Positions 1 to 34,169 of a stretch of 34,169 nt of DNA are shown here, piece after piece. The notes under the pieces were generated by a model. That model made no database searches, was not told the DNA's origin, and saw only the letters and a list, made by a program, of their open reading frames with translations. A program made the translations under genes and the position numbers. The stretch's first letter is position 1; every line of letters starts with the position of its first letter. The stretch is from an uncultured Agathobaculum sp. (lineage in GTDB: Bacteria > Bacillota > Clostridia > Oscillospirales > Butyricicoccaceae): the NCBI GenBank assembly GCA_944384725.1, contig CALWUJ010000020.1:1-34169 (forward strand), read 5' to 3'.

Positions 1-1934
1 CGCTGCAATACCCCAATGTGCGTGCAGCAAGCAGCGAAATCATCCATTTGCAGGCCATCCTCAGCCTGCCCAAGGGCACCGAACATTTTATGAGCGATCT
101 GCACGGCGAAGCGGACGCGTTTGTACATATCCTGAACAACGCTTCGGGCGCGGTGCGCGAAAAGGTGGATATCGTCCTGCGTGACAGCCTGCCCGCCGAC
201 GAGCGTGCCCGGCTTGCCACCCTGATTTATTATCCCGAGGAAAAGCTCGAAGAGCTGGCCGCGGCTTCGCCCGACCGCGCCGAGTGGTACCGCATCACGC
301 TCAGCCGACTGCTGGAAATCTGTCGCCTGTGCGCGTCCAAATATACGCGCGCCAAGGTGCGCCGCGCCCTGCCGCGCTGGAACGGCGACATCATCAACGA
401 ACTGCTCAACAAAAACAACGATATCTATAATAAGCGTGAATACTTCGACACGGTCATCTCCTCGATCATCGAAACCGACCGTGCCGAGGAGTTCATCATC
501 TCGATGTGCAACCTCATCAAGCGGCTGGTCGTCGACCACCTGCACATCGTGGGCGATATCTTTGACCGCGGCCCGCGCGCGGATATCATTATGGATCTGC
601 TGATGGATCATCACTCGGTCGATATCCAGTGGGGCAATCATGATGTGCTCTGGATGGGTGCTGCCACCGGCAGCCGCACCTGCATTGCGACCGTTTTGAG
701 CAACTCGATCACCTATAACAATCTGGACGTGATCGAAACCGGCTACGGCATCAGCCTGCGCCCGCTTGCGCTGTTCGCGGACGAAACCTATCGCGGCAGC
801 GACGTTTCCTGCTTCCTGCCCAAAATGCTCGAACCCGCCGAACAGACCGGTGTGGACACCGCGCGCGCTGCACGCATGCACAAGGCAATCGCGATTATTC
901 AGTTCAAGCTCGAGGGGCAAACCATCCGGCGCAATCCCTCTTTCCACATGGACGACCGTCTGCTGCTCGATAAGATCGACTTTGAAAAGGGCACGGTCAC
1001 CCTGCCGACCGGCGAATACAAGCTGCGCGACTGCGACTTCCCGACCATCGACCCGGCTGACCCGTATCGCCTGACCCCCGCGGAACATGATCTGATGACG
1101 CAGCTGAAAAACGCTTTCCTGCGCAGCGAAAAATTGCAGCGGCATATCGGTTTTCTGTATTCCAAGGGCGGGCTGTACAAATGCTTCAACGGCAATTTGC
1201 TGTTCCATGGCTGCATCCCGATGGATGACAAAGGCGAATTCCTGCAATTCTCGTTCGGCGGACAGCAGCTTTCCGGCAAGGCGCTCATGGACTGGTGCGA
1301 AACCGTTGCGCGCGAGGGCTATTATGCGCGCGAAGGTACAGCAGAGCGGCAGTTCGGCAAGGATTTCCTGTGGTTCCTCTGGTGCGGGCGCAACTCGCCC
1401 TCCTTCGGCCGCGACCACATTGCCACCTTTGAACGCCGTCTGATTGAGGATCAGTCGACATGGGCTGAACCAAAGAACCCCTACTACTCGTTCTACAATG
1501 AGGACGAGGTCTGCGTGCGCATCTTGCAGGAGTTCGGTCTGGAGGGCGAACACTGCCACATTGTCAACGGCCATGTACCGGTCAAGACCAAGGACGGCGA
1601 AAGCCCGATCAAGGCGGGCGGCCGCCTGATCGTGATCGACGGCGGTTTCTGCCGCGCCTACCAGCCGACAACCGGCATCGCAGGCTATACGCTGGTGTTC
1701 GACTCGTGGGGCATCCACATCACCGCGCACGAGCCGTTCCCGGGCAAGGAGACCGCTATTCGTGACAATAAAGATATCCTGTCCACCTCCATGGCGTTCG
1801 ACCGTTCGGAAAACCGCATCCGCATCTGTGAAACCGATGTCGGCCATGCGCTTCAGCAGACGATCGACGACCTGAAAGAACTGCTTGCCGCCTTCCGCCG
1901 CGGCGAGATCAAAGAGGATAACCGCGATATGTGA
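1..1934 (+). CDS. fbp: Fructose-1,6-bisphosphatase class III, 5' end outside window
   Basis: Hydrolyses fructose-1,6-bisphosphate to fructose-6-phosphate in gluconeogenesis; cytoplasmic, metal dependent. The open frame runs in from the window edge (first complete codon at 3) and already reads LQYPNVRAASSEI, which is family sequence, so the GTG at 18 is not the start and a short N-terminal piece is missing. Metallophosphoesterase motifs are visible: SDLHGE near the start, GDIFDRGPRAD and WGNHD in the middle, NGHVPVK near the C-terminus. The roughly 640 residues present match the large Firmicutes class III enzyme. The gene ends just before a bidirectional terminator and converges with the S-layer-homology gene. 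Identity is secure; only the 5' end and promoter are unseen. Confidence 0.96.
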   Translation, partial: LQYPNVRAASSEIIHLQAILSLPKGTEHFMSDLHGEADAFVHILNNASGAVREKVDIVLRDSLPADERARLATLIYYPEEKLEELAAASPDRAEWYRITLSRLLEICRLCASKYTRAKVRRALPRWNGDIINELLNKNNDIYNKREYFDTVISSIIETDRAEEFIISMCNLIKRLVVDHLHIVGDIFDRGPRADIIMDLLMDHHSVDIQWGNHDVLWMGAATGSRTCIATVLSNSITYNNLDVIETGYGISLRPLALFADETYRGSDVSCFLPKMLEPAEQTGVDTARAARMHKAIAIIQFKLEGQTIRRNPSFHMDDRLLLDKIDFEKGTVTLPTGEYKLRDCDFPTIDPADPYRLTPAEHDLMTQLKNAFLRSEKLQRHIGFLYSKGGLYKCFNGNLLFHGCIPMDDKGEFLQFSFGGQQLSGKALMDWCETVAREGYYAREGTAERQFGKDFLWFLWCGRNSPSFGRDHIATFERRLIEDQSTWAEPKNPYYSFYNEDEVCVRILQEFGLEGEHCHIVNGHVPVKTKDGESPIKAGGRLIVIDGGFCRAYQPTTGIAGYTLVFDSWGIHITAHEPFPGKETAIRDNKDILSTSMAFDRSENRIRICETDVGHALQQTIDDLKELLAAFRRGEIKEDNRDM

Positions 1935-1943
1935 CGCATCACA

Positions 1944-1980
1944 AAAAAAGCTCGCAGCCAATTGGCTGCGAGCTTTTTAT
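1944..1980. terminator. Bidirectional intrinsic terminator between fbp and the SLH gene
   Basis: A perfect 11-bp stem (1949-1959 with 1964-1974) closes an AATT loop, with an A-run on the left and a T-run on the right, so it can end transcription from both convergent genes. Confidence 0.9.
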
Positions 1981-1997
1981 TTGCTTTTTTGTGTTGC

Positions 1998-3776
1998 TTA
2001 CTGCGCCGCTGCAGCAGACAGGAAATTGTCTGCGTAGTAGTCGCCGTTCGCATCGTCCAGTACGACGCAGATCAGATTACCGCTGCTCTCCACGCGCACC
2101 TTGTCCGGGTCAACGCCGACGCATACCCACTTGAACGGGTCGACGCTCTCTGCAATCTTCGCCTTGGCCGCCTCGATATCCGCGCCCTCCGGCATGCGCA
2201 GCAGCACGATCGAGTGCGCCTGCGAAGTAATCATTGCTTCAGAAGCCAGACCGGCCTCGAACTTCACGTCATCCGTGCCGATAAACCAAGTCAGCGGCTG
2301 CGTGGTGCCGTCCGCGCCCATGCCGTTATACAGCACAGTCTGGCCGACCATACCCGCTTCCTTATCGCCGTAGATCTTATCCATCAGCGCAACCAGCGCA
2401 GCGTCCGCCTCGGGCGCTTCCGGCTCGGTGGGCTGCTCCGGCTCCTCCGCCTTCTTATAGCCCCACTCTGCTTCACCGTACTTCTTCATGAACAGGTCAT
2501 AGTTCTCGCCGTAGCGCGATGCATATACGCTTTCGATCTGCGGGTCAAAGGTGTACGCCACGCCGTCGATCGTGATTTCGGTCCATGCATGTACGGACTC
2601 GCTGCCCTTGGGGCTTACGCCCGTGCCAACAATCGCCTTGGCGTCATAGCCCACCTGACGGGCCAGATAGGTGAACACGCTCGACCACGAATAGCAGTTG
2701 CCGCGCTTATCGGTCAGCATATTGATCGCCTGCTCGATCTCCCAGCCTTCCTTGGAGGTGTCGACCGTGCCGATGCCCAGATAGCCGAAGGTCTTCTTGG
2801 CATAATCATAAACCGCGCGCAGCTTCTCCATCTGCGTCATCTTGTCGTTGACCACACCAGCGACCGCCTGCGTCAGCAGCTTGTTCAGTTCCTCCGAACC
2901 GGTCGTGTAGCGGCCGTTGCGATCGAGTTCCAGACCGTCCACCGTCTTATTATAGTCAAACTGCTTGTCTGCATTGACATGGAACAGCAGACCGTTGATG
3001 TTATGCCAGCCCTCTGCGAGCGTAGTGGTTTCCTTATCGTAAGAAGTCCACTTCTCTGCGCCCTCGGTCATTTCATATTCGTGATCGGTCGTAGCCTCGA
3101 GCATAGCGAGATACGCCCAGTGCGTGTCCGGTACGTCCGGCATCACGCGGATGCCTTCGCCCGTGGATGCCATCACGGTGTCGCCCGAGCGGCCCAGAAT
3201 GCGGTTGAGAATGGTCACTGTCTCGGCACGGGTGATCGAATCATCCGGACGGAACAGGCCGGACGGATCGCCTGCAACCCAGCCCTGTGCCAGTGCGGTC
3301 TGCACCGCATCATACGCCCAATGGGTCTTGGGCACATCCGAGAAGCTGCCCTCTGTTCCGATATCGTCATGCGGGATGCGGGACAGGATGGTCACGAACT
3401 CCGCGCGGGTGATCTTAGCCTCCGGGCGGAAGGTGCCGTCCTTATAGCCGCTTACCAGCGAATAACCGGTCATTTCCCCAACCGCTTCGGCATACCATGC
3501 GTCCTGCGACACATCGGTAAACAGGTAGTCCCCGCCGCCGGAGGACTCGGTCAGCAGCGAAGCAATCAGCTTGCATGCCTCCGCACGGGTGATCTGCACA
3601 TCCGGACGGAACGTGCCATCCTCATAGCCGTTCATATACTGCATATGATCGGTCGTGTTGAGCACCGGCGTTTTCGCCGGAGCAATATCATCTGTAGCGG
3701 CCGCACACGCAGAAATCGGCAGAGCGGACATCGCCATCAGAGCGGCGAGAGACGCCGCGGTCACTTTCTTTTTCAT
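1998..3776 (-). CDS. Secreted S-layer-homology protein with transglutaminase-like domain
   Basis: Start chosen at the ATG at 3776, which gives MKKKVTAASLAALMAMSALP, a typical signal peptide, preceded by GGAG; the longer frame upstream has no leader character. After the signal peptide come three S-layer-homology repeats (about residues 43-200, each with the GY.DGTFRP..ITRAE pattern), which usually anchor proteins to secondary cell-wall polymer. A transglutaminase-like core follows, with the expected triad visible as Cys361 (RGNCYSW), His396 (VHAWTEI) and Asp411 (FDPQ). An acidic Pro/Glu linker and a C-terminal domain of about 110 residues that I do not recognise complete it. ISAC at residues 21-24 also fits a lipobox, so lipid anchoring is possible. 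The start lies 7 bp after the membrane-protein gene, so the two are probably co-transcribed. Cell-wall crosslinking or peptidase activity is inferred. Confidence 0.9.
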   Translation of the reverse strand: MKKKVTAASLAALMAMSALPISACAAATDDIAPAKTPVLNTTDHMQYMNGYEDGTFRPDVQITRAEACKLIASLLTESSGGGDYLFTDVSQDAWYAEAVGEMTGYSLVSGYKDGTFRPEAKITRAEFVTILSRIPHDDIGTEGSFSDVPKTHWAYDAVQTALAQGWVAGDPSGLFRPDDSITRAETVTILNRILGRSGDTVMASTGEGIRVMPDVPDTHWAYLAMLEATTDHEYEMTEGAEKWTSYDKETTTLAEGWHNINGLLFHVNADKQFDYNKTVDGLELDRNGRYTTGSEELNKLLTQAVAGVVNDKMTQMEKLRAVYDYAKKTFGYLGIGTVDTSKEGWEIEQAINMLTDKRGNCYSWSSVFTYLARQVGYDAKAIVGTGVSPKGSESVHAWTEITIDGVAYTFDPQIESVYASRYGENYDLFMKKYGEAEWGYKKAEEPEQPTEPEAPEADAALVALMDKIYGDKEAGMVGQTVLYNGMGADGTTQPLTWFIGTDDVKFEAGLASEAMITSQAHSIVLLRMPEGADIEAAKAKIAESVDPFKWVCVGVDPDKVRVESSGNLICVVLDDANGDYYADNFLSAAAAQ

Positions 3777-3783
3777 AAGAAAA

Positions 3784-4692
3784 CTACTCCTTTTCGTCGT
3801 TCTGATCAGTTGGACGGGATTGATCTGCATTTGGTTCCCTGTCCGGATCATTTTTCTTCAAATTTTTATCATCCGCTTCATTCTCCTGCGGATCGAGCAC
3901 AATCGGAATCAGCGAAGCGGCGATTTTCCCCTTGCCGCGTGTTTTCACATAAAAATATCCAATAATAGAAAACGCGACCGCACCAAGGAAATTGACCTGC
4001 AAATCCTTCATTGTGTCGATCAGACCGATATCCAGATAGCCGCCCGGGAACTCCATCCAATCCTCCCCATTGACGGCCAAACTTTCCACCTTCACATGCT
4101 CGACATTGTTCAGACCATCCGGATTGAGCGAAACCGAATTGATGTTCTGCACGATAAAATCCTTCTGCATGTCGGTTCCCATTACCTGATCTGCGCCAAA
4201 CTCAAAGAATTCCCACAAAACGCCGACGGTCATGGAAAAGCAGAACGCCACGATGGCCAAAAACAGCGGCGACAGTTTGAAAGAAAACCGCTCGCTGCGG
4301 TTAAACAGATCGACCAGCGAAAAGCCGACCGCCGCAACCAGAAAGCCATTGATGGTGTGCAGCATGGTGTCCCAGCCGGGAATAATGGTGTAAAACGAGT
4401 TGATTTCTCCCAGAATTTCTGCCGCGAAAATAAAACAATAGATAATGCCTTCCATCACCGGCGGAATATCAATGTCCAGACTGCGTTCAATCATCATCGG
4501 CACGCAGAACAGCACCAACGAGAGCACACAGACAAACATATTCTCATACCGGTGCATAAACGCGGCACGCACAAAGGTCAGCACAATAAAAAACGAAAGA
4601 ACGCCGCGAATGGTCAGTCGGCGGCGCGTGCGGTGACGTTTTTCCAGGTTCAGTTCCGCAGACGTTTTATTTTTTTGCAGTTGTTTCGGCAT
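3784..4692 (-). CDS. Multi-pass membrane protein, YjdF/DUF2238-like
   Basis: 302 residues with a basic cytoplasmic N-terminus, about six hydrophobic segments between residues 30 and 265, and a charged, disordered Asp/Asn-rich tail. Conserved-looking polar residues sit inside membrane segments: WDTMLHTINGF, then GVLWEFFEFGAD, then DTMKDLQVNFLGA. This Trp-Asp/His...Trp-Glu...Asp-Leu-Asn pattern resembles the YjdF/DUF2238 family, whose function is not established. Between the fourth and fifth segments is a soluble loop of about 60 residues. The start at 4692 has a good GGGAGG site 7 bases upstream. It is the first gene of a two-gene unit with the S-layer-homology protein, so a role at the cell envelope is reasonable but unproven. 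Confidence 0.75.
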   Translation of the reverse strand: MPKQLQKNKTSAELNLEKRHRTRRRLTIRGVLSFFIVLTFVRAAFMHRYENMFVCVLSLVLFCVPMMIERSLDIDIPPVMEGIIYCFIFAAEILGEINSFYTIIPGWDTMLHTINGFLVAAVGFSLVDLFNRSERFSFKLSPLFLAIVAFCFSMTVGVLWEFFEFGADQVMGTDMQKDFIVQNINSVSLNPDGLNNVEHVKVESLAVNGEDWMEFPGGYLDIGLIDTMKDLQVNFLGAVAFSIIGYFYVKTRGKGKIAASLIPIVLDPQENEADDKNLKKNDPDREPNADQSRPTDQNDEKE

Positions 4693-5046
4693 ACAAATCC
4701 CTCCCTATCCAGCCAATACCGTTCTATGATGCAGTATAGCACAGTGCACTGGAAAAGGAAAGGATAACCGCACGCTGTGACGCTTTGCACATCGCACCAT
4801 CCACCAATCATACGCCCCGATGCGTTTCTGTTCCGTGCACCCAAACAGACGCTTTTTCACTGTAAAGTCGAATTACGTCAGATTGATTTAGTTATTTTTC
4901 ACAACCATTTATTGCTATATAAAATCCGCATTATGAATTTTGTTCAAAATGCATCTGGTCAAAATAATACCAATATAGTATTCTTTTGGTGTTGATAAAG
5001 ATAATACATATTATTTGAAATTGATATTGATTAAGGAGGTTTCCCC
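4693..5046. other. Divergent AT-rich intergenic region
   Basis: This 354-bp stretch separates two divergent units and holds no plausible gene. Besides the leftward extended -10, a weak rightward promoter can be drawn (TGGTCA at 4956-4961, 17 bp, TATTCT at 4979-4984). A strong AAGGAGG site lies just before the dehydrogenase start at 5047. The stretch 4880-5030 is strikingly AT-rich, but I see no clear operator palindrome. Confidence 0.5.
4733..4741 (-). promoter_or_regulatory. Extended -10 promoter for the membrane/SLH unit
   Basis: On the minus strand TGC precedes TATACT, an extended -10 element about 40 bases before the start codon. No good -35 box is seen at the usual distance. Confidence 0.5.
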
Positions 5047-6957
5047 ATGTTATTCCAAACCACCGACGCGCATGAACAACTGCGCGCTGAAATCCGCGCT
5101 TTTGCGGAAGCTGAGGTCAAGCCACAGGCTTTCCTCATGGACAAAGAAAACGAATTCCCGGCGGAAGCTGTCAAAAAAATGGGCGAGCTCGGCTTTATGG
5201 GGCTGCCTTACCCCAAGGAATACGGCGGCGCCGGTTTGGATGTACTGAGTTATGCGATCGCGGTGGAAGAGCTGTCGCGCGTGGACGGCGGCACAGGCGT
5301 TATCCTGTCCGCCCATGTATCGCTCGGCTCCTGGCCGATTTTCGCATTCGGCACCGAGGAGCAGAAGCAGAAATACCTCGTCCCGCTGGCAAAGGGCGAG
5401 AAAATCGGCGCGTTCGGCCTGACCGAGCCCAACGCCGGCTCGGACGCAGGCGGCACCGAGACCACGGCCATTGACAAGGGTGACTACTACCTGCTCAACG
5501 GCGGGAAAATCTTCATCACCAACGCCCCCAAGGCGGATACCTATGTTGTGTTTGCGGTCACCACGCCGGATATCGGCACCCGCGGCATTTCGGCGTTCAT
5601 CGTCGAAAAGGGCTGGGAGGGCTTCACCTTTGGCGACCACTATGACAAAATGGGCATTCGCTCCTCGTCCACTGCCGAACTGATCTTCAACGATGTCAAG
5701 GTGCCCAAGGAAAACCTGCTCGGCAAGGAGGGACAGGGCTTCAAAATCGCTATGGCAACGCTGGATGGCGGACGCATCGGCATTGCGTCGCAGGCGCTCG
5801 GCATCGCACAGGGCTCATACGAAGCGGCGCTCGAATACGCCAAGGAGCGCGTCCAGTTCGGCAAACCGATCGGCTTCCAGCAGGCAATTTCGTTCAAACT
5901 TGCAGATATGGCGACCAAGCTGCGCTGCGCGCGCATGCTGGTTTACTCCGCGGCCGAGCTAAAGGAAGCGCATGAGCCGTATGCCACCGAAGCAGCCATG
6001 GCGAAGATGTATGCATCCGACATTGCGCTGGAAGTGACCAACGATGCGCTGCAAATCTTCGGCGGCACGGGCTTCCTCAAGGGCATGGATGTCGAGCGTA
6101 TGTACCGCGACGCCAAGATCACCACGATCTACGAGGGTACCAACGAAATCCAGCGCGTCGTCATCGCCGCGAACATTCTGGGCAAGCCGCCCAAGAGCGA
6201 AGGCGGCTCGTCCAGCCGTCCAAAGAAGCCCGCACCGGTCACCGGTGTGCGCAAGCGCAACATCCTCAAGGAAGGCTCTGCGGAAGAGAAGGTTGCAGCA
6301 CTGGTGGCAGCGCTCCAGAAGGACGGGCACGATTTTACCTTCGGCATCCCGCTCGACACCCCGATCACACAGGCCGAACGCGTAGTTTCCGCCGGTCAGG
6401 GCATCGGCAGCAAGGAAAACATGCAGCTGATCGAGGATTTGGCGCGCGCCGCCGGCGCTGCGGTCGGCTCCTCCCGTCCGGTGGCGGAAACGCTCAAATA
6501 TGTGCCGCTTGACCGGTATGTCGGCATGTCCGGTCAGAAATTCAAGGGCAATCTGTATATCGCCTGCGGCATTTCGGGCGCCATCCAGCACCTGAAAGGC
6601 ATCAAGGACGCCTCTACTATCGTAGCAATCAATAAGAACGGCAATGCGCCCATCTTCAAGAACTGTGACTATGGCATTGTGGGCGATGTCAACGAGATCC
6701 TGCCGCTGCTGACCGCCGCGCTTGATACCGGCGAAAAGCAGCCTGCCCCGCCTATGGTCAAAATGAAGCGCCCGCCCGTGCCCAAGCCCGAGCCGATCGG
6801 CAAACGCTATGTCTGCGGCGGCTGCGGCTATGAATACGTCCCCGAACTGGGCGATGAGGACGCCGAAATTGCGCCCGGCACGCTGTTTGAAAAGCTGCCC
6901 GAGGACTGGGTATGCCCGGAGTGCGGCGAAGGCAAAGAAATGTTCATTGAAGGCTGA
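5047..6957 (+). CDS. Acyl-CoA dehydrogenase-ETF alpha-rubredoxin fusion protein
   Basis: Three redox modules in one 636-residue chain. Residues 1-380 are a short-chain acyl-CoA dehydrogenase: [11 protein letters not shown] for flavin/substrate binding and catalytic base Glu363 in [10 protein letters not shown]. Residues about 395-565 match the C-terminal FAD domain of electron-transfer flavoprotein alpha ([32 protein letters not shown]), without its N-terminal domain and without an ETF beta partner nearby. After a Pro/Lys linker, residues 587-636 are a rubredoxin with iron ligands Cys590, Cys593, Cys623 and Cys626. Electrons from an acyl-CoA (butyryl-CoA likely, not shown) could pass FAD to FAD to Fe within one polypeptide. 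FprA follows 23 bp downstream and is a natural rubredoxin oxidase. The start is fixed by AAGGAGG 6-12 bases upstream. Domains are clear; physiological direction and partner are inferred. Confidence 0.93.
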
Positions 6958-6980
6958 CCGGAAAATAAGGAGGAGAATAT

Positions 6981-8195
6981 ATGTACTGCGTGCGCAATGT
7001 AACAGACGATCTTTATTGGGTCGGCGCGAACGACCATCGTCTTGCTTTGTTTGAAAATATCCACCCCATCCCGCGCGGCGTATCCTACAACGCCTATCTG
7101 CTGCTTGACGAGCAAACCGTGCTGTTTGATACGGTCGACTGGTCGGCCTGCCGCCAGCTGCTGGAAAACATCGAGCACCTGCTGGATGGCCGTCCGCTGG
7201 ATTATCTGGTCATCAACCACATGGAGCCCGACCACGGTGCTTCCATCGAGGAGGTTTTGATCCGTTATCCGTCGGTCAAGGTCATTTCCACTGAAAAGGC
7301 ATTCATGCTCATGCGCCAGTTTGGCTTTGACATCGACGGTCATGAACAGATTGAGGTCAAGGAAGGCGACACCCAGAGCTTCGGCAAGCATGTTGTGACC
7401 TTTGTCGCCGCGCCCATGGTGCACTGGCCCGAGGCCATGGTGACCTTTGACACCACCAACGGCGTGCTGTTCTCGGCCGATGCGTTTGGCTCGTTCGGTG
7501 CGCTGGACGGCAAGCTATTCGCAGACGAAGTCAACTTCGACCGCGACTGGATCGATGATGCCCGCCGTTATCTGACCAACATTGTCGGCAAATACGGCCC
7601 TCACGTTCAGCTGCTGCTCAAAAAGGCGGCGGGTATTCTGGATCAGATCAAGTTCATCTGCCCGCTGCACGGTCCGGTCTGGCGTGAAAATCTGGGATAC
7701 TTTATCGACAAATACGACCACTGGAGCCGCTACGAGCCGGAGGAAAAGGGTGTCATGATCGTTTACGCTTCGATGTATGGCAACACCGAAGCCGCGGCGC
7801 AGGCCTTGGCAAGCCGTCTGTGCGAGAAGGGCGTCACCAATGTCCGTCTGTATGACGTTTCCAACACTCATGTTTCTTATCTGATTTCTGAAACCTTCCG
7901 TCTGAGCCATGTCGTGCTGGCATCGGTGACCTATAATCTGGGCATTTATCCGGTCATGCACAATTATCTGATGGATATGAAGGCACTCAACCTGCAAAAC
8001 CGCACCTTTGCCATCATCGAGAATGGGTCTTGGGCCGTCAAGTCGGGCGATCTGATGCAAAAGTTTATCGACGAAGAGCTCAAGAACATGACTGTGCTCA
8101 ACGAGCGGCTGTCTATGGCTTCCGCACTGCTTCCCGACAAGGCCGGCGAGCTGGATGCGCTTGCGGATGTGATCGTCGAATCGGTCAACCAGTAA
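6981..8195 (+). CDS. fprA: Flavodiiron protein (FprA-type oxidase)
   Basis: Reduces O2 to water and/or NO to N2O using electrons usually delivered by rubredoxin; cytoplasmic oxygen defence in anaerobes. The N-terminal metallo-beta-lactamase domain carries the diiron ligands: His80, Glu82, Asp84 and His85 in NHMEPDH, then His148, Asp167 and His230. The C-terminal flavodoxin domain starts near residue 257 with IVYASMYGNTEAAA for FMN binding. The length of 404 residues is typical of two-domain enzymes, with no extra rubredoxin or flavin reductase domain; the missing rubredoxin is present as the tail of the preceding gene. AAGGAGG lies just upstream of the ATG, and the 23-bp gap implies co-transcription with the dehydrogenase fusion. 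Confidence 0.95.
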   Translation: MYCVRNVTDDLYWVGANDHRLALFENIHPIPRGVSYNAYLLLDEQTVLFDTVDWSACRQLLENIEHLLDGRPLDYLVINHMEPDHGASIEEVLIRYPSVKVISTEKAFMLMRQFGFDIDGHEQIEVKEGDTQSFGKHVVTFVAAPMVHWPEAMVTFDTTNGVLFSADAFGSFGALDGKLFADEVNFDRDWIDDARRYLTNIVGKYGPHVQLLLKKAAGILDQIKFICPLHGPVWRENLGYFIDKYDHWSRYEPEEKGVMIVYASMYGNTEAAAQALASRLCEKGVTNVRLYDVSNTHVSYLISETFRLSHVVLASVTYNLGIYPVMHNYLMDMKALNLQNRTFAIIENGSWAVKSGDLMQKFIDEELKNMTVLNERLSMASALLPDKAGELDALADVIVESVNQ

Positions 8196-8244
8196 GTCCG
8201 TCCTTCATTTCGATACACAGAACACTCTTCACATATCCCCCAAA

Positions 8245-8289
8245 AAAGCGCCGTCCCCATCGGATTACAACCAATGGGGACGGCGCTTT
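8245..8289. terminator. Bidirectional terminator between fprA and bioY
   Basis: A 16-bp perfect inverted repeat (8245-8260 with 8274-8289) has a 13-base loop and flanking A- and T-rich ends. It lies between convergent fprA and bioY. Confidence 0.85.
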
Positions 8290-8328
8290 GCACATAGAAA
8301 ACCTTTATGCAGCTACTATCCGCTTATC

Positions 8329-8901
8329 TCACGAAACCGGCACCCGGTAAGTACCCACCACAGGAACCAGCCGGTCTGCCAGTGCAGCTGCTGCCAACGC
8401 CTTGACGATATCCACGCCTATCGTCGGCACAAAGCAGGTGACAAACAGCGTCCACATGCCGATTGGATCGTTCAGATAAAACGCTTTAATGCCCCAGAAC
8501 CAGATCATACCGATCACATATACCACCGCGATATTGACCAGCGCCGCGACAGCATAGGTGACAAAGCCCCTTTTGGATGCGCGCTGCACGATCAGCCCAG
8601 CCACAAAAGCGCCCAAAGCAAAACCGATGATGCAGCCAAAGGTCGGCTGGAAGATATACTGCGGCCCACCGCCGCCTGTGAAGATCGGCAAGCCAGCCAG
8701 TCCCAAAACCATATAAGCCGTGCAGGCGAGCGTTCCATAGCGCGGCCCCAGCAGCAAGCCTGCCATGGTGGTGAACAGGGTTTGCAGCGTAAACGGCCAC
8801 AACGGGATCGGGATACGAATAAACGCGCCGACCGCCACCAATGCAGTAAATAAGGCGCTGAGCACCAGCATACGGGTGTTGGTTCTATGATTCTGCTCCA
8901 T
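8329..8901 (-). CDS. bioY: BioY biotin transporter, substrate-binding S component
   Basis: Integral membrane biotin-binding subunit of an energy-coupling-factor transporter. The 190-residue chain has about six membrane segments and the family pattern IPIPLWPFTLQTLFTTMAG near the start, followed by a Gly-rich loop (LPIFTGGGGPQYIFQPTFG). I chose the ATG at 8901, giving MEQNHRTNTRML, because GGAG sits 9 bases before it; the longer frame begins inside the promoter. No ECF ATPase or T subunit is nearby, so it probably shares the general ECF module encoded elsewhere. A BirA-type operator overlaps its promoter, indicating repression when biotin is plentiful. Confidence 0.94.
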   Translation of the reverse strand: MEQNHRTNTRMLVLSALFTALVAVGAFIRIPIPLWPFTLQTLFTTMAGLLLGPRYGTLACTAYMVLGLAGLPIFTGGGGPQYIFQPTFGCIIGFALGAFVAGLIVQRASKRGFVTYAVAALVNIAVVYVIGMIWFWGIKAFYLNDPIGMWTLFVTCFVPTIGVDIVKALAAAALADRLVPVVGTYRVPVS

Positions 8902-8931
8902 GAAAATACTCCTTTTCCGTTTTTCGGTATG

Positions 8932-8960
8932 AGTATACCACACCCCGCTCTTATTGTCAA
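8932..8960 (-). promoter_or_regulatory. Sigma-A promoter of bioY
   Basis: On the minus strand TTGACA (8955-8960) and TATACT (8932-8937) are separated by exactly 17 bp, about 30 bases before the bioY start. Confidence 0.85.
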
Positions 8961-8985
8961 CTTGTTATTGTAATTAGGTTTACAT
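8954..8985. promoter_or_regulatory. BirA operator over the bioY promoter
   Basis: Half-sites TTGTCAACT (8954-8962) and GGTTTACAT (8977-8985) are separated by 14 bp. This is the layout and near-consensus of the BirA biotin operator (TTGTnAACC-N14-GGTTnACAA). The left half covers the -35 box, so bound BirA would block RNA polymerase. Confidence 0.8.
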
Positions 8986-8995
8986 TCACTTATTC

Positions 8996-9024
8996 TTGAC
9001 AATGCGCTGCGATTTCAGTATAAT
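8996..9024 (+). promoter_or_regulatory. Promoter of tRNA-Gly
   Basis: Perfect consensus TTGACA (8996-9001), 17-bp spacer and TATAAT (9019-9024), ending 13 bp before the tRNA 5' end. Confidence 0.9.
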
Positions 9025-9037
9025 AGAACTACTATTT

Positions 9038-9111
9038 GCGGGTGTAGTTCATCGGTAGAACGGCAGCTTCCCAAGCTGCATAGGTGGGTTCGACTCCCAT
9101 CATCCGCTCCA
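9038..9111 (+). tRNA. tRNA-Gly (anticodon CCC)
   Basis: A full cloverleaf can be folded: acceptor GCGGGTG with CATCCGC, D-arm GTTC/GAAC, anticodon stem GCAGC/GCTGC around loop TTCCCAA, and T-arm with TTCGACT. The anticodon is CCC, reading GGG glycine codons. The 3' CCA is encoded. It stands alone between its own promoter and terminator. Confidence 0.95.
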
Positions 9112-9114
9112 AGT

Positions 9115-9144
9115 AAAAAGCCCGCCTATGGCGGGCTTTTTTTC
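9115..9144. terminator. Bidirectional terminator, tRNA-Gly and tatD
   Basis: A-run, stem GCCCGCC/GGCGGGC with a TAT loop, then T-run. It ends the tRNA transcript on the plus strand and the tatD operon on the minus strand. Confidence 0.88.
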
Positions 9145-9160
9145 ATGCTCTCTTTGCGGT

Positions 9161-9931
9161 TCAGCAGATGCCGAACAGCCGTTTTCCGTTTTCGGTTGTG
9201 ATACGTTCGACCTCTTCCACCGCAACGCCCTTGATCTCAGCGATCGTTTCGACCATACGGTGCACATACAGCGACGAATTGCGCCGACCGCGGTACGGTT
9301 CTGGTGCCATATAAGGCGAATCCGTCTCAACCATCAGCCGATCGAGCGGAACCTCACGGATCACCTCAATCGCGCGACGCGCGTTCTTGAAGGTAATCAC
9401 ACCGGTGAAGGATAGATGATATCCCAACGCCAGCAGTTCACGCGCCATTTCAACACTGCCTGCGAAGCAGTGAAACACACCCGCTACGCCAGCGTACCGC
9501 CGCGCAATCTCCAAGCAATCCGCATGGGCGTCGCGGTCATGCACGATCACCGGCTTGCCCAGCTCGCGCGCCAGCTCCATCTGACGCGCAAACACGACCT
9601 GCTGCCGCGCACGGGCGCGCTCGTCCTTTTCCCAATAGTAGTCCAGCCCAATCTCTCCGATCGCACGCACGCGCGGCTCGGACTCGGCCAGTTCTTTAAT
9701 GACCGCAAGATCATTATTCCAGTTTTCGTTGATATTCTCCGGATGAATGCCGACTGCGGCATAGACAAACGGATATTTTTGTGCATAACTCACCGCCTTG
9801 CGCGAAGTCTCCACATCGCAGCCCGGATTGAGGATCAGCCCAACGTTATGCTCCGGCATAGACGAAAGCAGCTCGTCCCGATCTTCGTCAAAACGTTCGT
9901 CATCATAATGTGCATGGGTATCAAACAGCAT
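9161..9931 (-). CDS. tatD: TatD family metal-dependent DNase
   Basis: A 256-residue TIM-barrel hydrolase. Metal ligands of the family are visible: FDTHAHYDD at the N-terminus, GEIGLDYYW, PVIVHDRDAH, GVFHCFAGS and VETDSPYMAPEPYRGRRNSS. Family members act as 3'-5' exonucleases in DNA repair and turnover. It is the last gene of the recJ-rel-HAD-tatD operon; its GGAG site overlaps the end of the HAD gene 12 bp upstream, so translation may be coupled. Confidence 0.94.
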   Translation of the reverse strand: MLFDTHAHYDDERFDEDRDELLSSMPEHNVGLILNPGCDVETSRKAVSYAQKYPFVYAAVGIHPENINENWNNDLAVIKELAESEPRVRAIGEIGLDYYWEKDERARARQQVVFARQMELARELGKPVIVHDRDAHADCLEIARRYAGVAGVFHCFAGSVEMARELLALGYHLSFTGVITFKNARRAIEVIREVPLDRLMVETDSPYMAPEPYRGRRNSSLYVHRMVETIAEIKGVAVEEVERITTENGKRLFGIC

Positions 9932-9943
9932 GTATGTCTCTCC

Positions 9944-10708
9944 TCATATCCATCCGAAATGCCGGCAGGCATTCCACAAACCATTCTGATCGACCGGATC
10001 GGTCACATAATCGGCCATCTGCTTGAGCACATCGCGTGCATTGCCCATAGCGATGGAAAGCCAGCCTTGCCCGAACATACACACATCATTCATTCCGTCT
10101 CCGAAGATGACTACGTCCTCATTCGGGATGCCGAGCCGCTCGATCATACGGCGGATGCCGTTTTGCTTTTCGGTCGGCTCAATGAGCAGAATATCACGGT
10201 TATACCGCACCGTCGGCAGCGTGCCCCAGTCGATCTCATGCTCGTGCTCCGCCGTACACACAATATTCACCTTATACAGCACATCCAGCGCGCGGTAATC
10301 AAACGCCGGATCATACCGCGTTGGAAAATACTCAGGCGGTGCAAAATCCAGATAGCGTTTGTCACTGGTCACGCAAGCCGCCTCATTGACCGGTGTGACC
10401 GCCCACGGAATATCCGCCGCTTGCAAACGGTCAATCAGCGCAATACAGTCCTGCACCGGCAGACTTTTCATCTCCGCGATCTTCCCGCCGACAGTCAGGC
10501 TGTACCCGCCGTCCGCAACGAAGTCAGTAAACCCATGCTGCGCGGCAAAGCCCGCCGCCGACGCTTGCAAGCGTCCGGTGGCGAGCGCCGTAAAGTGCCC
10601 GTTTGCGCGCAGCTGCTCCACACAGCGCATTGCGCTCTCGGGCATGACCATGGTCTGCCCGATGCTCAGCGTGCCGTCAATATCAAAAAAGAAATATTTT
10701 TTCTGCAT
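9944..10708 (-). CDS. Cof-type HAD-superfamily phosphatase
   Basis: 254 residues with HAD motif I FFDIDGTLS at residues 7-15 (nucleophile Asp9 and acid/base Asp11), motif II in LATGR, a C2-type cap domain in the middle, and motif IV GDGMNDVCMF near the C-terminus. These features define the Cof/YbiV group of sugar-phosphate and cofactor phosphatases; the substrate cannot be predicted. It sits between rel and tatD with short gaps and an AGGAA ribosome site. Confidence 0.9.
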   Translation of the reverse strand: MQKKYFFFDIDGTLSIGQTMVMPESAMRCVEQLRANGHFTALATGRLQASAAGFAAQHGFTDFVADGGYSLTVGGKIAEMKSLPVQDCIALIDRLQAADIPWAVTPVNEAACVTSDKRYLDFAPPEYFPTRYDPAFDYRALDVLYKVNIVCTAEHEHEIDWGTLPTVRYNRDILLIEPTEKQNGIRRMIERLGIPNEDVVIFGDGMNDVCMFGQGWLSIAMGNARDVLKQMADYVTDPVDQNGLWNACRHFGWI

Positions 10709-10734
10709 GGTTGTTCCTTATGGTTTTCTATTTG

Positions 10735-12918
10735 TCAATTGGTGTCCACCGTGCGCGTTACGTCCACCACGCCCTTGATCGAGCGCAGGCGGCTGATCAG
10801 GTTATCCAGCTGATGCACGCCCGCAACGTCTACCATGGCGTTGATGATACCATAGCCGTCGTTGAGATCGCGCGCGGAAATCTCATGCACGTTGATCTTG
10901 CAGACAGCGAGTACTGCCGTCACATCACTCAGCACGCCAATACGGCTGCGCGTCGAAATTTGCAGACCGGTGGAGAAGCGGTTGGTGCGGTCGGAGATGC
11001 CCAGATCCTCGTCCCACCACGCGCGCACCCAGCGGTCCGGGTCCTCCTGCATGTGAACGTTAACACAGTCGCGCCGATGGATGGACACGCCATAGCCGCG
11101 CGTAACAAAACCAACGATCTCGTCGCCCGGGATCGGCGTGCAGCAGCGCGCGAACTTGACCAGACAGTTGTCGATGCCTTCGACCACCACGCCGGTTGTC
11201 GAGCGGGTGACGCGCTTGGGCTGCTGCTCCGGCTGCGGCTGCGCTGCGCGTTCCGCCAGTTCGCGCTGACGGCGCAGCTTACCGACATCGTCTTTCACCT
11301 TGTTGATGACCTTGGTCAGCGTGATGCCGCCGTAACCGATAGCGGCATACAATTCGTCGAGCGTATTGAACGAGAACTTGTTGAGCGTATTTTTACGCAC
11401 TTCCTCATTCTCATAAAAGCCGTTATACAGCAGATTTGCGCGCAGCTCACGGTCCAGATCCTCGCGGCCGTTGACGATGTTCTCCTCGCGGCACTCCTTC
11501 TTGAACCATTGCTTGATCTTGTTGCGCGCCTCGGTGGTCTTGACGATCTTGACCCAGTCGCGGCTCGGCCCGTGCGCCTCTTTGGAGGTCAAAATTTCCA
11601 CGATATCGCCGTTTTTCAGCTGGCTGTCGATCGGCGCAATGCGGCCGTTGATCTTGCAGCCGGTCATACGATTGCCGACCGCCGAGTGGATTGCGTAAGC
11701 AAGGTCGATCGGGGTCGCGCCTGCGGGCATGTTGACCACGTCGCCCTTGGGCGTAAAGACGAATACCTCGTCGGCAAACAGATCGACTTTGATGTTCTTG
11801 ATGAAATCCTCCGCCTCGGTGTCCTGCTGTGCTTCCAGCAGCTGCCGAATCCACGCAAAGGTCTCCTCATTGCCCTTTTTGCTCAAGCCCTGCTTGTATT
11901 TCCAGTGCGCCGCCACGCCGTATTCGGCCATTTTATGCATTTCGGTCGTGCGAATCTGAATCTCAAACGGCACGCCCGCGCGCCCAATGACCGTCGTGTG
12001 CAGCGACTGGTATCCGTTGGGCTTGGGGGTCGAGATATAGTCCTTAAAACGCCCCGGAATGGGCTTGTAAAGGTCGTGTACATAGCCGAGCACGTTATAA
12101 CAGTCCGCCACCGTGTCAACGATGACGCGCACCGCGCAAATATCGTAAATCTCGTCGATCGTTTTGTGCTGCGCGTACATTTTGCGATAAATCGAATAGA
12201 TATGCTTGACGCGCGCCGAGATCGTGTTCTTGATATGCGCTTCCGCGAGCTTGGCGCTGATGCGATCCTGAATGCGTTTGAGGAAAACCTCCTGCTGCTC
12301 ACTCTGCTTTTTCAGTCCCTCGACGATCTCATTGTAGCCGATCGGGTCAAGGATTTTGAGCGACAGATCCTCCAGTTCCCACTTGATGCGGCTCATGCCC
12401 AAGCGGTGGGCGATCGGCGCATAGATCTCCATGGTTTCGAGCGCTTTGTCGCGCTGCTTGCGCTCGGGCAGATACTGGAACGTGCGCGCGTTATGCAAAC
12501 GGTCAGCCAGCTTGATGAGGATCACGCGGATATCCTTTGCCATGGCAAGGAACATCTTGCGCAGATCCTCAAACTGCTCCTGCTCCTTGGAGTAGCGCAG
12601 CATACCCAGACGCGTAACGCCGTCGACCAGTTCGGCAACCGGTGTGCCGAACTTATTTTCGATTTCCTTATAGCCGAAGTTGGTATCCTCAATGCAGTCA
12701 TGCAGCAGCGCCGCGCAGATGGAGTCGGTGTCCAGACCCATCTCGACCACGATTTCGGCAACCGAAACCGGATGGATGATGTATGGCTCGCCGTTTTTGC
12801 GCTTTTGTCCCTCATGCGCCGCAGCCGCGCACTCATAAGCCGCGCGGATCTTGCGGATGTTCGCCTGCGGGTTTTGCTTCTGCACGCGCTCGATCAAAAA
12901 GTCCAATTTATTCTGCAT
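10735..12918 (-). CDS. rel: Bifunctional (p)ppGpp synthetase/hydrolase, RelA/SpoT family
   Basis: Makes and degrades the stringent-response alarmone. Domains in order: HD hydrolase (about residues 40-190; LLHDCIEDTNFGY and DRLHNART are intact), synthetase (about 235-360; FKDYISTPKPNGYQSLHTT is intact), TGS (about 390-450), and a C-terminal ACT domain (about 655-727). Both catalytic halves look functional, as expected for the single long Rel of Firmicutes. I prefer the ATG at 12918 because GGGGGA lies 8 bases upstream; an in-frame ATG at 12933 would add five residues but has a poor site. It begins 18 bp after recJ in the same operon. Confidence 0.95.
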   Translation of the reverse strand: MQNKLDFLIERVQKQNPQANIRKIRAAYECAAAAHEGQKRKNGEPYIIHPVSVAEIVVEMGLDTDSICAALLHDCIEDTNFGYKEIENKFGTPVAELVDGVTRLGMLRYSKEQEQFEDLRKMFLAMAKDIRVILIKLADRLHNARTFQYLPERKQRDKALETMEIYAPIAHRLGMSRIKWELEDLSLKILDPIGYNEIVEGLKKQSEQQEVFLKRIQDRISAKLAEAHIKNTISARVKHIYSIYRKMYAQHKTIDEIYDICAVRVIVDTVADCYNVLGYVHDLYKPIPGRFKDYISTPKPNGYQSLHTTVIGRAGVPFEIQIRTTEMHKMAEYGVAAHWKYKQGLSKKGNEETFAWIRQLLEAQQDTEAEDFIKNIKVDLFADEVFVFTPKGDVVNMPAGATPIDLAYAIHSAVGNRMTGCKINGRIAPIDSQLKNGDIVEILTSKEAHGPSRDWVKIVKTTEARNKIKQWFKKECREENIVNGREDLDRELRANLLYNGFYENEEVRKNTLNKFSFNTLDELYAAIGYGGITLTKVINKVKDDVGKLRRQRELAERAAQPQPEQQPKRVTRSTTGVVVEGIDNCLVKFARCCTPIPGDEIVGFVTRGYGVSIHRRDCVNVHMQEDPDRWVRAWWDEDLGISDRTNRFSTGLQISTRSRIGVLSDVTAVLAVCKINVHEISARDLNDGYGIINAMVDVAGVHQLDNLISRLRSIKGVVDVTRTVDTN

Positions 12919-12936
12919 ACTTCGTTCCCCCATTCT

Positions 12937-15012
12937 TCAGCCCGCCATACTTTGCAGCGTGGCAAGAACGACCGAGCCGGATATATCCGCCTTACCCTCG
13001 TAAGGCTTGAGCAGGATGTTGAGCATCCCTTCTTTGAAATGGTAACTGATCAGTCCGGACTCAGAAAACACGTCCAGACACACAAACAGCTTGCCGATGT
13101 TGATGTCGCGGCGGCTCTCCCAAGCCACGCGGCGCGAAAGCGCGCCGTCCGGCACAGAAAGCCTGCCATCCTCTGCGCGGCACACGATATGCCGCCACAC
13201 CGCCACCAAGTCCTTGCGGTCAGGCAGCAGCAGGCGTGCCTCGCGCGCAGTCAGCGGCCCATCGGCCATGTAGGTATTATACACATTGAGCAGCTTCTGG
13301 TCAGCCAGATGCTCGCAATCGCTCAGCTGCGCGTCGCACAGCGTCAGCTGCACCGTGCGGCGGCCGCGGAACTCATTGATTTCCAGATGGAAGGCCGCGT
13401 CAACGCGGTTTCCCTCAACAAAGCCCAGTCCGCCCGCACCCGTGCCGAACCAAATCGCGGAAAAGCGCATGCCGTCTTTGACCAGCGTCATGCGCACATG
13501 CCGGTCGGACGAAATGGGCGTGATATCCTCCGCCACCATGTCCCTCATGCAGAACACCGGCTCGGCGTTGCACATGCCGTATGGCTCAAGGACACTCAGC
13601 GCTTCTATATTCTCTTCGGTCAGCCATTCGGGCTGCACCATGCAGTCGATATGCAGCTGCGGCACCAGCTCCGCCATGGTGACATGGTTCTCGGCATAAG
13701 CGCGCAGCCGCTCGCGCAGCGTATCCACCTGATTTGCAGCCACCGTTAAACCGGCAGCCAGCGCATGCCCGCCGTACCGCTCGAGCAAATCCTCGCACGA
13801 GGTCAGCGCATCAAACAGGTTGAACCCGCCCACCGAACGGCCCGAGCCCTTGCCCGTACCGTCCTCGTCGAGCGAAATCAGCACGACCGGACAGCCGTAC
13901 CGGTCGCACAGGCGCGAGCAGACAATGCCGATCACGCCGTGATGCCAGCCTTTTTCCGCCAGCACGATGATTTTATCCTCCAGCGGGTTATATTCCTTGC
14001 GCAGACGGGCGAGCGCCTGCGTCAATATCTGGTTTTCCTCGTTTTGCCGCAGCTTATTCTGCTCGCAGAGCTGCGCAGCCAGCGACTGCGCGCGCACCGG
14101 GTCGTGCGTCAGGAACAGCTCGGCAGCAAGCTCGGCGCGGCCCATGCGGCCCGCCGCATTGATGCGCGGCGCCAAGACGAAGCTGATGGTGGACGAGGTC
14201 AGGCGCTTGTGCTTCATACCTGCCTCGCGCAGCAGCATTTCCAGACCGACGTTGCCGGTCGAAGCCATTTTTTTCAGCCCTGCCGCTACAATGATGCGGT
14301 TTTCGCCCGTAATGGGCATCACATCCGCGACCGTGCCCAGCGCCACCAGATCGGCATACCGCTCGAGCACCGCTTCCGTATTGCCCTCGAGGGCGCAGAT
14401 CAGCTTGAACGCTACGCCCACGCCCGCCAGACTATCAAACGGATAGGTACAATCCGGCCGCTTATAATCGACCACTGCATCTGCTGCGGGCAGCGCGTCG
14501 TGGCATTCGTGATGATCGGTGATGACCACCTGCATGCCCAGCTCACGCGCCACTGCGATTTCTTCGTCGGCGGTGATGCCGGAATCGACCGTGATGAGCA
14601 GGCGCGTGCCCTTTGCATACAACTCCTCCATCGCCGCGCGGGACAGGCCATATCCTTCGCGCAGACGGTTGGGGATATAATATTCACACTGAGCGCCGCA
14701 GCTGCGCAGATAATCCACCAGCGTGCAGGTAGCGGTCACGCCATCCACATCATAATCGCCGTATACCACGATTCGTTCGCCGCGCGCAATCGCACCGCGC
14801 ACCACGGAAACGGCTTTGTCCATATCCGCCAGCAGAAACGGATCGTGCAGGCCGGATATATCGCAGCTCAGGTAATCCGCCGCGGCCTCGGGCGTGTCAA
14901 TCCCGCGCGCGACAAGCACGGCTGCGGTCAGCGGGGCATACCCGCCCTCCTCCAACAACGCGCGCACGCGCGCCTCAGCGGGGTCGGCAATCACCCATCG
15001 CTTTGTTTTCAT
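12937..15012 (-). CDS. recJ: Single-stranded-DNA-specific exonuclease RecJ
   Basis: 691 residues of the DHH phosphoesterase family; degrades single-stranded DNA 5' to 3' in recombination and base-excision/mismatch repair. Motifs visible: VVYGDYDVDGVTATCTL near residue 85 and the DHH triad in VITDHHECHD near 160; the DHHA1-type motif GRSVGGFNLFDALT and an OB-like domain follow. The C-terminal 120 residues form an extra domain seen in longer Firmicutes RecJ proteins. The first gene of a leftward operon with rel, the HAD phosphatase and tatD; GGGAG precedes the ATG at short spacing. Confidence 0.94.
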   Translation of the reverse strand: MKTKRWVIADPAEARVRALLEEGGYAPLTAAVLVARGIDTPEAAADYLSCDISGLHDPFLLADMDKAVSVVRGAIARGERIVVYGDYDVDGVTATCTLVDYLRSCGAQCEYYIPNRLREGYGLSRAAMEELYAKGTRLLITVDSGITADEEIAVARELGMQVVITDHHECHDALPAADAVVDYKRPDCTYPFDSLAGVGVAFKLICALEGNTEAVLERYADLVALGTVADVMPITGENRIIVAAGLKKMASTGNVGLEMLLREAGMKHKRLTSSTISFVLAPRINAAGRMGRAELAAELFLTHDPVRAQSLAAQLCEQNKLRQNEENQILTQALARLRKEYNPLEDKIIVLAEKGWHHGVIGIVCSRLCDRYGCPVVLISLDEDGTGKGSGRSVGGFNLFDALTSCEDLLERYGGHALAAGLTVAANQVDTLRERLRAYAENHVTMAELVPQLHIDCMVQPEWLTEENIEALSVLEPYGMCNAEPVFCMRDMVAEDITPISSDRHVRMTLVKDGMRFSAIWFGTGAGGLGFVEGNRVDAAFHLEINEFRGRRTVQLTLCDAQLSDCEHLADQKLLNVYNTYMADGPLTAREARLLLPDRKDLVAVWRHIVCRAEDGRLSVPDGALSRRVAWESRRDINIGKLFVCLDVFSESGLISYHFKEGMLNILLKPYEGKADISGSVVLATLQSMAG

Positions 15013-15043
15013 ATGACTCCCTCATTTATTTTATATTACCATT

Positions 15044-15072
15044 ATTATACCAAAACGCGCCACAAAGCTCAA
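15044..15072 (-). promoter_or_regulatory. Promoter of the recJ-rel-HAD-tatD operon
   Basis: Minus-strand TTGAGC (15067-15072) and perfect TATAAT (15044-15049) lie 17 bp apart, about 32 bases before recJ. Confidence 0.8.
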
Positions 15073-15092
15073 CATTTTTATGCAAATTGTCA

Positions 15093-15125
15093 AAAGCGGG
15101 CATTTCACAAGGAAACACCCGCTTT
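15093..15125 (-). terminator. Terminator after uvrA
   Basis: Stem AAAGCGGG/CCCGCTTT (15093-15100 with 15118-15125) with a 17-base loop lies just beyond the uvrA stop. It has T-runs on both sides and could also act on the other strand. Confidence 0.7.
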
Positions 15126-15144
15126 TTTCGCGCAAAAAACCGCC

Positions 15145-17991
15145 TTATTCTTCTGTTTTCACTGTATTCTGCCGCTCCAACATCCGTCCGAGGTACTGTC
15201 CGGTGTAAGAACCGGGGCAGGCCGCGACCTCCTCCGGCGTACCGGCTACGACCAGACGGCCGCCGCCGTCACCGCCCTCCGGACCAAGGTCGAGGATATA
15301 ATCAGCCGTTTTGATCACGTCCAGATTATGCTCGATCACGACCACGGTATTACCTGCATCGACCAGCTTTTGCAGCACATCGACCAGCTTATGCACATCT
15401 GCAACGTGCAGGCCGGTGGTCGGCTCGTCGAGAATATAGATGGTCTTGCCGGTCGAGCGCTTGGAAAGCTCGGTGGCGAGCTTAGCGCGCTGCGCCTCAC
15501 CGCCGGACAGCGTGGTAGAGGACTGACCGAGCTTGACGTACCCCAGTCCGACCTCACGCATGGTTTCCAGCCGCCGCGCAATCTTAGGCACGTTGGCAAA
15601 GAAATCGCAAGCTTCATCCACCGTCATGTCGAGCACTTCATAGATATTTTTGCCCTTATAGCGCACTTCGAGCGTCTCCTTGTTGTACCGCTTGCCCTTG
15701 CACACATCGCAGGGAACATACACATCCGGCAGGAAGTGCATCTCGATCTTCAAAAGACCGTCGCCTGCACAGGCTTCACACCGACCGCCCTTGACGTTAA
15801 AGGAAAACCGGCTCGGGCCATAGCCGCGTGCCTTAGCATCTGCCGTTTTGGCGAACAGATCACGGATATCGTTGAACACGCCCGTGTAGGTTGCGGGATT
15901 GGAACGCGGCGTGCGCCCGATGGGCGACTGATTGATGTCGATGACCTTGTCCAGATGCGAAAGGCCGATGAATTTATCGTGTGCGCCCGCGCGCGTTTTC
16001 GCTCCGTTCAGCTCAGCGGCAAGCTTTTTGTACAAAATCTCGTTGACAAACGAGGATTTGCCCGAACCGGATACGCCGGTCACGCAGGTGAACGTCCCAA
16101 GCGGAATGGTAAAATCCGTGTGTTTCAGGTTGTTCACCGCGCAGCCCTTGACCGTCAGCTTTTTGCCGTTGCCCTTGCGGCGCACCGCCGGCACCGGAAT
16201 GCACTTGCGGCCGGACAGGTACTGTCCCGTGATCGAGGTTTCACTTTTCAGCAGGTCGTCCACCTTGCCCTCGAACACAACTTCGCCGCCGTTGCGCCCC
16301 GCGCCCGGGCCGATATCCACGATGTGATCTGCCGCGAGCATGGTGTCCTCGTCATGCTCGACTACGATCAGCGTGTTGCCGAGGTCGCGCAAACGTTTGA
16401 GCGTCGCCAGCAGCTTGTCATTGTCACGCTGGTGCAAGCCGATGGAAGGCTCGTCCAGAATATACAGCACGCCCATGAGCGACGAACCGATCTGGGTCGC
16501 AAGGCGGATGCGCTGGCTCTCGCCGCCCGACAGCGTACCGGACGAGCGCGAAAGCGTCAGATATTCCAGACCGACCGACTGCAAAAAGCCCAGCCGATCC
16601 ATGATCTCCTTGATGACGCGGTCGCCGATCTTGTGCTGCATCTCGGTCAGCTGCAAGGTATGCAGAAATTCCATCGCCTTGACGACCGACTTTTCGGAAA
16701 ACTCCGCGATGTTCAGCCCGCCGACCGTCACCGCCAGCACCTCAGGCCGCAAACGGCGGCCGTGGCACGCAGGACAGGGGATTTCGCTCATGCACTCCTC
16801 GATTTCGCTGCGCGCATAATCGCTCGACGTCTCCTTGTAGCGGCGCTCAAGGTTGCACACAATGCCCTCAAACGGTTGGCGCATCACGCCGCCCGACACA
16901 CGGCTGACCGAAAGCTCCAGCGGCTCGTCCCCCGTGCCGTACAGCAGCTCGTGCACCGCCGCTTCGCTCATCTCCTCGATCGGCGTGTCGAGCGTAAAGC
17001 CGTGCTTTTTGCCGAGCGCGGTGAAATACATGCCCGCGATCGTGCCCGGCTCGGCGCTGCCCCAGCCGGAGGCGCGAATCGCGCCCTTGCGGATGGACAG
17101 CTTGCGGTTAGGCAGAATGCGGTCGGGATCGACGCGCATCTGCATGCCGAGACCGGTACACACCGGACAGGCGCCGTATGGATTGTTAAACGAGAACATG
17201 CGCGGGGTCAGTTCTTCAATCGAAATGCCGCAGTCCTCGCAAGCGTAGTTCTGCGAAAAGGTAATCGGCTCGCTGCCGACCACATCCGCGATCACCAGCC
17301 CACCCGACAGCGCCGCCGCGGTCTCGACCGAATCGGTCAGGCGGCTGCGCACATCCGCGCGGATGGCAATGCGGTCGACCACGATCTCGATGTTGTGCTT
17401 TTTGGTCTTTTGCAGCTTGAGCTCCTCGGACAAATCGCGCATTTCGCCGTCCACCCGCACGCGGACATAGCCCTGCCGCCGAGCGTCCTCGAACACCTTG
17501 ACGTGCTCGCCCTTTTTTCCGCGAATGACCGGCGCCAGAATTTGTACGCGCGTTTTTTCCTCCAGCGTCATCAATCGATCGATGATCTGGTCGATGGTCT
17601 GCTGGTGGATCTCCTTGCCGCACTTGGGGCAGTGCGGCGTGCCGATGCGCGCCCAAAGCAGACGCATGTAGTCGTAGATTTCCGTCACCGTACCGACCGT
17701 CGAACGCGGGTTCTGCGAGGTGGTTTTCTGGTCGATCGAGATGGCAGGCGAAAGGCCGTCGATGTAGTCCACATCCGGCTTGTCCATCTGCCCCAAAAAC
17801 TGCCGCGCATAGCTGGACAGCGACTCGACATAGCGGCGCTGGCCCTCGGCGTAGATCGTGTCAAACGCCAGAGATGACTTGCCCGAACCGGACAGGCCGG
17901 TCAGCACAACCAGCTTATCGCGCGGAATCTTGATATCAATGTTTTTCAGGTTGTGCTCGCGCGCACCCTTGATATGAATATATTCGTGCAT
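15145..17991 (-). CDS. uvrA: Excinuclease ABC subunit A
   Basis: DNA damage recognition ATPase of nucleotide excision repair. The 948-residue chain has two ABC modules: Walker [10 protein letters not shown] near residue 32 and GVSGSGKSS near 640, signature motifs LSGGESQR and LSGGEAQR, and two Cys4 zinc sites (CEDC...CPVC and CEAC...CDVC). Nothing is missing. It lies 56 bp after the metallo-beta-lactamase gene on the same strand and is the last gene of the GNAT-radC-uvrB-MBL-uvrA array. The ribosome site is weak (GAGG about 17 bases upstream of the ATG), which fits read-through or coupled expression. Confidence 0.97.
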
Positions 17992-18047
17992 AATTTGTTG
18001 TAACTCAACCTCATTTCGTTCTGTTCTCTATCCTTAGCTTCTCTCTT

Positions 18048-18869
18048 TTATACCTCGATGATACTGCCCGCAGACAAAAACGCGATGCGCGCTCCGAGCG
18101 TTTCCCGCAGCACGTCATACGCATGCGGCCCGGTGCAATGACAGGTGTAATAGCGGCTGTCTGTTTGCGCCAAGCGTTCTGCAACCGCACGGATATTCTC
18201 GTCCGGCTCGCTTTTGCCGGTGGACGGACTGAACAGGTGCATCCCGCCGATGACTACATCCGGGTCACGTCCGAGCAGCGCTTTTGCCCGCACGCAGATA
18301 TTGACCACGCCGCGATGCGCGCAGCCGGTAAACAATACAGCCTTGTCGCCTTCACGCACGATCAGGCTTTGTTCATGTATGAAACGGTCAGGGACGTACT
18401 CTCCGTTTTCCCGCTCGTACAGCGAGCGGTTTCCGGTTGGCACGCAGTCCTCGCCCGTGATATCGGAAAACAGGGTCAGCGTGTCGCTCACCTGTAACAC
18501 GCCTGACACGCGCCGCAGGCGCGGGTTTTCCGCCAGCGCCGCATCCAGTCCAATGTCCTTAATACCCTCCGGCTTGTGCGAAAAGTGCCTATCAAACGCC
18601 TTTTCGTGCAGATACACCGGCGCATGGTCGTTGATTTCCAGAAACGCCGCCAGTCCGCCGCCGTGGTCGTAATGCCCGTGCGAGACAAAGGCTGTGTCCA
18701 CCGCGGACAGGTCGATGCCGAGCGTCTCTGCGTTTTTCAGGAACAAATCGGTCTGCCCCATGTCAAACAGCAGCTTTTGACCGTTCGCTTCGATATAAAA
18801 ACTCAGCCCATGCTCACAGACAAAATCCGATGCACACGCGGTATCCTCCATGAGTGTAAAAATCCTCAT
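18048..18869 (-). CDS. MBL-fold hydrolase inside the uvr operon
   Basis: 273 residues with the zinc signature [10 protein letters not shown] at about residues 63-72, a further metal His in FTGCAHRGV and a late CHCTG motif. The overall shape (an N-terminal [12 protein letters not shown] stretch, GGMHLF, then CHCTGPHA) resembles the MBL group annotated as dihydropterin-methyl-ribofuranosylaminobenzene-phosphate synthase-like, whose substrates are mostly unknown. Its ATG overlaps the uvrB stop codon (ATGA), so translation is coupled to UvrB. A role in repair is suggested only by that location. Confidence 0.85.
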
Positions 18870-20824
18870 TTTCCTTCCTCCAGCGCCTTGATCTGGTCGC
18901 GCAGCTGCGCGGCGATCTCGAATTCCAGCATCTTGGCCGCTTCCTTCATCTGACGGGTCAGGCGGGCAATCTCCTGCTGCCGCTCGCCCTTGGTGCGCAG
19001 CTTCTTCTTGCTGCTCGTCGGCACGTTGGACGTGATTTCAATAACGTCCTGCACCTTCTTTTTGACCGATTTGGGTACGATGCCATGCTTTTTGTTGAAC
19101 GCGTCCTGCAACGCACGGCGGCGCTCGGTTTCGTCCATTGCGCGGCGCATCGAGGGCGTGATGCTGTCCGCGTACAGCACGACCATACCATGCTCGTTAC
19201 GCGCGGCGCGGCCGATGGTCTGGATGAGCGAAGTCTCGGAGCGCAAAAAGCCCTCCTTGTCTGCGTCGAGGATGGCAACGAGCGACACCTCGGGAATATC
19301 CAGACCCTCACGCAGCAGGTTGATACCGACCAGCACATCGAACACACCCAGCCGCAGGTCGCGCACCAGCTCCTGCCGCTCGATGGTCTTGACATCGTGG
19401 TGCATGTAGCGCACCTTGATGCCCGCGGTTTCCAGATAGCCGGTCAAATCCTCGGCCATCTTTTTGGTCAGCGTTGTCACCAGCACACGCTCACCCTTTG
19501 CGGTACGCGCGTTGATTTCGCCAATCAGGTCGTCAATCTGCCCCTCGACCGGGCGCACGACCACCTCCGGGTCAAGCAGGCCGGTCGGACGGATCACCTG
19601 TTCGACCACCTGTCCCGAACGCGACAGCTCATACTCACCCGGCGTTGCAGAGACGTAAACGATCTGATTGAGACGCTCGTTAAACTCGTCGAAGTTCAGC
19701 GGACGGTTATCATAAGCCGAGGGCAGGCGGAAGCCGTTCTCGACCAGACTTTCCTTGCGGGCGCGGTCGCCGTGGTACATGGCGCGCACCTGCGGCAGCG
19801 TGACATGGCTCTCGTCCACAATCAGCAGGAAGTCCTCCGGGAAGTAGTCGATCAGGGTAAACGGGGCGCTGCCCGGCTCTCTGCGCGACAGCACGCGTGA
19901 ATAGTTCTCAATGCCGCTGCAAAAGCCGATCTCCTGCAGCATCTCAATGTCGTACCGTGTGCGCTGACCGATGCGCTGCGCTTCGATCAGCTTGCCGTTC
20001 TCCTCAAAATATTGGATGCGCTGTTCCAGTTCCTCCTCCAAATCCTGAATGGCGGCCTGCAATTTGTCCTTGGGCGTGACATAGTGGCTGGCGGGGAAGA
20101 TCGCAGTGTGCCCCAGCTCGCCCAGCACCACACCGGTCAAGGGATTGATCCGGCTGATGCGGTCGACCTCGTCCCCGAAGAACTCAATGCGCACGACATC
20201 CTCATCCGAGTAAACCGGCCAGATCTCGACTGTGTCGCCGCGCACGCGGAAGCGGTTGCGCTCAAACGCAATGTCGTTGCGCTCATACTGAATATCAATG
20301 AGACGGTGAATGAGCGTTTCACGGCTGATCTCCATGCCGGGACGCAGCGAAATGACCATCTTCTTATAATCGATCGGGTCACCCAGCGAATAGATGCACG
20401 ACACCGACGAGACGATAATCACGTCCCGCCGCTCAGACAGCGCCGAGGTCGCGGAGTGGCGCAGGCGGTCGATTTCGTCGTTGATGGCCGAGTCCTTTTC
20501 GATATAGGTATCGGTCGAAGCGATATACGCCTCTGGCTGATAATAATCGTAGTAAGAGACAAAATACTCGACCGCGTTATTCGGGAAGAACTCCCGCAGC
20601 TCGGTACACAGCTGCGCAGCGAGCGTTTTGTTATGCGCGAGCACCAGCGTCGGCCGCTGGGTCTGCTCGATGATATTTGCCATGGTGAAGGTCTTGCCCG
20701 AGCCGGTCACACCCATGAGGGTCTGCTCGGTCAGGCCGTTGTTGATGCCCTCGACCAGCTTTGCGACCGCTTGCGGCTGATCGCCCGCCATCTTGTAATT
20801 GCTGACAATCTGAAAATCCGGCAT
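18866..20824 (-). CDS. uvrB: Excinuclease ABC subunit B
   Basis: Helicase-like damage-verification subunit of nucleotide excision repair, 652 residues. Visible: Walker [11 protein letters not shown] near residue 39, the beta-hairpin region [12 protein letters not shown], the DESH box in [13 protein letters not shown], helicase motif VI region QTIGRAARN, and the C-terminal UVR motif that contacts UvrC ([19 protein letters not shown]). It starts 3 bp after radC with AGGAGG upstream and overlaps the MBL gene by 4 bp at its end. Confidence 0.97.
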
Positions 20825-20827
20825 ATC

Positions 20828-21532
20828 CTACCTCCTCTGTCCCATCTGACCAGCACGCAGCTTGCAAATAGACACATATTTTCCTCTGGCGACTACACAG
20901 TGATCGACCAGCTGCAATCCCAAACCAGTCAGCGTCTGTTCCAGCCGCCGCGTGGCAAGCATGTCCGCCTCGGACGGCGTCGCCGTTCCATTGGGATGGT
21001 TGTGCGCGACCGCCACGCCTGCCGCATGACAAATCAGCGCGCTGCTGGCGATTTTATACGCGTCCACCGGCACATGCGCATGCCCGCCGCGCGCAATTTC
21101 CTCGCACTTGATGACGCGGCCTGCCCCGTCCAGATAGGCGGCGAGCAGCACCTCATCCTGTTCACCCGCAAACTGCGGCACAAAATATTCTCCGATTTTT
21201 TCATAGCTGTTCAGTTTATCACTGTGGCGCTCGCTCTTGGCCACATCCTGCTGATACCGTGCGCACATGGCAAACGACAGCTTGATGAGGTCGGCCGAGC
21301 GCGGCCCGATCCCCTGCACCTCGCAAAGCTGCTCGACCGGCGCTTCCAGCACAGCGTGCAGTGAACCGAAGCGCTCCAGCAAACGATGCGCGGTCGGGTT
21401 GGTATCCACACGCGGAATGGCAAAGAACAGCAGAAGCTCAAGCACCTCATGGTCGCTGAACACATCCAGCCCAAAGCGGCGGAACTTTTCCAGCACGCGC
21501 TCCCGATGGTTTTGATGCAGTTGTTCCGCCAT
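20828..21532 (-). CDS. radC: RadC family JAB-domain protein
   Basis: 234 residues with a helix-hairpin-helix-like N-terminal half (VQGIGPRSADLIKL) and a C-terminal JAB1/MPN-type metal site, AHNHPNGTATPSEAD. The molecular function of RadC proteins is unsettled; the old link to recombinational repair is not well supported. Here it sits between a GNAT gene and uvrB, with only 3 bp to uvrB and 20 bp from the GNAT gene, and has a GGAGG ribosome site. Confidence 0.92.
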   Translation of the reverse strand: MAEQLHQNHRERVLEKFRRFGLDVFSDHEVLELLLFFAIPRVDTNPTAHRLLERFGSLHAVLEAPVEQLCEVQGIGPRSADLIKLSFAMCARYQQDVAKSERHSDKLNSYEKIGEYFVPQFAGEQDEVLLAAYLDGAGRVIKCEEIARGGHAHVPVDAYKIASSALICHAAGVAVAHNHPNGTATPSEADMLATRRLEQTLTGLGLQLVDHCVVARGKYVSICKLRAGQMGQRR

Positions 21533-21552
21533 GCACCGGCCTCCTTTGCGTT

Positions 21553-22152
21553 TTACAAATGAATGCGCTGCTCCGCCTGCCGGAGCGCGCGGGCAACCAG
21601 CGGGCTGTCCTTGATTTCCGGGAACGGGACGGTCGGCTGCGGCTCCCCCTCATGGGGGCGCAGGCTCTTGCCCATCCACAACACATCCCGCCACTGACCA
21701 AATTTATACATACTCTCCTGATACGCGCCCGAAATGATAAAGCCCATCGCCTTATGGAACTTCATCGAGCGCTCATTGGGCGAGGTGATGCCGACATAGA
21801 TGTTATAGTATCCCTGCATCGCAAGCAGCTCAAACAGCGCCGCGTAAATCGCGCCCGCAATGCCGTGCCGGTGCCACTCCTGCGCGACATAGATCGACGT
21901 CTCGACTGACCACTGATAGGCTGCGCGGGTGCGGTGCGGCGAGGCATAGCCATAGCCAACCACTTCCCCGTCCACCGTGCAAACCAACCACGGCAGGCGC
22001 TTCCCATAGGTGCGCATGCGCCCCAGGAATTCATCCAGCGTCGGCGGCACATATTCGCTGGACACTGTGGTCTGGATCACATACGGCGCGTACAGCGCCA
22101 GCATATCGCCCGCATCCTGTTCGGTTGCGGCACGCAGAACAACTTCCGGCAT
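21553..22152 (-). CDS. GNAT N-acetyltransferase, phosphinothricin/methionine-sulfoximine type
   Basis: 199 residues from the ATG at 22152, chosen because GGGAGAG precedes it and MPEVVLRAATEQDAGD is the usual N-terminus; the longer frame reaches into the promoter. Acetyl-CoA-binding motif A is visible in WHRHGIAGAIYAALFE, followed by YVGITSPNERSMKFHKAMGF and YKFGQWRDVLWMGK, a pattern typical of the PAT/MddA subgroup that acetylates glutamine-synthetase-inhibitor-like amino acids. About 35 C-terminal residues extend beyond the usual domain. It is the first gene of the repair operon, with its own consensus promoter. Confidence 0.88.
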   Translation of the reverse strand: MPEVVLRAATEQDAGDMLALYAPYVIQTTVSSEYVPPTLDEFLGRMRTYGKRLPWLVCTVDGEVVGYGYASPHRTRAAYQWSVETSIYVAQEWHRHGIAGAIYAALFELLAMQGYYNIYVGITSPNERSMKFHKAMGFIISGAYQESMYKFGQWRDVLWMGKSLRPHEGEPQPTVPFPEIKDSPLVARALRQAEQRIHL

Positions 22153-22189
22153 AGTATTTCTCTCCCGTTGCGATAGTTTCCGTCTTTTC

Positions 22190-22218
22190 ATTATACCGCG
22201 CACGCCCCGGTTGTTCAA
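22190..22218 (-). promoter_or_regulatory. Promoter of the GNAT-radC-uvrB-MBL-uvrA operon
   Basis: Minus-strand TTGAAC (22213-22218), 17 bp and TATAAT (22190-22195), about 40 bases before the GNAT start. No LexA-like GAAC-N4-GTTC box is seen beside it. Confidence 0.82.
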
Positions 22219-22342
22219 CCGATTTTTGCCGCTTCCGCCGCCAAAAATCGTACATGCGTTCGCCTGTTCTTTGTGCGCTTTTCCGTCAAAAACAAACAAA
22301 CCAAAACCGTTCCGGCACCCGCATCCTTGTCCGCTCAGCCGA

Positions 22343-22371
22343 TTGCATTTTTCCGCTTTTTGGGGTATACT
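22343..22371 (+). promoter_or_regulatory. Promoter of the DUF4364-lrgA-lrgB operon
   Basis: TTGCAT (22343-22348), 17 bp and TATACT (22366-22371), about 40 bases before the DUF4364 start. Divergent from the repair-operon promoter, with about 125 bp between the two -35 boxes. Confidence 0.82.
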
Positions 22372-22410
22372 ACTTTAAGCAATTTTGTCCACAGGGGAGG
22401 CTTGCACATT

Positions 22411-22965
22411 ATGGTTCGTCATGGTTTTATCCATTCCAAAGAAGATATCAAATTTCTCATTCTGTTTGCCATGGATCAGCTGCCTTTTCCGGTCAGTTTC
22501 AGCACAGTCGTGGACCTGACGACCTGGTGCGATGAAGGCTTTGGCTATTTTGAGCTGAGCGAAGCGTTCTATGAGATGGTGCCAACCGGCCACATCGAGG
22601 AAGTTCCCGGCGATGGTGAGCCTTCCTACCGCATCACGGACAAAGGCCGCGATGCCATCCGCGTGTTTGAAAAGCAGCTGCCCTATCCGGTGCGCGAAGC
22701 TGCACAGCGCTCTGCGCTGCGGGTTGTGCGCCAGATCCGGCGCGACGCTGCGATTCATACGTCCGTGACCGAGCGCGCTGCCAATGACCTGACCGTCCGC
22801 ATGGAGATGGAGCAGGTGTTTGCCATTGAAATGGATGTGGTCAGCCGCGGACAGGCCGCGATGCTCGAGCGCACCTTCAAAAACAACGCGGAGGCGATTC
22901 ACCAGACCCTGCTGGCCGCCATGACCGCAGACTACGAAACCGAGAAAGAAGACGAAACCCCTTGA
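22411..22965 (+). CDS. DUF4364 family winged-helix protein
   Basis: 184 residues from the ATG at 22411, preceded by GGGGAGG; the longer frame upstream crosses the promoter and is excluded. The N-terminal half (HSKEDIKFLILFAMDQL, then a Y.ITDKGRDAI wing) looks like a winged helix, and the C-terminal half is mixed alpha/beta, as in DUF4364 proteins common in Clostridia. These are probably regulators, but no target is established. Its stop codon overlaps the start of the LrgA-like gene, so it is the first gene of an operon with lrgAB and may control it. Confidence 0.85.
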   Translation: MVRHGFIHSKEDIKFLILFAMDQLPFPVSFSTVVDLTTWCDEGFGYFELSEAFYEMVPTGHIEEVPGDGEPSYRITDKGRDAIRVFEKQLPYPVREAAQRSALRVVRQIRRDAAIHTSVTERAANDLTVRMEMEQVFAIEMDVVSRGQAAMLERTFKNNAEAIHQTLLAAMTADYETEKEDETP

Positions 22966-23339
22966 ACTACATTCGGCAACTGGGCGTCCTGATCGCCTGC
23001 TGCGTCGCAGGCGACGCGCTTTCCATTCTGCTGCACGGCGCACTACCCGGCAACGTGCTCGGACTGACACTGCTGCTTTTGCTGCTGGTTTTCGGCCCGG
23101 TTCGGCTGAACCATGTCGAGCACACGGCGGATTTTTTGCTGCAAAACATGGCATTTTTCTTCCTGCCCGCCTGTCTGGGCGTGCTGGAGATTTTCGCACA
23201 GATCAAAAGCGAAATCCTGGCCATCCTTGCGGTGTGTGTACTGACCACGCTATGCACCGCGGCAGCCACCGTGTTCACCGTGCACATCGTGTTCCGCTTG
23301 CAGAACCGCGAGAGCGAGGAGGCGTTTGACCATGACTGA
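22962..23339 (+). CDS. lrgA: CidA/LrgA family membrane protein
   Basis: 125 residues, four hydrophobic segments, with the family pattern LPGNVLGLTLLLLLL and a later FFLPACLGVLE. CidA/LrgA proteins are holin-like and pair with a CidB/LrgB protein, here encoded next. The start is a TTG that overlaps the DUF4364 stop (TTGA), so it relies on translational coupling. The 3' end overlaps lrgB by 8 bp. Function in murein hydrolase control or small-acid export is family knowledge, not shown here. Confidence 0.88.
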   Translation: MNYIRQLGVLIACCVAGDALSILLHGALPGNVLGLTLLLLLLVFGPVRLNHVEHTADFLLQNMAFFFLPACLGVLEIFAQIKSEILAILAVCVLTTLCTAAATVFTVHIVFRLQNRESEEAFDHD

Positions 23340-24024
23340 GCTGCTTTCCTCCCCCACCTTCTGGATGGCGTTGTCCATCGGCTGTTACGCATTAGGCGTC
23401 AAGATTCAGCAGAAAACCGGATCGCCGCTGTGCAATCCCCTGCTGATTTCTGCCATCATGGTTGGCGTTCTGTTGGTCGTGACCGGCACCACCTACCAAA
23501 CCTATGAAAGCGCGGGTCAGCTCATTTCCTTTTTCCTGACCCCGGCAACGGTGGCGCTCGCCATACCGATCTACCGCAAGCTGGATGTACTGAAAAAGAA
23601 TCTAGTGCCCATTCTTGCCGGTGCCTTGGTTGGTTCGCTGACCTCTATCCTGAGCGTGCTGCTGTTCAGCCGCCTGTTTGGCCTGTCTGCTGCCACAACA
23701 CGCTCTCTTGTCCCCAAATCGGTCACGACGCCGATTGCCGTTGCGCTGTCCGAAATGATGGATGGTCTCGCGCCTATCACCGCAATTGCGGTGGTGTTTA
23801 CCGGCATCGTTGGCGCGATCCTGCTGCCGACCTTCCTCAAATGCATCGGCGTGCGCAATCCTGTGCAGATGGGTCTGTCCATCGGCACCGCCGCCCACGC
23901 GGTCGGCACTTCGCGCGCCATCGAACTGGGCGAAACCGAAGGCGCCATGAGCGGCCTTGCCATCGGCGTTGCCGGTCTGCTGACCGCACTGCTTGTATCA
24001 ATCGGTTCGATATTTTTTGCTTAA
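23332..24024 (+). CDS. lrgB: LrgB family protein
   Basis: 230 residues, many membrane segments, with LrgB signatures SLVPKSVTTPIAVALSE and GTAAHAVGTSRAIELGETEG. I place the start at the ATG at 23332 because GAGGAGG ends 9 bases before it; an in-frame TTG two codons earlier is too close to that site. Overlaps lrgA by 8 bp and is followed by a terminator. Works with the CidA/LrgA partner at the membrane. Confidence 0.92.
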   Translation: MTELLSSPTFWMALSIGCYALGVKIQQKTGSPLCNPLLISAIMVGVLLVVTGTTYQTYESAGQLISFFLTPATVALAIPIYRKLDVLKKNLVPILAGALVGSLTSILSVLLFSRLFGLSAATTRSLVPKSVTTPIAVALSEMMDGLAPITAIAVVFTGIVGAILLPTFLKCIGVRNPVQMGLSIGTAAHAVGTSRAIELGETEGAMSGLAIGVAGLLTALLVSIGSIFFA

Positions 24025-24027
24025 TAT

Positions 24028-24060
24028 AAAAGCGGTCTGCACCGGCAGGCCGCTTTTTTT
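24028..24060 (+). terminator. Terminator after lrgB
   Basis: A 13-bp stem with one G-T pair (24028-24040 with 24045-24057), ACCG loop and a run of T. Confidence 0.9.
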
Positions 24061-24072
24061 ACATCATTCCAT

Positions 24073-24105
24073 AAAAAGAAGGAACCAGAGAAATCCGGTT
24101 CCTTC
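24073..24105 (-). terminator. Terminator of the original rubrerythrin locus
   Basis: Stem GAAGGAACC/GGTTCCTTC (24078-24086 with 24097-24105) followed on the minus strand by five T. It lies just past the rubrerythrin stop at 24119, so this side looks like the native downstream flank. Confidence 0.75.
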
Positions 24106-24118
24106 CTGACAGCTTTTC

Positions 24119-24157
24119 TTAGCCGAAGTAACGCTGCAGCAGGCCCTCAAAAGCCTT
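24119..24157. repeat. Left copy of rubrerythrin 3' end (putative attL)
   Basis: 39 bp encoding KAFEGLLQRYFG plus stop on the minus strand. They match 33403-33441 at 36 of 39 positions in the same orientation. Upstream of codon KAF the two copies diverge completely. Probable attachment-site duplication flanking a 9.3-kb island. Confidence 0.7.
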
Positions 24158-24589
24158 GGTGACCTGGGCGTGGGTGTCGTCGATGTAGATGATAGGGTAT
24201 TCAATAGCAGCCGCCTCTTCCCATGCCTGGATAAACCAGTAAAATCGAAAGCCCTCTTCCATGAAATACGGCAAGTATCGACTGTCAATAGAATACTCTT
24301 CTATAACAGCTTTATAGTATTCTTCCAAATCATTATCCGACCACGCCTCGACCCGGGGTGAGCCTGTTCTGCTTGCAAATTTAACTACATATTTTACAAA
24401 TAGTTTCGTATTGCAGGCCAAAAAAAGTCTGTTTTCTGGTCGCTGAGCAGAATTTGATAAATTGGGGTTCCTACTTTGAAAGAATTCATATGTTTCAGCT
24501 GCGTCTATTATTTCTTGTGGATTATCTATATAATTCACCCATTGGGGGTTTAGATTATATCTCTCCATACATTGTTGGAGCTTTTGCAA
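24119..24589 (-). CDS. Unknown protein with rubrerythrin C-terminal tail
   Basis: 156 residues; not recognised. It has no membrane segments, is aromatic-rich (YLPYFMEEGFRFYWFIQAWEE) and could be an immunity-like or other accessory protein. The last 12 residues, KAFEGLLQRYFG, and the stop codon are the 3' end of a rubrerythrin gene, so the ORF was extended in frame by the insertion; its original terminus is lost. The start is uncertain: a TTG at 24589 follows a weak GGGGA, and an ATG at 24568 lacks a site. A strong promoter lies about 240 bp upstream, with a highly structured leader between. AT-rich 5' part and GC-rich 3' end mark the junction at about 24160-24200. Confidence 0.55.
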   Translation of the reverse strand: MQKLQQCMERYNLNPQWVNYIDNPQEIIDAAETYEFFQSRNPNLSNSAQRPENRLFLACNTKLFVKYVVKFASRTGSPRVEAWSDNDLEEYYKAVIEEYSIDSRYLPYFMEEGFRFYWFIQAWEEAAAIEYPIIYIDDTHAQVTKAFEGLLQRYFG

Positions 24590-24627
24590 AATCGCTTCGC
24601 TATCCCCTGTCGGCCACAGGTTCTATC

Positions 24628-24786
24628 TTTCCATCTTGTACGCTTCCTTTCTTTGTAGATTTAAGCAAACAGTAGGAAGCGTGTTGCCAGCACTTGGCGT
24701 TGCTGCCCGGAAGCATAGAACGGAAGCGCTCTACAAGATGGAAGGCTGCAACGCCTTCATCCTACTGCTTGTTTAAGCCTACAAAG
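24628..24786 (-). ncRNA. Structured leader with two interleaved inverted repeats
   Basis: Arms run in the order A-B-A'-B'. A (24630-24647, CCATCTTGTA...CGCTTCC) pairs with A' (24722-24744), and B (24651-24690, CTTTGTAG...CAGTAGGA...GTTGC) pairs with B' (24747-24786). Helix B has about 25 paired positions and A about 17, each with small mismatches that preserve pairing. As RNA this is a pseudoknot or a choice between two folds. It lies between a leftward promoter and the 156-residue ORF, so it would be that gene's 5' leader or a separate RNA. No known riboswitch is recognised. Confidence 0.5.
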
Positions 24787-24829
24787 GGAATGGATGAATT
24801 GCAAATCTCTTTTTCCTTTTTCTGTAAAT

Positions 24830-24857
24830 ATTATAACATAAAAATTTTTTATGTCAA
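24830..24857 (-). promoter_or_regulatory. Strong leftward promoter at the island's left side
   Basis: Minus-strand TTGACA (24852-24857), 16-bp AT-only-like spacer and TATAAT (24830-24835), both consensus. Drives transcription into the interleaved repeats and the 156-residue ORF. Confidence 0.75.
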
Positions 24858-25063
24858 AGAAACGCTTTCGGCCTTGTATTTGCCTCATTCTGCAACAAAG
24901 TTGTTGCCTTTGCTCTAAAAGTTGTTGCTGGATAATTGGAAGTTGCCGCTACTTCTCAAAAGTTGAATTCTTGCGTGTAGAAGATCTGTTTTTGAAAGTG
25001 CAGTTTCAATTTGGAGCGGAACCGGACAACAAAAAAGTGAAACGGCTGACAGCACCGCTTCAC
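24858..25063. other. Noncoding stretch before the toxin gene's 3' end
   Basis: No convincing gene. It holds a 34-bp direct repeat copy (24991-25024) with the first TTGAA...TTCAA palindrome, and a few GTTGTTGC-type short repeats near 24895-24930. Confidence 0.5.
24991..25024. repeat. 34-bp direct repeat, copy 1
   Basis: TTTGAAAGTGCA, then TTTCAATTTGGAGCGGAACCG after one variable base. Matches 25688-25721 at 33 of 34 positions, in the same orientation, on the other side of the toxin-antitoxin module. Begins with the island's 18-bp palindrome. Confidence 0.85.
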
Positions 25064-25330
25064 TCAATCGTCATAATGGCCTTTGCATTGATAGACTTCG
25101 ACCTGTCCATCGACCATACGATAAACAAGTCTGTTCGTATCGTCAATGCGTCGGCTCCAATAGCCTGACAAGTTTTCCTTCAATGGCTCTGGCTTGCCAA
25201 TCCCTTCAAATGGACTTCTGCAAATGTCCTTCAACAAGGCATTTATCCGTTTCAGCGTTTTTCTGTCCTGTCCCTGCCATGACAGATATTCTTCAAACGC
25301 CTGTTCCGTGAATGTGATGTTAGTCCCCAT
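25064..25330 (-). CDS. Txe/YoeB family toxin
   Basis: 88 residues from the ATG at 25330, the first internal Met after a TTG; it overlaps the antitoxin gene by 11 bp. The family pattern is clear: ITFTEQAFEEYLSWQ, KRINALLKDI, GIGKPEPLKENLSGYWSRRID and NRLVYR at the end of the fold, with a C-terminal HYDD tail. YoeB toxins bind the ribosome and cut mRNA in the A site; the catalytic Glu, Arg and terminal His/Tyr positions are present here. It has little ribosome site of its own, so synthesis depends on antitoxin translation. Confidence 0.9.
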   Translation of the reverse strand: MGTNITFTEQAFEEYLSWQGQDRKTLKRINALLKDICRSPFEGIGKPEPLKENLSGYWSRRIDDTNRLVYRMVDGQVEVYQCKGHYDD

Positions 25331-25598
25331 CGGCAAGCTGCTCCAACTCGTCCATAGACTTGACTACCACCTTGCCCTGCCCGGCCTGTTTGATGCTGTT
25401 GTCCAATGCCCGCATATTGCTGTCGCTGTAAAATGGGTCTGCGTAAATCTCAAAGGGGATTTTGCCCTGCCGCAAGGTCTGGCGCACAAAGATATTAAAG
25501 GCCGTTGTCATGCTCATGCCCATGTCGGCAAAGACAGCTTCAGCACGCTCTTTCAGGTCTTTGTCAATGCGGATATTGAGGTTTGTTGTTTCTGCCAT
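25320..25598 (-). CDS. RelB/DinJ family antitoxin
   Basis: 92 residues. The ATG at 25598 is chosen because AAAGGAG lies 8 bases upstream. The N-terminus NLNIRIDKDLKERAEAVFADMGMSMTTAFNIF is the ribbon-helix-helix DNA-binding domain of RelB/DinJ proteins; the acidic C-terminal part would wrap the toxin. It is transcribed first and overlaps the toxin gene, and a perfect 11-bp inverted repeat in its promoter is the likely autoregulatory operator. A DinJ-type antitoxin with a YoeB-type toxin is a known mixed pairing. Confidence 0.92.
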   Translation of the reverse strand: MAETTNLNIRIDKDLKERAEAVFADMGMSMTTAFNIFVRQTLRQGKIPFEIYADPFYSDSNMRALDNSIKQAGQGKVVVKSMDELEQLADGD

Positions 25599-25626
25599 TG
25601 TGACCACTCCTTTCTATGGCACTACT

Positions 25627-25655
25627 ATTCTATTCTTTTTTACGCGCAATATCAA
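25627..25655 (-). promoter_or_regulatory. Toxin-antitoxin promoter
   Basis: Minus-strand TTGATA (25650-25655), 17 bp and TAGAAT (25627-25632). The -35 box lies in the spacer of the operator. Confidence 0.8.
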
Positions 25656-25670
25656 TACTTTGCGCGTAAA
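25639..25670. promoter_or_regulatory. Antitoxin operator
   Basis: Perfect 11-bp inverted repeat TTTACGCGCAA/TTGCGCGTAAA (25639-25649 and 25660-25670) with a 10-bp spacer, covering the toxin-antitoxin promoter between -10 and beyond -35. Confidence 0.82.
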
Positions 25671-25687
25671 TTTACATAGTGTTCATG

Positions 25688-25721
25688 TTTGAAAGTGCAC
25701 TTTCAATTTGGAGCGGAACCG
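25688..25721. repeat. 34-bp direct repeat, copy 2
   Basis: Second copy of the repeat at 24991-25024. Here the embedded TTGAAAGTGCACTTTCAA is a perfect 18-bp palindrome. The shorter core GGAGCGGAAC recurs at 25790-25799. Confidence 0.85.
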
Positions 25722-25953
25722 CAGATCACGAGCGGCTGGCAATTTCCCTCACAAGAAGATCAAAGGGCAGGTTGGGAGTACCCCCAGGTGGAGCGGAACA
25801 GGGAGACCCCCACCCCTGGGGAGGGATAGTTTCGGGAAAGTACAAACAGAATTTACGACGGCGGCTTTTTTCGGCGCTTTTCCCGACCACTGATAAATCA
25901 CGGCGAACACGGGCGAGGACGGATAACCGCTTCTGCAATCCGACAAAAATAGA
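25722..25953. other. Noncoding spacer
   Basis: No supported gene; the open frames here lack start sites and family sequence. It contains an imperfect inverted repeat, CCCCAGG (25782-25788) with CCTGGGG (25815-25821), in a G/C-rich patch. Confidence 0.4.
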
Positions 25954-25980
25954 GACAGATGGCGAAAAATGCCATCTGTC
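25954..25980 (-). terminator. Terminator after the HTH membrane protein
   Basis: Perfect 10-bp stem GACAGATGGC/GCCATCTGTC with a 7-base loop, followed on the minus strand by a T-rich run. Lies 6 bp past the stop. Confidence 0.85.
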
Positions 25981-25986
25981 TTTTCC

Positions 25987-27291
25987 TCACTTTGTTTTAT
26001 CGGTTTTGTTCTTGGCCTCCTGGCCTGCCTTTGCTGCGGCCGCTCCAACAATAGCACCTGCGTCCCCGGCAATAACGCCGCCAACCACAGCGCCTTTGAT
26101 AACCTCCTTCGAGGCCGCTTTGCTATCGGAGGGGGAGGCACCTCCACTGGCTGCGTCCTGTTTAGCCTTGGCAGACATAGCACCTACCACAGCTCCAGCG
26201 TCCCCGGCAATCACGCCGCCGACGATAGCGCTCTTAATAACCTCTTTCTGAGCCTTTTTCCCTGCCTCCTTGTTGAGTTCTGCCTGAGCGCGCTCCGACA
26301 CACCGCGGATGCCACTTCGGGCGTTGACCTCGCTGATGGAGCGCTTCATAATCTTGGTGGCCTCTCGTGCTTCTTTTAGTCTGGCGTAAATACTTGCCCC
26401 ACTTCCCATCAAGGGGGAGAAAACGAGGATACAGGGTGCAGCAAAGGGGGAGGACAGGCCCACACCGGACAAAGGTATCACAAAAAGGAATATGACCATT
26501 AAAACAGATCCATAGGTGACCCATCCCCGCAGAAACAGAGCGGCAAGGATATCACCCGCCTTCACCATATGATTGATATCCTTTAAAAAGAGGGACTTGA
26601 AGGTCATGTCGGGGTGAGCCAGCCATGCCCCCATAAATAGGTAGGCCCACACCTCAAGGCAGCGGGACCAGTTAGAGTAGGCCCTTGCAGTATTTAGGCC
26701 AAACATACCGATAAATACAATTACCGCCCCGAGGGCGAAGGGAAGGGCCCACAGTTTGGAGAACCTGCGCGTCCGGATAGGTGGCAGGAGCAACACAAAC
26801 ATACAAGCTAAGGGCCCTTGGGTCAGTATGCTGGCTGGTCCCATCACCAAAACCAAGGCCAGATTTGCCCCCATGACAATGGTCAACATGTTGCCAGAGT
26901 GCCCCATAAAGAGCAAAATGGCTATTACCACACTGAGCAGGAGTTGTATCATCGTCAGAGGGTGGGTGAGCAGAATTTCCCAACTCAGATTATTCTGAAT
27001 GGGCTGGAGAACAGCTGATATTAGCAGCAACACCCCCGCAGCGATGGACAATCCGCTTCTTCTTGATGGCTGTATTGTTTCTGACGATCTATCAGGTGGA
27101 TTTTCGATTTTTTCTTTTGCTGCTGCCGTTCCCGGTTTCATAGCATCTGCTGGGATTTGCCACGCACTGGTTTGTTTACTTCCGTCCTTGAATGCGCCAG
27201 GAATTTTCCCCTCTCTGCACCACTGGGTTACCTCTGCTTGTGTACATTTCCATTTCTGGGCTGCTTCCTTTGAACTCATGGTTTTCGCCAA
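25987..27291 (-). CDS. Membrane protein with N-terminal excisionase-like HTH and duplicated glycine-zipper tail
   Basis: 434 residues. Residues 5-55 form a MerR/Xis-like helix-turn-helix (SSKEAAQKWKCTQAEVTQWC, then GKIPGAFKD...WQIPADAMKP). After a charged linker, residues 78-302 hold about eight hydrophobic segments. The tail has a coiled, Lys/Glu-rich part and two 32-residue repeats, each KEVIK followed by VGGVIAGDAGA and an Ala-rich end; the VGG.IAG.AGA pattern is a glycine zipper that could insert into or associate with membranes. I do not know this combination as a named family. The TTG at 27291 is preferred as start, with GGAGGGG at good distance; the ATG at 27279 is too far from it. A membrane-tethered regulator or a phage/element-derived envelope protein are both possible. 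Confidence 0.75.
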   Translation of the reverse strand: MAKTMSSKEAAQKWKCTQAEVTQWCREGKIPGAFKDGSKQTSAWQIPADAMKPGTAAAKEKIENPPDRSSETIQPSRRSGLSIAAGVLLLISAVLQPIQNNLSWEILLTHPLTMIQLLLSVVIAILLFMGHSGNMLTIVMGANLALVLVMGPASILTQGPLACMFVLLLPPIRTRRFSKLWALPFALGAVIVFIGMFGLNTARAYSNWSRCLEVWAYLFMGAWLAHPDMTFKSLFLKDINHMVKAGDILAALFLRGWVTYGSVLMVIFLFVIPLSGVGLSSPFAAPCILVFSPLMGSGASIYARLKEAREATKIMKRSISEVNARSGIRGVSERAQAELNKEAGKKAQKEVIKSAIVGGVIAGDAGAVVGAMSAKAKQDAASGGASPSDSKAASKEVIKGAVVGGVIAGDAGAIVGAAAAKAGQEAKNKTDKTK

Positions 27292-27331
27292 CGTAACCCC
27301 TCCTTATCAATTCTGACATAAAACGGAAAAA

Positions 27332-27353
27332 GCGTGCGGCAAAAGCCGCACGC
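27332..27353. terminator. Hairpin, probable terminator
   Basis: Perfect 9-bp stem GCGTGCGGC/GCCGCACGC with an AAAA loop (TTTT on the minus strand), followed on the minus strand by TTTTTCCGTTTT. Confidence 0.75.
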
Positions 27354-27375
27354 CGAAAAACGCATAGCTCTTGCC

Positions 27376-27488
27376 GCGACGCAAGTTCCAACTACCCCAA
27401 AGAAGTATGCTGAAACAGAGCCTGCGTTTTTACCAAAGGTAAAAACGCACACTTCTTTAGGGCCAAAAACGGTATGAACTTGCGTCGC
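27376..27488. other. Three-level nested inverted repeat
   Basis: Outer arms of 13 bp, GCGACGCAAGTTC (27376-27388) and its complement (27476-27488); middle arms AAAGAAGT/ACTTCTTT (27399-27406 and 27451-27458); inner perfect 12-bp stem TGCGTTTTTACC/GGTAAAAACGCA (27423-27434 and 27438-27449) with an AAA loop. All are nested in the same axis, making one long arm with internal loops. It lies between two terminator-like hairpins and contains no gene. Candidate small structured RNA, or a DNA fold such as an oriT or single-strand origin. Confidence 0.65.
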
Positions 27489-27541
27489 AAGGCTATTGTA
27501 CCACGAGTAATTGAAAAAAACAACTTAAAACGCAAAGAGAA

Positions 27542-27566
27542 GGACGGTACGCCAGCAGTACCGTCC
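27542..27566 (-). terminator. Terminator after the 152-residue protein gene
   Basis: Perfect 9-bp stem GGACGGTAC/GTACCGTCC with a 7-base loop, 25 bp past the stop, followed on the minus strand by TTCTCTTT. Confidence 0.75.
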
Positions 27567-27591
27567 TCTCTCATTTTGTATTCCATTGTTA

Positions 27592-28050
27592 TCAAGCGTC
27601 CTTCTTTTCCAGTTGCTCGGTCTGGACCTTCTTCTCTTCCTGCTTCTTCTGGAAGGCCGCAAGGTCAATCACCTTGGGGGCATTGTTTCCGAAGTCGGGC
27701 AGCTCCTTGTACTTGGGGAACTGCTTCTTGAACCAATCCAGCACATACATGTAAGGATTGGACTGTCCCAGGGAACATCTCTTAACCGCGTCGAACTGGG
27801 CCAGCAGCTCGTCAGCGTTCTTAAACACGCTCATGTACTGCTCCATGTGCTTGTAGGTCAGGTTCTTGTTGGGGCTGGCCTTCTTGGAGGCGCGGCGGGT
27901 CTTGCGAATAATCGTCAAGCCGGGGAAGTCGGCGCGGAGTTGCAGAAACAGCTTGTATTCCTCGGAGTTGGGATTGTTGAGGGCTTCCTCGAAAGCCTTG
28001 CTCATGGTCAGGGTGTTGTTCACAAAATCAATCTTGTAAGTGTTCTTCAT
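27592..28050 (-). CDS. Conserved-looking hypothetical protein, mobile-element type
   Basis: 152 residues, no membrane segment or catalytic motif. It begins MKNTYKIDFVNNTLTMSKAFEEA and has a basic middle (IIRKTRRASKKASPNKNLTY), an aromatic stretch near YVLDWFKKQFPKY, and a Lys/Glu-rich tail. The N-terminal pattern resembles hypothetical proteins I associate with conjugative elements of Clostridia, but I cannot name a family. AGGAGG sits 8 bases before the ATG and a terminator follows, so it is a real, separately ended gene. Its codon use is GC-richer than the noncoding DNA around it. Confidence 0.75.
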   Translation of the reverse strand: MKNTYKIDFVNNTLTMSKAFEEALNNPNSEEYKLFLQLRADFPGLTIIRKTRRASKKASPNKNLTYKHMEQYMSVFKNADELLAQFDAVKRCSLGQSNPYMYVLDWFKKQFPKYKELPDFGNNAPKVIDLAAFQKKQEEKKVQTEQLEKKDA

Positions 28051-28262
28051 GGTATTTTCCTCCTTAAAATTCTGAATTTGAATGTTGAGTTGTCTTAAAA
28101 GTCCAGGTAGAGGTCGGGGTTACTCTAGCAGCACGACTTCCCAAATCCAAACTTTTACCCAAGCAAAAACCCTTGCCACATAAGGAAAAAATACAGTTTG
28201 GGAATTTGGGTAATCCCATTTGATAACTTTTTCAAAATTGAAAATGTAAATTTATTTTTTAG

Positions 28263-28285
28263 ATAACGGGGCGATGCCCCGTTAT
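28263..28285. terminator. Perfect hairpin in AT-rich block
   Basis: 10-bp stem ATAACGGGGC/GCCCCGTTAT with a GAT loop, followed by an AT/T-rich run on both sides. Terminator-like, but no gene ends here. Confidence 0.5.
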
Positions 28286-28477
28286 AATTTTTTATAAAAA
28301 GTTTTCAAATTCTGTCTCCCAACTTCCCAAATGGCTCAAAACCTATATCTGGTGTAGGTTTTCTTTGGGAAGGCAGTCTCCCAAATGGGTAATTGCCTCA
28401 TTCCTCAGTAGTGGCAAGGGTTTTGGGGGAAGGGAGCAGGATCAACTTCCCAAACTACCCAAACCACCCCAAAGCCA

Positions 28478-28498
28478 GACACCGGCAGCGCCGGTGTC
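28478..28498 (-). terminator. Hairpin after the 111-residue protein gene
   Basis: Perfect 9-bp stem GACACCGGC/GCCGGTGTC with an AGC loop, 14 bp past the stop of the gene at 28513; no clear T-run, so termination is uncertain. Confidence 0.45.
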
Positions 28499-28512
28499 TA
28501 CCCCGCCATCCA

Positions 28513-28848
28513 TCAACCTGCTTTGGGGAGCAGGTGGGTGGTGGTGTATGTAAAGACTATTACACCATGCAGCCAGTCAATGTCAGCATCGTCAAAATCC
28601 TCGACACACCAATTCTGAAGCTCATCCACCCCAACAGGCTCAAATTCATCCAATGAAATCTGAAACTCAATCCCTCTGAACCCAAAAAGAATTGAGTTTT
28701 TTCCCCAGTCTATACGGGGAAGGTCTACTACCTCAGCCTCACCAAAGGTAACCACACCGCCTTCAAAGGGGAGTGGGGCTGTTACCTGAAAGCAGTCTAT
28801 CTGCTCACCATCTTCAAACTTCTTATTATGCACGATTGCACCTAACAT
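28513..28848 (-). CDS. Hypothetical acidic protein
   Basis: 111 residues, not recognised. Acidic overall, with a beta-rich look (VVTFGEAEVVDLPRIDWGKN, ILFGFRGIEFQISLDEFEP) and no signal peptide or membrane segment. The ATG at 28848 is preceded by GAGGGA at good spacing, which supports it as a real gene. It stands alone between long noncoding stretches. Confidence 0.6.
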   Translation of the reverse strand: MLGAIVHNKKFEDGEQIDCFQVTAPLPFEGGVVTFGEAEVVDLPRIDWGKNSILFGFRGIEFQISLDEFEPVGVDELQNWCVEDFDDADIDWLHGVIVFTYTTTHLLPKAG

Positions 28849-29299
28849 AAAAATCCCTCATTTCTAAAAATTATTTTTCATCCACAAGTAGCAGGAAAAA
28901 ACACTTACCACAAGTGGATATGAGCAGTAGGGGAATCGAACTACCTAAAAAACCATTCTGCTCCACACTTTATTCATACTTAATGTAACTATTTATGTCC
29001 ATTTGACCATATAACTGTCGATATTTTTCTTATTCCAACTCAAAAAGTTTCGTTCTCTTGTATGGGAGGCCCATTATACGAGTGATTATTCATAAACGCA
29101 AGACCCGTAAAAGCGTTGTAACACAACTGTAACATTACTAAAATGCACTATTTTGATAGTATCAAATTGGTAATATCAACAAAAACCTTATAAAATCTAC
29201 ATTTCCTTCATGTTTTATAAAACTCCTGCCTGTTTGCATAAAATTCAGCACAGTGTATATAAAACCTCTAGCTGATAGAGTAGGGGTGAATACAGAAAA

Positions 29300-29321
29300 G
29301 CCCCGCCGGTCCCGGCGGGGC
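29300..29321. terminator. GC-rich hairpin
   Basis: 10-bp inverted repeat GCCCCGCCGG/CCGGCGGGGC with a very short loop. No gene ends directly before it; possible terminator or structural element. Confidence 0.45.
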
Positions 29322-29347
29322 TGATACAATGGCGGTGGGGGGATATT

Positions 29348-29365
29348 TTGAAAATACACTTTCAA
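29348..29365. repeat. TTGAA...TTCAA palindrome, site 3
   Basis: TTGAAAATACACTTTCAA, one of five related sites in the island (also 24992-25009, 25689-25706, 30342-30358 and 33106-33123). Confidence 0.7.
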
Positions 29366-29628
29366 AAGAACAAAAAGCGTGTCACTCCCACCCCCCATAT
29401 TTTGAGTAGGTCAAAAGAACAAAAGGTGGGTAAGGAAAAGCAGCCATCCCCCTAAAAATCCAGCTCCAGATCTCATTTTCAGACGCACCACTAAAAAACC
29501 CTTACAGGACAAAGAAAACAGCAGCATCCAGATTTTTCAGGTCTGGCAAGGGTTTTAATCCCTTGCTCTGGCTGTACTTTTCCTTCCTGTCAAAAACAAT
29601 TTTTTACGATTTTGAGCATCTAAAAATA

Positions 29629-29656
29629 CCGGAGACCACCCGTTGGTGGTCTCCGG
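29629..29656 (-). terminator. Terminator after the SprT-like gene
   Basis: Perfect 12-bp stem CCGGAGACCACC/GGTGGTCTCCGG with a CGTT loop, followed on the minus strand by TATTTTTAG. Confidence 0.88.
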
Positions 29657-29683
29657 CTGCTTAATCGTCAAAAATATCAAAAT

Positions 29684-30328
29684 TCACTTCTCCACCAGCT
29701 CCATAGGACAGTCACAATCCAGACACCCGATATGCACCTCTTTGGTGGCTCTCACGCTGCATCCACAGGTAGGACAGATATACTTTCTCACATTACTTTT
29801 CTTCTTCCCTGTCTCTGCTCCACCCCCAGGATCACTACCAGAACCACCCTCAGCACCACCAGGGCTTCCATACCAGCCTGTCCTACTCAGATCAATGCCT
29901 GTCCACCCCTGACCCTCTATAAAGGCGATAAGACCCTCTGAGGGGCTGGTAGGACTATGACCTATCCTTGGGTCATACCCAATCACCAGACCACGCTTTT
30001 CTGCTTCTGCTTTGAAACGCTTGTTATGGTAGGTTCCACCCCTGGAGGTGTCCTTGATACCAGCCATAGCACAGTAATGATGGGTCATTTCGTGGATCAG
30101 GGTGGCAATGGTAAAAGGAAGATCTCTGGATAGGTTCTCTGCACCTAAATTTATCTCCCTGAATCCTTTTTCATTTTCACGCCAAGCATCCCAAGTAGTA
30201 TAGTGACCATAAGCCTTAGGACTGCTCTGGACTGTTATAACCACAGGTGGTAGGCTACCCTCAAAGTAGGTATCATTTAACACGCCGTAGGCGTGTTCCA
30301 AAAAACTTGTTATCTCACTCACACGCAT
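29684..30328 (-). CDS. SprT-like zinc metalloprotein
   Basis: 214 residues from the ATG at 30328, preceded by GGAGG 8 bases upstream; the longer frame starts at a TTG inside the upstream palindrome. The zinc-protease signature LIHEMTHHYC lies near residue 85, as in SprT/Spartan-type proteins. A Gly/Ser-rich linker leads to a C-terminal zinc ribbon (YICPTCGCS and IGCLDCDCPMEL). Cellular SprT proteins cut DNA-protein crosslinks, but mobile-element versions such as this have no known substrate. A role on relaxase- or replication-linked adducts is speculation. The TTGAA...TTCAA palindrome ends just before its ribosome site. Confidence 0.88.
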   Translation of the reverse strand: MRVSEITSFLEHAYGVLNDTYFEGSLPPVVITVQSSPKAYGHYTTWDAWRENEKGFREINLGAENLSRDLPFTIATLIHEMTHHYCAMAGIKDTSRGGTYHNKRFKAEAEKRGLVIGYDPRIGHSPTSPSEGLIAFIEGQGWTGIDLSRTGWYGSPGGAEGGSGSDPGGGAETGKKKSNVRKYICPTCGCSVRATKEVHIGCLDCDCPMELVEK

Positions 30329-30341
30329 AAAAATATCCTCC

Positions 30342-30358
30342 TTGAAATGTATCTTCAA
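30342..30358. repeat. TTGAA...TTCAA palindrome, site 4
   Basis: TTGAAATGTATCTTCAA, 14 bp upstream of the SprT-like start and abutting its ribosome site; one base shorter than the other sites. Confidence 0.65.
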
Positions 30359-30416
30359 AGAGAATAAATCTAACTGTCCCCATTTATGTCGAGGAAAAAT
30401 TATTTATGTCAAAAAT

Positions 30417-30451
30417 AGGATGCACACGCCGGTACCCGGCGTGTGCATCCT
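30417..30451 (-). terminator. Terminator after the leucine-rich-repeat gene
   Basis: Perfect 16-bp stem (30417-30432 with 30436-30451) and TAC loop, followed on the minus strand by ATTTTTGAC. One of the longest perfect hairpins in the window. Confidence 0.88.
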
Positions 30452-30460
30452 CCGATTTAT

Positions 30461-32275
30461 TTAATCAGCAGTATAACTCTTAGTCGAATCAATAATGACA
30501 GCATTTCTTGCGCCATCCCAGTCAACCTCAAAGTCAAACAGCATACCAATATCACGCAGTTTGAAGAAGTTATTACCCTTGATAGTATAAGCAGTTGCGT
30601 AAACATTCAAACCATCCAAAAGCAGAGCAGAACGATTCAAAGTACCCGTCTTTGTCGTACCATCGCCACCCTTTAACTCACCGCCAACAGTTGTATAAGG
30701 CTTACCAGAGAGCATTTCAATGGCACCCTTACTTGCATTACCACTCAAGTCCATTGTAATAAAATCAGGGTTCCAAGTAACCTCAAACTGCTTACTTGTA
30801 CCACGCATTACAAGAGCAAGGTCACGCAGCTTGAAATAGTTATTACCATTAATAGTATAAGACTCAAACTTCACAGCCTTACCATCTACATAAACAGTAG
30901 AAGTGGTAGGAGTTGCTGTTACAGTTGTAGGAGCATTATTATCTACAGTAGGAAGATTAGGTTGAGACTGAGGGTCATAAAACACATTATAATAATATGT
31001 CTGACCATTCACATCTGCACGAACACGCCAAGTAGAAGTAACATTATTCTTACCATCTGTATTATGGTCAAACTCCCAAATCAAACCAGACTTATAAAGA
31101 CCATTACTGCCCTTTACTGCATTATAATAATTAACACCCCAGGAATCCAAAGTCTGCTCACCATGCGTAGTCATCCAACCCTTATCAATTGTTGTAGCAT
31201 CTGCACCATTTACCTGACCATAAGGATAAAGCGTAAACTGTGTATTATCACTATCCGAACGCATACAAGCAAGATTACCCACATACACAAGATAACCATG
31301 ATACTTTACGCCATTTGCATCATCTGCATCATACTCAACAACCTTATTGACCTTAGAAAAAGTCACTCCACCAATCTTCTGAGTATTAGTCATTGTAGGA
31401 ACAGGAGAACCTGGTTTATTCGTTGCATCAGTATCAAGATTACCAACACCAGGCGTTACCGTTCCTGGATTGGAAGGATTAGTAGGAGTACCACTTACAT
31501 AACTATAAGTCACACCACAGTTCTTACACCAAGTCTCTGCACAAGTCCCCTCATAGACCTTAAAGGTTGCATTCTTTGTATCAATACCACCAAAAGCGTG
31601 GTCACCAATATAAGTCAAAGTAGAGGGAAGCACAAGGTCAGAAGGAACACTGTCGAACGCAAAATTTCCAATATACTCAAGACCCTCGTTCAAAGTAATG
31701 TCATACAGACGAGGACACTCCTCAAAAACATTATTCTCAATTACCTTCAAAGTAGGAGAAGCCACAAATGTCGTCAGACTCTTACTCCAACCAAACGCAC
31801 CAGTGCCAATGCGGATGACCTGTGTTTTGGAAAGGTCAATTTCCTCCACAGCACTATAACCCATAGCAAGGTCATCAATCAGCTTCAAATTAGTAAGGTC
31901 ATCCCAGTTTACAGTCGTAACCTTGCGCTTATTATTCAGACCACCAAGACCAATAATCTCTGTACTCTTAGGAAGGGTCAGAGTGGTGGCATTTTCATCA
32001 GCATACTTGTTATCATACAAAGTTCCATCAGAACCAATTTTACGATCTGCAATCACAAGAGTACCTTCAGTCCAAGTTGTACCCTTTAAGTCAACAGACT
32101 CTACATAATGCTCTTTGTAATCATTAACTGTAACTTCATTCATCAGATAATTACTTGGGTCAAAATCTGCATACTGCTCATCTGTAAACAGCTTACCATC
32201 TGCTGCAAATGCGGGAACTGTCAGACAAGACGCAAGCGTCAGTGTGGCAAGCACGCCACTAAGAAACTTTTTCAT
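30461..32275 (-). CDS. Secreted leucine-rich-repeat protein with stalk domains
   Basis: 604 residues with signal peptide MKKFLSGVLATLTLASCLTV...AFA. Residues about 90-245 are BspA-type leucine-rich repeats (LKLIDDLAMGYSAVEEIDLS, LKVIENNVF, LEYIGNFAF, LTYIGDHAFGG). A Pro/Thr/Asn linker and an unrecognised beta-rich domain follow (about 300-450). The C-terminus (about 460-600) holds two copies of a copper-amine-oxidase-like stalk motif (YTINGNNYFKLRDLALVM and YTIKGNNFFKLRDIGMLF). There is no LPXTG, S-layer-homology or membrane anchor, so it is released or held by the stalk domain. Likely host or surface interaction. GAGGG precedes the ATG. It is AT-rich in third positions, unlike the backbone genes. 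Confidence 0.88.
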   Translation of the reverse strand: MKKFLSGVLATLTLASCLTVPAFAADGKLFTDEQYADFDPSNYLMNEVTVNDYKEHYVESVDLKGTTWTEGTLVIADRKIGSDGTLYDNKYADENATTLTLPKSTEIIGLGGLNNKRKVTTVNWDDLTNLKLIDDLAMGYSAVEEIDLSKTQVIRIGTGAFGWSKSLTTFVASPTLKVIENNVFEECPRLYDITLNEGLEYIGNFAFDSVPSDLVLPSTLTYIGDHAFGGIDTKNATFKVYEGTCAETWCKNCGVTYSYVSGTPTNPSNPGTVTPGVGNLDTDATNKPGSPVPTMTNTQKIGGVTFSKVNKVVEYDADDANGVKYHGYLVYVGNLACMRSDSDNTQFTLYPYGQVNGADATTIDKGWMTTHGEQTLDSWGVNYYNAVKGSNGLYKSGLIWEFDHNTDGKNNVTSTWRVRADVNGQTYYYNVFYDPQSQPNLPTVDNNAPTTVTATPTTSTVYVDGKAVKFESYTINGNNYFKLRDLALVMRGTSKQFEVTWNPDFITMDLSGNASKGAIEMLSGKPYTTVGGELKGGDGTTKTGTLNRSALLLDGLNVYATAYTIKGNNFFKLRDIGMLFDFEVDWDGARNAVIIDSTKSYTAD

Positions 32276-32459
32276 TTTGAATTACCCTCTCTTTTCGATT
32301 TGGTGTGGAAAATGCTGAATTTCTTCTTTCTACTCACTCCTATCTTGTATTTACTTGCTAAAACCTTGTAATCACTAACTTCTATTTAGTTTATCCTGAT
32401 TGTAGCATATAATATTTTCCAGCACAAGCCCCTACAATATCCTTGGAGGGGCTTGAACT
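32276..32459. promoter_or_regulatory. Divergent region between the LRR gene and the XRE regulator
   Basis: AT-rich. A TATAAT box at 32408-32413 lies about 50 bases before the XRE start, with a weak TTTAGT 17 bp upstream. No clear leftward promoter is found. Confidence 0.4.
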
Positions 32460-32702
32460 ATGAAAAATGAGAACATTTCAAAATACAGGGACGAATTCAT
32501 CGCTGTTGGCTTGAAGATTGGATATTTAAGAAGACAAAGGGGCATGACACAAGAGCAGCTTGCAGAAAAAGCAGGGATTTCCCTGGGTTTTCTCAGTCAG
32601 ATCGAAGCCCCTAACTTGTCTGTGGGCATCTCTCTGGCCACGCTCTTTTCTATCGCTGAGGTGCTGCAAGTACCAGCATCCAAACTGCTGGAATTTGACT
32701 GA
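32460..32702 (+). CDS. XRE-family helix-turn-helix regulator
   Basis: 80 residues, a single Cro/C1-type domain: IGYLRRQRGMTQEQLAEKAGISLGFLSQIE... with the recognition helix around SLGFLSQIE. GGAGGGG lies before the ATG. It is the only gene on the plus strand inside the island and diverges from the secreted leucine-rich-repeat gene, which it may control. It is also a candidate binder of the repeated TTGAA...TTCAA palindromes, without direct evidence. A perfect terminator follows. Confidence 0.9.
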   Translation: MKNENISKYRDEFIAVGLKIGYLRRQRGMTQEQLAEKAGISLGFLSQIEAPNLSVGISLATLFSIAEVLQVPASKLLEFD

Positions 32703-32729
32703 ACCTTAAAACTTCACTATGCTAAATAT

Positions 32730-32761
32730 AACACGGGTTGCCGGTATCGGCAACCCGTGTT
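32730..32761. terminator. Terminator between XRE and DUF6809-like genes
   Basis: Perfect 13-bp stem AACACGGGTTGCC/GGCAACCCGTGTT with a GGTATC loop, T-run on the plus side. Sits 5 bp past the stop of the convergent DUF6809-like gene, so it may serve both. Confidence 0.88.
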
Positions 32762-32766
32762 TTCAA

Positions 32767-33033
32767 TTATTCACCAAAAAGGTCAAGCGCAAAAGCAGCA
32801 CCCATACGAAAGGCGTAAAGGAACATCCTCTCCAACTCCATATTGTTCTGGATTGTCCTCAGATGCTTCAGTTCCTGACACACTTTCTGTTCTTTTTTAG
32901 ACCTACCCACCATCAAAGAGTGTTCCAACTGCTCAATCTTGCGGGAGTACATCTTGTAGACTGGATCACTTGAAAAGCCAAAGTCCTCCCAGGGCTTGAC
33001 CTCACCCATATAGAAATCCTCTAAGATACCCAT
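32767..33033 (-). CDS. Small DUF6809-like protein
   Basis: 88 residues from the ATG at 33033, chosen because GGTGAGG precedes it; the longer frame starts with a TTG in a palindrome and lacks family sequence. The chain MGILEDFYMGEVKPWEDFGF, then DPVYKMYSRKIEQLEHSL and FLYAFRMGAAFALDLFGE, follows the layout of DUF6809 proteins, which are small, helical and common on mobile elements of Clostridia; function unknown. Confidence 0.75.
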   Translation of the reverse strand: MGILEDFYMGEVKPWEDFGFSSDPVYKMYSRKIEQLEHSLMVGRSKKEQKVCQELKHLRTIQNNMELERMFLYAFRMGAAFALDLFGE

Positions 33034-33105
33034 ATCCTCACCACCTGTTTTCTTTTTGGTGGGGACATGATACCTCTTCCAACAGGAAGAGCCAAGGCCC
33101 AGTTT

Positions 33106-33123
33106 TTGAAGATGTATCTTCAA
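33106..33123. repeat. TTGAA...TTCAA palindrome, site 5
   Basis: TTGAAGATGTATCTTCAA, arms TTGAAGAT/ATCTTCAA around GT; 73 bp upstream of the DUF6809-like start. Confidence 0.7.
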
Positions 33124-33150
33124 AATACCACACTCTTGGGAAAATCATAA

Positions 33151-33187
33151 AACCCCGTATCCCTTGTGTCCCAAGGGATACGGGGTT
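33151..33187. terminator. Long perfect hairpin
   Basis: 15-bp stem AACCCCGTATCCCTT/AAGGGATACGGGGTT with a 7-base loop. No gene ends directly before it on either strand; terminator or structural element. Confidence 0.6.
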
Positions 33188-33188
33188 A

Positions 33189-33265
33189 CTCAAGGGAAAA
33201 AGGCTCAAGGGAAAGGGTGTTCTGAGGGTGATTTGGTCTGGTTTTTCCCATGGATTTCCCTTGAG
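33189..33265. repeat. CTCAAGGGAAA repeats
   Basis: Two direct copies spaced 15 bp start-to-start (33189-33199 and 33204-33214) and one inverted copy (33255-33265). Possible iterons or recombinase arm sites near the island end. Confidence 0.5.
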
Positions 33266-33340
33266 TTTTGAAAAAATGAAATTTAGAAAACCCTTATAGC
33301 ATCTGCGTTTTCAAAAATCTATTTCGTGTTCTGAGTACAG

Positions 33341-33380
33341 AAAACCCCTTGACAATAGGGAGTTTCCTACTGTCAAGGGG
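33341..33380 (-). terminator. Terminator downstream of the rubrerythrin fragment
   Basis: 10-bp stem CCCCTTGACA/TGTCAAGGGG plus an inner TAGG/CCTA, followed on the minus strand by TTTT. Different in sequence from the terminator at 24073-24105, so this flank is not a duplicate of the left one. Confidence 0.8.
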
Positions 33381-33402
33381 CTTAAAATGTTGCTATTTCA
33401 GA

Positions 33403-33441
33403 TTAACCGAAGTAACGCTTCAGCAGGCCCTCGAAAGCCTT
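33403..33441. repeat. Right copy of rubrerythrin 3' end (putative attR)
   Basis: Direct repeat partner of 24119-24157, here continuous with 351 bp of rubrerythrin coding sequence. Confidence 0.7.
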
Positions 33442-33753
33442 GCCGTGACGAGCTTCGTCGCGGGCCATCTCGTGAACGGTATCGTGGATGGCGTCCAGGT
33501 TCAGCTCCTTGGCCTTCTTGGCCAGCTCGAACTTGCCGGCGGTGGCGCCGTTCTCGGCGTCGACGCGCATCTCCAGGTTCTTCTTGGTGGAGTCGGTGAT
33601 CACCTCGCCCAGCAGCTCGGCGAACTTGGCGGCGTGCTCGGCCTCCTCATAGGCGGCCTTCTCCCAGTACAGGCCGATCTCGGGATAGCCCTCGCGGTGA
33701 GCCACGCGGGACATGGCCAGATACATGCCGACCTCGGAGCACTCGCCCTGGAA
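33403..33753 (-). pseudogene. Rubrerythrin, 5' part missing
   Basis: Ferritin-like peroxidase domain starting at [16 protein letters not shown] and ending [18 protein letters not shown]. Diiron ligands are visible in [14 protein letters not shown] and DEARHGK. Compared with the rubredoxin-containing rubrerythrins of Clostridia, the N-terminal rubredoxin domain and the start are absent; homology stops at 33753, where a hairpin begins. The frame stays open to 33885, but the added residues ([11 protein letters not shown]...) are not rubrerythrin and have no good start site, so it is probably not expressed as functional protein. GC-rich like the backbone. Could also be an assembly junction. Confidence 0.8.
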
Positions 33754-33898
33754 GTAGCCAAACGGCTTCGCCGTTCGGCGCCGGGGAACTGGCGAAAAAG
33801 AGGAAGATACAGGAAATTTCTTTATCCACAAGTGGACATTTTTCACACGCTGGAATTTGGCTTTTTGCCACAAAAAAATCCACAAGGGGGATTTGCAA
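33754..33898. other. Junction between rubrerythrin fragment and integrase
   Basis: Starts with a hairpin at 33757-33779 (GCC/GGC ends, AACGGC/GCCGTT core). It then has TTATCCACAAGTGGA at 33822-33836 (containing a DnaA-box-like nonamer), TTGCCACA at 33865-33872 and TCCACAAGGGGGA at 33879-33891. The repeated CCACAAG motif next to an integrase suggests arm-type sites. Confidence 0.5.
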
Positions 33899-34169
33899 GT
33901 GGCAAAGCAGAATGACGCGGGCGTCTACAAATTGAAAAATGGAAATTGGGCCTATCGCTATGTTCTCATGGTGAATGGTGTCCGCAAAGAGGTTCGGAAG
34001 GCAAAGGATGAATTTGGTGCTTCTTTCAAGACAAAGCGTGAAGCAATCAAGGCGCGGCAAGCGGCCATTGACAGCGCCCAGAACTCCCGCAAGCCAAAGG
34101 TCACCAGCTTGGCTAAACCGTTGGGCCAATGCAAGCGGGACAGTAAATCATCGGCGGTTTTATTGTCCT
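33899..34169 (+). CDS. Tyrosine integrase, N-terminal arm-binding domain, cut by window end
   Basis: Open frame of 90 codons from a GTG at 33899 with GGGGG 8 bases upstream, no stop before the window ends. It reads [20 protein letters not shown] and continues with [29 protein letters not shown]. This is the AP2-like arm DNA-binding domain of tyrosine recombinases carried by conjugative elements and phages: a Trp-Ala-Tyr-Arg strand, then basic residues and the F.TK.EA motif. The catalytic domain would lie outside the window. Residues after about 70 look less typical, so a frameshift there cannot be excluded. It reads away from the rubrerythrin fragment. Confidence 0.75.

Follow-up and report, generated by a model that had tools for sequence, protein, structure and literature searches.

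The question raised by this locus is whether an acyl-CoA dehydrogenase, an ETF-alpha flavin domain and a rubredoxin joined in one chain, and encoded beside a flavodiiron protein, form a new route from acyl-CoA to oxygen or a copy of one already known. The window, by which we mean the whole stretch of 34,169 nucleotides that was analysed, is contig 20 of an Agathobaculum assembly of 1.94 Mb that is 78% complete. A sequence-only reading of it had proposed a direct path from acyl-CoA to O2 or NO.

Domains and surroundings of the gene pair

The fusion gene, bcr (5047..6957, plus strand), starts with ATG and encodes 636 amino acids. Its acyl-CoA dehydrogenase part (5047..6180, residues 1-378) was matched by the Pfam models Acyl-CoA_dh_N, Acyl-CoA_dh_M and Acyl-CoA_dh_1 with E values of 9.5e-43, 9.9e-26 and 2.9e-50, and carries Glu363 (6133-6135) within the motif YEGTNE. 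The C-terminal FAD domain of ETF-alpha follows (6364..6723, residues 440-559), with residues 440-520 matching Pfam ETF_alpha at E 1.6e-28, and near the end of the chain stands a rubredoxin domain (6805..6945, residues 587-633, E 9.5e-19) containing Cys 590, 593, 623 and 626. The ETF N-terminal domain, PF01012, was not found in the BCR chain by Pfam, as had been stated from the letters alone, and its absence rules out BCR being an ETF family member (EtfAB). The second gene, fdp (6981..8195, plus strand, 404 aa), begins 23 bp after the bcr stop; ribosome-binding-like sequences precede both ATGs, and a terminator-like inverted repeat was noted by eye 3′ of fdp at about 8246..8289 on the same strand. 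The encoded flavodiiron protein (FDP) consists of a beta-lactamase-like domain (Pfam ODP) and a flavodoxin domain (Flavodoxin_1) only, and H80, E82, D84, H148, D167 and H230 are all present, which by sequence makes it a class A FDP, alike in domains and ligand motifs to Moorella FprA (1ycf). Glu363, the four cysteines and the FDP ligand residues presumably have the roles known from their families. On all of these points, from the one-chain fusion with its key residues to the FDP gene 23 bp on, Pfam and residue checks agreed with the sequence-only reading.

The genome contains two PF01012 genes on two further contigs, and next to each stands an ordinary acyl-CoA dehydrogenase gene. It also has a second FDP and another rubredoxin gene. 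Neither a second, separate ETF-alpha FAD domain nor RnfC was found in this 78% complete assembly. In the genus, RnfC is present in 24 of 25 genomes and missing from this assembly alone, which makes assembly gaps the likely cause; Bcd-ETF and Rnf both belong to an energy-saving cycle proposed for the system discussed below. Elsewhere in the window, RelA/SpoT-, RecJ-, UvrA- and UvrB-like genes occupy the minus strand (10735-17991 and 18866-20824), and the long plus-strand frames that overlap the first three, of up to 1370 aa, gave no match in Pfam and are unlikely to be genes. At 22962-24024 (plus strand), 15 kb from bcr, genes of the LrgA and LrgB families stand next to each other; LrgAB is also described in a lactate/ETF cluster of F. 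nucleatum (PMC12630350).

Relation to butyryl-CoA oxygen oxidoreductase

Butyryl-CoA oxygen oxidoreductase (BOOR), whose primary paper is Bystrom & Wolthers (Biochemistry 2024, cited in PMC12288474), consists of BCR and FDP; according to PMC12288474 it was characterised in Fusobacterium nucleatum and has been reported from butyrogenic gut Firmicutes. That source defines BCR as an acyl-CoA dehydrogenase, the C-terminal part of EtfA and a rubredoxin in a single chain, and gives the Fusobacterium complex four plus four subunits and butyryl-CoA:O2 activity. The activity is restated, with the genes named FN1423-FN1424, in PMC12630350 (2025), and a 2026 preprint (PMC13404960) describes BOOR pairs adjoining an Rrf2 regulator in gut Clostridia, including Eisenbergiella tayi. 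PMC12911393 mentions the BOOR paper among its references only, and the preprint's main text does not name Agathobaculum. The system is thus already known, and a new pathway is ruled out, with BOOR in print (PMC12288474, PMC13404960). The mechanism first proposed is broadly right, and a path from acyl-CoA to O2 that needs no ETF-beta, ferredoxin or NADH agrees with the published account (PMC12288474).

The BCR of the window is 77.5% identical over residues 1-635 to that of Fusobacterium vincentii, and the FDPs are 68.4% identical. Identical columns of the two BCRs number 313 of 378 in the dehydrogenase, 99 of 122 in the ETF and 30 of 49 in the rubredoxin part; Glu363, the four rubredoxin cysteines and all listed FDP positions are common to both pairs, which also have the same gene order, with a 24-bp gap in F. 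vincentii. This species, formerly a subspecies of F. nucleatum, served as the Fusobacterium reference (NZ_CP084075.1, locus L221), standing in for FN1424/FN1423, and all identities were measured on it. The window's pair and that of F. nucleatum share domain order and the bicistronic arrangement; the differences are the host, a member of the Clostridia, and residue 451, which is Gln in the window and Lys in F. vincentii. The 2.1-Mb F. vincentii record is labelled a plasmid and is probably the chromosome. The BCR of E. tayi, one of the species shown to have BOOR (PMC13404960), belongs to the same kind of gene pair and is 85% identical to the window's.

To see how far the fusion and its neighbour are conserved, 99 relative genomes, own included, were searched, and 27 contained the fusion (25 full-length, one cut by a contig end and one spread over two contigs). 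Within the genus it occurred in 18 of 25 genomes, in the family outside that genus in 9 of 36, and in the order outside that family in none of 38. Its presence in 27 of the 99 genomes rules out an assembly chimera and, likewise, a fusion by chance. A scan of named genomes gave 572 related stretches, of which the best 80 were taken; together with the 27 relatives these made 107 loci and 98 distinct BCR proteins, that of the window among them. In 93 of these 98 distinct loci (best 80 of 572 included) an FDP frame lies no more than 600 bp 3′ of BCR and in the same orientation, and at the remaining five the sequence ends 1 to 89 bp past bcr. Glu occupies the position of Glu363 in 99 of 99 aligned BCR rows, the window being entered twice among the 98 distinct proteins (again with the best 80 of 572). 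In a class-wide draw, 20 of 291 genomes, own included, had the fusion at E 1e-150 or better, and FDP follows BCR at 18 of the 18 new, divergent loci that it supplied. The predicted linkage of the fusion to the FDP gene was therefore upheld, also at 19 of 19 loci of the genus g144 described below. Among the matches listed, BCRs 95-98% identical to the window's came from, among others, four Candidatus Agathobaculum species and A. desmolans ATCC 43058 (95%), identities that make Agathobaculum the very probable host. In Candidatus Agathobaculum merdipullorum (L007, on the same contig as L035), one of the 93 loci, the downstream FDP lies in two frames, by frameshift or sequencing error. Vescimonas fastidiosa has a BOOR pair, with Rrf2 upstream and a nitroreductase downstream, on pMM35_02 (L222, NZ_AP023417.1), a 142-kb annotated plasmid, and from this pair BOOR may reside on a movable or secondary replicon.

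Taking these data together, we consider the bcr-fdp pair to be very probably (about 0.93) the Agathobaculum copy of BOOR, judging from its sequence. This assignment follows from the domains and their order, which are those of the published BCR with the FDP gene adjoining, from the identities and common key residues with the F. vincentii pair, from the FDP following BCR in 93 of 98 loci (best 80 of 572 included) and 18 of 18 divergent ones, from the closeness of the E. tayi BCR, and from the two other Bcd and ETF gene sets of the same genome. Counting against it are the iron-less BCRs described below and the failure to find RnfC and a separate ETF-alpha FAD domain in the 78% complete assembly. 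We infer that the Agathobaculum proteins act like Fusobacterium BOOR, and likewise infer the order of the electron steps. At its dehydrogenase FAD, BCR would oxidise butyryl-CoA or a short-chain acyl-CoA like it, and electrons would pass from there to the FAD on the built-in ETF-alpha domain and then to the rubredoxin iron. They would continue into FDP, with its FMN and diiron site, and O2 would there be reduced to water, while the crotonyl-CoA formed would return to the butyrate pathway. The chain first drawn as FAD, FAD, Fe and diiron names centres that match those of BOOR and omits the FMN of the flavodiiron protein.

Three other explanations bear on the acceptor, the substrate and the direction. 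The pair could mainly be an acyl-CoA-driven NO reductase for nitrosative defence rather than an O2 reductase, since the best solved relatives of its FDP, Moorella FprA (1ycf) and E. coli flavorubredoxin, are NO reductases, and the regulator adjoining many BOOR pairs is said to resemble NsrR (PMC13404960). The Fusobacterium complex is nevertheless given as lacking NO reduction in PMC12288474, and the window's FDP is 68.4% identical to a Fusobacterium FDP, that of F. vincentii; we judge this main role very unlikely, and the NO part of the original proposal unlikely. A different short-chain acyl-CoA might be the main substrate, with the same path to O2. The best NCBIfam match of BCR is acryloyl-CoA reductase, at 492.6 bits against a cut-off of 640 and hence below it, and none of the best 25 of 31 matching models reached its own cut-off. 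The number of dehydrogenase columns identical to F. vincentii and the presence of butyryl-CoA dehydrogenases among the closest solved structures speak for butyryl-CoA, which makes another main substrate improbable. Members of the genus Agathobaculum produce butyrate. Finally, BCR could run in reverse and reduce crotonyl-CoA with electrons entering through rubredoxin, in favour of which are the published name, butyryl-CoA reductase, and the separate rubredoxin gene of the genome. The direction given in PMC12288474, however, is oxidative. Near-universal pairing with an O2-reducing FDP (best 80 of 572 included), and the availability of two ordinary Bcd and ETF sets for crotonyl-CoA reduction, also argue against this direction, which we regard as very improbable. 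The oxidative, O2-reducing BOOR thus remains the preferred assignment. It sets the window's FDP, with its acyl-CoA donor, apart from most FDPs studied, which receive electrons from reduced pyridine nucleotides (PMC12288474).

Regulators and sequences upstream of bcr

An Rrf2-family gene stands immediately upstream of bcr in 37 of the 98 distinct loci (best 80 of 572 included), as at E. tayi (L110), where it lies 168 bp upstream. Another 53 of the 98 (same set, best 80 of 572 included), the window's among them, have at least 800 bp of upstream sequence and no Rrf2 gene within 1 kb, and 8 were too short upstream to judge. In lacking an adjoining Rrf2 gene, the window's pair differs from the gut Clostridia pairs described with one in PMC13404960. 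Two Rrf2 genes above the cut-off were identified in its own genome, neither adjoining bcr. One of them, L117, gave the best match to the bcr-linked regulators (up to 68.7 bits), which is too weak for it to be named as the bcr regulator.

At 32 of 96 loci (best 80 of 572 included) the 120 bp before the start contain the pattern GGATA-N5-TATCA with at least 8 of 10 positions, whereas 30 shuffles gave 7.5 on average and 12 at most; the pattern had been picked post hoc from the same sequences on which it was scored. The same half-sites at other spacings occurred in 4 to 15 loci. Divided by regulator, the pattern was present in 19 of 37 Rrf2-linked and 13 of 59 unlinked loci (best 80 of 572 included), and 7 of the 13 unlinked ones are close Agathobaculum, including the window's. 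Most sites, 28 of 32, begin 34 to 58 bp upstream of the start. The pattern would fit a candidate operator that is retained also at loci without an adjoining regulator gene. In the window the candidate site lies at 4999..5013 (plus strand), a weak one that matches the post hoc pattern at 8 of 10 positions. A Fur/PerR-like 7-1-7 box with at least 11 of 14 positions was present in 18 of 96 upstream regions (best 80 of 572 included) against 4 in a single shuffle, a weak signal.

The ETF-alpha flavin site and rubredoxin domains without iron ligands

The dehydrogenase part and ETF-alpha FAD domain of BCR are related to those of bifurcating Bcd-EtfAB complexes such as 5ol2, from which the chain differs in having no ETF-beta or ETF N-terminal domain, in its added rubredoxin and in changed FAD-site motifs. 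Solved ETF-alpha chains (five of the 14 matched) have G-R-G as their first motif and VGQTGK or VGQSGK as their second. In the BCR alignment, which has 99 rows and 98 distinct proteins, the window being in twice, the Arg position of the first motif (residue 451, 6397-6399) is occupied by Lys in 64 proteins, by Gln in 32 (window included), by Val in 2 and by Arg in none, and the second motif (residues 494-497, 6526-6537) is VGMSGQ in all 98, both counts including the best 80 of 572. The 18 divergent BCRs have Lys (8), Leu (5) and one each of Ile, Val, Met, Arg and Gln at the Arg position, Met494 in 17 of 18, and Ser495 and Gln497 in 18 of 18. Arg itself was found there in 19 iron-less BCRs, described next, and in one four-Cys relative, L161. 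In free ETFs these positions are close to the flavin, and the FAD of the BCR ETF domain is therefore likely retuned relative to theirs.

In 29 of 29 BCRs found in the Clostridia genus g144, the four rubredoxin cysteines are replaced by Asp, Ser, Ser and Ser (loci L139, L141-L159, L171-L189 and L211-L220). L139 was met first, in the class-wide set, and its family (120 genomes) and order (249 genomes) were then searched. The family search gave an iron-less BCR in 19 of the 21 g144 genomes listed, the other two (G430 and G481) showing a short rubredoxin match only. All four cysteines are kept in the 11 BCRs fetched from other genera of the family, in the other 17 class-wide BCRs (G188 being in both sets), and in all closer BCRs that reach the rubredoxin domain (best 80 of 572 included). 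In a FastTree of 66 rows, computed without the rubredoxin part and rooted on F. vincentii, the iron-less BCRs form one clade of 30 tips, in which one genome appears twice, and the four-Cys BCRs make up the other 36 tips; clade support was 1.0 in a smaller tree. Since they group in one clade, the four cysteines were probably lost once.

Despite this loss, the domain is still matched as Rubredoxin by Pfam (E 1.1e-15). Averaged over 171 pairs, pN/pS was 0.096 in the dehydrogenase part, 0.160 in the ETF domain and 0.168 in the rubredoxin domain, and the linkers had 0.236 and 0.195; with pS at about 0.5 these ratios are rough. The iron-less domain is under purifying selection and not decaying. At 19 of 19 flanked g144 loci, an FDP frame that has each of the four ligand motifs starts at most 7 bp from where the BCR frame ends, and a separate four-Cys rubredoxin is present in every one of these 19 genomes. 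A 774-residue FDP frame in L177 was discarded as an artefact of an N run. Neither the FAD-site changes nor the iron-less BCRs appear in those parts of the BOOR literature that were available.

The simplest reading is that the iron-less domain docks, and that FMN receives its electrons from FAD either directly or via the separate rubredoxin. We give even odds to the fuller proposal that g144 BOOR runs in this way without rubredoxin iron, the domain acting as a docking clamp, and that the window's domain may dock as well as relay. The iron-less BCRs call into question the rubredoxin iron as an obligatory step, and a pair that has lost these ligands throughout a genus, while otherwise staying intact, is a natural experiment that bears on the need for iron. 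The changed FAD-site motifs likewise suggest an ETF fragment tuned unlike free ETFs. For Agathobaculum, the assignment to BOOR would give a gut genus a complete, well-conserved O2-consuming pair fed by butyryl-CoA, the intermediate before butyrate. Because the pair would draw on butyryl-CoA, butyrate output could fall on exposure to O2, as PMC12288474 and PMC13404960 have already suggested.
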